DNA of 64,000 nt from Lactiplantibacillus mudanjiangensis. GTDB lineage: Bacteria; Bacillota; Bacilli; Lactobacillales; Lactobacillaceae. Location of the stretch: contig NZ_BJDY01000002.1 in the NCBI RefSeq assembly GCF_005405385.1, forward strand, positions 248,001 to 312,000, in the 5' to 3' direction. A model generated the notes under the pieces. The model worked only from the letters and a program-made list of their open reading frames with translations, ran no database searches and had not been told where the DNA came from. Of this stretch, positions 1 to 64,000 are shown piece after piece. The translations under genes and the position numbers were made by a program. Within the stretch, counting starts at the first letter, position 1, and each line of letters starts with the position of its first letter.

Positions 1-559
1 ATGTATCACGGCTAGCTGCAATCAACGCGGCATTGTTTAGTTTGCGACTCCAGTAGTGATTAAACCCCCATAAAATAAAGAGCACCATCCCAGAAATGCC
101 GGCACCGATACCGGCAATCGGCAACGTTGTCTTGATAGTTGTGGGATTGAGTAGCGTGAGTAGACCGCTACCGATAATTTCGATTGCGATCGCAATCATG
201 ACCACACCAGCGATCAAGGTATAAACCGTTTCAAAGCGAAAACGTGACTGTTGAATTCGTGGTCCTAATGAGGCCTGTTCGGCTGGCGAAATTGGGGCAC
301 CCATGAGGTCATCGTCGTGAGTTTTAGTGGCGATAAATAAGCCGGTTAGTAAGAGCCCGGTGCTAATAATACCGGATAAATTGTTGAACGCATCGGCACG
401 CAATGTTTGTGAGTGACCGATGTTTGCGTAGAGATATTCAACTAAGAATAATCCTAGATAAACGATGACATTGCCCCATAAATGATGGCGCGCCGCCCGT
501 AAGTTTTTAATGACTTGTTGCTGTACTGTGTGCCAATCGTGTGTTGGTGGCATGGTCAT
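1..559 (-). CDS. Cation diffusion facilitator (CDF) transporter, partial
   Basis: The gene runs off the left edge, so only its first ~186 codons are present. The translated N-terminal part has a short cytosolic tail, then helices typical of CDF metal exporters, including LRADAFNNLSG in TM2 (the family places metal-binding His/Asp here; the Asp and Asn are visible) and a later AALIAASRDT stretch that matches the AALxADAxDT region of the family. Such proteins exchange Zn, Mn, Fe or Co against protons at the cytoplasmic membrane. Two in-frame ATGs (559 and 553) follow a GGGAAG ribosome site; 559 is chosen but 553 is equally possible. The substrate cannot be told from this part. Confidence 0.8.
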   Translation of the reverse strand, partial: MTMPPTHDWHTVQQQVIKNLRAARHHLWGNVIVYLGLFLVEYLYANIGHSQTLRADAFNNLSGIISTGLLLTGLFIATKTHDDDLMGAPISPAEQASLGPRIQQSRFRFETVYTLIAGVVMIAIAIEIIGSGLLTLLNPTTIKTTLPIAGIGAGISGMVLFILWGFNHYWSRKLNNAALIAASRDT

Positions 560-676
560 CACTTCCCAAAGTAAGCATAGGAGATTCAAAGTTAGATGCC
601 TACTGATGATACTCATTGAGACGTCAAAATTCTTGAATTTTACAATTAAGTAGCTTCGATCACTTTACAAAACTAA

Positions 677-726
677 AACGTCGATCAATAGTCGTTGCCA
701 AATGGCAAACACGATTGATCGACGTT
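677..726 (-). terminator. Intrinsic terminator after the alcohol dehydrogenase gene
   Basis: A perfect 13-bp inverted repeat (AACGTCGATCAAT at 677-689 and its complement at 714-726) with an inner TTGCCA/TGGCAA stem. Read on the minus strand it is followed by TTTTAGTTTTG, as expected for a terminator of the gene ending at 743. Confidence 0.8.
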
Positions 727-742
727 TGTTAGGTCATTATTA

Positions 743-1780
743 TTAAATTAACACCAGTGACTTAATCGCGTCACGATTCGTCATCGCTTGATAAGCGGCA
801 TTGATTTCTGATAACTGGAATTGTTTCGTGAATACTTTACCGGGATGAATATCACCATCTAAAACGGCTTTTAGTAGAAGTTGTTTGTCATAGGTAGTCA
901 CTGAAGCGGGACCACCAGCAATGATGATGTTGTTATAAAATGAAGCGGTCATGTCCATTTTTGGTTCATGTGGCAAGCCCACGCGGCCGACAATGGCACC
1001 GGGACGAGCAACGTTCATGGCCGTTTCGTTTGATAATTCGGTCCCAACACATTCAAGAACGGCATCAGCACCTGCGCCATTCGTTAAGTCTTGGACCCGT
1101 TTAACGGCTTCGTCGCCACGTTCAGCGACAATATCTGTCGCGCCAAATTCAAGCGCTAATTGTTGCCGATCTTCATGGCGACTCATGGCAATAATGCGTT
1201 TGGCACCGCGCATTTTAGCTGCAATCACACCGCAAAGACCGACGGCACCGTCACCAACCACGACAACCGTATCGCCGGTTTTAACGTTAGCTACGCGTGC
1301 AGCATGATAACCGGTTGCCATGACATCGGCTAAGCTTAATAACGAGTTAAGCATGGCATCGCTGTAATCACTTGGTTGACCAGGAACTTTAATCAGCGCC
1401 CATTCGCCATGTTGGAACCGGACATATTCAGCTTGAACCCCGTTGCTAAAGTTGTCTTGATGATTTTGACAGTCGCCATCAAAACCGGCGAGACAAGCTG
1501 GACAGTGACCGCAACCATGGGTGAAAGGCGCAATAACGAAATCACCGGGAACCACAGTAGTAATTGCTGAACCAACTGAGTCAACGATCCCGATTGCTTC
1601 ATGCCCCGCATTTTCTGAATGTGGGGCTTTTTCTTCTAGACCACGATATGACCAGAGATCAGACCCACAAACACAAGTTCTGACGACATGAATAATGACA
1701 TCGTCATCGGCTTGAATTGTTGGTTTGTCGATATCTTCTAGAGCCACTTGACCAGGTTTTACAAATACCGTACTTTTCAT
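743..1780 (-). CDS. Zinc-dependent medium-chain alcohol dehydrogenase
   Basis: 345 aa, the usual length for the zinc-containing medium-chain dehydrogenase family, which oxidises alcohols or reduces aldehydes/ketones with NAD(P). Catalytic zinc ligands are visible as CGSD (Cys38) and GHE (His60-Glu61); the structural zinc Cys cluster follows (HGCGHCPACLAG then GDC, ~residues 89-104). The Rossmann loop GDGAVG lies near residue 177, so the cofactor site is intact. The start ATG has AAAGGAGAC upstream. The gene is alone between a terminator and a 285-bp upstream gap. Substrate is unknown; it resembles enzymes annotated as IMP/threonine-type or general ADHs in lactobacilli. Confidence 0.88.
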   Translation of the reverse strand: MKSTVFVKPGQVALEDIDKPTIQADDDVIIHVVRTCVCGSDLWSYRGLEEKAPHSENAGHEAIGIVDSVGSAITTVVPGDFVIAPFTHGCGHCPACLAGFDGDCQNHQDNFSNGVQAEYVRFQHGEWALIKVPGQPSDYSDAMLNSLLSLADVMATGYHAARVANVKTGDTVVVVGDGAVGLCGVIAAKMRGAKRIIAMSRHEDRQQLALEFGATDIVAERGDEAVKRVQDLTNGAGADAVLECVGTELSNETAMNVARPGAIVGRVGLPHEPKMDMTASFYNNIIIAGGPASVTTYDKQLLLKAVLDGDIHPGKVFTKQFQLSEINAAYQAMTNRDAIKSLVLI

Positions 1781-2066
1781 AATTAATGTCTCCTTTTAGG
1801 CTAATCGGTTTAGAAATAGTTGTCACTAAATTTAAGTATAAATAAAACTCGATTTAATTACTAATACCTATTATGAATGGGCTGATATAGGTAGATGACA
1901 TATCAATTCTATGCTTTTTGACTATATAAGAGCATTTACTATAAGCATTTTACATTGATTGTTAGTGATCTTAAACTAGCTTCATGCTATTAAGCCAGTC
2001 CGTATTAGCCACAACTACTAATGATCAATATCACTGTCGTCAATAAGAACATGGGGAGGAAAAATA

Positions 2067-2633
2067 ATGGATGTAATTCTTAAACGAGCATTGGCTGGAG
2101 ATGAAGTTGATTTTCAATCGCTGGAATATCAAGTTATTCCTAAGATTGCCAATGAAAATACAAAATTTTTAATTCAATTAAATACTCGTTATCATACCGA
2201 TAGTGAGATTACACAGCTGATGAGTCAAATTACACGACAAAAGGTGTCACCAACAACTGCGATCAAGCCGCCATTCAATACTGATTTTGGTGCCCATATT
2301 TATCTAGGTCAGCATGTGTTTATCAATCGCAATGCGATGTTTGTTGATCTCGGGGGTATTTATATTGGTGATCGAGTATTGATTGGGCCAAATGTCACTT
2401 TAGTCTCGGTCAATCATGAAGAAAATCCAGCATCTCGTCGAAATTTACATTGTGCATCGGTTCATATTGGTAAGGGCGCTTGGTTAGGTGCTAACGTGAC
2501 GGTTTTACCAGGCGTCACGATTGGCGAAAATGCCATCATTGGCGCCGGAGCGATTGTTACTAAAGATGTCCCAGCCAATATGGTGGTGGTTGGGACACCG
2601 GCTAAGGTTATTCGTGGTATTAAAGAATCGTGA
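2067..2633 (+). CDS. Hexapeptide-repeat O-acetyltransferase (maltose/galactoside acetyltransferase-like)
   Basis: 188 aa, the length of the LacA/Maa/NodL group of left-handed beta-helix acetyltransferases that move acetyl from acetyl-CoA to sugar hydroxyls. An N-terminal helical region precedes repeated hexapeptides (for example IYIGDRVLIGPNVTL and VHIGKGAWLGANVTVLPGV). The catalytic His is expected in VNHEE (~residue 117). The C-terminal cap ends GTPAKVIR, typical of the family. The ATG follows GGGGAGGAAAAATA. It stands alone, closed by a shared terminator with the convergent LysR gene. The acceptor sugar cannot be inferred. Confidence 0.88.
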   Translation: MDVILKRALAGDEVDFQSLEYQVIPKIANENTKFLIQLNTRYHTDSEITQLMSQITRQKVSPTTAIKPPFNTDFGAHIYLGQHVFINRNAMFVDLGGIYIGDRVLIGPNVTLVSVNHEENPASRRNLHCASVHIGKGAWLGANVTVLPGVTIGENAIIGAGAIVTKDVPANMVVVGTPAKVIRGIKES

Positions 2634-2646
2634 ACCTAAATTGATA

Positions 2647-2682
2647 AAAAATCCTGTCGATGATAAAGTCGACAGGATTTTG
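2647..2682. terminator. Bidirectional terminator between acetyltransferase and LysR genes
   Basis: AAAATCCTGTCGA and its exact reverse complement flank an 8-nt loop, with A-rich and T-rich sides on both strands. The two genes converge here. Confidence 0.9.
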
Positions 2683-3567
2683 TTATGGCAATGGTTGATT
2701 AATATCAGCTGACAATTGTTTTAAGAACGCTTCTGCTGCGGCCGAATGGCGTTGACCATGATGCCAAACAAGACTGGTGCTGGCCGTTAATCTTGGAGCA
2801 AATGGGACAAAGGTTAAGTCAGATTGATTGGTATTGACAATTCCATCAATACACAGGGCACTTCCCACGCCAGCAGCGACCATCAGGGACGCGTTATAAA
2901 GCAAATTGTATGTTGCCACAACATTCATTTTGGTGGCGCTGCCGCCTAGCCAATCGTTTAAGAGTTCAGTCATACCATGTTGACTAGAAATAATCAGCTT
3001 TTCATGCGCTAAATCGGTTAAGTCGACATGATCTTTAGTCGCTAACGGCGAGTGATTGGTAACGAGGAGTCCCCAACGACTTTCACCAGGCAACCGCATG
3101 AAATCATAACCGGTTTTGTCACCGGGTTCCATGACGATCCCGAAATCATAATAGCCGGATTTGATGTTAGTTCGAATTTGATCAGCATTCGTGCTAATGA
3201 TATCGGTTTGAATATGTGGATAGTGTTTTTGTAGCTCATTAATGGTTTGTGCAATCGTTAAGAAGCTGCATGCTTCGGCGCTACCAATGACAATATTGCC
3301 ACTAATATCTTGTTCTTCATGAATATTGGCTAGCGTCTTATCGGTTAGCGCTAAAATTTGATTCACTTGATTGGCGAAATAGTCACCGCTATCAGTTAAT
3401 TGAATGTTGCGGCTACCACGTTCGAATAAAACGATGCCTAATTCAGTTTCTAAATCATGTAATTGTCGTGAGATGGTTGGTTGTGACACATGCAACCGTA
3501 GCGCAGCTCGACTAATATTTCGCTCCTGGACGACTGCTTGAAAATAGCGTAATACTCGTAATTCCAT
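2683..3567 (-). CDS. LysR-family transcriptional regulator
   Basis: 294 aa, standard LysR length. The N-terminal winged helix-turn-helix is clear (residues 1-60, with AALRLHVSQPTISRQLHDLE), followed by a linker helix and a periplasmic-binding-like effector domain from ~residue 90. It is transcribed away from the DUF2255/NmrA-like pair starting at 3682, and LysR proteins usually control the divergent neighbour, so these two genes are the likely target. The effector is unknown. Start ATG is preceded by AGGAGTGACTTAA. Confidence 0.9.
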   Translation of the reverse strand: MELRVLRYFQAVVQERNISRAALRLHVSQPTISRQLHDLETELGIVLFERGSRNIQLTDSGDYFANQVNQILALTDKTLANIHEEQDISGNIVIGSAEACSFLTIAQTINELQKHYPHIQTDIISTNADQIRTNIKSGYYDFGIVMEPGDKTGYDFMRLPGESRWGLLVTNHSPLATKDHVDLTDLAHEKLIISSQHGMTELLNDWLGGSATKMNVVATYNLLYNASLMVAAGVGSALCIDGIVNTNQSDLTFVPFAPRLTASTSLVWHHGQRHSAAAEAFLKQLSADINQPLP

Positions 3568-3681
3568 TTAAGTCACTCCTATATTTAATCCGTATACTTA
3601 ATGATTTAATCTAAGCATTAGACATGAATAGTGTCAACCCTTATGCTAGATATTGTTAAGTTAAACGAGGAGGTCTTTAAA

Positions 3682-4074
3682 GTGGTGAATAGTCATGTTA
3701 CAAAGCATTGGCAAACGGAACAGTTAAAAGCTTTTGCTACGGCTGATGATTTCCGCGTGTCGCCATTTTATAGCGATGGGAAGACTTATGGCACGCCAAC
3801 CTGGATTTGGTCGGTCGTTGTGGATGGTCGATTATATGTACGGGCTTGGAACGGGCTGAACTCTCGTTGGCATCGTTCGGCGGTTAAGCAGCGAGCTGGA
3901 CGGATGTATTTGGCGGGAGCTAATTATGACATCGGTTTTGTAGCTGTCGATAGCGGTCGTTTAAATACCGAGATTGACCGGGCCTATCAACGCAAATATG
4001 CGACTAGCCCGTATTTAACAGCAATGATTCAGGCAGGGCCTAAAGCGTCAACCTTAGAGATCGTCCCAAGATAA
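3682..4074 (+). CDS. DUF2255 family protein
   Basis: About 130 aa when started at GTG 3682. A longer frame begins at 3631, but AGGAGG at 3669-3674 lies 7 nt before the GTG pair, which decides the start. The sequence shows the family pattern: a charged N-terminal helix, TPTWIWSVVVDGRLYVRAWNG, then GFVAVDSG and IDRAYQRKYA, ending in TLEIVPR. The fold is related to pyridoxamine-oxidase/nitroreductase-like split barrels; no enzymatic role is established for the family. It is 15 bp upstream of the NmrA-like gene and probably in one operon, under the divergent LysR regulator. Confidence 0.78.
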   Translation: MVNSHVTKHWQTEQLKAFATADDFRVSPFYSDGKTYGTPTWIWSVVVDGRLYVRAWNGLNSRWHRSAVKQRAGRMYLAGANYDIGFVAVDSGRLNTEIDRAYQRKYATSPYLTAMIQAGPKASTLEIVPR

Positions 4075-4089
4075 GAAAGGAACTTAAAA

Positions 4090-4731
4090 ATGAAAAAAAT
4101 CATGATTATTGGTGCCAATGGTGGTACCGCTCGAATTTTAATTGAACGATTGCTAGCGGAAACAACAGATAAGCTGGTTTTATTCTTGCGGCAAGCGAAT
4201 CGATTAGCTCAATATGAAACTAATCCACGGGTGACCTTAGTGGATGGCAATGTTTTAGATACAGCAGCATTACGGTTAGCGATGCAAGGCGTTGATGTGG
4301 TTTATTCCAATGTCGGTGGGACCGATTTGGGACAACAAACGCAAAGCATTTTGACAGCAATGCACGAAGCTAACCAGACGCGCTTAATTTTTATCAGTGC
4401 GTTAGGTGCCCACCATGAAGTTCCCGGAAAGTTTGGCAACTGGAACGAACAAGCGATTGCGGCCTTTTTGCCAGGATTCCGTGAAGCAGCGAAATTACTA
4501 GCAGCTTCCGATATTGTCTATACGGAGTTACGCCCGGCTTGGTTGACGGATCAACCTGAAATTGATTATGAGACGACTAATTTAGATGAACCATTTAAAG
4601 GTACGGAAGTTTCGCGGGCCAGTGTGGCTGATTATGCTTTTAAGCTGATCGAAAATCCCAAATTAGCTGAACGGGCTAGTGTTGGGTTGAATAGGCCTAA
4701 TACGGATGGTGACAAACCTAGCTGGTTTTAG
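4090..4731 (+). CDS. NAD(P)-binding NmrA/SDR-like oxidoreductase
   Basis: 213 aa. The N-terminal Rossmann loop is IIGANGGTA (residues 6-14). Residues 60-110 hold the second nucleotide-binding strands (VDVVYSNVGGTD, RLIFISALGAH). This is the atypical SDR group related to YwnB/NmrA, which lacks a clear Tyr-x-x-x-Lys catalytic pair; such proteins act as redox sensors or NAD(P)H-dependent reductases. AGAAAGGAAC precedes the ATG. It follows the DUF2255 gene by 15 bp, so the pair is likely cotranscribed and LysR-controlled, with a redox or electrophile-stress role as inference. Confidence 0.85.
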   Translation: MKKIMIIGANGGTARILIERLLAETTDKLVLFLRQANRLAQYETNPRVTLVDGNVLDTAALRLAMQGVDVVYSNVGGTDLGQQTQSILTAMHEANQTRLIFISALGAHHEVPGKFGNWNEQAIAAFLPGFREAAKLLAASDIVYTELRPAWLTDQPEIDYETTNLDEPFKGTEVSRASVADYAFKLIENPKLAERASVGLNRPNTDGDKPSWF

Positions 4732-4845
4732 GAAATAAGATCAGTCTTGTTCAAATCGAGACGTTAAATTGATATTGGACCAAGTTGTTAGTTCTTTTTC
4801 ACTTGCCTTGCTTTATACTTGAGACTAAGCAAGGGGGCTGAACGA

Positions 4846-5208
4846 ATGTTAGGAATTGTCAGATCCAAACGACTGTTGGGATTTGTTTATGGGATCTTAA
4901 TCATTGGGTTGTACGCAAACGCGACCCATGCAGCTGGCGCGATTGAAATGATTGCCACCGCTGAGGTTTTAAGTTGGCTTATCATCGCCGGATTACAGCT
5001 TCAGTTGAAACAATCATTAGCGGCACCAATTAAACGTCAATTATATCGGTTAAAGTTTACGTATGCGCCGATTTTAGGGTACTTCTTCTTTCAGAATCCG
5101 CTTACGCCACGGGCATTTAGTTATGTGGATGTGATCATTTTAGCCTTTTTGATCTTGGTGACGTTATGGGGTTATCAATGTTTAAAAGGTCGCCAAGATT
5201 TTAACTAG
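4846..5208 (+). CDS. Small membrane protein of unknown function
   Basis: 120 aa from the ATG at 4846, chosen because AAGGGGG sits 8 nt upstream; an upstream in-frame start at 4819 has no ribosome site. Three to four hydrophobic segments are visible: residues ~9-30 (LLGFVYGILIIGLYAN), ~36-55 (IATAEVLSWLIIAGLQL), ~73-86 (YAPILGYFFF) and ~97-113 (VDVIILAFLILVTLWGY). No family recognised. It stands alone on the plus strand. Confidence 0.65.
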   Translation: MLGIVRSKRLLGFVYGILIIGLYANATHAAGAIEMIATAEVLSWLIIAGLQLQLKQSLAAPIKRQLYRLKFTYAPILGYFFFQNPLTPRAFSYVDVIILAFLILVTLWGYQCLKGRQDFN

Positions 5209-5303
5209 CTTAGGGTTACCATTTTTTAACTGGCTACCATAGCGATATCAGCAGTCATATAATAATCGTTAAAAATAAAATACTTGCTTGTTTCGAATTA
5301 AAT

Positions 5304-5346
5304 TGATCCACCACGATTGAATTTTATGTTCAAACATGGTGGATCA
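5304..5346 (-). terminator. Terminator-like hairpin at the end of the decayed small gene
   Basis: Perfect 10-bp inverted repeat TGATCCACCA / TGGTGGATCA with a 23-nt loop. On the minus strand it is followed by an AT-rich ATTTAATTC tract, and it overlaps the 3' end of the minus-strand pseudogene, which supports that gene having been real. Confidence 0.5.
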
Positions 5347-5700
5347 CTTTGTATCTAAAAAATTTGTTGAGAGATTGTTCATGCGCGAAATAAAGGTCGC
5401 AATGATATCAGTTTTGGTTATTGCCATTGCCGTCAAATCTGTTGAAAATATTCGGCTGGTAAATATTGTTCAAATGGTTGATGATATAGTGATCGTCGTC
5501 TTTATTACCGATGTATTTCATCTGATAGTAGGTAGCGTATCGACATCAAAAATCAGTTTAATATTTAAGTTGTTAGCAAAAATCACCAAGTCTCTAAGTG
5601 TTTGGGCTGATAAAATGTTGTCAGATGCAGTGTTGCCAAGGTTAGTGGATTGGTAACTGAGATGTTCGTCGTCAGCCAAGTAAAGATCAACATGGTTCAT
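5330..5700 (-). pseudogene. Decayed small gene of unknown family (frameshift plus nonsense codon)
   Basis: Minus-strand reading from ATG 5700 gives 60 sensible residues ending with TGA at 5518. The alternative frame, entered at the overlapping ATGA at 5521, continues in the same style (MKYIGNKDDDHYIINHL) for 37 residues to a TGA at 5410-5408. The same frame then resumes (YHCDLYFAHEQSLNKFF) to TGA 5332-5330. The simplest reading is one gene of ~120 codons broken by a frameshift near 5521 and a nonsense codon at 5408. Reading on the plus strand gives only low-complexity hydrophobic product. No family recognised. GGCGGT lies ahead of the ATG as a weak ribosome site. Confidence 0.5.
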
Positions 5701-5761
5701 TTCTTACCGCCGTATTTTACTTACAGATAAATACGTAATCTGATTGTTTTGAAAGTGGAAG

Positions 5762-5788
5762 TATATAACCATCTAGTATGGTTATATA
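5762..5788. promoter_or_regulatory. Palindrome upstream of the secreted GH8-like gene
   Basis: An 11-bp perfect inverted repeat, TATATAACCAT and ATGGTTATATA, with a 5-nt centre, ending 28 bp before the next ATG. The spacing suits an operator or a 5' UTR hairpin rather than a terminator, as no T-run follows. The binding protein is unknown. Confidence 0.4.
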
Positions 5789-5816
5789 AATAATTTAATA
5801 AATCGGAGGAGCGTTT

Positions 5817-7802
5817 ATGAAAGCTTTTACTAAGGCTATGGGGATAGCTTTGCTACTAACAATGGTAGCTGGGAGTGTTTTTGTTTGTTCAACCACACAG
5901 ATTGCATTTGCGGACACCACAAATAGTAGTGTAACGGCCGATGACAGCATTGATACTTGGATGCCAGATAAGGCGTTACAAAAGACGGTTTATGATGCTT
6001 TACATGATTTGAGTCAGTCGGCAAATACTAATGGTGGTTATGACACAACTGAAATTAGTCAAATAACACCTGTTATGTTAGCCGATCTTCGCTATTTGCA
6101 TGTCAATACGACTGATATTACTGACTTATCTGGTTTGCAATACGCTACAGGATTAATTCAAGCAGATTTCAGTGGTAACACAATCACAAAAGTACCAGAC
6201 AAGATGCCTGGTACTACTGATAGTCTGTACTCGTTAGGCTTAGGTAACTATGCCTTAACTGCCGATAGTCCAGACTGGGTATTATCGTCAAAAGTTAATT
6301 TCACAAATACCACTAAGACATATACTGACCTTAATTATGGTTTTGCTGGGCAATCGATTAGTGGGACATATACCTTAAAAGAGAGTCAGTTGAAGTATAG
6401 TGATGATAAAACCAGCGCAACAATTCCATTTAGTGTATTCTTCAAAGGATTCAAACAATCGGACGGCACTTATGCGGATGCAACACCGACAGTTAGTATC
6501 AAGTATTCAAGTACGGATGACTTAAAACCAGTAGTAAACACGGATAAGAAGCAAATTGAATTGGATTTAAGTAAGATAACAGCTGCTACCACTGTTCAAA
6601 TTCAATTTTCGGTTAATGCGTCAACGTCAGGTGCGTCATATGCGACCTGGAATACATTGAAGTTTAATGTTCCCGAACCGGATAAGACTGTCACAGATCC
6701 GATGGACGAGATTTCACCATCCGAAGTAGGTAATATTACTCAATTGAGTAAGGATAACAGCAATGTTGTTTCTAGTAAGGTTGATGCCTTAGAAAACTAC
6801 ATGAAGAATACAATGATGACTGATACTGGTATTTATTCTGGATATATGACGGAAGCTGAAAAGGCAGATGCCGATACGGATTCGGACATGTTTAATCAGA
6901 TTACCGAATCATCAGGCTTGTATCTGGAAATATTAGCGATGCAAGGGGATGCAACGGCTTTTGATAACTATTATGCTCAGGTTAAAAAAACGTTCTCAAA
7001 TGATGATGGCTCATTTTACTGGATGTACAACACCCGGACTAAAGATCGCAAACCGGGTAATGCCTCATTAGATGATTTACGGATTATGCGTGCATTGACC
7101 ATGATGCAAGCTAAGTCACCTTCGGACGCTCGGGCGGTCGAAATTAAAAAACTAACGGCCGGCTTCAAAAAGTATTCATTATTAGACGGCAAGATGATTG
7201 ATGGAACTAGCTTTACTGATGGAACCAAAGAACCAGCCATTCGTCTTAGCTACTTGGATATGCAAGAATTGAAATATATTTATGGTATCGGCGGTTGGAG
7301 TCAAGCTGACTATGATGCTCAATTAAAAACACTTAAGGGTGGCTATTTGGGTGATGATTTCCCCTGGTATCAAACTTATTACTATTATGGTGATATGAAT
7401 GGTTACAAGAAGGGTGAATACTCAACGTTGCCAGAAGCTAAGGGTGAGGTTAACGCTATTGATAGTCTGCTAGTTATTTTGCATCTAGCACAAATTGGTC
7501 AGGCTAAGCCCGCAAGCATTAGTTGGGTAAAGGCCCATGTACATGATCGAACGCTTTACAATAACTACTACACCGACGGAACACCAGTCGAAAAGAACTC
7601 GGCTGCATCGTCATATGCGATTGCTGCAATGATCGCTTCAACGGTGGGTGACAAAGATATGTATAACGATTGTGTTCAAGACTTAAATGATTCGCAAGTC
7701 GGTGAAGGTTACGGTGACTTTTCAGGTTGTTTAGGTGATATTCCAAGCAAAAAATCAGCAACTTACAATAATTTAACCGGATTATTGTCGTATTACTATT
7801 AG
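5817..7802 (+). CDS. Secreted glycoside hydrolase family 8-like protein with N-terminal leucine-rich-like region
   Basis: 661 aa. A signal peptide is clear (Lys near the N terminus, hydrophobic core to ~residue 28, then AFADT cleavage region). Residues ~80-130 look like leucine-rich repeats (ITPVMLADLRYLHV, ITDLSGLQYATGL), followed by a beta-rich domain to ~residue 290. The C-terminal ~360 residues match the (alpha/alpha)6 fold of GH8: ITESSGLYLEILAM places a Glu (~363) where GH8 has its acid, then DDGSFYWMY and ASLDDLRIMRALTMM as in the family. GH8 enzymes cut beta-1,4 glucans, chitosan or bacterial exopolysaccharides. No LPxTG or other anchor is seen. ATG has CGGAGGAGC upstream. A role in trimming cell-surface polysaccharide is inference. 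Confidence 0.72.
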   Translation: MKAFTKAMGIALLLTMVAGSVFVCSTTQIAFADTTNSSVTADDSIDTWMPDKALQKTVYDALHDLSQSANTNGGYDTTEISQITPVMLADLRYLHVNTTDITDLSGLQYATGLIQADFSGNTITKVPDKMPGTTDSLYSLGLGNYALTADSPDWVLSSKVNFTNTTKTYTDLNYGFAGQSISGTYTLKESQLKYSDDKTSATIPFSVFFKGFKQSDGTYADATPTVSIKYSSTDDLKPVVNTDKKQIELDLSKITAATTVQIQFSVNASTSGASYATWNTLKFNVPEPDKTVTDPMDEISPSEVGNITQLSKDNSNVVSSKVDALENYMKNTMMTDTGIYSGYMTEAEKADADTDSDMFNQITESSGLYLEILAMQGDATAFDNYYAQVKKTFSNDDGSFYWMYNTRTKDRKPGNASLDDLRIMRALTMMQAKSPSDARAVEIKKLTAGFKKYSLLDGKMIDGTSFTDGTKEPAIRLSYLDMQELKYIYGIGGWSQADYDAQLKTLKGGYLGDDFPWYQTYYYYGDMNGYKKGEYSTLPEAKGEVNAIDSLLVILHLAQIGQAKPASISWVKAHVHDRTLYNNYYTDGTPVEKNSAASSYAIAAMIASTVGDKDMYNDCVQDLNDSQVGEGYGDFSGCLGDIPSKKSATYNNLTGLLSYYY

Positions 7803-7828
7803 ATTTGATTAGCACGATAATTTTAATG

Positions 7829-7860
7829 AAAAGTTGATCGATAGTAGATCAGCTTTTTTT
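7829..7860 (+). terminator. Terminator after the GH8-like gene
   Basis: AAAAGTTGATC and GATCAGCTTTT form a stem with one G-T pair, followed by a run of eight T. Confidence 0.8.
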
Positions 7861-7955
7861 ATTTCAATAAATTTACTATTAATAATTAAAATTATGTAAA
7901 CTAGATTTATAAAGTGTTAATCTTTGACGACACCAACCAACCCAAAAGTGAAAAG

Positions 7956-7969
7956 ATGACATTTGTCAT
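7956..7969. promoter_or_regulatory. Probable response-regulator operator upstream of the ABC/two-component operon
   Basis: ATGACA-TT-TGTCAT is a perfect 14-bp palindrome about 80 bp before the ABC ATPase start, with CATAAT-like -10 sequence just downstream. NarL-type regulators of ABC transporter operons usually autoregulate from such a repeat near -35; that the response regulator of this operon binds here is inference. Confidence 0.45.
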
Positions 7970-8049
7970 ATCATAATCGTGACAAAGGCAACTGTAGTCA
8001 CCGCAATGATCCTGATAGACTTAAGTTATTCCAAAAGGGGGTCGTTAAC

Positions 8050-8937
8050 ATGGCAGCATTGATTGAAGCTAACGATATTGAATTCAGTTATGGTAAACAG
8101 GCAGTCTTAAAAGGTCTGTCACTCACGATTAAGCAGGGGGAAATTATTGGGTTAATTGGTGAAAATGGCGCCGGTAAAACGACGCTACTTAACTTATTAT
8201 TAGGCGTGCATCCCATTCAACAAGGCCAACTCACGGTATTTGGTCAACAACCGGGAACAACGGCGACACATCAACGGATTGGGTCAATGTTACAAGGTGA
8301 TTTAGTTTTACGTGGCGTGACGGTCAAAGACCTACTAACCTTAGCTGCGGCTCGTTATGATCAAGCCGTTGCACCGGTTGAATTAATGGCTACGCTAGAT
8401 TTAACAAAATTGGCCAATCAAAAAATAGCCACGTTATCTGGTGGTCAACAACGTCGAGTCACTTTTGCGTTAGCCCTAATTGGCAATCCGGATTTGCTGT
8501 TTTTAGATGAACCGACTGTCGCCATGGATACCAATGCCCAACAAGCGTTTTGGCAACGAATTAAAAAGTTGAAGGCCCAAGGCAAAACGGTGATTATTAC
8601 CAGTCACTATTTGCCCGAGATTCAAAACGTGGCCGACCGGATTTTATTATTACAAGGCGGGCAACTCATTTTTCAGGGCACTTTCCAAGCATTACAACAG
8701 CAATATCAACAAGTCGAAATTACGTGTCAAACGGAATTGCCAGCAACCACATTTACGGATTTACCAGGCGTGACTGCGGTGAGCCAAGACGTTCAGACAG
8801 TACACATCAGTAGTGAAGATGGTGATGCCACTATAGGCGCACTAACACCATTTCTATCACAATTACATCAAGTCACCGTTAGTCGAGAATCATTAGCCGA
8901 TATCTTCGTTCATTTAACCAAGGGGGTCATCGCATGA
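8050..8937 (+). CDS. ABC transporter ATP-binding protein
   Basis: 295 aa from ATG 8050, which follows AAAAGGGGG; the frame is open upstream to 7963 without a ribosome site. Walker A is GENGAGKTT (~residue 37), the signature is LSGGQQRR (~residue 131) and Walker B is LLFLDEP (~residue 150). It is the DrrA/NatA-like class that pairs with ABC-2 permeases for export of drugs, peptides or lipids. Its stop overlaps the permease start by 4 bp (ATGA). Gene order ATPase-permease-kinase-regulator equals yvfRSTU of Bacillus subtilis and resembles the Lnr (linearmycin resistance) loci, so antibiotic or lipid stress export is the likely job. Confidence 0.9.
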   Translation: MAALIEANDIEFSYGKQAVLKGLSLTIKQGEIIGLIGENGAGKTTLLNLLLGVHPIQQGQLTVFGQQPGTTATHQRIGSMLQGDLVLRGVTVKDLLTLAAARYDQAVAPVELMATLDLTKLANQKIATLSGGQQRRVTFALALIGNPDLLFLDEPTVAMDTNAQQAFWQRIKKLKAQGKTVIITSHYLPEIQNVADRILLLQGGQLIFQGTFQALQQQYQQVEITCQTELPATTFTDLPGVTAVSQDVQTVHISSEDGDATIGALTPFLSQLHQVTVSRESLADIFVHLTKGVIA

Positions 8938-9683
8938 ATGCACAATTAGTTTTTGACGGTAAACGTTTAATTTTACGTAACTTTTCATTTCAATTTTTCT
9001 CCATTTTAATGCCAGCTGGCTTTTACTTATTATTCACTAAGGTGATGACTTCAGGCACTGTCCCGGCCAGTTTCAACGCGCAGTACATGGGGAGTATGAT
9101 CGTTTATAGCGGCACAATTAGCGCGATATTCGGGTTGGCAGCGATGCTCTTACATGATCGCGAAGAAGGGTTACTGCAGTGGCTGCAACTTATGCCCGGT
9201 GGCTTGAAAGCTTATTATGGGTCAATTGGTTTTTGGACTTTAGTGATGAATGCCATATCAGTCCTCGTTATGGGAATCTTGGCGGTAGTCGTTAATCAAG
9301 TGAACCTCAGTATTTGGCAGTGGTTAGGCGTGTTATTATCGGCGTTGATTGGTCAACTCCCGGTTATTTTATTAGGGGTGATGCTGTCATTCTTAAATCG
9401 AGCTGAAACGTTAAGTGTCATTAGTAACCTCGTGACGTTTCCAATGGCGATCATTAGTGGCTTGTGGTGGCCGATGAGCATACTTCCAAGTTGGCTTCGA
9501 CCAATCGGTAAAACAATGCCAACTTATTTTGTGAACGATTTGTTGGGCCAAATTACGACTCATGGTACACTAAAAGCAACAGATATCATGGGAATTGGGG
9601 CGTGGATCATCGGTTTAGCGTTGGTCGCGCTTGTGGTGACGCAACAATTGCTCAAACGGGGGAATGGGGTTGTCAAAGCATAA
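8934..9683 (+). CDS. ABC-2 type transporter permease
   Basis: 249 aa with six predicted membrane segments and the ABC-2 layout: a cytosolic N-terminal helix, REEGLLQWLQLMPGG loop after TM2 (~residues 67-82) that contacts the ATPase, and a cluster of TMs with GLWWPMSILPSWLRPIGKTMP near residues 179-199, diagnostic for this family. It overlaps the ATPase by 4 bp and its own 3' end overlaps the kinase gene by 20 bp, so the four genes are translationally coupled. Probably forms a homodimeric membrane part of the exporter. Confidence 0.88.
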   Translation: MNAQLVFDGKRLILRNFSFQFFSILMPAGFYLLFTKVMTSGTVPASFNAQYMGSMIVYSGTISAIFGLAAMLLHDREEGLLQWLQLMPGGLKAYYGSIGFWTLVMNAISVLVMGILAVVVNQVNLSIWQWLGVLLSALIGQLPVILLGVMLSFLNRAETLSVISNLVTFPMAIISGLWWPMSILPSWLRPIGKTMPTYFVNDLLGQITTHGTLKATDIMGIGAWIIGLALVALVVTQQLLKRGNGVVKA

Positions 9684-10782
9684 ATGGTGGACACAATTTA
9701 AGAATATCGAATGGACCAGTTATATTTGGCTAGGGTACTTACCATATTCAATTTCAATGTTCGTCCCAGTCAAAGGCATTCAAGATTGGTTTTGGCTGGG
9801 GATGTTGGCAGTATTCTTAGTGTTATATATCTTAGTGGTGGAAAAAGGAGCTTGGCGGCGAGTAACGGTACCACTAGAATTATTAGTGACGGGCTTGTTT
9901 TCGGTCATTGGATTAAATAACTATTTGATAATCTATCCCGGCTGGCAAGTCAGCTTTATTTTAGGCAAACAGTCACCAAAACGTTATTTTTACTGGTTCA
10001 TTAGTGGGTACTATGCGTTTATTGGGATTAGCCTAATTCGCGCTTATCTCGTTGATCCACAACTGTTTTCTTGGCAAAATGGCGGCGTGATGGGACTGAT
10101 TTTTCCTTTAATCTCGCCACTTATGTCGTATACATTTGCTCGTTCAATCGCGCGTCAACGACAATTACGTCAATCGAATCGGCGACTACAAACGTATATT
10201 CAACGAAATGAACGTGAACGAATTGCGCGCGATTTACATGATACATTGGGACAAAGTTTCTCAATGATTACATTAAAAACTGAGTTAGCGCAAAAACTAC
10301 TAGTTAAAGCGCCAGATCGGGTGGCCGGTGAATTGGCAGATATTGCGCAGACGAGTCGCCAAAACTTACAGTTAGTGCGCTCAATTGTCAATGATTTGCA
10401 TCGGCAATCGATTAGTGAAGCGTTGCTAATTGAAAATCAAAATTTAGTGAGTGCGGGTGTTGGTCTCAATACGTCTGGCGAAGACTTAGCGGTTAAGTGG
10501 CCAACTGCGACGCAAGGCCTTTTAAGCGCGGTTTTAGTTGAGGCGATAACCAATGTGATTCGACATGCGCAGGCTAATTCAGTTCAAATCACTTTTAGCG
10601 AAACGAAAACGACTTATCAAGTCCAACTGACCGATGATGGTCGTGGTGGCAAGCTAAGTCGACCAGGCTCTAATGGTATTCAGGGCATGCAAACCCGGAT
10701 GAACCAAGCCAACGGGATGTTTGACATCACAGCCAATCATCGTGGCACCCAAATTCAATTAAGCTTACCAAAGGAGGTGTAA
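9664..10782 (+). CDS. Sensor histidine kinase, DesK/YvfT-like (HisKA_3 family)
   Basis: 372 aa. Four to five membrane segments occupy residues ~15-160, with almost no extracellular domain, as in the membrane-state sensor DesK. A signalling helix leads to RERIARDLHDTLGQ (phosphoacceptor His ~193). The C-terminal ATPase has the N box NVIRHAQAN (~residue 298), DDGRGG and GIQGMQTRM. All catalytic elements are intact. The start ATG lies inside the permease 3' end after ACGGGGG. It should phosphorylate the response regulator encoded 2 bp downstream. Intramembrane sensing of envelope or lipid stress is inferred from the family. Confidence 0.92.
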   Translation: MGLSKHKWWTQFKNIEWTSYIWLGYLPYSISMFVPVKGIQDWFWLGMLAVFLVLYILVVEKGAWRRVTVPLELLVTGLFSVIGLNNYLIIYPGWQVSFILGKQSPKRYFYWFISGYYAFIGISLIRAYLVDPQLFSWQNGGVMGLIFPLISPLMSYTFARSIARQRQLRQSNRRLQTYIQRNERERIARDLHDTLGQSFSMITLKTELAQKLLVKAPDRVAGELADIAQTSRQNLQLVRSIVNDLHRQSISEALLIENQNLVSAGVGLNTSGEDLAVKWPTATQGLLSAVLVEAITNVIRHAQANSVQITFSETKTTYQVQLTDDGRGGKLSRPGSNGIQGMQTRMNQANGMFDITANHRGTQIQLSLPKEV

Positions 10783-10783
10783 A

Positions 10784-11395
10784 GTGATGATCACGTTATA
10801 TTTAGCAGAAGATCAAAGCATGTTAAATTCGGCGTTAACCCAATTACTGGAATTGGAGGACGATTTGCATGTCGTCGGTTCAGCCAGCGATGGCGTGACC
10901 GCTTGGACGGAAATTCAACAGCTGCAGCCGCAAGTCGCGATTTTAGACATTGAAATGCCAGCCTTGTTAGGGCTAGATGTGGCTGATCGGATTAAGGCCG
11001 CTGGTCTAACGACTAAAGTGATTATTTTAACCACCTTTGCGCAAAAAGCTTACTTTGAACGCGCGGTTGCAGCTCAGGTAGCGGGGTATTTGCTAAAAGA
11101 CAGCCCTAGCGATGATTTAATTGAGGCAATTCGTAAGGTCATGCAGGGCCAAACCGTTTATGCGCCTGAACTTGTCGTCAATATGTTGTCAGCTAATAAT
11201 AATCCGTTGACGGAACGTGAGTTGGCCGTTTTAGCCGAAGCGGATAAGGGGCTACCAACCAAAACGATTGCGGCCAATCTATTCTTATCAGCTGGAACGG
11301 TGCGTAATTATTTGTCGGCGATTTTTAGCAAGCTTGGTGTACACAATCGATTAGAGGCCATTAAGTTGGCGAAACAAAACAAGTGGTTAGTTTAA
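10784..11395 (+). CDS. NarL/LuxR-family response regulator, DesR/YvfU-like
   Basis: 203 aa from GTG 10784; the ATG at 10787 is also possible, both behind AAGGAGGTG. The receiver domain has AEDQSM, the phosphorylation Asp in AILDIEMP (~residue 54) and the conserved Lys in LLKDSP (~residue 105). The LuxR-type helix-turn-helix occupies residues ~143-200 (LTERELAVLAEADKG, SAGTVRNYLSAIFSKLG). It is very similar in pattern to DesR. As the last gene of the ABC/kinase operon it probably activates the operon through the palindrome at 7956-7969. Confidence 0.92.
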   Translation: MMITLYLAEDQSMLNSALTQLLELEDDLHVVGSASDGVTAWTEIQQLQPQVAILDIEMPALLGLDVADRIKAAGLTTKVIILTTFAQKAYFERAVAAQVAGYLLKDSPSDDLIEAIRKVMQGQTVYAPELVVNMLSANNNPLTERELAVLAEADKGLPTKTIAANLFLSAGTVRNYLSAIFSKLGVHNRLEAIKLAKQNKWLV

Positions 11396-11403
11396 CCCAA
11401 GAT

Positions 11404-11441
11404 AAAAGGGACTTGCAGCTTGAACTTGCAAGTCCCTTTTT
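11404..11441. terminator. Bidirectional terminator between the response regulator and kup
   Basis: AAAAGGGACTTGCA and its exact complement flank a 9-nt loop, followed by TTTTT. Both converging genes can use it. Confidence 0.92.
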
Positions 11442-11443
11442 AG

Positions 11444-13483
11444 TTATTCGGTTGGTTTTGCAACATGTTTTAGTGCGGTTTGAGCCAAATGTGGGGCGGT
11501 TGGCGGTGTTAAAAAGAGTGGTACGGTTTCTTCTAATACATCGCTAAACTCTAAGCCATACCAAGTGGCTTGCGATGCCGTTAAACGTTGTAAAAAGATG
11601 CGTCCAGCGATTAAACCGCGTTGCCACCAACGCACGTGAGGCGCCAAACTCAACGTCGTGGCTTTTTGATTGGTGAGTACAAACTTAAAATCACCAACTT
11701 GTCGCTTTTTCAACGTTGTATAGTGCGGATATTGGGGATTGATGGCTTTAGCGGCCAATAAATCAGTAACAATTTGCCGGAGATACTGACTAATCGGCTG
11801 AGCTTGTTTGAAGCCCAGTCGTAGTTGAACGTTGACAATATTGCGAGTACCCATCATATCAACGGTATAACTAGCCTCATCGGGTTCATCCGTTTCGGTA
11901 ATTGAAATGAACCAGTAGACTTGGGCTCGTTTCGGTCGCTTATCTAAAATCGAATATAAGATGGTTCGTTTAACCTGGTAATCCGGGCTAACCTTAGTGA
12001 TATAAACCAAGTTAGTTGCGGTTAATGGTTGAGTTTCATCGGCACTTAATGCCATCAGTTGCTTGCGGTAGTCGCGCAAATTGAGATGTTCACTCCCTAG
12101 ACTAAGCCGCTCACGATAACGATTGCCCCAATACCAGGTCAACATGAGAAGCAAGATCAAGATGGTTAATATTACAGTGAAGTAGCCACCATGCATGAAT
12201 TTAGTCAGACTAGCAATTAAGAAGACCATTTCGATACTCCCAAAGATAACAACAACTAAGAGTGCCAGCCAGTGATTGGCACGCCATTTGATATATTCGA
12301 AGAGTAATGCGGTCGTCATCAGCATTGTCAAAGTAATCGCTAACCCGTAGGCAGCTTCCATGTGATGTGACGTTTGGAATAACCAAACAATCGCTAAGGT
12401 GCCTGCACACAAGAGCCAATTGACCGTTGGTATATACAATTGACTTTTAATGCGACTCGGGTGATTAATTCGCAAGCGTGGCAATACTTTCAGACCGATC
12501 GCTTCGTTAACCAAGGTAAAGGAGCCGGTGATTAAAGCTTGTGAGGCAATCACCGCAGCAATGGTTGCCAGGATGGTCGCCGGTAATTGCCAAGCAGTCG
12601 GTAGCATCGCGAAAAATGGGTTTAAATTCGTTGCATTTTGATAAGCCGGATTTTGGTAGTGCGTTAATAACCAAGCGCCTTGACCAAGGTAGTTTAGCAT
12701 TAAGGCTAAATAAATGAAGGGCCAGGTCCAGTAAATATTGATGCGACCCACATGGCCCATATCGGAGTATAAAGCTTCGGCCCCAGTGGTGGCTAGAAAG
12801 ATACTACCTAGAATAAAGATCCCCATTTTGTTAGTTGGACTCACTAATAGTTGCCATGCATACGTAGGAGATAAGGCGCGTAATAAGTCCCAATGTCCAT
12901 TTAGATTAATCAAGCCAGTAATGGCGATAAAACTAAACCAAATGAGCATGAGTGGTCCAAAGGCGTGCCCAATCAAGGCGGTACCAAAGCGTTGGCTCAT
13001 GAATAATAGCAGCAAAATTACGGTAACGGCTAATAAGACAATCAGTTGATCATCGCTGAATTGCCACGACCCAATCCGTAGTCCCTTTAGGCCTTCAACT
13101 GCGGAAGTGACAGTCACAGCCGGTGTTAAGGTCCCATCAGCTAAGAGCGCGGCACCACCGATTAAAGCGGGTATCAACGCCCATTTTGCCCGTTTACGAA
13201 TGAGGGCATACAAGGCCAAAATGCCACCTTCATGATGATTGTCGGCGCGCATCGCAATTAAGATATATTTAATCGTCGTCATCAACATTAATGTCCAAAA
13301 AATGAGTGAAATGCTCCCATAAATGTACGTTGGGGTTAATTGGCCTAAACGCCCGGCATCACCAAGCAATGCTTGCATGACGTACAGTGGTGAAGTTCCA
13401 ATATCGCCGTAAACAATACCAATGGTAATGAGCATGCCAGCAATGGCTGGACGGGAACGATTCTGCCTGATTGATGTTGTCAA
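11444..13483 (-). CDS. kup: Kup potassium uptake protein
   Basis: 679 aa, the usual size of KUP/HAK transporters, which import K+ with protons. The N-terminal signature [14 protein letters not shown] (residues ~22-35) is present, then about 12 membrane helices to residue ~455 and a ~220-residue cytosolic tail. Other family landmarks seen: [18 protein letters not shown] (~residue 114) and [12 protein letters not shown] (~residue 239). In lactococci the equivalent protein is inhibited by c-di-AMP through the C-terminal domain; whether that applies here is not visible. The gene is monocistronic and convergent with the two-component operon. Confidence 0.95.
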
Positions 13484-13643
13484 AATGTCGCACCTCCAAT
13501 GACACTAAGTATTTGAAATGTATTATCCTTTAAATAAGCGTTTTCGACTACTAATATGCGCTAATTTTGAGGTGATTTTAGTAGGCAAGTTGCAAGATTA
13601 ACAGTATGATGGAAATAATCAATAAAGGATTGGGGATTTGGGG

Positions 13644-14558
13644 ATGAAACGATGGTTAACCTGGCCAGTTTTTTATGAACTGACCGAAATTTATACAGCG
13701 CCACTGAACTTGATGTGGTTTGTGTTAGGCGCAGCGATTGCACAACTTTATGTTGGGGTCGTTAATTGGCTCAATGTCGGGTTGTGCTTAGTAACGGTAT
13801 TTATCTTTGATTTGGCGGTTAATGTATCTGACAACTATTATGATTATCAGCACGCCCATGATCGGACGGGGTATGCGCAAAAGACGAATCCATTAGGTCG
13901 GCTTAAGCTACCAGTTCGTGGGGTGGCTTATCTTGCACTTGGGTTATACATGATCGCGTTGTTGCCAGGGTTATGGCTAGTTGCTCGGACGGGCTGGCTA
14001 GTCGCAGTCCTTGGCATTATTGGCTATTTAATTGGGATTTTTTATACGGCAGGTCCACGGCCGATTAATGCCACGCCATTTTGCGAAACCGTCGTGGCGT
14101 TAGCGATTGCCTTTTTAATTCAACTGACTTGTGTGGTCGTTTCAACCTATGGTCAGCACCCGTTAACTTGGTCACTGGTCGGCCATACCTTTTTATTGTG
14201 TTTGCCATTGATCTTAATTTTCTTTACATTACAGTTAGCGAATAATATTGCGGATCGCGATGAAGACATTTTGAATCATCGGTATACGTTGGCTTATTAT
14301 TTAGGGTCAGCTGGTGGTCGGCGGTTAATGAAGGCTTTTTTGATTATTGGTGGATTGTGGCCAGTCATCAATGTCATTTTAGGACTAGCCCCAACGTTGA
14401 CAGTTTGGGTCGTGATGTTATTACCATTTATCTGGCGGGGCATGCGGCCGTTTTTCAAAGCGCCTGATAAAAAGACAACCTTTATGACGACGGTTAAAAG
14501 TGCGACCTTGTTCTTTTTGGCTTACCCAATTTTATTCGCTTTAGCAGCGTGGCTTTGA
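13644..14558 (+). CDS. menA: UbiA-family prenyltransferase, MenA-like (1,4-dihydroxy-2-naphthoate polyprenyltransferase)
   Basis: 304 aa from ATG 13644 (an upstream TTG at 13638 has worse spacing). Nine hydrophobic segments. The two aspartate-rich motifs that bind prenyl diphosphate through Mg are visible: NVSDNYYDYQHAHD (~residues 57-70) and NNIADRDEDI (~residues 202-211). The family attaches a polyprenyl chain to an aromatic ring; in lactobacilli the nearest members are annotated as MenA of demethylmenaquinone synthesis. No other men gene is nearby, so the product could be used with imported precursors. Substrate assignment is by family only. Confidence 0.82.
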   Translation: MKRWLTWPVFYELTEIYTAPLNLMWFVLGAAIAQLYVGVVNWLNVGLCLVTVFIFDLAVNVSDNYYDYQHAHDRTGYAQKTNPLGRLKLPVRGVAYLALGLYMIALLPGLWLVARTGWLVAVLGIIGYLIGIFYTAGPRPINATPFCETVVALAIAFLIQLTCVVVSTYGQHPLTWSLVGHTFLLCLPLILIFFTLQLANNIADRDEDILNHRYTLAYYLGSAGGRRLMKAFLIIGGLWPVINVILGLAPTLTVWVVMLLPFIWRGMRPFFKAPDKKTTFMTTVKSATLFFLAYPILFALAAWL

Positions 14559-14647
14559 TCAGGAATGATGAATTGAAGGGTGAATAGTTGCTGAAATCGC
14601 TAACTTTATTTACACTAACGGTATCAAAAATAAGGTGGGTGTTACGA

Positions 14648-15115
14648 ATGCAATATACACAAACAAAAGCAATTCTGAACCAACTTGTCGCGGATCTGAG
14701 CCAGATGGCCATGGTCATTCACCAAACACATTGGTATATGCGTGGGCCTAACTTTTTGAAACTGCATCCGTTAATGGATGATTATATGGATGAAATTAAT
14801 GACCAATTAGATGTGATTTCAGAACGGTTGATTACCTTAGATGGATCGCCTTATTCAACGCTTACAGAAATGGCGACACACACCGGGATCGCGGATGAGC
14901 CGGGCGATTGGAATTTGACGATCACAGAACGATTTGAACGACTAATCAGTGCCTATCGTTATTTGGCCGATGTTTACCAACAGGGCATTACGGTTGCGGA
15001 TACGGAAAATGATTTAAGCACGCAAGATCTATTTATCGGGTTCAAACGTGATCTCGAAAAGCGGATCTGGATGTTACGGGCTGAATTGAATCAAGCGCCT
15101 GATATTGACGACTAA
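14648..15115 (+). CDS. dps: Dps-family ferritin-like DNA-protection protein
   Basis: 155 aa from ATG 14648, which follows AAGGTGGGTG; the frame is open earlier but without a ribosome site. The inter-subunit ferroxidase motif is clear: HQTHWYMRGPNFLKLHP (His ~25-28) and, downstream, DDYMDEINDQLDVISERL (Asp/Glu ~47-60). Dps forms dodecamers that oxidise Fe(II) with peroxide and store iron, protecting DNA in oxidative stress. The N terminus lacks a Lys-rich tail, so direct DNA binding is doubtful. It follows the menA-like gene by 89 bp and ends at a strong terminator. Confidence 0.92.
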   Translation: MQYTQTKAILNQLVADLSQMAMVIHQTHWYMRGPNFLKLHPLMDDYMDEINDQLDVISERLITLDGSPYSTLTEMATHTGIADEPGDWNLTITERFERLISAYRYLADVYQQGITVADTENDLSTQDLFIGFKRDLEKRIWMLRAELNQAPDIDD

Positions 15116-15120
15116 TTGAA

Positions 15121-15165
15121 AAAATTGCCACCAACTTGGTTAAATAACCAGTTGGTGGCAATTTT
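15121..15165. terminator. Bidirectional terminator between dps and the diguanylate cyclase gene
   Basis: AAAATTGCCACCAACT pairs exactly with its complement after a TGGTTAAATAACCA loop that itself can pair; a T-run follows on the plus strand and an A-run precedes it. Confidence 0.92.
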
Positions 15166-15166
15166 G

Positions 15167-16342
15167 TTAGTCATCAAACGTTTGCGTTGTTTTTTCAGTA
15201 GTGACGCGATTACGTCCCTGTTGTTTAGCTTGATAAAGCGCCTTATCAACTCGATTTAACCAAGTATTGAAATCAGGATCGGTTGGTTGTAATGCTGTAA
15301 TTCCCATCGAAACGGTAATGTTCAATGACTGACCGTCAACCACTAATGGTGTCTGGCGACCGTATTGCACAATGGAAACCATAATCTTTTGAACGTCACT
15401 AGCGGTTAGCCCCCGGAATAAAATGACGAATTCTTCACCACCATATCGGAATAGTTGCCCATGACTAGTTACTTTGAGTAAACGCTGTTCAAAAAGATGA
15501 GTAATGTGTTTTAACACTTGATCACCGGTTAAATGGCCATATTGATCGTTAAACTGCTTAAAATGATCAATATCAAACATGACCACGGTAACGGGTAATT
15601 GCCGAGTCTGATAAAAGTCAAAGACTGATGCACTAATACTATCAAAATTAGCACGATTTCGAATCCCCGTTAGTTCATCATAGTTCGCTTGTTGATCAAG
15701 ATGAACCAAATGATCGATAAAGGCAGTGAGACGTTTGACCAACCAATGAATGAACCACATGTAAGCTGAAAACATGACAAGATCATTGAACAAGTACCAT
15801 AGTGGAAACGGCTTGATGGTCCAGACGATTAACCACCAGGCGCCTCCGTAAACCAGTTGCAAGATAAAGTACTACCAGGCAGAGTTGAAAATATCGTTTT
15901 GATGATGACTGAAGTAAAGCACTGCACCAGCCAAAACCAAACTCATTGCTAAAAACACCTCAAGATGACTAATCCCATTTCCTAAATAAATATTTTGACC
16001 ATAAATAAAGAATGGCATTAAGACATTAAGGATATTAATTGCCCGGTATCGAAAAGTATATAGGCTAAATAACATAATTGTCATTTGTGCAGTGACGTAA
16101 GCCCAACCAACGCCAATGTCGGCGTTTAATAACAAATACATCTGGCGCAACAGTAGCATACTTAGTAGAATACAAAATACTTCAATGCCGTGGATTAAAG
16201 CCGTCCAACGAATCCGCTGAACGGGTAAGTAATGCAAACCGGTCATAATGGTGATTAAGCCAATGGTAATCAGAGCCATAACTAAGGCTTGTAGATTAAA
16301 AACGTTGGTTACTAGGGATAACCAGATTGCAGCTAAATCCAT
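15167..16342 (-). pseudogene. Membrane-anchored GGDEF diguanylate cyclase interrupted by an in-frame amber codon
   Basis: ATG 16342 (behind GGAAGTGA) opens a frame with five to six membrane helices that stops at TAG 15874-15872 after FNSAW. The very same frame continues without shift (YFILQLVYGGAWWLIVW) through one more membrane helix and a complete GGDEF domain to 15167. Joined length is ~391 codons. The domain has DELTGIRNRANFD, FDIDHFKQFNDQYGH and the active loop RYGGEEF; the RxxD inhibitory site is absent (SHGQ at that position). The intact enzyme would make cyclic di-GMP. A single CAG to TAG change would explain the break. The 3' part alone might still be translated from TTG 15862. Confidence 0.85.
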
Positions 16343-16474
16343 ATATATAATCACTTCCAAAGCGTTAAATAGAAAACAATTTAATTATATAATATTTAAG
16401 CCCTTAATGGAATGCAATGCGTAAATTTGTTTGAACCATTGAATTAAACATAAAATTAAAATACAAAACACTTT

Positions 16475-16491
16475 ACTTACAAAAAGTAAGT
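16475..16491. promoter_or_regulatory. Palindromic operator in the nitroreductase promoter
   Basis: ACTTAC-AAAAA-GTAAGT overlaps a likely promoter (TATACT at 16494-16499) 49 bp before the nitroreductase start. The shape is that of HxlR/MarR-type redox repressor sites; no such regulator is adjacent, so the cognate protein is unassigned. Confidence 0.5.
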
Positions 16492-16539
16492 GATATACTA
16501 AATTTATAAACTTAAACAAAGATAGGAAGTTGATCATTT

Positions 16540-17142
16540 ATGACGACACAATTCACAGCTTTACAACAACAACGCCGGACCATCTATGCATTAGGTAAGT
16601 CAGTTAACCAATCTAACGCTGAAATCGTGGATTTAATTGAATCCGCAGTTAAGTTGGCACCATCGGCTTTCAATAACCAAACAACCCGCGCCGTGATTTT
16701 ATTTAATCAATATCACGACCAATTATGGGACATGACGGCTGATCGGTTGAAGTCTGAAGTGCCGACTGAAGCAGCTTACCAAAAGACGGTTGAAAAGTTG
16801 AACAGCTTTAAAGCTGGTTATGGGACGATCTTGTACTTTACGGATACGTCAATTGTTAAGCAAAATGAAGTAGACTTCCCATTATATGCAGCTAACTTTG
16901 CCGATTGGGCCGAACAAGCACAAGGCAATGCGCAATACAGTGTTTGGACTAGCTTAGCTGAAAATAAACTTGGTGCAAGCTTACAACATTACAATCCATT
17001 GATTGATGACCAAGTTGCTAAGACCTTTGATATTCCAGCAAACTGGAAGTTACGGGCACAAATGCCATTTGGGTCAATTGAAGCCGAAGCCGGGGATAAA
17101 GAGTTCATGGCTGATGCTGATCGTTTCAAGATTTTTGAATAA
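16540..17142 (+). CDS. Nitroreductase family protein (HBN1/Frm2-like)
   Basis: 200 aa. The FMN-binding start RRTIYALGKSV and the SAFNNQTTRAVILF segment (~residues 47-60) are typical of the short nitroreductases related to yeast Frm2/Hbn1, which reduce quinones and nitroaromatics with NAD(P)H. Later AENKLGASLQHYNPL (~residues 146-160) and LRAQMPFGS (~residues 169-178) complete the FMN site. Start ATG is 12 nt after GATAGGAAG. Single gene with a palindromic operator upstream and a terminator downstream, which fits an electrophile-induced detoxifying enzyme. Confidence 0.88.
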   Translation: MTTQFTALQQQRRTIYALGKSVNQSNAEIVDLIESAVKLAPSAFNNQTTRAVILFNQYHDQLWDMTADRLKSEVPTEAAYQKTVEKLNSFKAGYGTILYFTDTSIVKQNEVDFPLYAANFADWAEQAQGNAQYSVWTSLAENKLGASLQHYNPLIDDQVAKTFDIPANWKLRAQMPFGSIEAEAGDKEFMADADRFKIFE

Positions 17143-17150
17143 ATTAACTT

Positions 17151-17187
17151 AAGCCGCGTTAGACTGAAAAGTCTTGCGCGGCTTTTT
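17151..17187 (+). terminator. Terminator after the nitroreductase gene
   Basis: AAGCCGCG / CGCGGCTT outer stem with an inner AGACT/AGTCT stem, followed by TTTTT. Confidence 0.88.
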
Positions 17188-17489
17188 AACATTTGTAATA
17201 CACAAGCAATAAAGTAATAATTGAAATTTACTGAGTTGACCCACATTTCCCCGGACTTGCTCGCTATGGTTAAAAGACCAATTATCGTTCATTCTTGACG
17301 GTAACAAGCTTTAGTTTTGGGGCTAAACCATCAAATGAGTATGCTAAAAACAATTTGGTGAATCGATAGTTTATGCTGTAAAAAGGTTGTAAATGGATTG
17401 ATAACTGATTGTGTCAGGATTTCAATACTTCACCGTTATCATAGACCTTGTGGTATTAATTCAAGGGTCCAAGGAAAGGTGAAGTGATT
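17188..17489. other. Intergenic stretch without a recognisable gene
   Basis: No convincing ORF, RNA or repeat seen. It must hold the promoter of the GH25 gene. The ribosome site AAAGGTGAAGTG at its end decides the GTG start at 17490. Confidence 0.6.
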
Positions 17490-18809
17490 GTGAAAATTAA
17501 TAAAAAGTGGGGCTGGCTACTAGCGGCGCTAGGGTGCCTGCTAACGTTTGGTCTGACGACAACTAAGGCGAACGCGGCCGTGCCAGATATTTCTGAATGG
17601 CAAGGTAAGTTGACTAGTACGCAAGTTAAAAATTTGAAGTCGCAAGCCGATTTTGTGATTAACCGCGTCCAATACGGCACGAGTTATGAAGATCTGTATC
17701 ATACCAATAATGAAAACTTGTATGTGAAGTATGGTGTACCATTCGGGTCATATGACTATTCAACCTTTACGAGTACGGCCACAGCCAAAACAGATGCGAA
17801 AACCTTTTATCAACGGTCAAACAAAAATACGAAGTTTTACGTGTTAGATTTTGAATCGACATCAATGAGTAGTAGCACGGCTAATGCCGCCGTTAAGGCC
17901 TGGTATAACGAGATGCGATCATTAACCAATAAGAAATTAATTTTTTATTCTTATCAAAGTTTTGCAACCACTTATGCCAATACTGCGCGTCAGAGTTTTG
18001 ATGGGCAATGGATTGCGAACTACTCTTATAAGCCAACAATTACATATTCTTTGTGGCAATATACAGATAGCTATTATTTGTCTTCACTTGGTAAATATGT
18101 CGATAATTCTTTATATAGTTCGAGTTCGGTGTCAACCTATCATCCATTGAGTTGGTGGTTAGGAACGAGTGCAACCACATATGCCTATAGTAGCTACAGT
18201 GTAAGCCAGCATGCTTATCTTTATAAGGTCGCTAGCAAGTATTACGATGGCACCACGATCCCATCATCAGCCAAACAAAAGATTTATAAGATTACGGCAG
18301 TTAAATCGGTGACGACTGGTAAATCAAAACAATTGGTTTACTTGTCCGGTTTGAATAAATGGGTGAAGTCGCAAGATGTTGCCGGTTATTGGATTGGTCA
18401 ACATGGCGCATTCAAATTACGTAAAAAAGCCAATGTTTATAGCGATGTTAAGTTAACTAAGAAGACTGGGAAGTCTTATAAAAAGGGCACGCAATTAACT
18501 GGTAAAGTGGTTAAATCTGGGAATTTATATCGGATTAAAGTTAGTGGTGGTTACATCACAGCGCAAGTCCAGATTTCAAACCATGCCTATTACGAATCAG
18601 TGCCAAGTAGTAAGCAAGTTAAGACGTCTAAGACCCTTTACAAGTATCGCAAGACGAGCTTCAAGAAAGCCAATCGAGCCACAAAGGTTAAAACGGGCAC
18701 GACATTGACCGTTACTAAGAATGGCAAACGGTCATCTGGGTCGCGTTATTACAAGACGAGTGATGGCTATTACATCACGGCGTTGCACAATTATGTTAAA
18801 ACAAAATAG
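17490..18809 (+). CDS. Secreted GH25 lysozyme-like muramidase with C-terminal cell-wall repeats
   Basis: 439 aa from GTG 17490; the GTG at 17484 is too close to the ribosome site AAAGGTG. Signal peptide to ~residue 30 (WGWLLAALGCLL core, KANAA cleavage). The catalytic GH25 domain covers residues ~31-210: PDISEWQG supplies the first Asp, YVLDFES (~residues 115-121) the Asp-x-Glu pair, and WIANYSYKPTI / SLWQYTDS the closing strands. GH25 enzymes cut between MurNAc and GlcNAc. Residues ~225-439 hold two to three Lys/Tyr-rich SLAP/SH3-like modules (HAYLYKVASKYYDGTTI, AFKLRKKANVYSD, KTLYKYRKTSFKKAN), which bind the wall. Likely a remodelling autolysin or secreted bacteriolysin. Confidence 0.88.
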   Translation: MKINKKWGWLLAALGCLLTFGLTTTKANAAVPDISEWQGKLTSTQVKNLKSQADFVINRVQYGTSYEDLYHTNNENLYVKYGVPFGSYDYSTFTSTATAKTDAKTFYQRSNKNTKFYVLDFESTSMSSSTANAAVKAWYNEMRSLTNKKLIFYSYQSFATTYANTARQSFDGQWIANYSYKPTITYSLWQYTDSYYLSSLGKYVDNSLYSSSSVSTYHPLSWWLGTSATTYAYSSYSVSQHAYLYKVASKYYDGTTIPSSAKQKIYKITAVKSVTTGKSKQLVYLSGLNKWVKSQDVAGYWIGQHGAFKLRKKANVYSDVKLTKKTGKSYKKGTQLTGKVVKSGNLYRIKVSGGYITAQVQISNHAYYESVPSSKQVKTSKTLYKYRKTSFKKANRATKVKTGTTLTVTKNGKRSSGSRYYKTSDGYYITALHNYVKTK

Positions 18810-18817
18810 TTAAAACT

Positions 18818-18852
18818 AGTGGCGCTATCTCTAATGAGATGGCGCCACTTTT
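18818..18852. terminator. Terminator between GH25 gene and the decayed permease
   Basis: AGTGGCGCTATCT and AGATGGCGCCACT pair with one G-T, followed by TTTTG. Both flanking genes converge on it. Confidence 0.88.
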
Positions 18853-18860
18853 GATGTTTG

Positions 18861-20186
18861 CTATAGCCAAACGCTTGTTTTTTTGTGAAATTGACACCAT
18901 ACGTAAGTTAACAGTTGACGAATAATAATGATTAGGCCACCAATGATGACGGGTGCGCTAAAAATAGTAAGCATACTAATCCCTAATTTAACGGTTGTCG
19001 TCGCGATTGTTGCTAAGTGAATGACCACTAAATAGATTATCAAATTACTAATAATGGCTGGCAAGCTGAAACATATCCCCATTAACCAAGCTTCCAAACG
19101 ATGGACTTGATGTAATTCGGTGATTGTTAGCCCAATGATTTGTAGTTGGTAGTCATCAGTCATCGGTTGTTCGGCCGTTAAAAGGCTCAAAGTTAGGATG
19201 TTGGCTGATACAATAATTGCGGGGGCCCCAACATAAACAATTAAAGATAAGACCGCATTAGCAATATCGATCGGCTAGTCTGTGACGAATCCAAATAAGG
19301 AATCCCACATGCCGACAAAGACAGTTTGCAGAATCAACCCGGGTACGATTAGTATTGCAATTTCAGGTAAATGTTGCCGTAATTGTCGGAAAGCGAGAGT
19401 TGCAAAGACATGTCGTTTCAAAGGTACAACTCAATATAATAATGTTAATCCAAGTTTTAAAGCAGTAGTACCTAGTAAGGCTTGGATCAACACCAGGTTG
19501 AAAAAAACTTGGATTAAGGAACTACCAGCCACATCAACCGGTTGAGGTGGTAGTCTGTAAAGTTGCCAGCCTAAATTGAGGAGTATTAAAACGGCTAATA
19601 GTTGGCGTAAAATGGGCCACCATTTATTTGGTCGTATTGCTTGATGTTGCAAGATACGTCGTGCTTGCCAATAACCACCAAGCCAGCCTAATCCGATTAA
19701 CAGTCCTAACGTCAGACCGCCGACGATTAATGAAGGTGGAAATGGGACACTAGGTAGCCAATTAGAGCCAATAATTTGTTGTAGTTGTAAGTAACAAAAA
19801 GGGACACTAAAGGTTGCTAATAACCAGCCAATTAAAGCTCCGATGCTGGATAATAATGCGATTTGAGTTGCCAATAATTGAGCCAATTGGTTTGGTGTGG
19901 CACCTAAGACGGCCCATAATCGATACTCATTTTGAAACTTTGTTAGTATGATTTGAATTAAGCCTTTTAGAACTAGAACCAGCGTGATTCCACCAAAAAC
20001 TAAGGGCATCATAAATAACGGGGTCGGATCGTGATGAGCGGCCAGTAATTGAGGCAAAGCTTGTTGGAGATCGACAATTCCAGTTAAGCAAAACGCGATT
20101 AACCAACCAGCCAAAATGAATAGGCCAAGTGCGAGACACCACGTTGTCCAGTTGCGGCGAAATTGTTGCCAACTAAGGGTTAACAT
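18861..20186 (-). pseudogene. FtsX/MacB-type ABC transporter permease with two in-frame nonsense codons
   Basis: From ATG 20186 the frame encodes an N-terminal membrane helix, then an FtsX-like block (LVLKGLIQIILTKFQNEY, LWAVLGATPNQLAQLLATQ) to TGA at 19433-19431. The same frame continues (VVPLKRHVFATLAFRQL, then two hydrophobic runs) to TAG at 19277-19275, and continues again (PIDIANAVLSLIVYVGAP) to the natural stop at 18861. No frameshift is needed; joined length ~441 codons, with a second FtsX-like half (QIIGLTITELHQVHRLE). Both stops can arise by single C-to-T or G-to-A changes. ATG overlaps the end of the ATPase gene. The exporter is surely inactive. Confidence 0.87.
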
Positions 20187-20911
20187 GAGGCCACCTCCCA
20201 ATGATCTGCTAGGGCTGGCACTAATTGCGCCATTGTCGGGTGATCAAATATCGTAGTGATCCGACCGTCTTTCAAGACAATCGCGCAATCAGTTTGCGCA
20301 GCCAATTCAAGGTCATGCGTCACCATCACGACACAAGTTCCAGCAGTAGTTAGCGCTTTCAAATTGTTAAAAACCATTTGCCGAGATTGCGCATCGAGGG
20401 CGCCAGTTGGTTCGTCAGCGAAGATTAAACGCGTATTAACTAATAAGGCGCGGGCAATGGCCACTTTTTGTTGTTCGCCACCAGAAAGTGTATTGGGATA
20501 CTGGTTGAGCTTGGCGGTTAAGTGGACTTGAGCGAGTAACTGGTTTAATTGATTTTGATCGACTGGTCGTTTGGCTAGGCGTAATGGTAAAACTAAATTG
20601 TCATAAACGGTTAGCGCTGGTAGAAGATTGTATTGTTGAAAAAGAAAGCTCACCGTTGTTCGTCTTAACTTTGCCAATTTGGCTGGTTTCATTGTGGTTA
20701 AGGCTTCTTGCCCTAACCAAACGTTGCCGCTGGTTAAAGAATCTAGACCGGAAAGACAACGTAGTAGGGTCGTTTTACCAGAACCAGAAGGACCGACAAT
20801 TGATAAGAATTCACCGGCGTTAGCGGTTAAATTAATATCATGCAATAAGGTTCGTGGTGGTGTGGTCGCAAGTGTTTTATTAAGGTGTTGTGCCACTAAT
20901 AAGTTAGTCAT
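20180..20911 (-). CDS. ABC transporter ATP-binding protein (MacB/LolD class)
   Basis: 243 aa, intact. Walker A GPSGSGKTTLL (~residues 39-49), Q-loop FLFQQYNLLP, signature LSGGEQQKVAIARALL (~residue 143) and Walker B RLIFADEPTGALD (~residue 163) are all canonical. This class pairs with FtsX-type permeases for export or lateral extraction of lipids, peptides or antibiotics. Its ATG overlaps the end of the regulator gene by 8 bp with GGAGG upstream, and its stop overlaps the permease start, so it is the middle of a three-gene operon whose other two members are broken. It may be an orphan on its way to loss. Confidence 0.92.
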   Translation of the reverse strand: MTNLLVAQHLNKTLATTPPRTLLHDINLTANAGEFLSIVGPSGSGKTTLLRCLSGLDSLTSGNVWLGQEALTTMKPAKLAKLRRTTVSFLFQQYNLLPALTVYDNLVLPLRLAKRPVDQNQLNQLLAQVHLTAKLNQYPNTLSGGEQQKVAIARALLVNTRLIFADEPTGALDAQSRQMVFNNLKALTTAGTCVVMVTHDLELAAQTDCAIVLKDGRITTIFDHPTMAQLVPALADHWEVASC

Positions 20912-21469
20912 GTGTTTGATCCTCCGTTTTTGAATGTACGGTCACTGGATAATAAATGGTTTGCCAGCTATATCGATAATAGGCTTTTAGGATGCGACCT
21001 AAATAACACGTGAGTTTCCAAAAAATCGGACTCACAATGACGGCAGTTAGACACGTTCCGAGACTGGCTAATAAACGCCACCAAGTAAAACTTTGATCAG
21101 CGATAGCTTGCAACCGACAGCTAGTGGCGCAACTAGACTAGCCAACGTTAATCCCCAAATACTTATGAAGATCGGAATTAAGGCAAATGATAGGACGATA
21201 AAGATCCCACCATTAAAAATGAGATTACTGAGTAAAGCCATCCAATTAAATTGTTTCTTGACGACAATTGTCTCACCAAAGAAATAGGCTGGCTCAACCT
21301 CTAAAAGTTTGGCTAAATCTTGTAACGCGGTGATTGGTGGTAAATGTTGCCCATTCTCCCAGCGAGCGACAGTTTGTTGTGTGACGAAAAGCGCTTCAGC
21401 AACTTGTGCTTGCGTGAGATGTTTAGCCAGGCGTTGTTGTTTAATTCGTTGACTGATTATTTGTGACAT
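20904..21469 (-). pseudogene. XRE-family regulator with membrane domain, frameshifted
   Basis: From ATG 21469 (GGGGGCAAGTTCC upstream) the protein has a textbook XRE helix-turn-helix (LTQAQVAEALFVTQQTVARWE, residues ~18-38) and then hydrophobic helices, but the frame terminates at 21068. The next frame, entered near 21113, continues the membrane domain (QSFTWWRLLASLGTCLTAV) and ends at 20904, exactly overlapping the ATPase start as coupled operons do. A one-base deletion near 21113 therefore explains the break. The full protein would be ~188 aa, a membrane-tethered repressor of the linked ABC transporter. Activity of the 133-aa fragment as a DNA-binding protein cannot be excluded. Confidence 0.78.
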
Positions 21470-21696
21470 GGAACTTGCCCCCTTGTTCATTTCTAGTACA
21501 CCATTTTGAAGAGCAAAAGGCTAACAATTTATTTGATAGGGCTAAATTAGCAAGTTGAGTAAGAAACCATTGTTATTACCAATTAATTGATTTAACAACT
21601 ATTAGTTAAACATTGTTGAAATAGTTCGATGGTGAGTATAAGAAGTTAGTCCGCGTATGCTAGAATAAGACTAAGAACGGTTGTGGAGGTAATCAT

Positions 21697-22800
21697 ATGA
21701 AACAAGTAACGATTATTGGTTGTGGAATTGTGGGAGCAGTTACCGCGTACTACTTGAGTAACGACCCCAATATCAGCGTCACGATTTATGATGAAGGCAT
21801 CGGTCAAGCCACTAAAAACTCGGCTGGCATTATTTCGCCATGGTTATCTAAGCGCCGTAACAAACGGTGGTATGAACTCGCTAAAGCGGGCGCCGCATTG
21901 TATCCAGAAATTGTTGCCGACACACAAATGGGTTATTCCGTTTATCAGCAAGCCGGCACGATTGTGACTCGCGAAGATCCTGCTGATCTAGAAGACTTAT
22001 ATCAATTAGCGTTAGCGCGTCGTCAAAAGGCACCTCAAATGGGAACGATTGAAAAGTTGACAGCAAGTGAGGTGCAAGAACGACTGCCATTATTAACGGC
22101 ACCACAACCGGGTGTGTTTGTCAGTGGTGGTGCGCGGGTTGATGGGGATAAGTTTGCCCATAACTTGTTAAAATATGCTGAAAAGCGTAATTTAGTCCGG
22201 CATAAGGGCAAAGTCTCACTGGGTGATCAAGGACAGCTATTAACGTCGCATGGGCAACAAAGCTATGATACGTTGATTTTAGCAGTCGGAGCTTGGCTCA
22301 AACCGTTATTGTTACCGATGCGGTTAGTGGCAAAAGTGCGGCCACAAAAAGGGCAGTTGATCGAATTACAACTGCCGCAAACTTGGGGAGATAGTGTACC
22401 GGTTTTGATGCCAGAAGGTGAACGAGATTTTATTCCGTTTACGCGCAATAAATTGGTCGTGGGTGCGACCCATGAAGATGATCAAGGCTATGATCTCCAA
22501 GTTTCCCCATTGGTTGAAGAAGACTTGTTTGCTAGTGGCAAAAAATTAGATGACAACTTAACGACTGATCAAATCACCCAAGTTAAAGTCGGCACACGAG
22601 CCTATACGCCAGACTTTGCACCGTTCTTTGGCCCATTACCTGATACACCGGATATTCTAGTGGCGAGTGGGCTTGGTTCATCTGGTTTAACGACCGGTCC
22701 GATGATTGGTAAATTATTAGCGGACTATGTTCAAACTGGTCAACATGATTGGGATCAGTATCAATTACCAATCGAAAATTATTTAGAAGAAGCCGATTAA
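21697..22800 (+). CDS. FAD-dependent oxidoreductase, DadA/glycine oxidase-like
   Basis: 367 aa. N-terminal ADP-binding loop IIGCGIVGAVTAYYL (residues 5-19) with the acidic end of the second strand (TIYDEG). SAGIISPW (~residues 42-49) is the DAO-family FAD contact. The C-terminal FAD signature GTRAYTPDFAPFFGP (~residues 303-317) and VASGLGSSGLTTGPM (~residues 326-340) are present. The family oxidises the C-N bond of D-amino acids, glycine or sarcosine. Start ATG has GTGGAGG upstream. Single gene; substrate unknown. Confidence 0.88.
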   Translation: MKQVTIIGCGIVGAVTAYYLSNDPNISVTIYDEGIGQATKNSAGIISPWLSKRRNKRWYELAKAGAALYPEIVADTQMGYSVYQQAGTIVTREDPADLEDLYQLALARRQKAPQMGTIEKLTASEVQERLPLLTAPQPGVFVSGGARVDGDKFAHNLLKYAEKRNLVRHKGKVSLGDQGQLLTSHGQQSYDTLILAVGAWLKPLLLPMRLVAKVRPQKGQLIELQLPQTWGDSVPVLMPEGERDFIPFTRNKLVVGATHEDDQGYDLQVSPLVEEDLFASGKKLDDNLTTDQITQVKVGTRAYTPDFAPFFGPLPDTPDILVASGLGSSGLTTGPMIGKLLADYVQTGQHDWDQYQLPIENYLEEAD

Positions 22801-22802
22801 AT

Positions 22803-23183
22803 TTATAAATGTAAGCCTTGTTGCGCCAATTGATGAGCGCCGTGGTTCTGACTTTCTGGAATCCATCGCGTAATCACGACTTGGCATTGGTCTTGTAAGT
22901 GCAGCAAAGTTTGTAGTTCGACCGCAAAGTTTTTGCTGTAGGCCTTGCTGACACTTTCGGCGACGATTTTACTATCGGTAAAAAAGAAAACGGCTTGATT
23001 CGGACCGAATTGGTCTAAAAGTGTTTTAAAACCAGCGATTGCGGCTAAAAATTCAGCGGTATGATTATCGCTGGTAGGCAAAATTTGTTTAAATTGGTGT
23101 TGTTGACCATCATTCACTAGCAAGATGCCAGCCGCACTGTGTTGGTCGGTTGGGCTAGTTGCGGCATCAGTATATAATTGCAT
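22803..23183 (-). CDS. RNase HI-like protein
   Basis: 126 aa, one RNase H fold. Acidic residues of the active site are where expected: LYTDAA (Asp6), TAEFLAAI (Glu44) and FFTDSKI (Asp69), with a late His/Asn-rich segment (QNHGAHQLAQQ) in place of the usual final Asp. This is the short, reverse-transcriptase-type RNase H found next to ebsA in lactobacilli; it would cut RNA in RNA-DNA hybrids. It is 34 bp from the divergent ebsA start, so the two share a compact promoter region. Activity with the altered fourth residue is uncertain. Confidence 0.8.
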   Translation of the reverse strand: MQLYTDAATSPTDQHSAAGILLVNDGQQHQFKQILPTSDNHTAEFLAAIAGFKTLLDQFGPNQAVFFFTDSKIVAESVSKAYSKNFAVELQTLLHLQDQCQVVITRWIPESQNHGAHQLAQQGLHL

Positions 23184-23217
23184 GAGTCATCGCTCCATTC
23201 GAAAGGAATTTAAATCT

Positions 23218-23604
23218 GTGAGTAATTCTAAGCATACCTTTAAGTATCAACCAAATCTATTATCAAGTCTAACTGTTTGGTCGTGGACCTTACTCGTCTT
23301 AATGATTGGGATCATTTGGTGGTTGGAAACCTTGACGTTCAAATGGCCTTTTGTTGTCATTGGTGTCGTCTTCATCACATTAGTGGCTATCCAAATCAGT
23401 TTACGTCGGGTCTCAATTGATCGCAATCTGATGATCTTTAGCACAGTGTTTAATCGTACTTGGCTAGTGATTCCACGTGATCAATTAGAAACGATTCAGG
23501 CCATTCGTGGCGGTGTGTTGGTTCAGGTTGATGGCAATCAATATCAATTTCTAATGACGAAGAAAAGCCGCCAACAGTTGATTGAATTGGCACAACAAAA
23601 CTAA
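23218..23604 (+). CDS. ebsA: EbsA family membrane protein
   Basis: 128 aa from GTG 23218, which has GAAAGGA 11 nt before; the frame is open from 23125 but that would cover the divergent gene. Two membrane helices (residues ~18-35 SLTVWSWTLLVLMIGIIWW and ~42-58 WPFVVIGVVFITLVAI) are followed by a basic cytosolic domain (RRVSIDRNLMIFSTVFN, VIPRDQLETIQAI). The layout is that of the EbsA family of enterococci and lactobacilli, first named from a pheromone-related surface locus; the molecular role is not known. Confidence 0.78.
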   Translation: MSNSKHTFKYQPNLLSSLTVWSWTLLVLMIGIIWWLETLTFKWPFVVIGVVFITLVAIQISLRRVSIDRNLMIFSTVFNRTWLVIPRDQLETIQAIRGGVLVQVDGNQYQFLMTKKSRQQLIELAQQN

Positions 23605-23700
23605 ATATCCGAACTTTTATAAATAAGAGAGAATAAATTGTTCATATTTTGTATAAAATAAGTATAATGAATATATGACTTTTAGAAGGGAAGCTGTGGC

Positions 23701-25356
23701 ATGAAAGACATTGAAATTGCGCAACAAGTAACACCTGCACCGATTACTGAGATCGCGGCCAAGCTAGGACTCACACCTGATCAAATCGATCAATATGGGA
23801 GTGCGAAAGCCAAACTTAAATTACCGTTACCTGTTAAGGAGACAAAGCGGAAGTTAATTTTAGTGACATCAATTAATCCCACTCCAGCCGGTGAAGGTAA
23901 GTCAACGGTGACGATTGGCTTAGGTGATGCGTTAACTAAAATTGGCAAGTCGACCATGATTGCCTTGCGCGAACCATCATTAGGCCCGGTTATGGGTATG
24001 AAAGGCGGCGCAACCGGTGGTGGCTATTCGCAAGTTATTCCAATGGAAGATATTAACTTGCATTTTACCGGTGATATGCATGCTTTAACGGCGGCGAACA
24101 ATACGTTAGCAGCGCTAATTGACAATCATATCCAGCAAGGTAATCCGCTCGACATCGATCAACGTCGGATTCAATGGAAACGCACGTTAGATATCAATGA
24201 TCGGGCTTTACGCCATACGGTGATCGGTCTTGGTGGACCAACTTCTGGGGTGCCTCGTGAAGATGGGTTTGACATCACGGTTGCCAGTGAACTAATGGCC
24301 ATTCTATGTCTTTCAGAAAATATTGCGGATTTAAAACAACGTATTAACCGGATTGTCATTGGGTACACGCATGATCGTCAACCAGTGACAGTGGCTGATT
24401 TGCAAGTTGGTGGTGCGATCACGTTATTATTAAAAGATGCGTTACGGCCGAACTTGGTTCAAACGTTAGCGCATACGCCAGCTATCGTACATGGTGGTCC
24501 ATTTGCCAATATTGCCCACGGTTGTAATAGTGTTTTGGCTACCCAAGCTGGGTTAAATTTAGCTGATTATACGGTTACTGAGGCTGGGTTTGGTGCTGAT
24601 CTGGGCGGTGAAAAGTTCATGGATATCAACGTACCAGCAGTTGGCAAAGCCCCAGATGCCGTGGTTATTGTTGCCACGATTCGCGCCATGAAACTGCATG
24701 GTGGCGTGGCCTTAGCTGATTTAGGTCAAGAAGACGTCGCGGCCTTAAAGCGTGGCGCTGAAAACTTGGGTCATCATATTGAAGCGATGCAACGTTATGG
24801 GGTGCCCGTTGTCGTGGCGATTAATGAATTCACTGCCGATACAGTGGCCGAGATTCAAGCAGTCAAGGATTATTGTGCTGATTTAGGCGTTGAAGCCGTT
24901 TTGGCCGATGTTTGGGGTCAAGGTGGCGCCGGTGCGACTGACTTAGCGGCAACGGTCGTTAAGTTAGCTGATCAACCGAGTCAATTTACACCACTTTATG
25001 CCAGTGACGATGATTTAGAAACCAAAATCATGGCGGTGGTTACCAAGACTTATGGTGGTGCGAAGGTTGAATACTCAGCAAAAGCGAAACGCCAATTAAA
25101 AACTTTCGCCAAGCAAGGCTGGGATCATTTACCCGTTTGCATGGCGAAAACGCAGTATTCACTAAGTGATAATCCCAAGTTGTTGGGGGCACCAACAGGC
25201 TTTACGATTAATGTGCGTGAATTTGTGCCCAAACTTGGCGCTGGGTTTATCGTGGCGTTAACTGGAAACGTGTTAACCATGCCAGGCTTGCCGAAGCATC
25301 CTGCAGCGTTAGATATGGATATTGACGACGATGGTAAAATTTCAGGATTATTTTAA
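23701..25356 (+). CDS. fhs: Formate--tetrahydrofolate ligase
   Basis: 551 aa, the length of the family. It makes 10-formyl-THF from formate, THF and ATP for purine and fMet synthesis. The P-loop [19 protein letters not shown] (residues ~58-76) and [19 protein letters not shown] (~residues 97-115) are the classical signatures; [14 protein letters not shown] and [18 protein letters not shown] follow. The C terminus ends [19 protein letters not shown], as in other members. ATG 23701 follows GAAGGGAAGCTGTGGC. Monocistronic, with TATAAT at 23663 as probable -10 and a terminator downstream. Confidence 0.97.
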
Positions 25357-25377
25357 ATTTTAAGACATGCATAGGAT

Positions 25378-25409
25378 AAAAGTCGATGGCAAGGTTCATC
25401 GACTTTTTT
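25378..25409 (+). terminator. Terminator after fhs
   Basis: AAAAGTCGATG and CATCGACTTTT with an 8-nt loop, followed by TTT. Confidence 0.9.
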
Positions 25410-25472
25410 GCGATCTTAACCGGATTAGTTTGGTATAATTAAAACAGTTTAGTGAATGTGAGGAAACCGGAA

Positions 25473-25922
25473 ATGTGGATCTATTGGATATTAATGTTTG
25501 GGTTGGTGATTATTGATCAAGTCATTAAGGCCGCGATTGTCAGTCATCTGACTTTGGGCGCAACTCAAACAGTAGTGCCGGGACTGTTATCATTAACCAA
25601 TTTGCATAACAACGGTGCTGCTTGGAGTATTTTAGAAGGTAAAATGTGGTTCTTTTATTTAATCTCAATCGTTGCTTTAGGGGTTATGGTTTATTTACTC
25701 TGGCGTTTACGGCAACGGCGGTTGTATGAATTCGGGATTATTTTTATGATTGCTGGCACGTTGGGCAACTTTATCGATCGGGTACGGATTGGGTACGTGG
25801 TGGATATGTTCCAACTAGACTTCATTAATTTCCCCATCTTTAATTTCGCGGATACGTGTTTAACAGTCGGGGTTATTTTAGTGTTAATCGCGGTGTTACG
25901 CGATGATAGTTTTGATAAATAG
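25473..25922 (+). CDS. lspA: Lipoprotein signal peptidase (signal peptidase II)
   Basis: 149 aa from ATG 25473, which has GAGGAAA upstream; a GTG at 25452 lies within that ribosome site context. Four membrane helices. The conserved N-terminal VIIDQVIK, the NNGAAWS loop (~residues 47-53) and the catalytic aspartates in GNFIDRVRIGYVVDM and FPIFNFADTCLTVGV are all present. It cleaves prolipoproteins ahead of the lipidated Cys. rluD follows after 18 bp, forming the usual lspA-rluD pair of Bacillota. Confidence 0.96.
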   Translation: MWIYWILMFGLVIIDQVIKAAIVSHLTLGATQTVVPGLLSLTNLHNNGAAWSILEGKMWFFYLISIVALGVMVYLLWRLRQRRLYEFGIIFMIAGTLGNFIDRVRIGYVVDMFQLDFINFPIFNFADTCLTVGVILVLIAVLRDDSFDK

Positions 25923-25940
25923 TAGGTAGGAGGGTTCGAA

Positions 25941-26864
25941 TTGGCAGGTGCAACTGAAGCACAACGTTTTATCGTCACTGACGAAGCAGGTCGGCTCGAT
26001 AAAGTTTTAGCAGGGTTACAGACAATTTGGACCCGGTCACAAGTTGATAAATTAATAAAAAATGATCAAGTACAAGTTAATGATCAGGTGCAACCAAGCA
26101 AGTATAAAGTGAAAACGGGTGATGTCATTACGGTGGCCCCACAAACGGTTCAGGCAACCGAATTGGTACCGGAAAACATTCCGTTAGATATTGTCTATGA
26201 AGATGATGATGTGATTGTCGTAAACAAGCCCCAAGGAATGGTCGTTCATCCGGCACCCGGACACCCCGATCATACCTTGGTTAATGCGTTGTTATATCAC
26301 AGTCCCTTGTCGACGATTAACGGTGAGTTTCGGCCGGGCATTGTGCATCGAATTGACAAAGACACATCGGGCTTATTGATGGTCGCCAAGAATGATCATG
26401 CACATCAATCCTTGGCAGCGCAATTAAAGGCTAAGACAAATTTACGGGAATACGTGGCTTTGGTACACGGTGTGATTAAAGAAGAAACTGGCACCATTAA
26501 TGCCCCACTTGGCCGATCACCAAAAGATCGTAAGAAACAGGCGATTGTTGCCGATGGCCGCTCAGCCGTGACTCATTTTAAGGTTTTAAAACGATATCAG
26601 CACTATACATTGATCAGTTGTCGTTTGGAAACGGGCCGGACGCATCAAATTCGAGTCCATTTGCAGTCGATTGGTCATCCGTTAGTTGGTGATCCGTTAT
26701 ATGGCCCGAAGAAAACCATTGCCGGTCACGGGCAATTTTTACATGCCAAGTTATTGGGCTTTGAACATCCGACAACTGGTGAAATGATGCAGTTTGAAGC
26801 ACCGTTACCGCCAATCTTTAAGGCCACGTTAGCGAAGCTTGACAAAAGTGATTTGAATCATTAA
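25941..26864 (+). CDS. rluD: RluA/RluD-family 23S rRNA pseudouridine synthase
   Basis: 307 aa, starting at TTG 25941 behind TAGGAGGG. The S4-like RNA-binding domain covers residues ~14-75 and the catalytic domain follows, with the active Asp in HRIDKDTSGLLMVAK (~residues 137-151), KPQGMVVHPAPGH upstream and RTHQIRVHL downstream. Members of this group isomerise uridines of helix 69 in 23S rRNA; the exact position is assumed from family. Its stop codon overlaps the -10 of the pyrR promoter. Confidence 0.94.
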   Translation: MAGATEAQRFIVTDEAGRLDKVLAGLQTIWTRSQVDKLIKNDQVQVNDQVQPSKYKVKTGDVITVAPQTVQATELVPENIPLDIVYEDDDVIVVNKPQGMVVHPAPGHPDHTLVNALLYHSPLSTINGEFRPGIVHRIDKDTSGLLMVAKNDHAHQSLAAQLKAKTNLREYVALVHGVIKEETGTINAPLGRSPKDRKKQAIVADGRSAVTHFKVLKRYQHYTLISCRLETGRTHQIRVHLQSIGHPLVGDPLYGPKKTIAGHGQFLHAKLLGFEHPTTGEMMQFEAPLPPIFKATLAKLDKSDLNH

Positions 26865-26867
26865 TCT
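26839..26867 (+). promoter_or_regulatory. Promoter of pyrR-carA-carB inside the rluD 3' end
   Basis: TTGACA at 26839-26844 and TAATCT at 26862-26867 with 17-bp spacing. The -10 element overlaps the rluD stop, putting the start of transcription near 26874, just before the PyrR-binding loop. Confidence 0.7.
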
Positions 26868-26873
26868 AACAGT

Positions 26874-26985
26874 AATGAGAGTCCTTTAATCCGGCCCAGA
26901 GAGACTGAAAGGCAACACTGTTTACAATAACTTTCGTTGACGGTCGTGGCAGCCAGTTCTGTCAGACCGTCTTCTTTTTTACCGG
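26874..26985 (+). promoter_or_regulatory. PyrR-responsive attenuator leader
   Basis: The PyrR-binding anti-antiterminator loop is at 26883-26912: CCTTT and AAAGG close a stem that displays CCCAGAGAGACT, matching the conserved NGAGRCU-type PyrR site. A terminator follows at 26939-26978: GACGGTC/GACCGTC plus TGGCAG/CTGTCA, then TTCTTTTTT. With UMP bound, PyrR stabilises the loop and transcription ends here; PRPP relieves this. Known mechanism, here read from sequence. Confidence 0.88.
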
Positions 26986-27000
26986 GTAAGCGACCCTTAA

Positions 27001-27561
<561 letters not shown>

Positions 27562-27594
27562 TTTTTCTAAGTCAAAAAGTGAGAAGGGATCGAC

Positions 27595-28677
27595 ATGGCA
27601 GACCGCTATTTGATTCTTGAAGACGGCAGTGCCTACCTCGGTGAAGGCTTCGGTTCTCCCGCGGTTTCAACGGGTGAGATCGTATTTAACACCAGCATGA
27701 CGGGCTATCAAGAAATTATTACAAATCAAATCTATCATAATCAAATTATTGCTTTTACCCAACCCACCATTGGTAGCTATGGAATTAATCATGATAGCTA
27801 TGAATCGATTCTACCAACGGTTAAAGGGGTGGTGGTGCGTGATGTGGCCAGCATTTCGACTAATCGTCAACGCCGTTGGTCACTCGATCAATACTTAAAG
27901 CAACAAAACATTCCAGGAATCAGTCATATTGATACACGTCATTTGGCGAAAAAGCTACGCGTTAGTGGTCCGATGAAAGCTAGTATTGTGGACGTGGCCG
28001 ATGCCCATGCATTTGATCAATTAGGTGCAACGGTGTTGACCAACCAACAAGTAGCCGCCGTGGCAACGCCAAAGCCATTTCCTAATCCAGGGACGGGATT
28101 AAACGTCGTCGTGATCGATTTTGGTTTGAAACATGGTATTTTACGAGAACTCAGTAAACGGGCTTGTAATGTTACCGTGTTGCCGTATACCGCGACGACC
28201 GAAGAAATTATTAACCTTGATCCGGACGGGGTCGTCCTGTCAACTGGTCCTGGGAAACCACAAGATTTACCAGACAGTGTGTTAGAAATGATTCAAAATA
28301 TACAAAATCGGATTCCGTTGTTTGCCATTGGCCTGGGTCACGAACTATTTGCCATGGCCAATGGTGCCCAAATTATGAAATTATCACCAGAACATCATGG
28401 TGCTAATCATCCGATTCGTGAAGTGATTACCAATCAAATTATTTATGCGTCACAAGGTCAAGGATATGCGGTTGATCCAGAAACGATTGATCGTAACAAA
28501 TTGATTACGACATTTGTCGATTTAATTGATGGGACCATTCAAGGGTTGCGCTATCGTGACTTTCCAGCCTTTTCCGTGCAGTTTTTCCCGGATGGGGCAC
28601 CGGGTCCAACCGATGCACTCGATATTTTTGATGAGTTCGTCGAATCCATGCAACAAGCAAGGGGGCCAATCTGGTGA
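27595..28677 (+). CDS. carA: CarA-like protein with lost glutaminase triad (pseudoenzyme)
   Basis: 360 aa, full length for the small subunit of carbamoyl phosphate synthetase. The N-terminal domain is well kept (FNTSMTGYQEIIT, IDTRHLAKKLR). In the class I amidotransferase domain the active Cys of the FGICLGHQ motif is Gly246 (FAIGLGHE), the His and Glu of the QxHPE motif are Phe331 and Asp333 (QFFPDG), and LSNGPGDP is LSTGPGKP. It therefore cannot release ammonia from glutamine by the known mechanism. The frame is clean and codon usage normal. Stop overlaps the carB-like start (GTGA), so the subunits are coupled. A regulatory or scaffold role is inference; databases would likely name it carbamoyl-phosphate synthase small subunit. 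Confidence 0.9.
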   Translation: MADRYLILEDGSAYLGEGFGSPAVSTGEIVFNTSMTGYQEIITNQIYHNQIIAFTQPTIGSYGINHDSYESILPTVKGVVVRDVASISTNRQRRWSLDQYLKQQNIPGISHIDTRHLAKKLRVSGPMKASIVDVADAHAFDQLGATVLTNQQVAAVATPKPFPNPGTGLNVVVIDFGLKHGILRELSKRACNVTVLPYTATTEEIINLDPDGVVLSTGPGKPQDLPDSVLEMIQNIQNRIPLFAIGLGHELFAMANGAQIMKLSPEHHGANHPIREVITNQIIYASQGQGYAVDPETIDRNKLITTFVDLIDGTIQGLRYRDFPAFSVQFFPDGAPGPTDALDIFDEFVESMQQARGPIW

Positions 28678-31232
28678 GTAATGTCGCGTTACAGAAAGTC
28701 TTAATCATTGGTGCTGGCCATAACGATATTGGCCGCGAAGGGCAGCACGACGCTGCCATTACGCAAATTGGTAGCGCCATTCGTAAGCTTGGGATTGCGG
28801 TTATCTTTGTGGATAACAACCCATTTTCAGTGGCGGCCGAGAATAATTTTGCGGATAAAGTGTATTTAGAGCCGTTGACAGTGAGTTCATTGTCTAAAAT
28901 CATTGCGGCGGAACAGCCAGATGGGTTAATTCCTTCACTAGGTGGTATTCAACGCATTAATTTGATTCAAGGGCTAATCCGCAATAACGTTTTAAAAAAT
29001 AATCATGTGCAACTCTTGCAATGGGATACTGACATGATTGATTTAATTGTTAATCCTGCCTTGATGAGTAACCGTCTAAAAGCGCTAGGACAACCAGTGA
29101 TTGCGTCACAAGTTGTGGCAAGTCAAGCTGAGGCAGATCAAGTGGTCAGTCGAGTTGGGTTTCCGGTGATTGTTAAATCAGTTGCGCCGCGAATTGAAGC
29201 AAGTCGTCAACTGTGTGAGGACGAAGAAGATTTAGCTCGGGCTTTGGAAATGGGCTTTAAGGTTTCGGCCACCAAGCAATGTATTGTGGAACAGAGTATT
29301 GTTGGGTACAAAGAAATTGAATTTATTGGGTTGCGAGATTGTAAAGGTACCTCGCTACTCATTACTGGGATGGAAAACTTTGACCCCGTTGGGATTCATT
29401 CGGCTGATTCGATTGTTTTTGTCCCCACGCAAACGATTACCGACCAAGAGTATCAACAATTCCGTCAAGCTACACTAGAGATCATGCAAGCCCTACACAT
29501 CATTGGACCTTGTCATGTGCAATTTGCATTAGATCCAACGACGCAAAACTATTACGTGATTAAAGTGACGCCTTACTTCGATCGGGCTATGGCTTTGGCG
29601 GCACGTGCTACTGGTTATCCATTGGCCACGATCTCGGCTAATTTGATTGCGGGTGTCAGCTTGGCTGAAGTGAAGTTGCCAAACAACTATCGGAAACAAA
29701 CGGCCTTAATTGAACCAGTGTTAGATCATATTGTCTGTCGTATTCCAGTTTGGCCATTTAATGTGTTGAAAAAAGTCAGTCATCAATTAGATACAGTGAT
29801 GGAATCAACCGGTGCGGTGCTTGGTGTGGGTCGTTCGACCGAAGAAGCGTTATTGAAAGGGCTGCGGGCAACGGATGAATCTAAGTATCACGTCATTGTC
29901 AATCAGCCACAGACTTATTCTGAAGGTGAATTGATTCAACGATTGATTCACCCACAGGCTGGGCGGATGTTGGATTTGTTGGAGGCCCTCAATCGAGGCT
30001 ATCAGATTGATGAATTAGCTGAATTAACAAAAATCGATGCCTTTTATTTCTATAAATTAAGTCACATTATTGAGATTGAAAAGGCGTTACGTGAGCATCC
30101 ATTTGATGTTCATGCGCTTGGTCGTGCTAAGTATTTTGGGTTTACGGATGAAGATGCGGCGGTGGCTTGGCAAAGTTCGCCAGCTAAGGTCAGTCAATTT
30201 GGGTTGGAAAATGAAATTCATCCAACGTTTAAAGAAATCGAACCAACCGCTGGCGAGTTTACTGAACAAACCAATACGTATTACTCGACTTACGAATATG
30301 ATAATGAAAGTCAACGATTAGCAGGTGACCGAGTGGTAGTCATCGGTAGTGGCGCTAACCGGATTGGGACTAATCATGGGAACGATTATCTAGTGTCACA
30401 ACTTTTATTCTATTTGAAGAAGGCCGATTATCAGCCCATTTTGATCAATGCGAACCCGAACAGTGTTGCGATGACGCCTCAGCTAGCTGTTAAACGGTAC
30501 GTTGAGCCTAAGCAAGTTTCGGATGTGTTAAATGTGTTGGCGATTGAAAAGCCAAGCATGATTTTCACCACGTATCATGATCAACAATTAGGACGCCAGC
30601 TGATGAATCTTGGTTATCGCGTGATTCAGATTGATAACAGCTTGCCACAGGCGCAATTGAAAACCAACGATCAACCGGCTGTTGAAGTGATTTCAGATGG
30701 TAAAGATGTGACGATCTTTGGGATCAGTGAGATTATCGCGGGTAATAACTTACGGACCGATGTGCACGGGTCAATCTCAGTCTTTCCGTTACAAGATAAG
30801 GCTGAAAATCAAGCGATCGCGGCGCTGATGCCTGAGATTAAACGGCGGGTGTTGAGCGATGGTAAACCGGGTGTTTATACGGTTCGATTGACCATTATTG
30901 ATGCTACGCTGCGGTTAGCATCAGTTGAGCCAATGAGCATTGCCAAGATGGCATTAATTAGTAAGGCAAGTGGGTCTAGTGTGACGCGCTTACTTCTACA
31001 TGTGAAGTTAGGTGAATCACTAGAACAAGTGATGTACGACTATCCAGATATTGCGAAAATACGTAAAATCTTTGTACAGGCCAATACCTTTCCTTACAAT
31101 CAATTACAGATTTTTGGAGATGAAATCACTGGTGAACCAGGTCATGCGACTGGGACCGTGATTGCCCATGGCGCTACGCTACGTGATGCTTTAATAGCGC
31201 TCAAAGCTGGTAATGAACAAACTGATTTTTAA
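28674..31232 (+). CDS. carB: CarB-like protein, shortened and lacking catalytic ATP-grasp residues (pseudoenzyme)
   Basis: 852 aa versus ~1,050-1,070 for CarB. GTG start at 28674. Homology is plain (YKEIEFIGLRD, MENFDPVGIHSADSI, YYSTYEYDN). In the first ATP-grasp the Gly-rich loop LGGTGGG is replaced (APRIEASRQ, residues 171-179) and the metal ligands of IEVNPR are changed (IKVTPY, 296-301: Glu to Lys, Asn to Thr, Arg to Tyr). The second half jumps from ~residue 660 to DGKDVTIFGISEII, lacking ~110 residues of the ATP-grasp; its LIEVNPR is LASVEPM (748-754). The MGS-like allosteric domain is missing. Synthesis of carbamoyl phosphate is not expected. Frame intact, so it is probably selected for another role. 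Confidence 0.9.
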   Translation: MSNVALQKVLIIGAGHNDIGREGQHDAAITQIGSAIRKLGIAVIFVDNNPFSVAAENNFADKVYLEPLTVSSLSKIIAAEQPDGLIPSLGGIQRINLIQGLIRNNVLKNNHVQLLQWDTDMIDLIVNPALMSNRLKALGQPVIASQVVASQAEADQVVSRVGFPVIVKSVAPRIEASRQLCEDEEDLARALEMGFKVSATKQCIVEQSIVGYKEIEFIGLRDCKGTSLLITGMENFDPVGIHSADSIVFVPTQTITDQEYQQFRQATLEIMQALHIIGPCHVQFALDPTTQNYYVIKVTPYFDRAMALAARATGYPLATISANLIAGVSLAEVKLPNNYRKQTALIEPVLDHIVCRIPVWPFNVLKKVSHQLDTVMESTGAVLGVGRSTEEALLKGLRATDESKYHVIVNQPQTYSEGELIQRLIHPQAGRMLDLLEALNRGYQIDELAELTKIDAFYFYKLSHIIEIEKALREHPFDVHALGRAKYFGFTDEDAAVAWQSSPAKVSQFGLENEIHPTFKEIEPTAGEFTEQTNTYYSTYEYDNESQRLAGDRVVVIGSGANRIGTNHGNDYLVSQLLFYLKKADYQPILINANPNSVAMTPQLAVKRYVEPKQVSDVLNVLAIEKPSMIFTTYHDQQLGRQLMNLGYRVIQIDNSLPQAQLKTNDQPAVEVISDGKDVTIFGISEIIAGNNLRTDVHGSISVFPLQDKAENQAIAALMPEIKRRVLSDGKPGVYTVRLTIIDATLRLASVEPMSIAKMALISKASGSSVTRLLLHVKLGESLEQVMYDYPDIAKIRKIFVQANTFPYNQLQIFGDEITGEPGHATGTVIAHGATLRDALIALKAGNEQTDF

Positions 31233-31245
31233 GTAAAGACAATTA

Positions 31246-31293
31246 AAAAAAGACGACTTAGTTGAGTGAGAACTCAATTAAGTCGTCTTTTTG
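31246..31293. terminator. Terminator after the carB-like gene
   Basis: AAAAAGACGACTTA and TAAGTCGTCTTTTT with an inner GTTGAG/CTCAAT arm. It also serves the convergent membrane-protein gene. Confidence 0.92.
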
Positions 31294-31303
31294 TGTCATA
31301 CAA

Positions 31304-32401
31304 TTAGATGTAATAGTAATAGGCACCAATAATGGCTACCCAAATGAACAGCCAAACAATGGCAGCGCTCAAATGATAATGGTACAAGTGATACCGAAAT
31401 TGATCAAAACGATCCGGATCGTTAACCGTGAATGGTTCCTTAGTTGTATCTAACAAGTGAAAATAATCATAGACTTTTGGTGGCCAAATCGCGCCCACCG
31501 TTTCCAAAATACACAGGGCAACCAGTGCGATAATTGCGGCTGGAAAAACAGCCGTGGGGTCAGCTGTAAAAGTTGGGGCAACAATATCGAAATAAAGCAT
31601 ACCGATAGCAAAAATACCAAGCACATAAGCAATTAAACGGCTAATGTGGGCGGTCAAGACTTTAGCTTTCAATGTTGGTTGCTGCTTTACTAATGCCAAA
31701 GTAGCACGGTAGTTTAACTGACCAAAGTTAACTTTGCCAGGTTTAGCCGTTAAATAGTGATAGTGTTGCAAGTAAGGTAATTGACTAAGCGCGGTTATTA
31801 AAGCGATAATCGGCATGGCCGTGATTAAAACTAAGAGTAAGTTTTCAATAACAACTAAGGGCTCAGTACTGGTGGCCCAAACACGAGTGAGCCAAATCGT
31901 TGCAAGTAGGCCATCTACACCAACCATTGCCCAGAGTTGATGGCGGCGGTACCGTTGAAAACCGTTGCCATCAGCAACAGTAAATGTTTTAGCTTGATGT
32001 TGATGATCGGCCCAGTAACGATAACTTTGTGTTGGCCAGATTAAGGGGTAAACAAACATTAAGGCTAGCCCTACTACTAAACCAATTGTGGCCCAGTGGA
32101 CGGCGGCGGTTGGTACCAAGAGTAAATTGAGTTTGTCTTCAACTAAGTAGAAACTCAGAATTAAACTGGTGATGCCTAACCAAAGCCCCGTTTGACTTAA
32201 AACGAATAAGCCATTTAAGCGACGTGCTTGTTTATCGGTCGTTAATGCCAGCCGAGCGTGATGTTGTACTTGCCACCAATCTTTGAGCGACGGTTTCTCA
32301 TTTTTAGGAGCTAAATAGGGATGCCGCCACAGCAAGAATAACTGTGAGCCGAAGAGGCCGATGAATAGGGCGAAACAAACTAAACTAATAATCGTTGACA
32401 T
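31304..32401 (-). CDS. Polytopic membrane protein of unknown function
   Basis: 365 aa from ATG 32401, chosen for AAAGGAC 11 nt upstream over the longer frame from 32473. Eight to nine hydrophobic segments, arranged as two similar halves: each half has a loop of the type W(P/A)P..Y.Y(F/W) followed by a ..(D/N)(G/D)..F..(Y/F)R.H pattern (WPTQSYRYWADHQHQA then GFQRYRRHQLW; WPPKVYDYFHLLDTT then RFDQFRYHLYHYH). This suggests an internal duplication. No family recognised. It stands alone, transcribed away from the SGNH hydrolase. Confidence 0.7.
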   Translation of the reverse strand: MSTIISLVCFALFIGLFGSQLFLLWRHPYLAPKNEKPSLKDWWQVQHHARLALTTDKQARRLNGLFVLSQTGLWLGITSLILSFYLVEDKLNLLLVPTAAVHWATIGLVVGLALMFVYPLIWPTQSYRYWADHQHQAKTFTVADGNGFQRYRRHQLWAMVGVDGLLATIWLTRVWATSTEPLVVIENLLLVLITAMPIIALITALSQLPYLQHYHYLTAKPGKVNFGQLNYRATLALVKQQPTLKAKVLTAHISRLIAYVLGIFAIGMLYFDIVAPTFTADPTAVFPAAIIALVALCILETVGAIWPPKVYDYFHLLDTTKEPFTVNDPDRFDQFRYHLYHYHLSAAIVWLFIWVAIIGAYYYYI

Positions 32402-32615
32402 ATACAAAAGTCCTTTATCAAACAGTATCGTATTGCAATAACGGTCAAACAGCGACCTTTTACAGTATGGCAAACAAAAACGGTGGAATTGTAGCTAAAT
32501 TGTGACGAAAACGTGAGCTTCGAGTGAGAAAGCTTGGTATATGGTCATTAGATGGGGTATGGTAAGGGCGACTTATTGTTATCAGAATTGAAACTTTAAT
32601 TGGAGATGACTCATC

Positions 32616-33656
32616 ATGCAATCAACTTTGGCTTGGCGTCAAATGGTGACGGATTTTGTCAACTTGCCAGCAACTAATCTTGATCAACCACAACGATTAA
32701 ACATTAAACTACCCTTAGCGACTCACCAAATTCGAGTACAAATCGCCAATGATTTTGATGATCAGTCGTTACAATTGAACGAACTAACGATTAATCAACA
32801 GCCTGTCTATTGGCAGGGGCAATCAATATTAATACTGCCGGCTCATCAACGGCGGTGGTCGGATTGGCTATCATTGCCGATAGTCGCTAATCAATGGCTT
32901 ACTGTGACAACCGCGGTGACTAATTCAAAACCACGAACATTAATGTCGACAAAGTCACAAACGATCATTCAACCAGATCGACCGTATTTTTTAGGTCCCT
33001 GTGCAATTGAGGTGACGCGTGAACGTCCAGCTAAGCAATTGGTCTGTTTCGGCGATTCATTAACCAATCAGGGCTATTATTCAACGGCCTTAATGCAAAA
33101 GCTAATGACCGAACAGCCTGATAGTTGGGGACTGACTAATGGTGGGATTTCTGGTAATCGTCTTTTACGAGATGGACATTCGACATCACCATGGGTTGCT
33201 AGTTTTGGTGAAGCTGGACTAACACGCTTACAGGCTTTATTAGCCAGTCAACCGGTAGATGAGCTGGTGTTTATGATGGGGCTCAACGATTTGTTACACC
33301 CGGGAACGGGGTCGCTACTGAATGAATTACCAACTGCATTGGCGATGATTGCGGGGTTAAAACAAGTTCAACAATTGGCGACTAAGTATCATGTCAATTT
33401 ATGGATGATGACAATTACCCCATTTAAAGGCGCTAATGAAGGTGCCTGGACACCGGCTAAAGAAATCAGTCGTCAAACCGTTAATCAATGGCTATTGACA
33501 CAACCACAAACGCTTGATGTGGCCAAGTTAGTAGCCGATCAACAAGATGATGCTTATTTAGCAGCGGCTTTTGATTGTGGCGATCATGTTCATTTTTCGG
33601 AAGCTGGTGGTACGGTGGTTGGTGATTGGGTGTACGGTCAAATACAAGTAAATTAA
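32616..33656 (+). CDS. SGNH/GDSL-type esterase
   Basis: 346 aa. The four SGNH blocks are visible: VCFGDSLTNQG (Ser ~nucleophile, residue ~146), NGGISGNRLL (Gly), MMGLNDLLHP (Asn) and DCGDHVHFSEAGG (Asp and His, ~residues 324-333). Residues 1-130 form a beta-sandwich-like lead domain, as in lactobacillar GDSL lipases. No signal peptide, so the enzyme is cytosolic. It would deacylate small esters or acetylated sugars; substrate unknown. ATG follows TTGGAGATGACTCATC. Confidence 0.87.
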   Translation: MQSTLAWRQMVTDFVNLPATNLDQPQRLNIKLPLATHQIRVQIANDFDDQSLQLNELTINQQPVYWQGQSILILPAHQRRWSDWLSLPIVANQWLTVTTAVTNSKPRTLMSTKSQTIIQPDRPYFLGPCAIEVTRERPAKQLVCFGDSLTNQGYYSTALMQKLMTEQPDSWGLTNGGISGNRLLRDGHSTSPWVASFGEAGLTRLQALLASQPVDELVFMMGLNDLLHPGTGSLLNELPTALAMIAGLKQVQQLATKYHVNLWMMTITPFKGANEGAWTPAKEISRQTVNQWLLTQPQTLDVAKLVADQQDDAYLAAAFDCGDHVHFSEAGGTVVGDWVYGQIQVN

Positions 33657-33735
33657 AAAAACGACAGATTGTCCTTGCCTTCAACCAACTGTAACCCGCT
33701 ATACTGAGAGTAATCTAAAAGGTGGGGATGAATTA

Positions 33736-34590
33736 ATGATGCAAAAAAAGGTTAAGTTAGGTTGGTTAATGGTCGGTTTGGGATTAATGATGAGTTTGAG
33801 TGGATGCGCGGCTAAGCCGACAGTTTCGGCTAAGTACGTTCAACAAACCACGCCGACCTTATTTTTTCATGGTGGTGGGAGTAGTTATCATGCTGAAACA
33901 CATATGGTTGACGCCGCTGAAAAAGCGGGAGTGACAACTAGCGTGATTCGAGCGATGGTGGCTAAAAATGGTCAAGTTAAATTAGTGGGAACGCTTAAAA
34001 AAGGCGCTATTAATCCGATCGTTGAGGTTAACTATGCGAATAATCGCCAACTTAATTATGAACGTCATGGTCAATGGGCTAAAAATGTTGTTGTGGCCTT
34101 ACAGCAACGATATCATATTAAAAAATTTAACATGGTGGGTCATTCACTAGGAAATATCTCATTAGTTTACTATTCCTTACAGAATAGTAAAAATGCAAAA
34201 TTACCTAAATTACAAAAACAAGTGGATATGGCTGGTCATTTTGCCGGGCTAGACTTTAAGGGCGTGCCCGCGAGCGTTCGCCAACCAGCCGGTCTTAAAT
34301 TAAATGCACAAGGTAAACCCAACCATATGAATGCGACGTACCAACGCATGACGGCATTACGGACGATCTTGCCCAAAAGGGTGCAAGTCTTGAATTTATA
34401 CGGTGATATCGGTGGTCATACTGATGGTACCGTCCCGAATGTCTCGTCACTTTCATTGAAGTATTTGGTGGCACCCCGCGCCAAAAGTTATACGGAAAAA
34501 CGGTTTACTGGTCAGTTAGCGCGTCACAGTAAACTACATGAAAATCCGCAAGTGGATCGCGTGTTGATTCACTTTTTATGGGGCAAGTAA
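33736..34590 (+). CDS. Lipoprotein alpha/beta hydrolase, DUF915 family
   Basis: 284 aa. A lipoprotein signal peptide ends in the lipobox LSGC (Cys ~24), so the protein is probably anchored outside after processing by LspA. The hydrolase core starts with PTLFFHGGG and has the nucleophile elbow MVGHSLGN (Ser ~138). The Asp lies in LYGDIGGHTDGTVP (~residues 216-229) and the His in RHSKLHENPQVDRVL. DUF915 hydrolases are common in lactobacilli, with unclear substrates. ATG follows AAAGGTGGGGATGAATTA. Confidence 0.87.
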   Translation: MMQKKVKLGWLMVGLGLMMSLSGCAAKPTVSAKYVQQTTPTLFFHGGGSSYHAETHMVDAAEKAGVTTSVIRAMVAKNGQVKLVGTLKKGAINPIVEVNYANNRQLNYERHGQWAKNVVVALQQRYHIKKFNMVGHSLGNISLVYYSLQNSKNAKLPKLQKQVDMAGHFAGLDFKGVPASVRQPAGLKLNAQGKPNHMNATYQRMTALRTILPKRVQVLNLYGDIGGHTDGTVPNVSSLSLKYLVAPRAKSYTEKRFTGQLARHSKLHENPQVDRVLIHFLWGK

Positions 34591-34740
34591 GCGAAGGCCG
34601 GAAAGCACGAATTCTAAGAAAATCACAGATTACTTTTAAACTTTCAACAAGACTCAACTTGATGGCGGATGGTATAACTAATGCATTAAGAAATTAGCTG
34701 AACAAATAAACCCACCAGCAAGTGAGAGGAGTTTGGTAGC

Positions 34741-35196
34741 ATGGCAAAACTACCCCAATTATTAACCCGACATTTTAAAAAATCTGAAAAAGAAGCAACT
34801 AAATTGCAAACGAGTGTCCCAAGAGCGGCAACGGAGGCTGAGATCGCGGCTGATACAACGGAATTGGCTGTTCAGTTATCGCGGTTGAATGTCGGTCAAG
34901 GTGACCACGTACTGGTTTGTCTAGAACAGGCCGAAGTTGCTGCAGTGGTTGAAAAGGCCGTTTGGCGTCTAGGTGCGCAATTACATCGCTTGCCAGCGAC
35001 GACTACCGCAGTCGAACTAGAAGCCGCTTTGCAGGCGGAACCGATGACGGCGATGTTAGTCCGTGATGACTTGTTAGGAACTGTGAAAGCTGAGCGTTCA
35101 ACTGTTACGCGGTTGGTACCGCTAAAAACAACCACCAGTGTCACTTTGATTCGTGATCGAGCCTTAGTGGGTCATTTACCACAAACAACTGCCTAA
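34741..35196 (+). CDS. Stand-alone protein resembling the N-terminal part of AMP-binding acyl-CoA synthetases
   Basis: 151 aa. Residues ~30-115 follow the pattern of the first subdomain of acyl-adenylate enzymes (ELAVQLSRLNVGQGDHVLVCLEQ, then KAVWRLGAQLHRLP), but the ATP-binding P-loop and all later motifs are absent. The gene has its own GAGAGGAG ribosome site and a perfect 21-bp terminator stem right after the stop, so it does not look like a recent truncation. Function unknown; it could be an ancient fragment that became an independent binding or regulatory protein. Confidence 0.65.
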   Translation: MAKLPQLLTRHFKKSEKEATKLQTSVPRAATEAEIAADTTELAVQLSRLNVGQGDHVLVCLEQAEVAAVVEKAVWRLGAQLHRLPATTTAVELEAALQAEPMTAMLVRDDLLGTVKAERSTVTRLVPLKTTTSVTLIRDRALVGHLPQTTA

Positions 35197-35201
35197 ATAA
35201 T

Positions 35202-35248
35202 AAAAATCACATCACCAAATTCAAAACGAATTTGGTGATGTGATTTTT
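35202..35248. terminator. Very strong bidirectional terminator
   Basis: A perfect 21-bp inverted repeat (arms 35202-35222 and 35228-35248) with a 5-nt loop AAAAC and T-runs on both strands. The DUF1801 gene ends at its edge. Confidence 0.93.
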
Positions 35249-35652
35249 TATTTTTCCTTTTGCCGCCAAAAACTGGTGATATCGGCTTTGGTGGTGAGAT
35301 TGTATTGAATCGTCCGCTCTAGCAAGTCATAGTTAACGGGTTGAGTGAATTTTATTTGCCAAAACATCTTAGTCGTGTGATCACCTTGAGTGGTAATCAT
35401 TTCACGAAAATGTTCCAGCGTTAAAAACTCTAAAGCCACATTAAAATGGGGCTTGGCAACGCTAAACCCCACAATGAATGTGCCATGATCGGTAAACATC
35501 GGTTGATTCCAGGCAAAACGTGGTGTTAGATTTGGAAACGTGGATTTAACCCAATTTAAAACGGTGATAAATTTTTCGCGATGATCAGGATCATCAATTG
35601 CATTGATGAAATCGCTAAAGTCGGCTAACTCAGGATTAAGTATTGTTGACAT
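35248..35652 (-). CDS. DUF1801 family protein (YdhG/Fra-like)
   Basis: 134 aa. The compact alpha-beta fold of DUF1801 is recognised by FAWNQPMFTDHGTFIVGFSVAKPHFNVAL spanning residues ~44-72 (quoted here in two parts: FAWNQPMFTDHG and FIVGFSVAKPHFNVAL) and the C-terminal ERTIQYNLTTKADITSFW. The Bacillus homologue Fra acts as a frataxin-like iron chaperone; that role here is by family only. Start ATG is preceded by GAGGTCCTCACTAT on the minus strand. Confidence 0.8.
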   Translation of the reverse strand: MSTILNPELADFSDFINAIDDPDHREKFITVLNWVKSTFPNLTPRFAWNQPMFTDHGTFIVGFSVAKPHFNVALEFLTLEHFREMITTQGDHTTKMFWQIKFTQPVNYDLLERTIQYNLTTKADITSFWRQKEK

Positions 35653-35743
35653 AGTGAGGACCTCACAAATTTTTATTTTAATTATAGTGTACTCGGTTAA
35701 CTAATGACCGTCAATATTGAGAACGTGGTCTGTTTAATGGATA

Positions 35744-35757
35744 ATAAAGCGCTTACA
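35744..35757. promoter_or_regulatory. Possible cre (CcpA) site
   Basis: ATAAAGCGCTTACA agrees with the cre consensus TGWAARCGYTWNCW except for the first two bases. It lies about 90 bp upstream of the DUF1801 start. Weak evidence. Confidence 0.3.
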
Positions 35758-35764
35758 ACGTCAG

Positions 35765-35813
35765 AAAAAGATAAGCCCACCAGACAATTAATCATCCAGT
35801 GGACTTATCTTTA
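35765..35813 (-). terminator. Terminator of the 49-aa gene
   Basis: AAAGATAAG(C)CCAC and GTGG(A)CTTATCTTT pair with one mismatch. On the minus strand TTTTTC follows. Confidence 0.7.
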
Positions 35814-35928
35814 CGTTGTTGGTTATTGTATCACACATCTATTTTAAAGGATTAACGGGAATATAATCAAGTCTTAACGTCTAAAATTTAGACGGCCCAC
35901 AGAAACTAGACCTGATTAATTGATATCG

Positions 35929-36078
35929 TTAGTTTGTTAATTGGTAATGCCAAGTTTGCTTGGATTTAGCAGTATAACGAATTGGCGTGGAGTAGACCCG
36001 AGTTACCGGTGTTGCCTTAGTTGCGGCAATCGTGTATAAGTGTGGCATTAAAACATCATTTTTAGTGGGTTTAGTCAT
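35929..36078 (-). CDS. Small basic protein, 49 aa, unknown function
   Basis: ATG 36078 has AAAGGAA 10 nt upstream and opens 49 codons to TAA 35931-35929. The product begins MTKPTKNDVLMPHLYT and ends KSKQTWHYQLTN. It is basic (many Lys/Arg/Thr), without membrane segment or signal peptide. The segment between 35653 and 36187 otherwise holds only the terminator and possible cre site described separately. Support is a good ribosome site, a plausible terminator and protein-like composition; a homology search is needed to confirm it. Confidence 0.5.
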   Translation of the reverse strand: MTKPTKNDVLMPHLYTIAATKATPVTRVYSTPIRYTAKSKQTWHYQLTN

Positions 36079-36187
36079 ATCAATCAGTTCCTTTCGTAAT
36101 TGAATGACTTTAGTTTAGTCGAAATCGTTCATTGCCACTACGGTCATTTGCTGAAGATTAGATAAATTTTTCTTAGAAAGGCTTAGT

Positions 36188-37066
36188 CTAATTTTCAGGA
36201 GTTGACCAGCGCTGTTTAACTAAATCAACGAAGGCCGTGATAACCGGCGTCAATTGAGATGATTGGCGAGTGAGTAAGTGGGCATGGATTTCGTTAGTAA
36301 TCGATGTTGGTATCGCTCGCAGTTGTCGATGATCAATGGCAGCTTGAACCGTCATTGTTGGTAAGTAAGAGTAGCCAACGTCACTGGCAACCATTTGTTT
36401 GATAGCTTCTAAACTCCATAGTTCCATCAATGGTGGTCGTCGATGATGTTGTTGCCAAAGCTGATGTTCAAATTGATTGCGATAGCTACAGTCAGGTTCA
36501 TTAATAATAAAAGGCAGTTGACTGCGACTGAGTTGATCAAAATTAGCCGTGTTGTGAATGCTGGTGATACCAGTCATTGGCTGTCGCCCAAGATCGTGAT
36601 CGATTAAACGGGTTGTCGTCAAGGTTGGCCATAGCATAAACGCGATATCGGCTTCGCCAGCGATTAATTGTTGTTGATTGTATTTACAAGTGGCGTTGGT
36701 TAACTGAAGTTGAACTTGCGGATAGCGTTGCCGAAATTCAGCTAAAATAGGTGGTAATTGATAAATCGTTAGCGATTCAGGCGCCGCAATCTTCAACGGC
36801 CCACTAAGGATAGTAGGTGTTTTAATTTGCTGAATAGCCTGATAATCGGTTAGTAAATGGTCTGCTAATGGGATGAGCCGTTTACCGGTGTTGGTTAAGG
36901 TTAATTGCCGATGACGATAGCTAAATAATGGCGCATCTAAATCTTGTTCTAATGTTTTAATTTGTGTGGAAACGGTAGATTGTGTGTAACCAAGTAAATG
37001 GGCCGTTTGCGTATAATTACCGGTATCGACAAGTGTACGAAACGTGATCAGCTGACGAATTTCCAT
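36188..37066 (-). CDS. LysR-family transcriptional regulator
   Basis: 292 aa from ATG 37066, preceded by AAAGGGGCATACGCC. Helix-turn-helix at residues ~17-40 (TQTAHLLGYTQSTVSTQIKTLEQ), then linker helix and effector-binding domain with the usual beta-alpha pattern (GPLKIAAPESLTIYQLPPIL, GEADIAFMLWP). It is divergent from the GNAT acetyltransferase at 37176, its possible target. Inducer unknown. Confidence 0.9.
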   Translation of the reverse strand: MEIRQLITFRTLVDTGNYTQTAHLLGYTQSTVSTQIKTLEQDLDAPLFSYRHRQLTLTNTGKRLIPLADHLLTDYQAIQQIKTPTILSGPLKIAAPESLTIYQLPPILAEFRQRYPQVQLQLTNATCKYNQQQLIAGEADIAFMLWPTLTTTRLIDHDLGRQPMTGITSIHNTANFDQLSRSQLPFIINEPDCSYRNQFEHQLWQQHHRRPPLMELWSLEAIKQMVASDVGYSYLPTMTVQAAIDHRQLRAIPTSITNEIHAHLLTRQSSQLTPVITAFVDLVKQRWSTPEN

Positions 37067-37175
37067 GGCGTATGCCCCTTTATCAATAAATTCGATTGAT
37101 AGCATGATTAATATCAATTTCTAAAATGATACGGCAAATGTTACGCTAAAGTCAACTTGAAAAGGAGATGCTGGT

Positions 37176-37670
37176 ATGAAGATTAGTTGTGATGTGACAG
37201 ACCCACATCGGTTAGCTGAACTGGTTGATTTAATTATGTATTGTCAAAATACGGAGGCCCATTTAGACATTAAAATGGCCGAGCAACCTGATGTTTTTGC
37301 TATTCCGGCTTATTATCAAGCAACTGGTGGTCAATTTTGGTTGGCGCTGGATTCAGGACACGTGGTGGGCTCAATTGGATTGTTGAAATTAAATGAACAA
37401 GTTGGGGTGCTCAAAAAGTTTTTCACGTATCCGAGCTATCGTGGTCGCCCACAGCGATTGGGACAACGTTTGTACGAAACCTTTCTTAACGAGGTTAAAA
37501 CTCAAACAAAAATAACGACAATTATTTTGGATACGCCTCGAGCTGAAACTCGATCTCATTATTTTTATGAAAAACAAGGATTCCAACAGATTAGTCGAGC
37601 TGATTTGAAAGTTGCTTATCCTTTCCCAGATCGAGACTCTTTAATTTACCAAAAAACGGTCACGCGTTAA
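37176..37670 (+). CDS. GNAT-family N-acetyltransferase
   Basis: 164 aa. Motif A for acetyl-CoA is readable as LKKFFTYPSYRGRPQRLGQRLYETF (residues ~71-95; core YRGRPQRLG), preceded by VVGSIGLLKL and followed by TTIILDTPRAETRSHYFYEKQGF (motif B region; core HYFYEKQGF). The acceptor is unknown. It follows AAAAGGAGATG and is divergent from a LysR gene; the HxlR gene converges 2 bp after its stop. Confidence 0.88.
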   Translation: MKISCDVTDPHRLAELVDLIMYCQNTEAHLDIKMAEQPDVFAIPAYYQATGGQFWLALDSGHVVGSIGLLKLNEQVGVLKKFFTYPSYRGRPQRLGQRLYETFLNEVKTQTKITTIILDTPRAETRSHYFYEKQGFQQISRADLKVAYPFPDRDSLIYQKTVTR

Positions 37671-37672
37671 CG

Positions 37673-38038
37673 TCACCGTTTGGATTGGTGGGAGTCATCG
37701 GCAGTCTGGTGTTGGTTGTAAGTTGATCCCCAAGTCGCCATCGCCATAATGACTGGCGTTAGTGTCTTCCCAAAGGCCGACAACTGATAAGTGGTTTTTA
37801 ACGGTGTGGCCGGATCAATCGTTTTAACGATGATTTGATCGGCAATTAATTCTTGCAACTGTAGGGCCAGCATGCGCCGTGAGCAAGCTGGAATCTGCCG
37901 TTGTAAAGTGCCAAAGTGACTGATGTGATCTTGAATTAAATGATAGATAATGACGCTTTTCCATTTGCCAGCAATAATTTGCAGGGTGCTTTCAACCGGA
38001 CAGCCTGGGGCACAGTCATAAACTTTTCGTATGGTCAT
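37673..38038 (-). CDS. HxlR-family transcriptional regulator
   Basis: 121 aa, one winged helix (GKWKSVIIYHLIQDHISHFGTL, cut here to its core WKSVIIYHL, then RRMLALQLQELIADQIIVK). Cys9 and Cys13 near the N terminus (YDCAPGCPVE) are in the position used by redox-sensing HxlR members such as HypR/YodB for thiol switching. It is divergent from the quinone-oxidoreductase-like gene at 38175, so it probably represses that gene and responds to quinones or other electrophiles (inference from family). The shared region contains TACTG/CAGTA as a candidate inverted repeat. Confidence 0.88.
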   Translation of the reverse strand: MTIRKVYDCAPGCPVESTLQIIAGKWKSVIIYHLIQDHISHFGTLQRQIPACSRRMLALQLQELIADQIIVKTIDPATPLKTTYQLSAFGKTLTPVIMAMATWGSTYNQHQTADDSHQSKR

Positions 38039-38174
38039 TGGTGAATTCCTCCGTTGCGTTAATGGTACTGCAACGAGTTAAAATAACCAGTATTCAACCC
38101 TAGTTACAAAAATTTCACGATTGTTTTAATTTACCAAAACGGTATATTAGACTTGCATAAAGGGGGATTTTATT

Positions 38175-39200
38175 ATGACAAATATGATGACCGCAGTTGG
38201 TTTCCAAGAACATTTGCCAATCGAAGCGGATGATAGTTTGATGGCTGTTGAGTTACCAGTTCCAGTTGCGCAGGGACATGATATTTTAGTCGCCGTGCAA
38301 GCCATATCAGTGAATCCGGTAGATGTGGGCGTTCGTGGTGGTCACGGCACGCTAAAACAGCCAAAAGTCATCGGTTGGGATGCCGTTGGCGTGGTGCAAA
38401 CAGTGGGCGAACAAGTGACGCTGTTTCAGCCTGGTGATCGCGTTTATTATGCGGGCGATTTCAAACGGCCTGGAAGTAATAGTCAATATCAGTTAGTCGA
38501 TGAACGGTTGGTTGGTTTGGCGCCAGCAAAGCTGAACAATGCGCAAGCGGCAGCGATGCCACTGACCACATTGACTGCCTGGGAAGCCCTGTTTGAAAAG
38601 ATGCAGCTAACGATGAATCCGACTGATAATCAAGGCCAGACGATTTTGATTATCAATGGTGCGGGTGGTGTCGGTTCAATCGCGATTCAGTTGGCTAAAC
38701 TTGCCGGATTAACGGTTATTGCTACTGCATCGCGACCGGAAACTAGTGCTTGGGTCAAACAACAGGGCGCTGATATTGTGTTAAATCACCGAGAAGATTT
38801 AGTCAGTGCTTGGCGCGCACAAAAACAAGGAAAATATGTCGATATGATCTTAGGATTAAGCAATCTTGATGCTCATTGGGATGAAATTGCGGACCTAATT
38901 AAACCGGACGGTCGAATTGTCTCAATTACTGAAAATCGGCAGCCCATTGATTTGCAGCGGTTAACGAAGAAACGAGCGAGTTTTGCTTGGGAGTGGATGT
39001 TCTCGAAAGCCTATTATCAAACGGATAATATGAGTAGCCAACATCAAATTTTAACCCAAGCGGCGCAGTTATTTGATCAAGGTGTATTGAAGTCAACGTT
39101 AACTAAGACGCTGTCGCCAATGACGGTGGCCAATCTTAAGTTAGCGCATCAGCTTGTTGAAAGCCATCACATGATTGGTAAAGTGGTAATTACAAAATAA
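38175..39200 (+). CDS. Zinc-independent medium-chain oxidoreductase (quinone reductase-like)
   Basis: 341 aa of the ZADH1/quinone oxidoreductase branch. Zinc ligands of true ADHs are lacking. VNPVDVGVRGG (~residues 46-56), GWDAVGVVQTVGEQV and the nucleotide loop INGAGGVGSIAIQLAKLAG (~residues 154-172) mark the fold and NADPH site. It would reduce quinones or enals. AAAGGGGG precedes the ATG. Regulated in all likelihood by the divergent HxlR protein. Confidence 0.9.
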   Translation: MTNMMTAVGFQEHLPIEADDSLMAVELPVPVAQGHDILVAVQAISVNPVDVGVRGGHGTLKQPKVIGWDAVGVVQTVGEQVTLFQPGDRVYYAGDFKRPGSNSQYQLVDERLVGLAPAKLNNAQAAAMPLTTLTAWEALFEKMQLTMNPTDNQGQTILIINGAGGVGSIAIQLAKLAGLTVIATASRPETSAWVKQQGADIVLNHREDLVSAWRAQKQGKYVDMILGLSNLDAHWDEIADLIKPDGRIVSITENRQPIDLQRLTKKRASFAWEWMFSKAYYQTDNMSSQHQILTQAAQLFDQGVLKSTLTKTLSPMTVANLKLAHQLVESHHMIGKVVITK

Positions 39201-39210
39201 AGCGTTATTG

Positions 39211-39240
39211 ACTAGTGTTCAGTCGGACACTAGTTTTTTG
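39211..39240 (+). terminator. Terminator after the HxlR-linked oxidoreductase
   Basis: ACTAGTGT and ACACTAGT with an 8-nt loop and TTTTTT. Confidence 0.85.
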
Positions 39241-39491
39241 ATATCTAGGATTATTTTCCAGAAAAAATGTGCTATATTAATTAAGTAAGTAGTCGCTCAC
39301 TAAGATTGAAAAGTCTTGATATGATGTGAATGATGACTTATCATGCGGACTTTTAGCAGGTGGTGCAATAAAAGCGTGTCGCTTATGGTGAGACGTATAC
39401 GCCAACTTGGCAGGCACAAGACATTGTTGGTTGGCGCGAATAATTGTAGTATGCTAATGGTAATGAGTTTTAAAGAGACGGTGGGAAAAGT

Positions 39492-40145
39492 ATGCAAGTA
39501 AATAATTTAGAAACTTTATTTAAAAAGACGTTAGCGACATCCAAGTTAACGGCGAAACAACAAGCCGTTTTACAAGTGAGCTTGAATCTTTTTTCTGAAC
39601 AAGGCTTTGATGGGACCAGTACTAGCGAAATTGCTAAAGCGGCCGGTGTTTCTGAAGGGACTGTTTTTAAACAATTTAAGACGAAAGCCGGGATTTTGGA
39701 AGCACTGCTGAATCCCGTATTAGATGACGTCTTGCCAATGGCGGCTGGTGAATTTTTAACAGAAATGAATCAAAGCGATTTACCGAATTTTCAACAGTTA
39801 TTACAATATATGATCGCTGATCGGATGAAATTCGTGTTAGAAAATCAGAAACAAATCCGCGTTTTTGCGCAAGAAATTATTCGTAATCCTAAAATTATCC
39901 AGACCTTGCAAGTTCGGGCGGCAGCCATGATTAAGGGTGAGGCCGGTGACTTTTTACAGCAATATAAAGATAGTGGGCAACTGGTAGATTGGCCAAGTGG
40001 ACGGATTATTCAATACTTACTGGGCACCATTATTAGTTATGTGGCACCACAAGTTTTGCTGGTGCCGACTAAAGATTTTGATATTCAACAAGCTAGTACT
40101 GAAGCCGCCGAATTCTTAGCGCGAGGATTAGCGCCACAAAACTAA
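39492..40145 (+). CDS. TetR-family transcriptional regulator
   Basis: 217 aa. The N-terminal DNA-binding domain is typical (LFSEQGFDGTSTSEIAKAAG, then VSEGTVFKQFKTKAGILEALL, residues ~34-72). The ligand domain is not diagnostic. The gene is alone: no adjacent transporter, so its target may be itself or a distant gene. The 250 bp upstream contain an extended -10-like TGCTATATT around 39272 and no further gene. ATG follows ACGGTGGGAAAAGT. Confidence 0.9.
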   Translation: MQVNNLETLFKKTLATSKLTAKQQAVLQVSLNLFSEQGFDGTSTSEIAKAAGVSEGTVFKQFKTKAGILEALLNPVLDDVLPMAAGEFLTEMNQSDLPNFQQLLQYMIADRMKFVLENQKQIRVFAQEIIRNPKIIQTLQVRAAAMIKGEAGDFLQQYKDSGQLVDWPSGRIIQYLLGTIISYVAPQVLLVPTKDFDIQQASTEAAEFLARGLAPQN

Positions 40146-40149
40146 AATA

Positions 40150-40192
40150 AAACCGGTTAGTTAAGCAGATTAAGGCTGACTAATCGGTTTTT
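40150..40192 (+). terminator. Terminator after the TetR gene
   Basis: AAACCGGTTAGT and ACTAATCGGTTT (one G-T pair), then TT. Confidence 0.8.
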
Positions 40193-40208
40193 CAATTGAA
40201 AACTAAAG

Positions 40209-40660
40209 CTTGAAAGTTAAGTGTGACGGTAAAATATTTACTAGAATTGACTTAAGTCATGCTAAGTTGATCACCTACGCTAGCCAGTGATTCTGCCGGC
40301 TGTGGGGACCGGTTCCAGCCAAAATGCGGGCTTCCACCTCGCTTTTAAGCCTAGCCTAAATCGCTAGTCTCAAAAGTCGTCCACAGCGTAAGCCCGGAAA
40401 AATCATCCGGACTAACGCTGTTTTCAGGCCGGCGCCATCACTGGCTGACTTCGGTTGTATTGCGAATACCAATCAGTCTCGTAATCACCATCATAACTGA
40501 GAGTGAGTCCACATTGAGTTCAGACCGCTTTTTGGCTGAACCGGTCCGCCCACAGCGTTCCGGCTCAAGGTGGGCGAACGGTAGGTGGCAAGTAGGACTA
40601 GTTTTGATCGATTAATGCTTATCATATCAACGATTATTGCTAAAGTAGCTTTCAATCTTT
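40209..40660. repeat. Structured dispersed repeat, copy A (~452 bp)
   Basis: Shares long identical blocks, in the same orientation, with 50808-51322. The ends carry TTGAAAG (40210-40216) and CTTTCAA (40649-40655). Inside, GCCAGTGATTCTGCCGGC (40283-40300) pairs with GCCGGCGCCATCACTGGC (40428-40445) around two nested hairpins: CTTTT..CTAGC / GCTAG..AAAAG, and CAGCGT..CCGGA / TCCGG..ACGCTG. A further hairpin GCCCAC/GTGGGC lies at ~40547-40575. No ORF. It may be a large structured RNA or a non-coding mobile (MITE-like) element; nothing in it resembles a transposase. Confidence 0.85.
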
Positions 40661-40932
40661 AGTCTAAAATTAGTTGTTATTAGCAATAAGCATTCTATAG
40701 AGAAAAATATTGGAATGATCAAGTGACTGACAAACGATAAAAATCCAATTGCTGTAGCTAACAAAAAGCATCTTAATCGTATTTTATGGGCAACGCGTCT
40801 TACAAGACGTTAAAGCCGCAAAGACCTGATTAAGGATCTCTTAAATCAATCAGTTAAGTGGGTGAAATAGTCGTCAGGAGGATCAGTTATCGCTTACAAT
40901 AGAAGTTAGAATGAAAAAAGGGGGTCGCTAGG
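40661..40932. other. Intergenic region upstream of the cation ATPase with possible structured leader
   Basis: No gene. Hairpins are visible at ~40793-40810 (CGTCTTACAAGACG) and at 40826-40852 (CTGATT/AATCAG), the former followed by TTAAAGCCGCAAAG. A TACAAT/TAGAAT-like -10 near 40896-40910 suggests a promoter downstream of these hairpins, in which case they are not part of the ATPase mRNA. GGGGGTCGCTAGG is the ATPase ribosome site. Confidence 0.4.
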
Positions 40933-43272
40933 ATGACCGAACGTTACTTACCACCACTTGAACACGGGTTAACAGCGGCCGAGGTGCAGGCTCGAATTAA
41001 GGCGGGTCAACAAAATGAACCATTGCCACCACTAACTCGAAGCATTAAACAAATCTTTCGCGATAACTTATTAACGCTATTTAACGCCATTAACGTCTTA
41101 TTAGGCGGCTTGGTTTTATTGACGGGGAGCTATAAGAATTTACTTTTCTTGTTTGTCGTGATTATGAACACGGCTATCGGTATTTTTCAAGAAATTCGAG
41201 CTAAACGTCAGGTTGATAAGTTAACGATTTTGTCGGCAGCCAAGAATCAAGTTTGGCGTGATGGCCAACTAGTCGCCCTCGATCAAGATGAGCTTGTGCA
41301 GGATGATCTGTTAAGTGTGACGCGGGGAGACCAGTTACCAATTGACGGGATCGTTCGAGCAACGACCGCGTTAGAAGTCGATGAGTCCCAAATCACCGGT
41401 GAAGCTGAACCAGTGATTAAAGGTAATGGTGATTCATTAACTTCTGGCAGTGTCATTATTGGTGGACATGGGGTCATCCAAGCTACAGCAGTTGGGCATG
41501 GTAGTTTTATTAAACAACTCGCTCGCCAGGCCAAACAAAACAAGCGAACGAGTAGCCAATTATTGACGATTATTAATCGGATTATTAAAATCTTGACGTT
41601 TACCATTATTCCGTTGGGCGCGGCGCTATTCATTTCAACGTTGATGCGTGGACAAGGGCAAAATCGAGCGATTTTAGGAACGGTTGCGGCGATGGTTGGC
41701 ATGATTCCTGAAGGCTTGGTGTTATTGACTTCGGTGGCTTTAGCGGCGGGCGCCTTTACGCTCGGTCGGCATAAAGTTTTGGTGCGTGAGTTACCAGCGA
41801 TTGAAGCGTTAGCCCGCGTTGATGTGCTTTGTTTAGATAAAACGGGAACGATTACGAGCGGTCAACTCAAATTTGACCGGGTAGAACCGTGGCAAAACGC
41901 AGACTTACAACAAGTGACGACAAGGCTTGCTAAATTAATGAGTGCGATTAATGATGACAACGAAACCGCGCAAGCGTTACAGATGGCGCTCGGCAAACCC
42001 GCGGTGACGCCCACCGAAGTATTACCATTTTCATCTAGTCGAAAATGGAGTGGCGCTAGTTTTGACGAGCAGTCGTTTGTGATTGGGGCGCCAGAATTTA
42101 TTTTTGAGACGGTGCCAGAAACGTTAAAACAGCGAATTGCGGTATTGGCGCAAGACGGTTATCGCGTGTTAGTATTTGCCCAAACTTCGGCGTTAACAAC
42201 GCCAAAGCCAACGGCACCGCAAGCGTTAGGTTTAATTTTAATTACGGATGAATTACGACCAAATGCTAAGGCAACGTTTGGTTTCTTTGAAAATCAAGAT
42301 GTCGCGTTAAAAGTGATCTCTGGTGATAACCCGGTAACAGTGGCAAGTATTGCGCAACGAGCCGGTATTCATGGTGCGGATCAATTTATTGATATGAGTC
42401 AAGTTGGCACACAACCGGACTACGATCACTTGGTGGCCGCTTATAATGTTTTTGGTCGGGTAACGCCACAGCAGAAAGCTAAGCTAATTCAAGCGTATCA
42501 GCGCGCGGATCATACGGTTGCCATGACGGGTGATGGCGTCAATGATCTATTAGCGTTACGCCAAGCAGATTGCAGTATTGCGATGGCCACGGGGAGCGAA
42601 GCCACGAAGAGTTTGGCGGACTTTGTCTTAATTGACTCAAACTTTGATGCCATGATTCAGGTGTTAAACGAAGGTCGACGCGTTATCAATAATATTGAAC
42701 GGGTGGCCGCTTTGTATTTGATTAAGACGATGTACTCTGTTGCCCTAACGTTGATCTTTATTTTTATGAGCCACAGTTATCCATTTGAACCGATTCAACT
42801 AACGCCAATTTCTTCGTTGATGGTTGGTATTCCGACGTTCTTCTTGGCTTTACAGCCGGACTATACCCGGATCACTGGTCGATTTATGAAGCAAGTAATG
42901 GAGATTGCCGTACCATCGGCCATTTGTGTCGTTGGTTACATTTTGGCGATTGATTTGTTAGGCACTGAGTTTCAGTTAACGTTTGCCGCCACGTCAACCT
43001 TGAGTGTGTTATTGACTGGTATCATCAGTCTGAATGCACTGTTAATTACGGCGCGGCCATTAAATCGCTTTAAGATTGGGTTGGTTGTGTTGATGGCGAC
43101 ATTATTTACTTTAGTCTTTCTTTTTGGTGGCTCAATCTTTTCGTTGGTCAGTTTGATTGACTGGCAGTTAGCAGCGGTTTATTTACCATTAATGATTAGT
43201 GCTTATCCTGTTTTTGTTATTTTGCAAAATGGTTTAGGACATCGAATCTTGAGCAAAATTAAATGGCGTTAG
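40933..43272 (+). CDS. P-type cation ATPase (CtpE/Exp7-like, probably Ca2+)
   Basis: 779 aa, complete. Phosphorylation motif LCLDKTGTIT (Asp ~303), dephosphorylation loop TGEAE, hinge TGDGVNDLLAL (~residue 531). TM4 reads MIPEGLVLLTSVALA, the PEGL pattern of the CtpE/Exp7 branch, whose mycobacterial member transports Ca2+; no N-terminal heavy-metal CxxC domain. About ten membrane helices. ATG behind GGGGGTCGCTAGG. Alone between the structured repeat copy A and a terminator. Ion specificity is inferred from branch only. Confidence 0.9.
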   Translation: MTERYLPPLEHGLTAAEVQARIKAGQQNEPLPPLTRSIKQIFRDNLLTLFNAINVLLGGLVLLTGSYKNLLFLFVVIMNTAIGIFQEIRAKRQVDKLTILSAAKNQVWRDGQLVALDQDELVQDDLLSVTRGDQLPIDGIVRATTALEVDESQITGEAEPVIKGNGDSLTSGSVIIGGHGVIQATAVGHGSFIKQLARQAKQNKRTSSQLLTIINRIIKILTFTIIPLGAALFISTLMRGQGQNRAILGTVAAMVGMIPEGLVLLTSVALAAGAFTLGRHKVLVRELPAIEALARVDVLCLDKTGTITSGQLKFDRVEPWQNADLQQVTTRLAKLMSAINDDNETAQALQMALGKPAVTPTEVLPFSSSRKWSGASFDEQSFVIGAPEFIFETVPETLKQRIAVLAQDGYRVLVFAQTSALTTPKPTAPQALGLILITDELRPNAKATFGFFENQDVALKVISGDNPVTVASIAQRAGIHGADQFIDMSQVGTQPDYDHLVAAYNVFGRVTPQQKAKLIQAYQRADHTVAMTGDGVNDLLALRQADCSIAMATGSEATKSLADFVLIDSNFDAMIQVLNEGRRVINNIERVAALYLIKTMYSVALTLIFIFMSHSYPFEPIQLTPISSLMVGIPTFFLALQPDYTRITGRFMKQVMEIAVPSAICVVGYILAIDLLGTEFQLTFAATSTLSVLLTGIISLNALLITARPLNRFKIGLVVLMATLFTLVFLFGGSIFSLVSLIDWQLAAVYLPLMISAYPVFVILQNGLGHRILSKIKWR

Positions 43273-43278
43273 CCATAA

Positions 43279-43317
43279 AAAAACGTCAGTGATTTAAATC
43301 AATTCGCTGGCGTTTTT
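43279..43317. terminator. Terminator after the cation ATPase
   Basis: AAAAACGTCAGTGA and TCGCTGGCGTTTTT pair with G-T/A-C wobble positions; a T-run follows. The 44-aa gene converges here. Confidence 0.8.
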
Positions 43318-43322
43318 GCGTA

Positions 43323-43457
43323 CTAATCTTTAGACTGACGATATTGACGGAAATAGTGATAGGCGATGCTTAACACGATGACGATAAAAATCACCCGAAT
43401 GACCCAAGCAACGACTAGACTTGTAAAGATTAATTGAACTAAAGCAGTTAATGACAT
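43323..43457 (-). CDS. Small membrane peptide, 44 aa, divergent from an XRE-TPR regulator
   Basis: ATG 43457 has AGAAAGGAG 11 nt upstream and opens 44 codons to TAG 43325-43323. The product starts MSLTALVQLIFTSLVVAW, has a long hydrophobic stretch (residues ~5-33) and a polar basic tail YHYFRQYRQSKD. It ends 5 bp from a terminator. It is 33 bp from the divergent regulator gene, an arrangement seen for peptide-pheromone genes of Rgg-like systems, though the polar tail is not typical of SHP pheromones. It may instead be a simple small membrane protein. Confidence 0.6.
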   Translation of the reverse strand: MSLTALVQLIFTSLVVAWVIRVIFIVIVLSIAYHYFRQYRQSKD

Positions 43458-43490
43458 TTTACGAAACTCCTTTCTAGGTGGTGATAACTA

Positions 43491-44333
43491 ATGACTAAAC
43501 AATTTAAAACCGCGGCTGAACTCGGCCAATTTTTAAAACAAGCTCGTCGAACTAAACAACTTACACAAAAGCAATTAGCGACTGGTATTTGCGCCCAATC
43601 ATTGATTAGTGCGTTAGAGGCGGGGACTTATTTGCCGAATGCGATCTTATTGGCCCAGTTATGTGAACGACTGGGCTTATCATTGGATGCAACCGTATTG
43701 GCACATTATCCAATGGTGTCGGTCGCATCCGACTTTAATACAACGGTCGAGACTTTGTGTAATCAGCATGCCTATTCAAAATTAGCGGCTTACTTAGCAC
43801 AGCCGGCCGTTGAAGCGCAGTTGCAGACCGATGAAGATTTGGCTGTGTTTTACTATTATCAGGGGGTGGCGGCATTCCAAGGCCTGCATCAGGTCGCCGC
43901 GGCACAACAAGCTTTTAAGTTGGCCCTGACAATGGCACCAGTCACGTTGCGATTTTTAGTGCTTAGTGCGCAAGGCTTTGTTGCGATGCAGACTGGCCAG
44001 TTGACCAGTGGTCGTCAAGCCTTTAAGCAGGCCATCATTGCCATGCAAGACTTATCTCAATATGATGAAAATCAGCAATGTGTGTACTATCAGGCGGGAT
44101 TAAGTGAATTTTACATTGAAAACTTGCCAACTGCACAAACGTATCTGGAACAAGGCATTGCGCTAGCAACGTCTCATCAATCCCATTACTTGTTGGCTGA
44201 TTTATTGGTATTATCGGCTGCTTGTGCGGATCAACGGCATCAGCCGGCTAATGCTAAAAAAGCCCGTGAAGAAAGTGAACTACTGCAGCAACTCTTTCAT
44301 CTGCAGACGTATCAATTTAACGATGAATCGTAA
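43491..44333 (+). CDS. XRE regulator with TPR domain (RRNPP/Rgg-like)
   Basis: 280 aa. Helix-turn-helix at residues ~20-45 (LTQKQLATGICAQSLISALEAG) followed by ~200 residues of helical TPR-like repeats (YYYQGVAAFQGLHQVAAAQQAFKLAL, cut here to QGVAAFQGLHQVAAAQQAF; then QTGQLTSGRQAFKQAI and TAQTYLEQGIAL). This is the layout of peptide-responsive regulators (Rgg, PlcR, PrgX). Ribosome site AGGTGGTGATA. A divergent 44-aa membrane peptide gene lies 33 bp away. Its last 22 bp overlap the convergent oxidoreductase gene. Confidence 0.85.
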   Translation: MTKQFKTAAELGQFLKQARRTKQLTQKQLATGICAQSLISALEAGTYLPNAILLAQLCERLGLSLDATVLAHYPMVSVASDFNTTVETLCNQHAYSKLAAYLAQPAVEAQLQTDEDLAVFYYYQGVAAFQGLHQVAAAQQAFKLALTMAPVTLRFLVLSAQGFVAMQTGQLTSGRQAFKQAIIAMQDLSQYDENQQCVYYQAGLSEFYIENLPTAQTYLEQGIALATSHQSHYLLADLLVLSAACADQRHQPANAKKAREESELLQQLFHLQTYQFNDES

Positions 44334-45244
44334 CTTAAGAGCACCCGACCATGTTGACCGTGGGTTTGTGCGGTTTTAAAGGCCGTTTGAAAGTCGTGGA
44401 AATCGTAGGTCGCCCGAATAATTGGCTGTAATTGTTGCGTTGCTAGTAAGTCTAACAAATGGCGGTAATCTGCTGGTAGGAGTGGTCGGTTAGTGAATTG
44501 AAACGTTTGACTCGCCAATGGTGGTTGCCACTGTTGTAAACTGAGTGACCAGATTGCTAATTCAGGCTGGTTGGTTGATAGTTGCGTTAACAATTCTGGT
44601 TGGCCAACTGCATCAAGGAGTAGTGCTGGCTTAGGCAATTGTGCTAATTGGGGTGCTAACGGTTGGGTATAATCAAGTTCATAATTGCTACCTAACTGAT
44701 GTAGCCAGGCCTTATTTTGAGGTGCGGTAAGGCCAATGACGATAGCGCCTTGTTCCTTTAATAATTGAATTAGCGCGGTACCGACGCCGCCGGTTGCACC
44801 AGTAACGATAACGACCTGGCCGGTTTGTACATGTGCGGCTTTGATCAGGCTTAAAGCGGCATCAGCACCACCAATTAACGTTGCCGCTGCGGCTAAACTG
44901 ACCTCCGCTGGTAACTTGAATAAATAAGGCAAAGGTGGGACGACATTAATGGTTTGTGCCGCGCCGCTTGGATTAATACCCAAAACAGGTTGATCTTGTA
45001 GGCTTGCTGAACATAGTGCACCAACTTTGGTGACGGTTCCCGTGAAGCCATAACTGATAATCATTGGTGGTCGGCGGGCTTGCATCGATGCGAGTTCGCC
45101 ATTTGCTAGGCGCCAATCCCAAGGTAAGATCGGGGTATAGGCCGTTTTCACGGTGACACTCAGCGGTGATGCCTTAGCAAGTGGTGTTTCTTCGAGTTGT
45201 AAACTTGATAGCCCTTCATAAGCCGTTTGAACAAGTGCAATCAT
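44312..45244 (-). CDS. Medium-chain oxidoreductase, zinc-independent (alcohol dehydrogenase-like)
   Basis: 310 aa from ATG 45244 behind GGAAGGTGATTTTT; a GTG nine bases earlier is part of that site. Short N-terminal GroES-like part (YTPILPWDWRL, ISYGFTGTVTKVG) and a Rossmann domain with VIVTGATGGVGTALIQLLKEQ (~residues 139-159). No zinc ligands. Family members are NADPH quinone or enone reductases. It converges on the XRE-TPR regulator with a 22-bp antisense overlap. Confidence 0.85.
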   Translation of the reverse strand: MIALVQTAYEGLSSLQLEETPLAKASPLSVTVKTAYTPILPWDWRLANGELASMQARRPPMIISYGFTGTVTKVGALCSASLQDQPVLGINPSGAAQTINVVPPLPYLFKLPAEVSLAAAATLIGGADAALSLIKAAHVQTGQVVIVTGATGGVGTALIQLLKEQGAIVIGLTAPQNKAWLHQLGSNYELDYTQPLAPQLAQLPKPALLLDAVGQPELLTQLSTNQPELAIWSLSLQQWQPPLASQTFQFTNRPLLPADYRHLLDLLATQQLQPIIRATYDFHDFQTAFKTAQTHGQHGRVLLSYDSSLN

Positions 45245-45344
45245 AAAAATCACCTTCCTTTTGAATTACCGTGTAGTTTACGCGGTTGACTTATGAATGA
45301 AAAATCAGAGTTCTGATATTCTCTTTAGTCCATTTAATTTGATT

Positions 45345-45372
45345 TTGAATGCGCTTTACGATGAGCTATAAT
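45345..45372 (+). promoter_or_regulatory. Promoter of thiT
   Basis: TTGAAT at 45345-45350, 16-bp spacer, TATAAT at 45367-45372; transcription would start about 30 nt before the thiT ATG. The leader is too short for a TPP riboswitch and none is seen. Confidence 0.65.
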
Positions 45373-45406
45373 GTAAACCATACTTATTCGATGGAGGGGA
45401 TGCGCA

Positions 45407-45961
45407 ATGAAAATTCAAAAGATTACCGAAACTGCCATTGGGGCAGCCTTAGCAATTATTTTGAGTTACATCATTATTTTCCGGGCGCCACAAGGTGGGT
45501 CAATTTCACTTGTGATGGTGCCAATTCTGTGGGTTGCCCTTAAAAATGGGCTATGGGCTGGCGTGCTGTGTGGGGTCGTCACGGGTTCTGTGACCTTTAT
45601 GTTTGGCGGCTTTTTCATGGCACCGTTACAGGTGTTATGTGATTATGTCCTCGCGTTTGGCGCTATTGGGGTAGCTGGGGCTTTTTCGAAATCTTTCTTA
45701 GTGGCAGTGGGTCAACATCGCATTGGTCGTGTAAACGGTGAAATTATTTTGAGTGGTGTTTTAGCGGGAGTATTGCGCTTGTTTTTCCATACCTTAGCCG
45801 GCATTGTGTTCTATTCAGCCTATGCGCCTAAGGGTCAACCAGTCTGGCTGTATTCCATCACTTACAACAGCTTATATGTGATTCCAGATACGATCTTGGC
45901 AATTGCTGGCGTCATGGTGTTAGCTAGCCGGGTCCCTAAGTTACTATTACGACAAGAATAG
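45407..45961 (+). CDS. thiT: ThiT, thiamine-specific ECF transporter S component
   Basis: 184 aa, six membrane helices. The ThiT pattern is clear: GGSISLVMVPILWVALKNGLW (~residues 29-49; core GSISLVMVPILWVAL), then GFFMAPLQVLCDYVLAFGA (~residues 64-83) that lines the thiamine site, and YNSLYVIPD (~residues 157-165). It works with the shared energising module EcfA1A2T encoded elsewhere. Ribosome site GGAGGGG 6 nt before ATG. Single gene with its own promoter and terminator. Confidence 0.9.
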   Translation: MKIQKITETAIGAALAIILSYIIIFRAPQGGSISLVMVPILWVALKNGLWAGVLCGVVTGSVTFMFGGFFMAPLQVLCDYVLAFGAIGVAGAFSKSFLVAVGQHRIGRVNGEIILSGVLAGVLRLFFHTLAGIVFYSAYAPKGQPVWLYSITYNSLYVIPDTILAIAGVMVLASRVPKLLLRQE

Positions 45962-45973
45962 TGTCATTAATGT

Positions 45974-46000
45974 AGACAACGTGATCGCGTTGTCTTTTTT
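45974..46000 (+). terminator. Terminator after thiT
   Basis: AGACAACG / CGTTGTCT with a short loop, then TTTTTT. Confidence 0.85.
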
Positions 46001-46084
46001 GATGGAGATCTTTAAGTTGATAATTGATGAGAAGTATAGACATAATAGGGTTTAACGGAAAGAATCATTTTTGGAGGCTTTTTA

Positions 46085-47038
46085 ATGACAAATATGCATG
46101 CCGTGGTTGTCCAACAACCAGGTGATCCATCTGTATTGACTTATACGGAAGTACCACGCCCAACGGTTAAACCGGGTTGGAGTTTAGTTCAAGTCAAAGG
46201 GTTTGGGATTAATCATTCCGAAGTTTTTACACGCCAAGGGTTATCGCCTAGCGTTCAGTTCCCACGAATTTTAGGGATTGAAGCGGTTGGGGTGATCGTT
46301 GAAACAACAGATTCAAATCGTTTGCCAGTTGATCAAACGGTGATGTCATTTATGGGGGAAATGGGTCGTGATTACGATGGTAGTTATGCGGAATACGTTC
46401 TATTACCAAACGAGCAATTGCATCCGGTAACGACGGTTTTGTCATGGGCCGAATTAGCGGCGATTCCTGAAACAGGTTATACGGCATTTGGAGCGTTAAC
46501 TGGCCTACGTTTACAGGCCAACGATCAATTATTGATTCGTGGTGGGACTAGTGGTGTTGGCGTGATGGCGACTAAATTAGCGCATGCTTTGGAACCGAGT
46601 GTACGAGTGACCAGTACGACGCGTCGTGCTGAAAAGACGGCCCAGTTAAAAGCGATAGGCGCCGATGACGTCATCAGTGGTGAATTATCTAAAACGGCTC
46701 GTTTTGATAAGATTTTAGACTTGATTGGACCGAAAACGGCCAAGGACTCACTTCAACACTTAAATATTGGTGGTATCGTCAGTTCAACGGGTCAATTGGG
46801 CGGTCAATGGACTTTTGATGATTTTGAACCCATTATGGATATCCCGAATAATCGATATTTAACCTCATTTTACTCTGGTGACGTTGATACTGACCTTTTG
46901 CAAGACTTACTAGCACTAATTGAAGCGAAACATGTTGATGTTAAACCTGCGCGCGTTTTTAAGCTTGATGAAGTGGCCCAAGCACATGAATTATTAGAGA
47001 GCCATCATAGTTTTGGCAAGTTAGTGGTTGTGATTTAA
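46085..47038 (+). CDS. Zinc-independent quinone oxidoreductase-like protein
   Basis: 317 aa, MDR superfamily. NHSEVFTRQG (~residues 39-48), LGIEAVGVIVE, and nucleotide loop IRGGTSGVGVMATKLAHAL (~residues 151-169). The C-terminal end HELLESHHSFGKLVVVI is the standard MDR ending. It should reduce quinones or alpha,beta-unsaturated carbonyls with NADPH. The DUF296/PPC gene follows after 16 bp, so the two form an operon closed by a strong terminator. TTTGGAGGCTTTTTA precedes the ATG. Confidence 0.9.
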   Translation: MTNMHAVVVQQPGDPSVLTYTEVPRPTVKPGWSLVQVKGFGINHSEVFTRQGLSPSVQFPRILGIEAVGVIVETTDSNRLPVDQTVMSFMGEMGRDYDGSYAEYVLLPNEQLHPVTTVLSWAELAAIPETGYTAFGALTGLRLQANDQLLIRGGTSGVGVMATKLAHALEPSVRVTSTTRRAEKTAQLKAIGADDVISGELSKTARFDKILDLIGPKTAKDSLQHLNIGGIVSSTGQLGGQWTFDDFEPIMDIPNNRYLTSFYSGDVDTDLLQDLLALIEAKHVDVKPARVFKLDEVAQAHELLESHHSFGKLVVVI

Positions 47039-47054
47039 TTAAAGGAGTTCGTGA

Positions 47055-47501
47055 ATGGAAGTTAAACAAACTAAGAATCAAACGATTTATTTACGGTTGG
47101 CTAAGGGCGAATCCCTATTACCGACAATTCAGCAGGTTTGTCAGCAGTTAAACGTCACCGGTGGCTATTTTACCGGTATTGGTGCTTGCAACGCTGCCAC
47201 CATTGCAACTTACTTACCAGATAAACAAGATTTCATTGATCATGAATTTACCGGTATGTTGGAATTGGTCTCATTAACTGGCAACATCTCACTAGATCAT
47301 GATCAACAACCATACTTACATGCGCATGCCAGTTTTTCGTATTTGGATGCAGCGCAAAAAGTGGTACTAACCGGTGGTCATTTAAAGGCCGCCACCATTG
47401 GGTATACTGGCGAAATTGTGATTACGCCAGCTGGATTTGCGATTCAACGTCAATTTGATGACGCGGCTGGGATTGATGTTTGGCAATTACCAACTGATTG
47501 A
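47055..47501 (+). CDS. PPC/DUF296 domain protein
   Basis: 148 aa, a single PPC (plants and prokaryotes conserved) domain. GGYFTGIGACNAATIATY (~residues 35-52) and the LHAHASF segment (His ~95 and 97) carry the conserved metal-binding-like histidines; TGGHLKAATIG follows. Prokaryotic members are trimeric and of uncertain role, often linked to DNA binding or to small-molecule metabolism. Located 16 bp after a quinone reductase-like gene with AAAGGAG as ribosome site. Confidence 0.83.
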   Translation: MEVKQTKNQTIYLRLAKGESLLPTIQQVCQQLNVTGGYFTGIGACNAATIATYLPDKQDFIDHEFTGMLELVSLTGNISLDHDQQPYLHAHASFSYLDAAQKVVLTGGHLKAATIGYTGEIVITPAGFAIQRQFDDAAGIDVWQLPTD

Positions 47502-47502
47502 T

Positions 47503-47538
47503 AAAAAGTGCAACCTCAAGTTGAAGGTTGCACTTTTT
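47503..47538. terminator. Bidirectional terminator after the PPC gene
   Basis: AAAAAGTGCAACCT and AGGTTGCACTTTTT with an 8-nt loop. Confidence 0.92.
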
Positions 47539-47540
47539 GA

Positions 47541-47939
47541 TTAATGAGATTTCACTTGATTGGCGATATAACGGTAGCCTTGTGTTTGACCACCAAATCC
47601 CCAGTCATCGGCGTTGACGTCTTGTAAGACAATATAGCTAGTTGGTGTGACTTGACCCAGTAAATGCTTCAGCCCGGCGAAGGCTTCTGCAATAAAGCGT
47701 GCCTTTTCATTACGGGTATTTGTGCCAGCGGTTAATTTCACTTCCAAATAGAAGTTTTGCGCCGTAACCGATTGTCCACCAACAAACCAACGCTTAGGAT
47801 CGACAAACTGAATATCAACAGCGGCCACGTCGGCTTGTTTACCGAGCACATTGGCGGCTAAATCGGTTAATAAGGTCGCCACCGCTTGAGCGGTTGTTGC
47901 TGACTCGGAAGTTGCTAAACGAACATTTAAATAAGGCAT
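47541..47939 (-). CDS. Tautomerase superfamily protein
   Basis: 132 aa from ATG 47939, chosen because it follows TTGGAGGACTTATC and gives the N-terminal MPY that leaves the catalytic Pro of tautomerases (4-OT/MIF family) exposed after Met removal. The frame is open to 47981 without a ribosome site. The fused two-unit length (~130 aa) resembles MIF/cis-CaaD-like members. Natural substrate unknown. Divergent from a LysR gene at 48051, its likely regulator. Confidence 0.8.
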   Translation of the reverse strand: MPYLNVRLATSESATTAQAVATLLTDLAANVLGKQADVAAVDIQFVDPKRWFVGGQSVTAQNFYLEVKLTAGTNTRNEKARFIAEAFAGLKHLLGQVTPTSYIVLQDVNADDWGFGGQTQGYRYIANQVKSH

Positions 47940-48017
47940 GATAAGTCCTCCAATTGATTTGATGAACTTAGTATAGGTCACTCAAAGATACTTGCCTATT
48001 TTCAAAAAGTGGTATGA

Positions 48018-48036
48018 TTATCACAAAAAGTGATAA
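48018..48036. promoter_or_regulatory. Palindromic operator between tautomerase and LysR genes
   Basis: TTATCAC-AAAAA-GTGATAA, perfect 7-bp arms, 15 bp before the LysR ATG and 79 bp before the tautomerase ATG. Consistent with a LysR autoregulatory site or promoter operator. Confidence 0.5.
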
Positions 48037-48050
48037 CTGGAGTTGAGTAA

Positions 48051-48794
48051 ATGCAAATTCATGACTTGGAAGTCTTTCAAACGTTATATGAGCGTCGATC
48101 GATTAACCAAACGGCCAAAGTGTTGCGGTATTCGCAATCAAATATTACGGCCCGTTTAAAAGCGTTAGAAGCGGAATTGCAAACGCCATTATTTATTCGC
48201 AGTTATCAAGGATTACAGCCGACTAAAGCGGGTGAATTGACTTATCAATATACGCAAACGGTGTTGCAAGCGACGCGTCAATTACGCACACAACTACAAG
48301 CAAAGACGAAGATTCAAACGGTCACCATTTCATCATTGTTGTTCAATTACTTGGTCGTCCAACAACGTCGTTATTCGTTAACCAACTATCAGTTTAAAAT
48401 TGCCTCATCAACGGCCATCGCGACAGCGACACACTTAGATGATCCGCTAGTCATTACGTATGCTAACTTTCAAAATGATCGTTATCTGTTATCGAGTACG
48501 GATTGGCTAACCACCCAGCTACTATCCAGTGATGGGGAAATTGATAAGCGCCCGTATTTGGTGAATAGTGATCAATATTGTCCTTTTCGACAACGAACAT
48601 TAGCCATGGCGACTGATACTGATCAAGTTTTGGCGATTGATTCATGGGAAAGTCTTATTGAGTTGGTTCAGCAAGGCCAAGGAGTGGCGTTATTACCAAA
48701 ATATTTAGTGGCACAAAAGCAGCTAGTCCCAGTTTCTGATTCGGACACAATTAAATTACCTTATCGAACGTATTTATTAAAAGACAATGGTTAA
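48051..48794 (+). CDS. LysR-family regulator with short effector domain
   Basis: 247 aa, about 45 residues shorter than usual. The helix-turn-helix is standard (INQTAKVLRYSQSNITARLK, residues ~18-37) and the dimerisation helix follows to ~residue 90. The effector part is compressed, as in a subgroup of lactobacillar regulators. Frame and ribosome site (CTGGAGTTGAGTAA) look normal, so this is not a clear truncation. Divergent from the tautomerase gene; the acetyltransferase gene follows after 18 bp and may be cotranscribed. Confidence 0.87.
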   Translation: MQIHDLEVFQTLYERRSINQTAKVLRYSQSNITARLKALEAELQTPLFIRSYQGLQPTKAGELTYQYTQTVLQATRQLRTQLQAKTKIQTVTISSLLFNYLVVQQRRYSLTNYQFKIASSTAIATATHLDDPLVITYANFQNDRYLLSSTDWLTTQLLSSDGEIDKRPYLVNSDQYCPFRQRTLAMATDTDQVLAIDSWESLIELVQQGQGVALLPKYLVAQKQLVPVSDSDTIKLPYRTYLLKDNG

Positions 48795-48812
48795 TTCAGT
48801 TAAGGAGCGGTT

Positions 48813-49466
48813 ATGATGGCAATTCCAGATCCAAATCAGGTTCATCCCAATCCAGCGATTCAAGAACTCGTTTTCTTGAAAAATGTGATTACACGACCCA
48901 ATATTGAAGTCGGTGACTATACGTATTATGATGATCCAGTTGATCCGATGGCCTTTGAAAGCCACGTGACGCATCATTATGATTTTTTAGGTGATCGGTT
49001 AATCATCGGAAAGTTTTGTTCGATTGCCCAAGGCATTGAATTTGTGATGAATGGCGCTAACCACGTGATGCGGGGGGCTTCAACGTATCCATTTAATATT
49101 TTGGGTGGTGATTGGCAAGCGTATACACCGGAATTATCGGACCTCCCGTTAAAAGGCGATACGATCGTTGGCAATGATGTGTGGCTTGGGCAAAATGTGA
49201 CAGTCTTGCCGGGAGTGACGATTGGTGATGGCGCGATTGTTGGGGCCAATAGTGTCGTGACTAAATTGGTTCCACCGTACACCATTGTTGGCGGCAATCC
49301 AGCGCAAATGATCCGGCCAAGATTTAAAGATGAAGTTAGTCAAGCCTTATTAAAACTTGCCTGGTGGAATCAAGATATTCACTGGATCACAGCGCATATC
49401 TCGGCTTTGACCCAGACGACACCAACGATTAGCCAACTGAACACTTGGTTAGCGGAGTTGGCTTGA
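48813..49466 (+). CDS. Vat/CatB-type xenobiotic O-acetyltransferase
   Basis: 217 aa, the length of hexapeptide xenobiotic acetyltransferases. VEVGDYTYYDDP-like start (IEVGDYTYYDDP), IIGKFCSIAQGIEFVMNGAN with the catalytic His next (NHVM, ~residue 83), STYPFNILGGDW, then hexapeptide turns IVGNDVWLGQNVTVLPGV and GGNPAQMIRPRF. Relatives acetylate streptogramin A (Vat) or chloramphenicol (CatB), but many chromosomal members have other acceptors, so resistance is not implied. AAGGAGCGGTT precedes the ATG. Followed by a promoter and the rsgA leader. Confidence 0.88.
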   Translation: MMAIPDPNQVHPNPAIQELVFLKNVITRPNIEVGDYTYYDDPVDPMAFESHVTHHYDFLGDRLIIGKFCSIAQGIEFVMNGANHVMRGASTYPFNILGGDWQAYTPELSDLPLKGDTIVGNDVWLGQNVTVLPGVTIGDGAIVGANSVVTKLVPPYTIVGGNPAQMIRPRFKDEVSQALLKLAWWNQDIHWITAHISALTQTTPTISQLNTWLAELA

Positions 49467-49496
49467 TTGACAAGCCAAGACTGAACATGCTAAGCT
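49467..49496 (+). promoter_or_regulatory. Promoter of the rsgA leader
   Basis: TTGACA at 49467-49472 directly after the acetyltransferase stop, 18-bp spacer, TAAGCT at 49491-49496 with an extended TG. Start of transcription near 49503 gives a ~230-nt leader. Confidence 0.6.
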
Positions 49497-49526
49497 ATCG
49501 GTGTTAAATAGAGGGAGGGTTGTTTG

Positions 49527-49544
49527 ATGTCGGTCATTCGTTAA
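49527..49544 (+). CDS. Five-codon upstream ORF in the rsgA leader
   Basis: ATG TCG GTC ATT CGT TAA (MSVIR), 7 nt after a perfect GGGAGGG ribosome site. Far stronger initiation signals than chance for such a short frame. Together with the downstream terminator it suggests ribosome-mediated attenuation. It could also be the relic start of a lost gene. Confidence 0.4.
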   Translation: MSVIR

Positions 49545-49593
49545 GCTTTAGACGCGAATTGTTAAAATAGATCATTTGATCTATTAATTTCGT

Positions 49594-49720
49594 GTACCCT
49601 AAATGCTCAAACGAAGACTTACAGTCAGGCAACACTCGTAAGGAATTCTTTTGTGGTGTCGTGGGTCAAACTCACGGCATCTTTTTTATAATCGCAAGCA
49701 TTAGGGTACCAGGACTTGCG
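49594..49720 (+). promoter_or_regulatory. Leader terminator and alternative pairings ahead of rsgA
   Basis: An intrinsic terminator at 49655-49686 (11-bp wobble-containing stem, then TTTTTT). GTACCCTAAATGCT at 49594-49607 can pair across it with AGCATTAGGGTAC at 49697-49709 (one bulge), and CGCAAG/CTTGCG (49693-49698, 49715-49720) can form a further hairpin beside the rsgA ribosome site. These are mutually exclusive foldings of a switch type. Confidence 0.55.
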
Positions 49721-49733
49721 AAAGGATAAAAAA

Positions 49734-50801
49734 TTGATTATTAATTTAAAAACTTACGGCTTAACAGCCGCTTTTGAAACTGCCGCTGCTAAAAATGCTG
49801 ATTTAGACTTAGCCCGAGTTACCGCTCAACATCGTGAACGTTATCAAGTCATCACGACGTCAGGAGAACGAACGGTGACAGTAACCGGCAAGCTTAGTCA
49901 TCAAGCGATGACACCGGTGGACTTTCCAACGGTTGGTGATTGGGTCTTAGTAACCCCAATCAAGACAACGACTGAACAAAGTGTGATTACCACCATACTG
50001 CCGCGGCATAGCGTTTTAGCCCGAACGGCTGCCGGTAGCGACGTCACCGGTCAACTCATTGCCGCAAATGTTGATACGTTGTTTATTTGTATGGCACTAA
50101 ACGCTGATTTTAATGTGCGGCGATTGGAACGGTATTTAACGATGGCATGGGATAGTGGTGCAACACCTGTCATTGTGTTAACGAAGGCTGATCTATGCCA
50201 AGATTTATCCGATAAATTGGCAGCTTTGGCCGATGTGGCGATGGGGGCGGAAGTGGTTACCTGTTCGATGGCAACTGGCGACGGCCTATCAGCGGTGCAG
50301 GCGTACACGACCGCTGGCAAAACGGTTGCGTTTGTCGGCTCATCGGGTGTTGGAAAATCGACGTTGATTAACCATTTAATCGGTGATGACGTGCTAGTGA
50401 CTAAGACGATTCGGGCCGATGATGATAAAGGTCGGCATGCGACAACTGCGCGCCAATTATTGTTATTGCCAGGTGGTGGCATTGTGATTGATACGCCCGG
50501 TATGCGTGAATTACAACTGTATACGGGGGATCTTGATAGAACGTTTGCCGATATAGCGACTTTAGCACAGCAGTGTAAATTCCGAAATTGTCGGCACCAA
50601 AGTGAGCCGGGTTGTGCAGTACAAGCCGCGATCGCAACTGGCGAATTGGCAATGGATCGGTGGGAGAGTTATCAAAAATTGCAGACCGAATTGCAGTATC
50701 AAGGCATGACGGCCCGTGAACGGGAAAACGCCAAGATCGACCGATTGTTTGGTGGTAAGACTGCTATGCGTCAATTGCTAAAATCTGTAAAACATCGGTA
50801 A
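49734..50801 (+). CDS. rsgA: RsgA, ribosome small subunit-dependent GTPase
   Basis: 355 aa from TTG 49734, after GAAAGGATAAAAAA; the first TTG of the frame (49716) is inside that context and is not used. N-terminal OB fold, then a circularly permuted GTPase: G4 VLTKADL, G1 VGSSGVGKSTLINHLIG (~residues 203-219), G3 DTPGMREL, and the zinc finger CKFRNCRHQSEPGC (~residues 279-292). RsgA tests 30S maturation at the decoding site. Somewhat longer than YloQ-type RsgA (~295), matching a second RsgA group in Bacillota. Its long regulated leader is unusual. Confidence 0.93.
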   Translation: MIINLKTYGLTAAFETAAAKNADLDLARVTAQHRERYQVITTSGERTVTVTGKLSHQAMTPVDFPTVGDWVLVTPIKTTTEQSVITTILPRHSVLARTAAGSDVTGQLIAANVDTLFICMALNADFNVRRLERYLTMAWDSGATPVIVLTKADLCQDLSDKLAALADVAMGAEVVTCSMATGDGLSAVQAYTTAGKTVAFVGSSGVGKSTLINHLIGDDVLVTKTIRADDDKGRHATTARQLLLLPGGGIVIDTPGMRELQLYTGDLDRTFADIATLAQQCKFRNCRHQSEPGCAVQAAIATGELAMDRWESYQKLQTELQYQGMTARERENAKIDRLFGGKTAMRQLLKSVKHR

Positions 50802-50807
50802 TCAAAG

Positions 50808-51322
50808 GTTGAAAGATAAAATCTGAGTTACGCTAAATTAGTCATCTACGCCAGCCAGTGATTCTGCCGGCTGTGGGACCGTTTCCAGCCCCAAGGCCGG
50901 GCTTACATCTCGCTTTTAAGCCTAGCAAAAACCGCTAGTCTCAAAAGTCGTCCACAGCGTAAGCCCGGAAAAATCATCCGGACTAACGCTGTTTTCACGG
51001 CCGGCGCCATCACTGGCTGACTCCGGTTATATCGTCCATCACGGAAACTAAGTAATCCATCATAACCGAGAGTGAGCTCACATTGAGCCCAGCCGTGGGA
51101 GACTCTTAGCGATTTATCGCTTAGAGACTGGCGCTTTTGAAACGCGGGTTTGGCGGTTCAAAACGATGGTCCAGATCGTTCCTTGGCTGGGCCGGTCCGC
51201 CCACAGCGTTCCGGCTCAATGTGGCAATGTGGGCGAACGGCAGGTGGCAAGTATAAGTTTTTTTGGCTGATGAACACTTGCTATATCAACGATTACTGCT
51301 AAAAAGTAACTTTCAATCTTTA
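50808..51322. repeat. Structured dispersed repeat, copy B (~515 bp)
   Basis: Same element as 40209-40660 and the same orientation: identical blocks include GCCAGTGATTCTGCCGGCTG, CGCTTTTAAGCCTAGC, CAGCGTAAGCCCGGAAAAAT and CCACAGCGTTCCGGCTCAA. Ends TTGAAAG (50809-50815) and CTTTCAA (51310-51316). Relative to copy A it has ~85 extra bases around 51095-51180, themselves hairpin-rich (CTCTTAGCG / CGCTTAGAG). It fills the gap between rsgA and the terminator at 51339. Confidence 0.85.
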
Positions 51323-51338
51323 GATTGGTAATTATGTC

Positions 51339-51382
51339 AAACACCCCAGCTAACCAAAATGGCTAGTTGGGGTGTCTTTTTT
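51339..51382. terminator. Terminator between repeat copy B and the P3A ATPase
   Basis: ACACCCCAGCTA and TAGTTGGGGTGT (one G-T pair) followed by TTTTTT on the plus strand. Serves rsgA/repeat transcripts and possibly the convergent ATPase gene. Confidence 0.85.
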
Positions 51383-51386
51383 ATCA

Positions 51387-53666
51387 TTATTTTTGTAAGT
51401 TGACCCAAAGGACATCTAAAACAAGACCGGTGATCAAAGCTGCGACAATGGGAATAACGAGCAGCTTAAGGCTAATCCCGACGATACCCCAACCAGTTAA
51501 GCCCAAGCCAATGGTTAGGACACAATTGAGTAAAACGGCATTTAAAACAGCCCGGCTAGGTTGTTGCTGCCAAAAGTGAGTGGTCGTTCTGGTGATGAGA
51601 ATTGTCAACATGGCACTGAAAACTAAATAAACGTAGAGTGCCGTACTTAATTGATCGAGTGGTGTGCCGTTCTTTAGTAAGCCAGCTAGTAGGCCGAAAC
51701 CAACAAGTGTCCAACCGGCAGCCAGGCCACCGGCTAAGCGCGCTAGGCGACTCAAGTTCCAATGTTCAGGATGAGTCGTGATGCTGGTACGGTCGGTACC
51801 TAAGACTAGCGTCACTAAATCATTCAGAATCGCAACCAGTATCAGGGCATTTAATGCTAGTGGCACCCGGTTAAGCCATAAATAGCCACCAGTGAGTAGT
51901 AAGGTGAGTTCAGCCGTACGTGATAATTTAGTGATTGTCCAAGTCATCATTCGTTGATAGACCCGATGTCCACTATCTAGTAATTGAACTAAAGTAGATA
52001 GGCCTGGTGTCATTAGCACTACCTTAGCTGAACGTTTAGCTAAATCAACCGCATTATTGACAGCAATCCCAACTTCGGCTTGCTTTAAAGCTGGGGCATC
52101 GTTGACGCCATCCCCAGTCATCCCAACGATATAACCAGCTTGTTGAAATTGTTGCACGATAGCCAGTTTGTTTTCTGGGGTCACGGCAGCAATTCCAGCT
52201 AGTTGGGTTAAATCAGTGGCGGGAGTCAAGTCATGGTAGGCTAAGACTTTTCCAGTTAAATTCACGGCTTTAGCAACTGCTTCGGCCGTTTTAGGATGAT
52301 CCCCAGTTAGCATAATCACTTGAACACCACGTTGTTGAAGTGATTGAATAGCTGCAGCACTGTCTGGCCGTGGTTGATCTTGTAACATGAATACGCCCAT
52401 TAATTGGTCAGCAACCATCACCGCAACGGTTCGATTGGTATCGGCGGTTATGGCGGTTGGTAAAGTCGGTGAGTTAGTCGCCATTGCGGCTAAACGTTGC
52501 CAGCTGCCTAACTTAACTGAAACATGACCTTGGCCAGTATTGACGATTGCAGCAGCATAACCGATGGTGGCATCAAATGGACTGAACTTGACTGGAACTA
52601 GTGGCGTTAAATGTTGTTGAGTGGCTGCGTTTAAAATGGCGTTGTCGACAACGCTAGGGTGTTGCTGATCAACCGCACTAGTCGCCATTTCCAATAGCCA
52701 CTGGTCAGTTTTGCTTGAAAAGTTGTCGCAACGCTGAACTTCTGGTCGATTCATGGTAATCGTTCCAGTCTTATCTAAAAGTAATAAGTTCAGGTTGGCT
52801 GCTTCTTGAATACCACTGAGATCGCTTACTAAAACATGTTGCTGACTGAGTACCTGGGCTTCAACCGAATTGGCAACGGCAAAGCTTGATGGCATGGCAA
52901 TTGGAATCGTTGCAATAAAGAGCATTGCCAAAAACGGGAGCATCGCAACGAGATCTGCTCGACGAAAAATGGCCGTGATGAGTAATAAGACGGCTAAGAT
53001 CGTATCCAGCAAGGCCAGATAGCCGATAATTTTGCCGAGTAATTGTTGTAAATGTCCAGGAGCCGAATGTTGATTTAAGAGACTAATGGTTTTGCCAGCA
53101 CGGCTTGCAGCGCCGGTTGCGGTAACCGTTGCAAGACTGTGTCCTGATAAAATCGTGGTACCCGCATAGGCCGTGGCATGACGTTCGCGTTGAACCGCTG
53201 TTGATTCACCCGTAATGGAACTTTCATCGATTGTTAGCGATGCGGTTAATAGGTCAACATCGGCTGGGATGATATCGCCACGTCGCAAACTGACCAAATC
53301 GCCACGAACCAATTGGTTGACCGGGATGGTTAGCCATTGGTCAGAGCGTTTGACTGCAGCTGTTGGTGTTAGGTCATTTGAGAGTGATTGTAAAACCCGC
53401 TGGGCGCGTCGGGCCTGAATCGCCCCAGTGACGGCTGCGAATAATAACATCAGAATGATAAAACCCGCTTGAATGAATTTGCCTGAGCCGATTTCTACTA
53501 GGAGGGCGCCCTCTAAAATCCAAGCACTTGGTTCCCATAGCCGACTTAGAATGGCGCGTTTAAAGTTGAATGCGGTTATGGCAACCTCATTAAGACCATC
53601 TTCATGTAATCGTTGTGTTGCTTGCGTTTTCGTTAGTCCAGTTAAGGTTGAATCTGTGGTAGCCAT
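51387..53666 (-). CDS. P-type ATPase of the P3A (proton-pump-like) group
   Basis: 759 aa from ATG 53666 (AGAAAGGTGACGGTTTTT upstream). LWEPSAWILEGALLVEI in TM1-2 is the hallmark of plasma-membrane H+-ATPase-like bacterial proteins. TGES dephosphorylation loop, LLLLDKTGTIT phosphorylation site, MTGDGVNDAPALKQA hinge and a membrane C-terminal half are all intact. In lactobacilli these pumps are annotated as cation- or H+-transporting; the true ion is not established. Monocistronic on the minus strand, upstream of which lies the convergent-oriented enolase 3' end in the same direction. Confidence 0.92.
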   Translation of the reverse strand: MATTDSTLTGLTKTQATQRLHEDGLNEVAITAFNFKRAILSRLWEPSAWILEGALLVEIGSGKFIQAGFIILMLLFAAVTGAIQARRAQRVLQSLSNDLTPTAAVKRSDQWLTIPVNQLVRGDLVSLRRGDIIPADVDLLTASLTIDESSITGESTAVQRERHATAYAGTTILSGHSLATVTATGAASRAGKTISLLNQHSAPGHLQQLLGKIIGYLALLDTILAVLLLITAIFRRADLVAMLPFLAMLFIATIPIAMPSSFAVANSVEAQVLSQQHVLVSDLSGIQEAANLNLLLLDKTGTITMNRPEVQRCDNFSSKTDQWLLEMATSAVDQQHPSVVDNAILNAATQQHLTPLVPVKFSPFDATIGYAAAIVNTGQGHVSVKLGSWQRLAAMATNSPTLPTAITADTNRTVAVMVADQLMGVFMLQDQPRPDSAAAIQSLQQRGVQVIMLTGDHPKTAEAVAKAVNLTGKVLAYHDLTPATDLTQLAGIAAVTPENKLAIVQQFQQAGYIVGMTGDGVNDAPALKQAEVGIAVNNAVDLAKRSAKVVLMTPGLSTLVQLLDSGHRVYQRMMTWTITKLSRTAELTLLLTGGYLWLNRVPLALNALILVAILNDLVTLVLGTDRTSITTHPEHWNLSRLARLAGGLAAGWTLVGFGLLAGLLKNGTPLDQLSTALYVYLVFSAMLTILITRTTTHFWQQQPSRAVLNAVLLNCVLTIGLGLTGWGIVGISLKLLVIPIVAALITGLVLDVLWVNLQK

Positions 53667-53773
53667 AAAAACCGTCACCTTTCTAAAGACACCAAATGGG
53701 CCATGTTATTGCTGCAATTAGCAACTACCAAGACCCATTGAGTGACCATTTTATTTAATGATTGTTTTAAAGC

Positions 53774-55060
53774 TTAATCAAATTGAACGTCGTCAGGGAA
53801 ATGAGCTAAACGCGTCCCATCAGCACCGAGTTCTTCTTCAATCCGTAGTAATTGATTGTATTTTTCAACACGTTCAGAACGAGCAGGGGCACCAGACTTT
53901 AATTCAGCAGCGTTGGTGGCAACGGTAAAGTCAGCCACAAACGTATCACCAGTTTCACCAGAACGATGTGAAATCATGGTGGTGTAGCCATTCTTACGTG
54001 CCAAACGGATTGCTGCTAAGGTTTCAGTAACTGTCCCAATTTGGTTGAGCTTGATTAAAATGCTGTTAGCCATCCCTTGATTAATCGCATCGCGGATCAA
54101 CTTAGGGTTGGTGCAGACGGGATCATCGGTAACGATTTGAACCCGATCGCCAGCCTTCTTTGTAAAGGTGGCAAAGTTATCCCAATCTTCTTCGCCGTAA
54201 GGGTCTTCGATTGAAATGATTTCAGGGAAGTCATCTAATAATTTCATGTAGTAATCGCTAAGTTCATCAGGCGTATAAGTTTTGCCTTCAAAATCGTAGT
54301 TCTTGGTGTCGCGGTTGTAGAAGTATGAAGCGGCGGCATCAAAGGCAATCGCAATTTCTTTACCAGGTGTATAACCCGCTTGCACAATTGCTTGGTGGAG
54401 CATCGTTAAAGCATCGCGTGAGTTCTTGAGATTAGGGGCGAACCCACCTTCATCACCTAAGCCAGTTGTATAGCCCGCAGCTTCGATGACCTTTTTCAAC
54501 GTATGATAAGTGTTGGCAATCTTTTCAAAGCCGTCACGGAAACTGGTCCGTTCAACTGGGGTAATCATGAATTCTTGGATGTCGATGCCGTTGTCGGCAT
54601 GTTCACCACCATTGATGACATTGTGGAAAGTTTGTGGTAATTCTAAATCGGTCCCACCTAAATAACGATAAAGCGGTTGATGAGTTGCAATAGCTGCGGC
54701 CCGAGCCGTTGCCATCGAGACACCTAGAATAGCGTTGGCACCGAGACGGGCTTTATTAGGCGTGCCATCTAAGTCAATCATGAGTTGATCAACATGAGCT
54801 TGATTGAATGGATCAGCGCCATGCAACGCTTCATTGATTTCGGTGTTAACGTTATTAACGGCCTTTAAGACACCTTTACCTTGTAAGCGATCACCGCCAT
54901 CACGCAATTCAACGGCTTCTTTTTCACCGGTTGAAGCCCCAGAAGGCACTTCAGCCCGGCCTAATGTGCCATCTGAAAGAATGACATCAGCTTCTACTGT
55001 AGGGTTGCCCCGTGAATCAAAAATCTCGCGTGCCTTTACAGATTCAATAACAGTTTTCAT
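53774..55060 (-). CDS. eno: Enolase (phosphopyruvate hydratase)
   Basis: 428 aa from ATG 55060 (GAAAGGGAG upstream); the longer frame to 55147 crosses the leader hairpin. It converts 2-phosphoglycerate to PEP in glycolysis. SGASTGEKEAVELRDGG (~residues 38-54), metal ligands in IAFDAAAS, SIEDPYGEEDWD and TDDPVCTNP, catalytic Lys in ILIKLNQIGT, and SHRSGETGDTFVADF are canonical. The segment AAELKSGAPARSERVEKYNQ is somewhat divergent from the main glycolytic enolases, so this may be a second, regulated copy as in L. plantarum. No glycolytic neighbours; own promoter and leader terminator. Confidence 0.95.
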   Translation of the reverse strand: MKTVIESVKAREIFDSRGNPTVEADVILSDGTLGRAEVPSGASTGEKEAVELRDGGDRLQGKGVLKAVNNVNTEINEALHGADPFNQAHVDQLMIDLDGTPNKARLGANAILGVSMATARAAAIATHQPLYRYLGGTDLELPQTFHNVINGGEHADNGIDIQEFMITPVERTSFRDGFEKIANTYHTLKKVIEAAGYTTGLGDEGGFAPNLKNSRDALTMLHQAIVQAGYTPGKEIAIAFDAAASYFYNRDTKNYDFEGKTYTPDELSDYYMKLLDDFPEIISIEDPYGEEDWDNFATFTKKAGDRVQIVTDDPVCTNPKLIRDAINQGMANSILIKLNQIGTVTETLAAIRLARKNGYTTMISHRSGETGDTFVADFTVATNAAELKSGAPARSERVEKYNQLLRIEEELGADGTRLAHFPDDVQFD

Positions 55061-55083
55061 ACAATAAAACTCCCTTTCGATGA

Positions 55084-55132
55084 TTAAAAAAATGACGACT
55101 ACTACATTAAAAGAACATGTAGTAGACGTCAT
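55084..55132 (-). terminator. eno: Attenuator-like terminator in the enolase leader
   Basis: ATGACGTCTACTACA and TGTAGTAGTCGTCAT (15 bp, one mismatch) followed on the minus strand by TTTTTTT, only ~24 nt before the enolase ATG. An earlier hairpin loop (GGCGA-TGACGT-TCGCC near 55156-55176) repeats ATGACG and could compete for the 3' arm, giving an antiterminated form. Confidence 0.65.
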
Positions 55133-55192
55133 CAAATTGATTATCAATTATTTAAGTGGCGAACGTCATCGCCGATTCACTTTAACAAGGTC

Positions 55193-55221
55193 ATACTACA
55201 TCTCACAGAACTGAACGTCAA
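55193..55221 (-). promoter_or_regulatory. Enolase promoter
   Basis: Minus strand TTGACG (55221-55216), 17-bp spacer, TAGTAT (55198-55193). Start near 55186 gives a ~125-nt leader. The remaining bases up to 55391 are AT-rich and hold no gene. Confidence 0.65.
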
Positions 55222-55391
55222 GGAAGTTAAATAATAAAACAGTTGGGTTAATTAAGTCGGTTATTGGCTTGAAATCAAGGCTTGGTGCGGATGGATGTTG
55301 GTAGAGTTATCTTTAAAATATAAAAAAATCTTTTTTTAAAGTGTTTACTGACTTAATTAATTTATTAATTTTAAGTTGATTGTGTTAGTAA

Positions 55392-56294
55392 TTAGGCGTT
55401 GATTAAATCCGTGAAAAAGGCTTTTTCAGCTAAATTACACTCCTGACCTAATGGATCACGCATGTCTAAGTGAAAGACGTGCCCGCGAGTATGATCTTCA
55501 TCACCATAGACGTTAAATGTGTGTGGCAGTTGATGATCAATCAAAAATTGATCAAAACGAATGCCTTCATCATGTAGGAAATCTTGGTTTGCAGTCATCA
55601 CATAAAGTGGGGGTATCGCTGAACTTAAATAATCCTCTGTACGAATGGCCGCGGCGTATTCTTTTCGTGCGCTGGGGGTGAAGTAGGCCAGACCAACGAT
55701 ACTACCGTCGTCCAAGGCTCCGGGTCGATCGAGAAAGTATAACCCACAGTTAAGCGCGGCACCTTTGAAGTGAATGCCGGGATCAGTCACACCTAGTAAG
55801 TCACGATAATCAGCGTTAGTGGTTAACGCTAGGGCTTGCTCGGTCAAGGTGCCGCCAGCACTATCGCCGGTGACAAAGAGATTGTTAAGGTCAAAGTGGT
55901 AGGTGGCGGCTTGTTGTTTAACCCAAGTCAACACTGCCGCCGTGTCTAACAGCGCGCCGGGAAAGATGGTTTCTGGCGCTAATCGATAATTGAAATTGAC
56001 AACGGCAAACCCATTTTGGGCCCACCAAAGGCAATAGTGTTGGTAAAGTTCTTTATCACCATAGACGAAACCACCACCATGAATATTAATGACAGTTGGT
56101 ATTGGTTCAGTGGTACCTGTTGGTAAATAAACATCTAGCTGGTTAGCGACCCCGGCTGGTCCATAACTGAGGTTATCGAAACGCTGGACTTCCGGAAAAT
56201 GAGTGGGCAGGTTAGCATCACGTTTGGCATCGTTATCGTGCCATTCTGTTCGCATTTTGGTAACGGCTTGCATGACTGAATCATTAGTTGACAT
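55392..56294 (-). CDS. Alpha/beta hydrolase of the hormone-sensitive lipase type
   Basis: 300 aa. Oxyanion motif INIHGGGFVYGD (~residues 71-82), NYRLAPE (~residue 105), nucleophile elbow FVTGDSAGG (Ser ~146), Asp in YVMTANQDFLHDE and His in GDEDHTRGHVF (~residue 272). This esterase/lipase class acts on short acyl esters and lacks a signal peptide. It starts 16 bp after the MFS transporter gene with AAAGGAGTC, so both form an operon, probably under the AraC regulator upstream. Confidence 0.9.
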   Translation of the reverse strand: MSTNDSVMQAVTKMRTEWHDNDAKRDANLPTHFPEVQRFDNLSYGPAGVANQLDVYLPTGTTEPIPTVINIHGGGFVYGDKELYQHYCLWWAQNGFAVVNFNYRLAPETIFPGALLDTAAVLTWVKQQAATYHFDLNNLFVTGDSAGGTLTEQALALTTNADYRDLLGVTDPGIHFKGAALNCGLYFLDRPGALDDGSIVGLAYFTPSARKEYAAAIRTEDYLSSAIPPLYVMTANQDFLHDEGIRFDQFLIDHQLPHTFNVYGDEDHTRGHVFHLDMRDPLGQECNLAEKAFFTDLINA

Positions 56295-56310
56295 AAGTTA
56301 AAGACTCCTT

Positions 56311-57495
56311 TTATTTTTTGAGGGCAACAGCGGTATGCTGATGTTGCCAGTAAGTACTGGCTAAGGTAAGTAAACTTAAAATTAGTAAACCAATCGCACA
56401 AATACTCATCGTACCGGTAACACCAGTTAGTCCGGTTAATTTAGCCAAGGCATTGACAACGGTTGGTGAAATAAAAACGCCGATGTTAGTCATAACGAGC
56501 ATAACGGATGATGCTAAATTTTCTGAACCAGTTGGCGCTTGCGTATTAACCAAGGTGTAGATATAAGGAATGGTGATCGCGAACCCCACACCAATAATCA
56601 TAGTCGCTAAAGTGACCATCATTAGTGTGGCACCTTGACTAACACCTAGAAAGCCGGCAGCCATGATGACCAGTCCTAAGGGGAGCACCCAGTGAGTGAG
56701 CTGTTGGTAGACTTTGCCATAACCTAAGCCAACTAACATTGACACTAAAGTGAACCCACCCAAAACAGCGGAAGCCTGTGCAGCAGTCCCTAGATTCTTG
56801 GTTGTAACTAATGTGGCCAATTGAACGGTAACGACCATGAAAAAAACGTAGAGCGCTAAAGTGAGCACGGAAATTAAGATCACTGATAAGTTTAACCGTT
56901 GATGGTGAGTTACTTTCGGTTGGGTAGCAGTTTTAGCAGTATTCTCGTTTGTCATGCCAATTAAAAAGGCAATAAAGATCGGTAGGGCAATCGCATAGAT
57001 CAGAAACGTGGCGTGCCAACCAAAGATAATTAAGTAACTCACGGCAAAGGACATCACTGAACTACCCAAGGACTGAAAGGCACTTTGAAAGCCCATCATA
57101 GTTGCTAGTTCGTCACCACGATAATAGTGTGAAATAAGACTGATGGCTAAAGAATTGAAAAGGCCGATCCCAAATCCTAGTAACAAACGAGCAATTAAGA
57201 TAATTGGATAATTCGTGATAAAAACTGGTAAAACACCAGTGATGAAGGCAATGGCTAGTCCAACTAAAATGGTTCGTTTGGCGCCGATACGTAGATTTAA
57301 AGGTGCCCCACAAAAAATGCCAAAGATAATGCCTAGATTTGGAATTGTTGATAGGGTTTCCACGGCTGAGGCAGATTGGTTACCAAAGGTTTTAGCCATT
57401 AATGGTATTGCGGCGGCGATGTTTGGCGCAATCATTAGCATCAATGATAACGACAGTAACATCAGTTTAAATGATTTCGATTGACTTTTTTGCAT
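56311..57495 (-). CDS. MFS transporter
   Basis: 394 aa from ATG 57495 (GGGAGTG upstream). Twelve hydrophobic helices; the loop after TM2 has LNLRIGAKRTILVG (~residues 58-71), the MFS motif A region, and the TM5 end reads GFQSAFQSLGSSVMSF. Family as a whole: sugar, drug or organic-acid transport; the substrate cannot be set. Placed between an AraC-type regulator and an esterase on the same strand, with a cre-like site upstream, so uptake or export of a carbon-source-related ester or sugar is likely (inference). Confidence 0.88.
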   Translation of the reverse strand: MQKSQSKSFKLMLLSLSLMLMIAPNIAAAIPLMAKTFGNQSASAVETLSTIPNLGIIFGIFCGAPLNLRIGAKRTILVGLAIAFITGVLPVFITNYPIILIARLLLGFGIGLFNSLAISLISHYYRGDELATMMGFQSAFQSLGSSVMSFAVSYLIIFGWHATFLIYAIALPIFIAFLIGMTNENTAKTATQPKVTHHQRLNLSVILISVLTLALYVFFMVVTVQLATLVTTKNLGTAAQASAVLGGFTLVSMLVGLGYGKVYQQLTHWVLPLGLVIMAAGFLGVSQGATLMMVTLATMIIGVGFAITIPYIYTLVNTQAPTGSENLASSVMLVMTNIGVFISPTVVNALAKLTGLTGVTGTMSICAIGLLILSLLTLASTYWQHQHTAVALKK

Positions 57496-57545
57496 ATTGT
57501 TCACTCCCATAGTTATGATGTTGTTCAACAAGATTTATCATATTA

Positions 57546-57559
57546 TGAAAGCGCTTCAT
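57546..57559. promoter_or_regulatory. Candidate cre site upstream of the MFS-esterase operon
   Basis: TGAAAGCGCTTCAT matches the CcpA consensus TGWAARCGYTWNCW at 13 of 14 positions and is a near-perfect palindrome, 51 bp before the MFS ATG. Suggests catabolite repression. Confidence 0.6.
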
Positions 57560-57588
57560 GCGGTGGCTGAATCTTAACTAAAAAAAGG

Positions 57589-58410
57589 TTAATTCTTGAC
57601 CTGCTGTCGATATTTTAAGGGAGTCATCGCATAAGTACGATAAAAACTTTTTCGAAAGGCTTTGGCGTTTGAAAATCCCGTTAAATCAGCAATGGCATCA
57701 ATGGATTGTTGGCTGTTGGTCACTAGTTGATAGGCATCATGTAGCCGGATTAACTGTAAATATTGCATGACGCTCATGCCGATTTGACCCTTGAATGACC
57801 GTGATAAGTAGCCCACAGATAGATGCATCGCATCCGCTAATTTCGGGAGTGTTAGGGTTTCACGCGAGTGAGCAGTTAAATAAGCGATGACTTGTTGTGC
57901 GATTGTTAGTTGTGGTGTTGCCTGTAGATTATTTAGGAGTTCGCGATGGTCACAGTGATTTTTCAATAGTTGGTAAATAATGTCATAAAGCGCACTTTTT
58001 TGACTAAGTGCTTTTAATGTCGGGTTTGTTTCAGTTTCGGCAACCATCATTTGGGTTAAGCGCCGGCATAATTTTTGATCAACTGGTTGCGTCTCGAACC
58101 AACAGTGATTGAAATCAGGAATCAGTTGCTCTAAAAATGAGTAAGTGATTTGTAGCGTTAGTGCCGTTGTCGTCGGGCTATTTTTAAATTGGTGCACACC
58201 GTGGACGGCATTGGGATTAATCACGATGAGTTGTTGTCCGTTGACGGTAATAGGCTGACCATCGATAAAATATTGAATTCGGCCACTGATCACGTAGTTA
58301 ATTTCTAAAGCTTGATGCCAATGCAATAAGATCTCAGCTTCCGGATCACGATGAATAATGACACGAAAGGGTGCTTCAGGGGCCGTGGTGACTAATTCAT
58401 GTTTATACAT
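57589..58410 (-). CDS. AraC-family regulator with cupin-type sensing domain
   Basis: 273 aa. Residues ~15-100 form an AraC-like cupin (HRDPEAEILLHWHQALEINYV core HWHQALEINYV, then GQQLIVINPNAVHGVHQF). The C-terminal AraC DNA-binding domain (residues ~172-270) has LPKLADAMHLSVGYLSRSFK and TGFSNAKAFRKSFYRTYAMTP (first 20: TGFSNAKAFRKSFYRTYAMT). These regulators usually sense sugars or sugar derivatives. It precedes the MFS-esterase pair on the same strand and probably activates it. A second cre-like sequence (TTTAAACGCTTACT, 58452-58465) lies upstream, weaker. Confidence 0.9.
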   Translation of the reverse strand: MYKHELVTTAPEAPFRVIIHRDPEAEILLHWHQALEINYVISGRIQYFIDGQPITVNGQQLIVINPNAVHGVHQFKNSPTTTALTLQITYSFLEQLIPDFNHCWFETQPVDQKLCRRLTQMMVAETETNPTLKALSQKSALYDIIYQLLKNHCDHRELLNNLQATPQLTIAQQVIAYLTAHSRETLTLPKLADAMHLSVGYLSRSFKGQIGMSVMQYLQLIRLHDAYQLVTNSQQSIDAIADLTGFSNAKAFRKSFYRTYAMTPLKYRQQVKN

Positions 58411-58521
58411 GTGGTAGCGCTCCTTTGCTAAAAATCAGTTATTAGCTATAGTTTAAACGCTTACTTAGAAATTTAACAACCTGAAATGTAACTAAATCCG
58501 AAATAAATGAACATACCAAAA

Positions 58522-58563
58522 ACCCCATCAGCGTTAGATTGGGTTGTCTAACAGTGATGGGGT
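58522..58563 (-). terminator. Terminator of the secreted-protein gene
   Basis: ACCCCATCA / TGATGGGGT outer stem and TTAGA/TCTAA inner stem, with TTTTTGG on the minus strand. Confidence 0.85.
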
Positions 58564-58577
58564 CTTTCAGTTTAGTG

Positions 58578-59714
58578 CTAATCATTTTTTCCGATTACGA
58601 GTCCATACCAGTTTCCTTTATACAGGTTACCAGCTTCGTCTGATTTACCACCCATGACGTTGTTGAGAATATAAATACCGAGTTTATAATCGGTTAGTTT
58701 CGCACGTTTGGCTGCGGTATAGCCAGCTTTGTTGAGAAGCTTTTTAATGCCAGCAATCTTTTGGGCATTAGTCTGCGTTTTATTCTTCATCAGATAGGTC
58801 GCAACGGATTCAAATGGAACAATGTCTTTGTATCCAGTTGTTAAGATGGCTTCGTCAGGATCTTCGTCCCAAGTATCATTGGTGGCGTAATTATACGCGG
58901 CAATTCGAGATAGCCCCAAATCAACGGGTGTATTCGGGAATAACTTGATAATTGCCCGGGCCAGCTTTTGATATTTGCTTTCGTTGATATAAGCAAGGTA
59001 ATCCTTGGTACCTACAAATTCCTGAGGGAATAGGATGTTTTTTCCTTTGTGGTTAGTTGTTCGGCCAGCCGCCGTTTGGTCACCCCGGACGTAACCAACG
59101 GTATATTTTCCATTAACCATGAGACTTGTGTGGTAATACCAGTGAGACTTGCCTTTATACGTCATAAGAACCGAATGTTGTTGCGAGAAATTCTGGTTGG
59201 TGTAGTTTTTTAAATTAACCAGTTTCTTTGTGTGTGTCCAATCCCAAAGATAGAGGTTCTTGCTACTGCTAGGAATATGGAAAATATTCCCGGCATGGGC
59301 GGGGTTGGCATAGCTACGTTTCGTAATCTGGTAACCAATCTTATTGAATCCCGTGGTGAGTTGTGGTTGGTAGACCCAACCGCGTTTACTATTAACGACG
59401 TTGCTAACTTCAATCCAGTTCTTATTTCCTTTATAGGTTCCCGAAGCAGTCTTGAACCACGTGTAGTTAGGATATGTCTTCATGTTGTAAAGTTTCTTCG
59501 TATGCGTATCATTCCAAATATAGATGTTTTTCTTAGTACTTTTCGCATGGTAGGCGACATTAGTGAACTTTTCGTAATAAAAATCATCTGTGTATTTGAT
59601 ATTTTTAAAGTTGGTAGTGATAGCGGCATGGGCAGATACAGTCGTAGCGGCAAGCCCCCCAAGGCCAATTGCTGTACCTAACAGCGCAAAATAAGCGATT
59701 CTTTTCATCGTCAT
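58578..59714 (-). CDS. Secreted protein with SH3/GW-like repeats, function unknown
   Basis: 378 aa. ATG 59714 follows GGGAGGATTTT. Signal peptide to ~residue 30 (YFALLGTAIGLGG core, SAHAA cleavage). Residues ~35-115 and ~120-205 are two related modules sharing IYIWNDTHTKKLYNMK / LYLWDWTHTKKLVNLK, then W(F/Y) and TYKGK..W, so a wall-binding tandem like GW/SLAP repeats. Residues ~225-378 form a helical domain (AYINESKYQKLARAIIKLF, LLNKAGYTAAKRAKLTDYKL) that I do not recognise. Probably a cell-wall-associated protein; enzymatic role undetermined. Confidence 0.72.
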   Translation of the reverse strand: MTMKRIAYFALLGTAIGLGGLAATTVSAHAAITTNFKNIKYTDDFYYEKFTNVAYHAKSTKKNIYIWNDTHTKKLYNMKTYPNYTWFKTASGTYKGNKNWIEVSNVVNSKRGWVYQPQLTTGFNKIGYQITKRSYANPAHAGNIFHIPSSSKNLYLWDWTHTKKLVNLKNYTNQNFSQQHSVLMTYKGKSHWYYHTSLMVNGKYTVGYVRGDQTAAGRTTNHKGKNILFPQEFVGTKDYLAYINESKYQKLARAIIKLFPNTPVDLGLSRIAAYNYATNDTWDEDPDEAILTTGYKDIVPFESVATYLMKNKTQTNAQKIAGIKKLLNKAGYTAAKRAKLTDYKLGIYILNNVMGGKSDEAGNLYKGNWYGLVIGKND

Positions 59715-59861
59715 AAAATCCTCCCAAAGTAAACTGATGGGTTCATTATACGGGTTAGCTGACCGTGGTTCAAGCAGCAGAAAATAGTTTCGAGAGCTTT
59801 TTTTCAGACAAAAAAGGTGTTAGTTCTATCGGTTTTGACGGCACTGTTGAAAAATTATGCC

Positions 59862-59910
59862 TTGACATTCGTCAAAAAGCTAGTATATTTAATTTTGGAA
59901 ACGATTCCAA
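59862..59910 (+). promoter_or_regulatory. Promoter and LacI-type operator of the regulator gene
   Basis: TTGACA at 59862-59867, 16-bp spacer, TATATT at 59884-59889; the palindrome TTGGAAACGATTCCAA at 59895-59910 covers the start site, as expected of autorepression. Confidence 0.75.
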
Positions 59911-59924
59911 GGAGGCGATAACCA

Positions 59925-60926
59925 ATGGCAACAATTAGTGAAATTGCTAAAACGGCGGGGGTCGGTGTTGGCACAGTGTCACGATATTTGAATCATCGTG
60001 ATACTGTTTCAGCCGCGAAGCAAAAACAAATTCAGACGGCAATTGAGCAGTTGCATTATACGCCGAATGCCATTGCAAGTCAGTTACGAGCGCAAAGTAC
60101 GAATAATATTGGCGTGCTCGTCTCACGAATCTCTAATCCATTCTTTGCACAATTATTTGATGCTTTGGAACGAGAATTACATCGTTACGGATTTCAAGTG
60201 ATGGTGATGCAAACCCACGACGATCCTGAAGCTGAACGCCGATTCTTGGACCAGTTGAAACAACAACAAGTCGATGGGGTGATCTTAGCCTCGGTGGAAA
60301 ATAGCGACTTACTTGCACAATTGGCACCAACCTATGCGAAACAAATGGTTTTGTTGAACGAAGAAAGTTTACAGGTGGCTTTACCGACCGTGAGCTTAAA
60401 TCACTATCAAGCGACTTGGGATGCGTTAAATTATTTATATGATCAAGGTCATCGCCGAATCTCTTATGCGACCGGGGGGAACTATCCAAGTACACATCAT
60501 GGCCGGTCACGGACGCAAGCCTACTTGGACTTCTGCCAAGCACATGGCCTGATCATTGATGATCAATTGATCTTTGCGCAGCAACATACCTTAACTGATG
60601 GACAACAGCTTGGCACCAAGTTGAGTCAATTAGCGCCCAACCTGCGTCCAACCGCCATTTTTAGTAATTCGGATGAAGTCGCAGTTGGCTTAATCAATCA
60701 ATTACAAGCCCAACATTTCCGGGTGCCTGATGACATTGCGGTTGTCGGATATGATGATCAGCCGTTTGCTAAGTTTGCACCAGTACCATTAACGACTGTT
60801 CGTCAACCGGTGTTATCGATGGCTCAAGTGGCGGTTGATCAACTGTTACACAATTTAGGTAAAATCAATACACCAGCGTTACAACCAGATTTAGGGTTAC
60901 AGTTAATCATTAGAAAAAGTGCTTAA
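59925..60926 (+). CDS. LacI-family repressor of the alpha-glucoside operon
   Basis: 333 aa. Headpiece with the LacI helix-turn-helix ATISEIAKTAGVGVGTVSRY (residues 2-21) and the hinge NAIASQLRAQSTN. The sugar-binding domain runs from GVLVSRISNPFF (~residue 61) to VVGYDDQPFAKFAPVPLTTV. It should bind the two TGGAA-CGATTCCA-type palindromes at 59895 and 60948. It is 68 bp ahead of the GH13 gene; the pairing with glucosidase plus PTS is typical of MalR/TreR-like local regulators. Ribosome site AAGGAGG. Confidence 0.92.
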   Translation: MATISEIAKTAGVGVGTVSRYLNHRDTVSAAKQKQIQTAIEQLHYTPNAIASQLRAQSTNNIGVLVSRISNPFFAQLFDALERELHRYGFQVMVMQTHDDPEAERRFLDQLKQQQVDGVILASVENSDLLAQLAPTYAKQMVLLNEESLQVALPTVSLNHYQATWDALNYLYDQGHRRISYATGGNYPSTHHGRSRTQAYLDFCQAHGLIIDDQLIFAQQHTLTDGQQLGTKLSQLAPNLRPTAIFSNSDEVAVGLINQLQAQHFRVPDDIAVVGYDDQPFAKFAPVPLTTVRQPVLSMAQVAVDQLLHNLGKINTPALQPDLGLQLIIRKSA

Positions 60927-60947
60927 GCCTTTTTCTTTTAATTAAAA

Positions 60948-60961
60948 TGGAATCGATTCCA
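60948..60961. promoter_or_regulatory. LacI-type operator upstream of the GH13 glucosidase
   Basis: TGGAATCGATTCCA, perfect 14-bp palindrome, same half-site as in the regulator promoter. Confidence 0.75.
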
Positions 60962-60994
60962 AATGATAAATCGACCATTAAAGGAGTTTTAAAA

Positions 60995-62662
60995 ATGCAA
61001 ACAACATGGTGGCAAAAAGAAGTGTTCTATCAGATCTACCCGGCGTCTTTTAAAGATGCCAACAACGATGGTATCGGCGACTTACAAGGCATTATTCAGA
61101 TGTTACCACGCCTAAAAGCGCTCGGAATTACCACGATTTGGTTATCACCAATTTATCAATCACCAATGGTTGATAACGGGTACGATATTTCTGATTATCA
61201 GGCGATTAATCCGCAATTTGGGACGATGGCTGATTTTGATGAACTGATGGCTCGGACAAAAGCGTTGGGCTTAAAAGTCGTGATGGATCTAGTGTTAAAC
61301 CATACTTCTGATCAACATGCTTGGTTTAAGCAAGCGTTGGCTGATCCGACTAGTCCGTATCGCAATTATTATATTTTTAAATCCGGGAAACAGGGGAACC
61401 CACCTAATAATTGGCGTTCTAATTTTGGAAAAGGCTCTTCTTGGACATTGGTCCCAGGGGCTACGAATGAGTACTATCATCATGTTTTCTCTAAACAACA
61501 ACCTGATTTGAATTGGGAAAATCCTGAATTGCGACAACAGCTTTATCAAATGATCAATTGGTGGCTCGCTAAAGGCATTGCTGGATTTCGAATTGATGCG
61601 ATTACGTTCATCAAAAAAGATCAGGATTTCGCCTCAATTACGCCCGATGGTACCGATGGCTTGGGTAAGGTCAAACGTAAGGCTGAAAATCGTCCAGGGA
61701 TTGAGCAGTTTTTAACCGAACTGAATGCAGCGACATTTAAACCAGCTAATGCGGTCACGATTGGAGAAGCGTCTGGCGTGGATTATGATCAGTTGGGTCA
61801 CTTTATTGGTGAAAATGGCTATTTTTCAATGATTTTTGATTTCCATTATGCCGATATTGACGTCGCGTCTGGTTCTGAATGGTATCGACAAGTTGAGTGG
61901 ACACCTGCGGATTTACGCGCCGCAATTTTTAAGAGTCAGCTGGCGATTCAAAAAGTGGGCTGGAGTGCCACGTTCTTAGAAAATCATGATCAACCGCGTA
62001 GCATTGATAAGTACATTCAAGCACCGGCTTATCAAAATGAAATCGGTGCCAAAGCATTAGCCTTGTTATACTTTAACTTACGTGGTTGTCCATTCATTTA
62101 TCAAGGACAAGAACTAGGGTTAAGAAATGCCAAACGCACCAGTATTGCCGATTTCAATGATCTGTCCAGTCATGACAATTATGATCGTGCTTTAGAAGAA
62201 GGTTATTCGGCTGAAGCGGCGCTACGATTTGTCAATGCCCGTTCACGCGATAACGGCCGGCTACCTTATCCTTGGGATCAAAGCGTAAATCACGGCTTTA
62301 ACCAAGGTACTAAGCCATGGATTGGTTTGAATGAATCTTGTCCTGAGCTTGATTGGGTCAGTGAACAAGCAGATACTCAATCAGTTTGGCATTTTTATCA
62401 AGCAATGATTGCGCTTAGACAGCAATCGTCATTAAGCTTGGATCTGATCACGGGGACATTCAAGCCAATTACGACCACCGCGGACACCGTGATTGCCTAT
62501 CAACGTGGACAACATGTCGTCGTTTATGTCAATTTGAGTGATCAAGTGGTCAACTTACCGTTACCTAAAGGCAAAAAATGGTTAAATAACTACACAACAT
62601 CAACTAATGATCAATTACAACCGTACCAAGCAATTTTAATTGAGGTGAATCCAAATGAGTAA
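60995..62662 (+). CDS. GH13 alpha-glucosidase (oligo-1,6-glucosidase-like)
   Basis: 555 aa from ATG 60995, which has AAAGGAG 12 nt upstream; the frame is open to 60947 through the operator. GH13 regions in order: VVMDLVLNHTSD (~residues 95-106), GFRIDAITFI with the nucleophile Asp (~residue 195), TIGEASG with the acid Glu (~residue 256) and ENHDQPR (~residue 326). Cytosolic, hydrolyses alpha-linked gluco-oligosaccharides or their 6-phosphates. Linked to PTS EIIBC, so the substrate is probably a phosphorylated disaccharide or a PTS-imported alpha-glucoside. Trehalose-6-phosphate hydrolase is an alternative reading. Confidence 0.9.
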   Translation: MQTTWWQKEVFYQIYPASFKDANNDGIGDLQGIIQMLPRLKALGITTIWLSPIYQSPMVDNGYDISDYQAINPQFGTMADFDELMARTKALGLKVVMDLVLNHTSDQHAWFKQALADPTSPYRNYYIFKSGKQGNPPNNWRSNFGKGSSWTLVPGATNEYYHHVFSKQQPDLNWENPELRQQLYQMINWWLAKGIAGFRIDAITFIKKDQDFASITPDGTDGLGKVKRKAENRPGIEQFLTELNAATFKPANAVTIGEASGVDYDQLGHFIGENGYFSMIFDFHYADIDVASGSEWYRQVEWTPADLRAAIFKSQLAIQKVGWSATFLENHDQPRSIDKYIQAPAYQNEIGAKALALLYFNLRGCPFIYQGQELGLRNAKRTSIADFNDLSSHDNYDRALEEGYSAEAALRFVNARSRDNGRLPYPWDQSVNHGFNQGTKPWIGLNESCPELDWVSEQADTQSVWHFYQAMIALRQQSSLSLDLITGTFKPITTTADTVIAYQRGQHVVVYVNLSDQVVNLPLPKGKKWLNNYTTSTNDQLQPYQAILIEVNPNE

Positions 62663-64000
62663 AGATTATTCAGCATTAGCCAAACAAATCATCGATATTA
62701 TCGGTGTTGAAAATATCGAATCCGTGACACACTGTCAAACGCGACTGCGCTTTGTCGTCAAAGATGCCAAAATCATTGATAAAGCCAAGTTAGAAAGTTT
62801 AGATTTAGTCAATGGGGTGTTCTTCGGATCCGGTCAGTATCAAGTGATTATTGGAACTGGGGTTGTCAATGACGTTTACGATGCGATTGAGCACTTGCAC
62901 GTGGTTAACGCCATTTATGGGCAAGAAACGGCGGCGACAACGACTGAATCCAATGACGAACACAAAACAAAGTTGCAACGTTTTATGGCAATGTTATCGG
63001 GGATCTTTATTCCGATCATTCCAGTCATTGCGGCGACGGGGCTATTCTTAGGTTTACAAAGTGCTTTTACTAATGCCCAAGTGCTCAAGTTATTTGGGAT
63101 CACACCAGCCGCAATTCCGGCTAGTTTAAATACGGTGATTTCTGTTTTAACGGGGACGGTTTTCTCATTCTTACCGGCCCTGATTGTCTGGTCAACGTTC
63201 CGGTACTTTAAAGGTACCCCGATTGTCGGGATTGTCATTGGGTTGATGCTCGTCTCACCATCATTGCCAAATGCGTATTCAGTCGCTGGTGGGACTGCCA
63301 AAGCAATTATGTTATTTGGCAAGATTCCCGTGATTGGGAGTCAAGGCTCGGTATTAACCGCATTAGTTGCCGGTTATTTAGGCTGTGTGCTAGAGCATTA
63401 TTTCCACAAACACGTGCCAAATGTTTTAGACCAAATTTTAACGCCATTCTTAACAATGTTAGTCACATTTGCGATTATGATCTTAGGCGTGGGACCGATC
63501 GTTCACAGTATTGAAAATGTGCTGGTTGCTGGAGTTGAAGGCTTAATTCACTTGCCATTTGGGATCGGTGGTTTCTTAATTGGGGCTGCGTATCCATTAA
63601 TGGTATTGGTTGGGATTCATCAAATGATGATTGCCATCGAAACATCATTACTGGCGGCGACAAAATTAAATCCATTGATTACGTTAGAAGCCATGTACGG
63701 TTTTGCCAATTTGGGAGTCGCCTTAGCCATGATCATGCGCGCTAAATCGCAAAAAGCCAAAGCTAACTTTATTGGCGCATTCTCCTCACAACTTTTCGGT
63801 GTTTCTGAACCAACCTTGTTTGGGGTCTTGATTCGTTATAACTTTAAACCACTAATTATTACCGTGTTAACAAGCGGTTTGGGTGCCGGTGTTTTGAGCA
63901 TCTTAAGTGTTGCGGCCAATTCTTACGGATTAGCGGTTGTGCCATCTTACTTGATGTATATTTACAATGTCAGGAATTTATTGATCTATACAATCGTGTC
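62655..64000 (+). CDS. PTS glucose/alpha-glucoside-type EIIBC, partial
   Basis: Starts at ATG 62655, overlapping the glucosidase stop by 8 bp, and stays open to the right edge (448 codons seen). EIIB domain at the N terminus with the phosphorylated Cys in HCQTRLRF (~Cys28) and GQYQVIIGTGVV. EIIC follows from ~residue 110 with many membrane helices; GIHQMMIAIE and GVSEPTLFG are the sugar-site signatures. It imports and phosphorylates a sugar for the upstream GH13 enzyme. An EIIA part, if fused, would lie beyond the window. Confidence 0.93.
   Translation, partial: MSKDYSALAKQIIDIIGVENIESVTHCQTRLRFVVKDAKIIDKAKLESLDLVNGVFFGSGQYQVIIGTGVVNDVYDAIEHLHVVNAIYGQETAATTTESNDEHKTKLQRFMAMLSGIFIPIIPVIAATGLFLGLQSAFTNAQVLKLFGITPAAIPASLNTVISVLTGTVFSFLPALIVWSTFRYFKGTPIVGIVIGLMLVSPSLPNAYSVAGGTAKAIMLFGKIPVIGSQGSVLTALVAGYLGCVLEHYFHKHVPNVLDQILTPFLTMLVTFAIMILGVGPIVHSIENVLVAGVEGLIHLPFGIGGFLIGAAYPLMVLVGIHQMMIAIETSLLAATKLNPLITLEAMYGFANLGVALAMIMRAKSQKAKANFIGAFSSQLFGVSEPTLFGVLIRYNFKPLIITVLTSGLGAGVLSILSVAANSYGLAVVPSYLMYIYNVRNLLIYTIV

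Follow-up and report, generated by a model that had tools for sequence, protein, structure and literature searches.

A catalytically dead carbamoyl-phosphate synthetase pair conserved beside rluD in Lactobacillaceae, probably a regulator rather than an enzyme

The rluD-linked locus and its leader

We analysed a 64,000-nt window of the Lactiplantibacillus mudanjiangensis genome (contig NZ_BJDY01000002.1, positions 248,001 to 312,000; coordinates below are those of the window, and all features lie on the + strand). The module under study (26883–31232) follows rluD, which encodes a 23S rRNA pseudouridine synthase (25941–26864) and is its invariable upstream neighbour. It consists, in order, of a PyrR-binding loop and a terminator, pyrR2, coding for a PyrR paralogue (27031–27561), carA*, coding for a dead small subunit of carbamoyl-phosphate synthetase (CPS; 27595–28677), and carB*, coding for a shortened, dead large subunit of 852 amino acids (28674–31232). 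The reading frames are those given in the original prediction; carA* and carB* share 4 nt, and direct reading of the sequence places a terminator-like inverted repeat at the end of the unit (31247–31293).

The genome has two more carAB pairs, both with intact residues: one lies within the pyrR1-B-C-Aa-Ab-D-F-E operon and the other adjoins argCJBDF. Among these same-genome paralogues, CarA* is nearest to PyrAa (54%, as compared with 40% for the arginine-type CarA). The operon name pyrR1BCAa1Ab1DFE, reportedly used by Arsene-Ploetze in 2006, implies that a second pair of genes, Aa2 and Ab2, had already been recognised. The product of pyrR2 is 63% identical to that of pyrR1, scores above the cut-off of the PyrR equivalog profile NF003548 (274.5 versus 218) and retains the 13-residue PRPP motif when aligned with a PyrR structure.

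The leader was first described as a promoter inside the end of rluD followed by a textbook PyrR loop and terminator. Direct reading does reveal a promoter-like site, TTGACA–17 nt–TAATCT (26839–26867), with a perfect −35 hexamer that is unchanged in 15 leaders, but the −10 hexamer, which overlaps the rluD stop codon, is weak (3/6 matches), and a simple scan of the leader listed neither a promoter nor a terminator. The PyrR-binding loop (anti-antiterminator), recognised by its sequence pattern as CCTTTAATCCGGCCCAGAGAGACTGAAAGG (26883–26912), shares its design with the pyrR1 leader of the same genome, CCTTTAACTTAGTCCTGTGAGGCTAACAAGG; the three PyrR loops of this genome belong to the pyrR1 operon, a pyrP-type permease and the pyrR2 leader. 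Folding suggests that the arms GAAAG (26907–26911) and CTTTC (26931–26935) would pair into an antiterminator (26907–26935) as the alternative to the binding loop, and folding and leader comparison both point to an intrinsic terminator, a GC-rich hairpin followed by a T-run (26939–26980).

All 21 genomes searched in the genus (the window and L205–L224) have the loop at this locus. Among 14 distinct leaders, the terminator helix shows changes on both sides at 4 of 13 pairs, with 88.7% of cells paired; for the whole leader structure covariation is modest, since 29 of 500 shuffled controls contained as many pairs changed on both sides. A loop with the conserved hexaloop and then a terminator, as in PyrR-attenuated operons, is in place, with some weak points: no PyrR element was matched in the window at the Rfam gathering threshold, the folding z-score is only −1.59 and a bulge interrupts the terminator stem. 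Judged from sequence, the predicted PyrR attenuation of pyrR2-carA*-carB* is conserved within Lactiplantibacillus.

Loss of catalytic residues and domains

Alignment with E. coli CarA from the PDB showed that the catalytic residues Cys269 and His353 are replaced in CarA* by Gly246 and Phe331, and that Gln273 and Asn311 have become Glu250 and Gly288. CarA* nevertheless passes TIGR01368, the model for the glutamine-hydrolysing CPS small subunit (371.2 versus 307.35), while lacking the nucleophile Cys269 and His353 that define a working member of this family. As a result, genomes can be credited with a CPS step that they lack.

The large subunit has lost residues and domains as well. When CarB* is aligned with E. 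coli CarB from the PDB, E299, N301, R303 and R129 correspond to K297, T299, Y301 and P128; the metal ligands of site 1 are lost, the second ATP-grasp domain is mostly missing (it went unrecognised in a domain search of the window copy) and the MGS (allosteric) domain is absent. CarB* thus departs from the CPS large subunit, with its two ATP-grasp units, site-1 metal ligands and MGS domain, and falls below the cut-offs of TIGR01369 (583.6 versus 1027) and NF003671 (554.5 versus 599), for which PyrAb of the same genome scores 1524.4 and 1600.2. Its oligomerisation domain is recognised (PF02787, 68.8 bits versus a cut-off of 26.6). The AlphaFold models are mediocre (mean pLDDT 64.3 for CarB* and 56.9 for CarA*), and that of CarB* resembles E. 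coli CarB (TM 0.71 by query length). Because the MGS domain is missing, titration or sensing of UMP through an allosteric domain is unlikely.

Residue and conservation counts were restricted to the main clade of dead copies (51 rows). There, Cys269 of CarA is replaced by Gly in 51/51 rows and His353 is gone in 51/51; in CarB, E299 has become Lys or Arg in 51/51 and R303 has become Tyr or Phe in 48/51. One locus, L165 (G033), has changes at E299 and N301 of CarB and yet a CarA with Cys; it was retained in the CarB "active" set.

The 13 dead rows omitted from these counts (L113–L117, L123, L136, L141, L150–L154) have a CarB that retains some site-1 residues: all eight in L152 and most of them in L113, L116 and L154. 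Together with the fairly conserved former active-site region of CarA* (241–280, mean conservation 0.75 versus 0.89 in active CarA), these residues could be taken to indicate an altered enzyme carrying out another reaction. We regard this as quite unlikely: throughout the main clade the nucleophile and the His are lost and a basic residue replaces the metal-ligand Glu, and the window CarB* has no recognised second ATP-grasp domain.

Distribution of the pair and selection acting on it

The dead pair is not specific to the strain. The module was found in all 21 Lactiplantibacillus genomes searched, and none of these 21 has a normal carAB at the pyrR2 site. We then considered 80 Lactobacillaceae genomes, chosen from 397 for spread over 37 genera: a translated dead CarA adjoins rluD in 70 of them (31 of the 37 genera). 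In 10 of the 80 the only CarA is one with Cys, and in seven of those ten, from six other genera, an active pyr operon occupies exactly the same rluD site (L118, L159–L164), so the module probably derives from a pyr operon. Absence of the locus, or a normal pair at the same place in close relatives, had been named in advance as a sign of simple local decay; a normal pair does occur in these seven genomes, but in no searched member of the genus.

Simple local decay is contradicted by the family-wide retention of the pair, by purifying selection (see below) and by its persistence in genomes without PyrB. CarA is followed by a CarB-family gene in 60/60 loci (L099–L158), 59 of them dead, although this is not a random sample since the loci were picked as likely dead copies. 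Each of the 69 dead copies next to rluD that were retrieved by region (59 from L099–L158, plus L174, L175 and L263–L270) has long open frames, with the proviso that broken copies could be missed because these were picked via a profile match. PyrB falls below the cut-off in 17 of the 80 genomes; all 17 have a translated dead CarA, which is the sole CarA in 15.

In a quick tree, the dead rows fall into a main clade of 52 (SH-aLRT 100) and a smaller group of 12 (93), with a single row standing apart. The dead state may have arisen once or several times, with long branches in play: the tree splits the rows but a single clade is not rejected (p-AU 0.336).

Selection on the pair was assessed in the 21 genus genomes (210 pairs). 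Mean identity is 0.956 for CarA* and 0.901 for active PyrAa; dN of CarA* is lower than that of PyrAa in 205/210 pairs (ratio of means 0.43), lower than that of rluD in 210/210 and lower than that of pyrR2 in 209/210. In three of four pairs from PyrB-less genomes, carA* dN/dS is 0.009, 0.018 and 0.022, dS being saturated in the fourth. Dead CarA* also gained constraint at about residues 131–164, the segment 121–160 having a mean conservation of 0.76 in dead and 0.48 in active copies. CarB* evolves faster than part of active PyrAb (dN ratio 1.74, 21 genus genomes) and is far less conserved across the main clade, which makes a tight role for it less certain. Loss of catalytic residues is hence combined with purifying selection, as in regulatory pseudoenzymes, and the proposal of a single unit with two dead CPS subunits that is not a product of random decay holds.

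These data also bear on two further explanations. The active operon at the same site in some relatives (L118, L159–L164) and the shortened, fast-evolving CarB* would fit a relic of the old pyr operon that is slowly decaying and is kept only through linkage to pyrR2; the dN ratio of CarA*, the open frames of the 69 profile-selected copies and retention of the pair where pyrR is not adjacent make this very improbable. Alternatively, CarA*B* could modulate the active CPSs, for instance in mixed complexes that place CarA* on PyrAb or build CarB* into oligomers of CarB, as suggested by the closeness of CarA* to PyrAa rather than the arginine-type CarA and by the recognised oligomerisation domain. 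This too is improbable, and it cannot be the general function: 15 of the 80 genomes (searched for CarA and PyrB) have a dead CarA only and no PyrB over the cut-off, and copies from such genomes are still under purifying selection.

Links to PyrR and to uracil uptake

Outside the genus, the association with PyrR is looser. Synteny with rluD holds widely, but pyrR, which adjoins 49 of the 59 dead loci of L099–L158, is absent at the other ten: at eight the pair directly follows rluD (L112, L125–L127, L144, L145, L151 and L155, an arrangement also seen in L264 and L266), and at two a permease lies in between (L117 and L136). A PyrR loop precedes only 9 of the 59 dead loci in other genera (six by a strict pattern; L116, L123 and L130 by eye). 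Since the same loop precedes the active pyr operons at the same site in relatives, the PyrR leader looks inherited. Control of the pair by a PyrR attenuator, as first proposed, stands within Lactiplantibacillus but does not extend to every genus, the loop being mostly absent elsewhere and pyrR too in some.

A pyrP-type permease, its family assigned by Pfam on one sequence and by similarity to it, lies upstream of carA* in 6 of the 60 loci. A search of 33 genomes turned up PyrR loops in 25, and such loops precede pyrP-type permeases in the PyrB-less genomes G015, G388, G024, G044, G217 and G051; no loop was found in 8 of the 33, six of which are PyrB-less (G041, G194, G076, G034, G086 and G020).

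Because some dead loci have no pyrR, PyrR need not be the partner of CarA*B*. The pair could then act alone in pyrimidine or nitrogen metabolism, its link to PyrR2 being shared history only. We consider this rather unlikely, given that pyrR adjoins most of the dead loci, including those of 14 of the 15 genomes with only a dead CarA and no PyrB over the cut-off.

The loss of catalytic residues and the high conservation, even in genomes without pyrimidine synthesis, indicate that the dead CPS probably works as a regulator and not as an enzyme. Somewhat short of an even chance, in our estimate, is the more specific reading that the CarA*:CarB* complex, a descendant of the pyr operon, serves pyrimidine supply as a non-catalytic sensor or scaffold. 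On this reading, pyrR2-carA*-carB* would probably stem from a pyr operon once located behind rluD; this copy would no longer have pyrB, C, D, F and E, while the CPS it encoded would have lost catalysis but been retained as a complex. CarA* would do most of the work, its former glutamine pocket and residues ~131–164 binding a ligand or a partner, and CarB* would provide oligomeric support. In Lactiplantibacillus, PyrR attenuation (responding to UMP/PRPP), together with pyrR2, would set the level of the complex. Where encoded alongside, PyrR would be the likeliest candidate for partner or output, with pyr and the uracil permease pyrP as its targets.

PyrR2 of L. plantarum is reported in PMC3582564 to regulate the pyr operon in response to inorganic carbon. 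CarA*B* might be the sensor behind this response: it would read bicarbonate, carbamoyl phosphate or some related signal, and would set uracil uptake and pyrimidine synthesis through PyrR. This is unlikely: the site-1 residues, R303 among them, have changed, so that a ligand would need some other mode of binding, and the pair is also retained in genomes that have lost the pyr operon. A sensor role for the pair would account for a response of PyrR2 to inorganic carbon, and if it reads inorganic carbon, a metabolic sensor made from a whole dead enzyme complex would be in wide use in Lactobacillaceae. In the excerpts of the openly licensed literature consulted (including PMC3582564, PMC7911632 and PMC10609543), we found no description of a dead CPS in Lactobacillaceae and no report of the two genes downstream of pyrR2 as dead or conserved. 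The finding matters in that a two-subunit enzyme became non-catalytic with its small subunit more strictly conserved than the active twin, the dead pair being kept in a large family of bacteria found in food and the gut.

The window pyrR2 is the same-locus copy as that of L. plantarum EGD-AQ4 (L026, 86%). With CarAB/PyrAaAb (TIGR01368, TIGR01369; E. coli 1bxr, 1c30), CarA*B* shares both subunits, the fold, the carA-carB order and, for CarA and the first half of CarB, the order of domains, but it lacks the catalytic Cys and His, the site-1 metal ligands, the second ATP-grasp domain and the MGS domain. As in PyrR-attenuated pyr operons, there are a binding loop, an antiterminator, a terminator and pyrR as the first gene; unlike them, the module has no enzyme of the de novo pathway with intact residues. 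Finally, mitochondrial CPS1 retains, in a working enzyme, a glutaminase domain without its Cys. The likeness lies in the kept glutaminase without a nucleophile, but whereas the synthetase half of CPS1 is active, here it is dead as well.

The pyrR2–carA*–carB* unit and its leader

Behind rluD, the window carries a PyrR-type leader (26883-26980) followed by pyrR2 (27031-27561), carA* (27595-28677) and carB* (28674-31232), the asterisks denoting catalytically dead subunits of carbamoyl-phosphate synthase (CPS). The observation on which the original prediction was built, namely a PyrR leader, pyrR2 and dead CarA and CarB genes in one stretch, is confirmed. Alignment with PDB sequences places Gly246 of CarA* at Cys269 and Phe331 at His353 (E. 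coli numbering), while in CarB* E215, H243 and Q285 remain but R129, E299, N301, R303 and the glycine-rich loop are gone; the numbered residues have catalytic roles in the E. coli enzyme. Pfam recognizes a single CPSase_L_D2 stretch and no MGS domain in CarB*, versus two stretches plus MGS in active PyrAb, and CarB* scores under the cut-offs of both TIGR01369 and NF003671. CarA* exceeds the TIGR01368 cut-off and will therefore receive the annotation of a glutamine-hydrolysing subunit.

The 3.29-Mb host genome, which is Lactiplantibacillus-like, encodes two further carAB pairs, one within pyrR1-B-C-Aa-Ab-D-F-E and the other adjoining argCJBDF, and in each of these pairs the catalytic positions that were checked are intact. 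It also encodes two close PyrR paralogues (63% alike).

The PyrR loop of the window, CCTTTAATCCGGCCCAGAGAGACTGAAAGG, shares its design with the pyrR1 leader and with the leaders of relatives' active pyr operons, and a PyrR loop precedes pyrR2 in each of the 21 genomes searched within the genus. In the host genome, three sites are detected by a covariance model based on 27 loops, including that of the window: the pyrR1 operon, the pyrR2–carA*–carB* unit and a pyrP-type Xan_ur_permease gene. Among 14 distinct leaders, both sides of the terminator helix have changed at 4 of 13 pairs (equalled in 29 of 500 whole-structure shuffles); the binding-loop helices give little covariation information because they are almost invariant. 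A promoter ahead of the unit is plausible but weak: its -35 element is perfect, its -10 element matches at 3 of 6 positions, and the site is not among the promoters listed by a scan of the window. At five other loci (L103-L105, L106, L107), inspection by eye revealed GC-rich-repeat, hairpin-like leaders between rluD and pyrR2, in which a strict pattern finds no PyrR loop and which perhaps represent another control type.

Elsewhere in the window, a fluoride riboswitch (RF01734, 55116-55182, minus strand, 43.8 bits) precedes a minus-strand gene whose first codons look enolase-like by eye, a known pairing.

Distribution and selection of the dead pair

The arrangement fhs-lspA-rluD-pyrR2-carA*-carB* occurs in 13 named Lactiplantibacillus species, one MAG labelled uncultured Lactobacillus and four Pediococcus species; Weissella oryzae, which completes the set of 19 loci, has rluD-pyrR2-carA*-carB*, with fhs and lspA absent from the stretch covered. 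The GLGHELFA DNA signature was present in 194 out of 397 Lactobacillaceae genomes, spread over 21 of 40 genera (a lower bound because variants are missed), in 8 of 26 Lactobacillaceae in a separate draw, and in none of 172 genomes from other Lactobacillales families; none of 103 genomes of other families has more than one CarA. Among 80 Lactobacillaceae genomes picked for spread, 70 (31 of 37 genera) encode a dead CarA, seen in translation, adjoining rluD, including one with the motif GLGF (G134), and 10 have only CarA with the Cys. A side case is L165 (G033:C41), close to a contig end, where CarA has the Cys, yet CarB E299 is replaced by Ala and N301 by Lys.

Over 210 pairs from 21 genomes, mean identity was 0.956 for CarA*, 0.922 for part of PyrAb, 0.901 for PyrAa, 0.875 for pyrR2, 0.873 for rluD and 0.854 for CarB*. 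The dN of CarA* was below that of PyrAa in 205 of 210 pairs and below that of rluD in all 210, and the median dN/dS of carA* was 0.0035, based on nine pairs because most dS values are saturated. CarB* evolves faster than the PyrAb part (dN ratio 1.74). New constraint appears in CarA* about residues 131-164, and constraint on the former active-site region is partly retained (conservation 0.75, vs 0.89 in active CarA).

Neighbourhoods bearing on the origin of the pair

In seven genomes of six genera (L118, L159-L164), a pyr operon with intact CarA lies precisely behind rluD, in the order rluD-pyrR-B-C-Aa-Ab-(D)-F-E, pyrD not being seen at L161, L163 and L164. None of the examined loci combines an active operon with a dead pair; two of these six genera (g12 and g23) include species of either state. 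Dead copies are nested amid active ones in the CarA tree, several of the latter rluD-linked, and the host genome's active copy sits in a separate clade of ten; a topology test did not reject a single origin of the dead state. Six loci (L117, L123, L136, L141, L150, L152) still have a pyrP-type permease gene upstream of carA*, with a PyrR loop found in five by the strict pattern and in L123 by eye, and with a CarB of 948-1067 aa in five and of 643 aa in L141. These loci are perhaps intermediates from the full operon to the bare dead pair.

Possible roles of the dead complex

PyrB above cut-off is absent from 17 of the 80 genomes. Every one of these 17 carries the dead module, 15 of them lack any other CarA, and in 14 of these 15 pyrR adjoins the dead pair. 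The pair therefore cannot serve solely to tune de novo synthesis or active CPS, and regulation of active CPS, which had been proposed, is wrong if meant as the general role. The covariance model places PyrR loops ahead of pyrP-type permease genes in six PyrB-less genomes (G015, G388, G024, G044, G217, G051), and G157 has one ahead of a nucleoside deoxyribosyltransferase gene, which suggests that PyrR has targets in these genomes; the model found no loop in six other PyrB-less genomes. Four genomes (G197, G102, G047, G035; loci L112, L113, L114, L116) have PyrB over the cut-off and a dead CarA as their sole CarA: either they obtain carbamoyl phosphate from another source, or the seemingly dead pair has functions beyond those assumed.

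We propose that CarA* and CarB* form a non-catalytic complex that would act as a sensor or scaffold for pyrimidine supply, its level being set, in Lactiplantibacillus, by PyrR attenuation. The predicted tie between dead CPS and PyrR holds for this genus and was too narrow in scope, the dead complex being family-wide. Since PyrR2, described in PMC3582564 as an inorganic-carbon regulator of pyr in L. plantarum, itself resembles ordinary PyrR by profile and structure–sequence alignment, a complex encoded alongside it and derived from an enzyme that uses bicarbonate makes an attractive candidate for its carbon input, although this is a guess and the site-1 residues have changed. Neither PyrR2 nor PyrR attenuation is new; the novelty is the conserved, family-wide dead complex.
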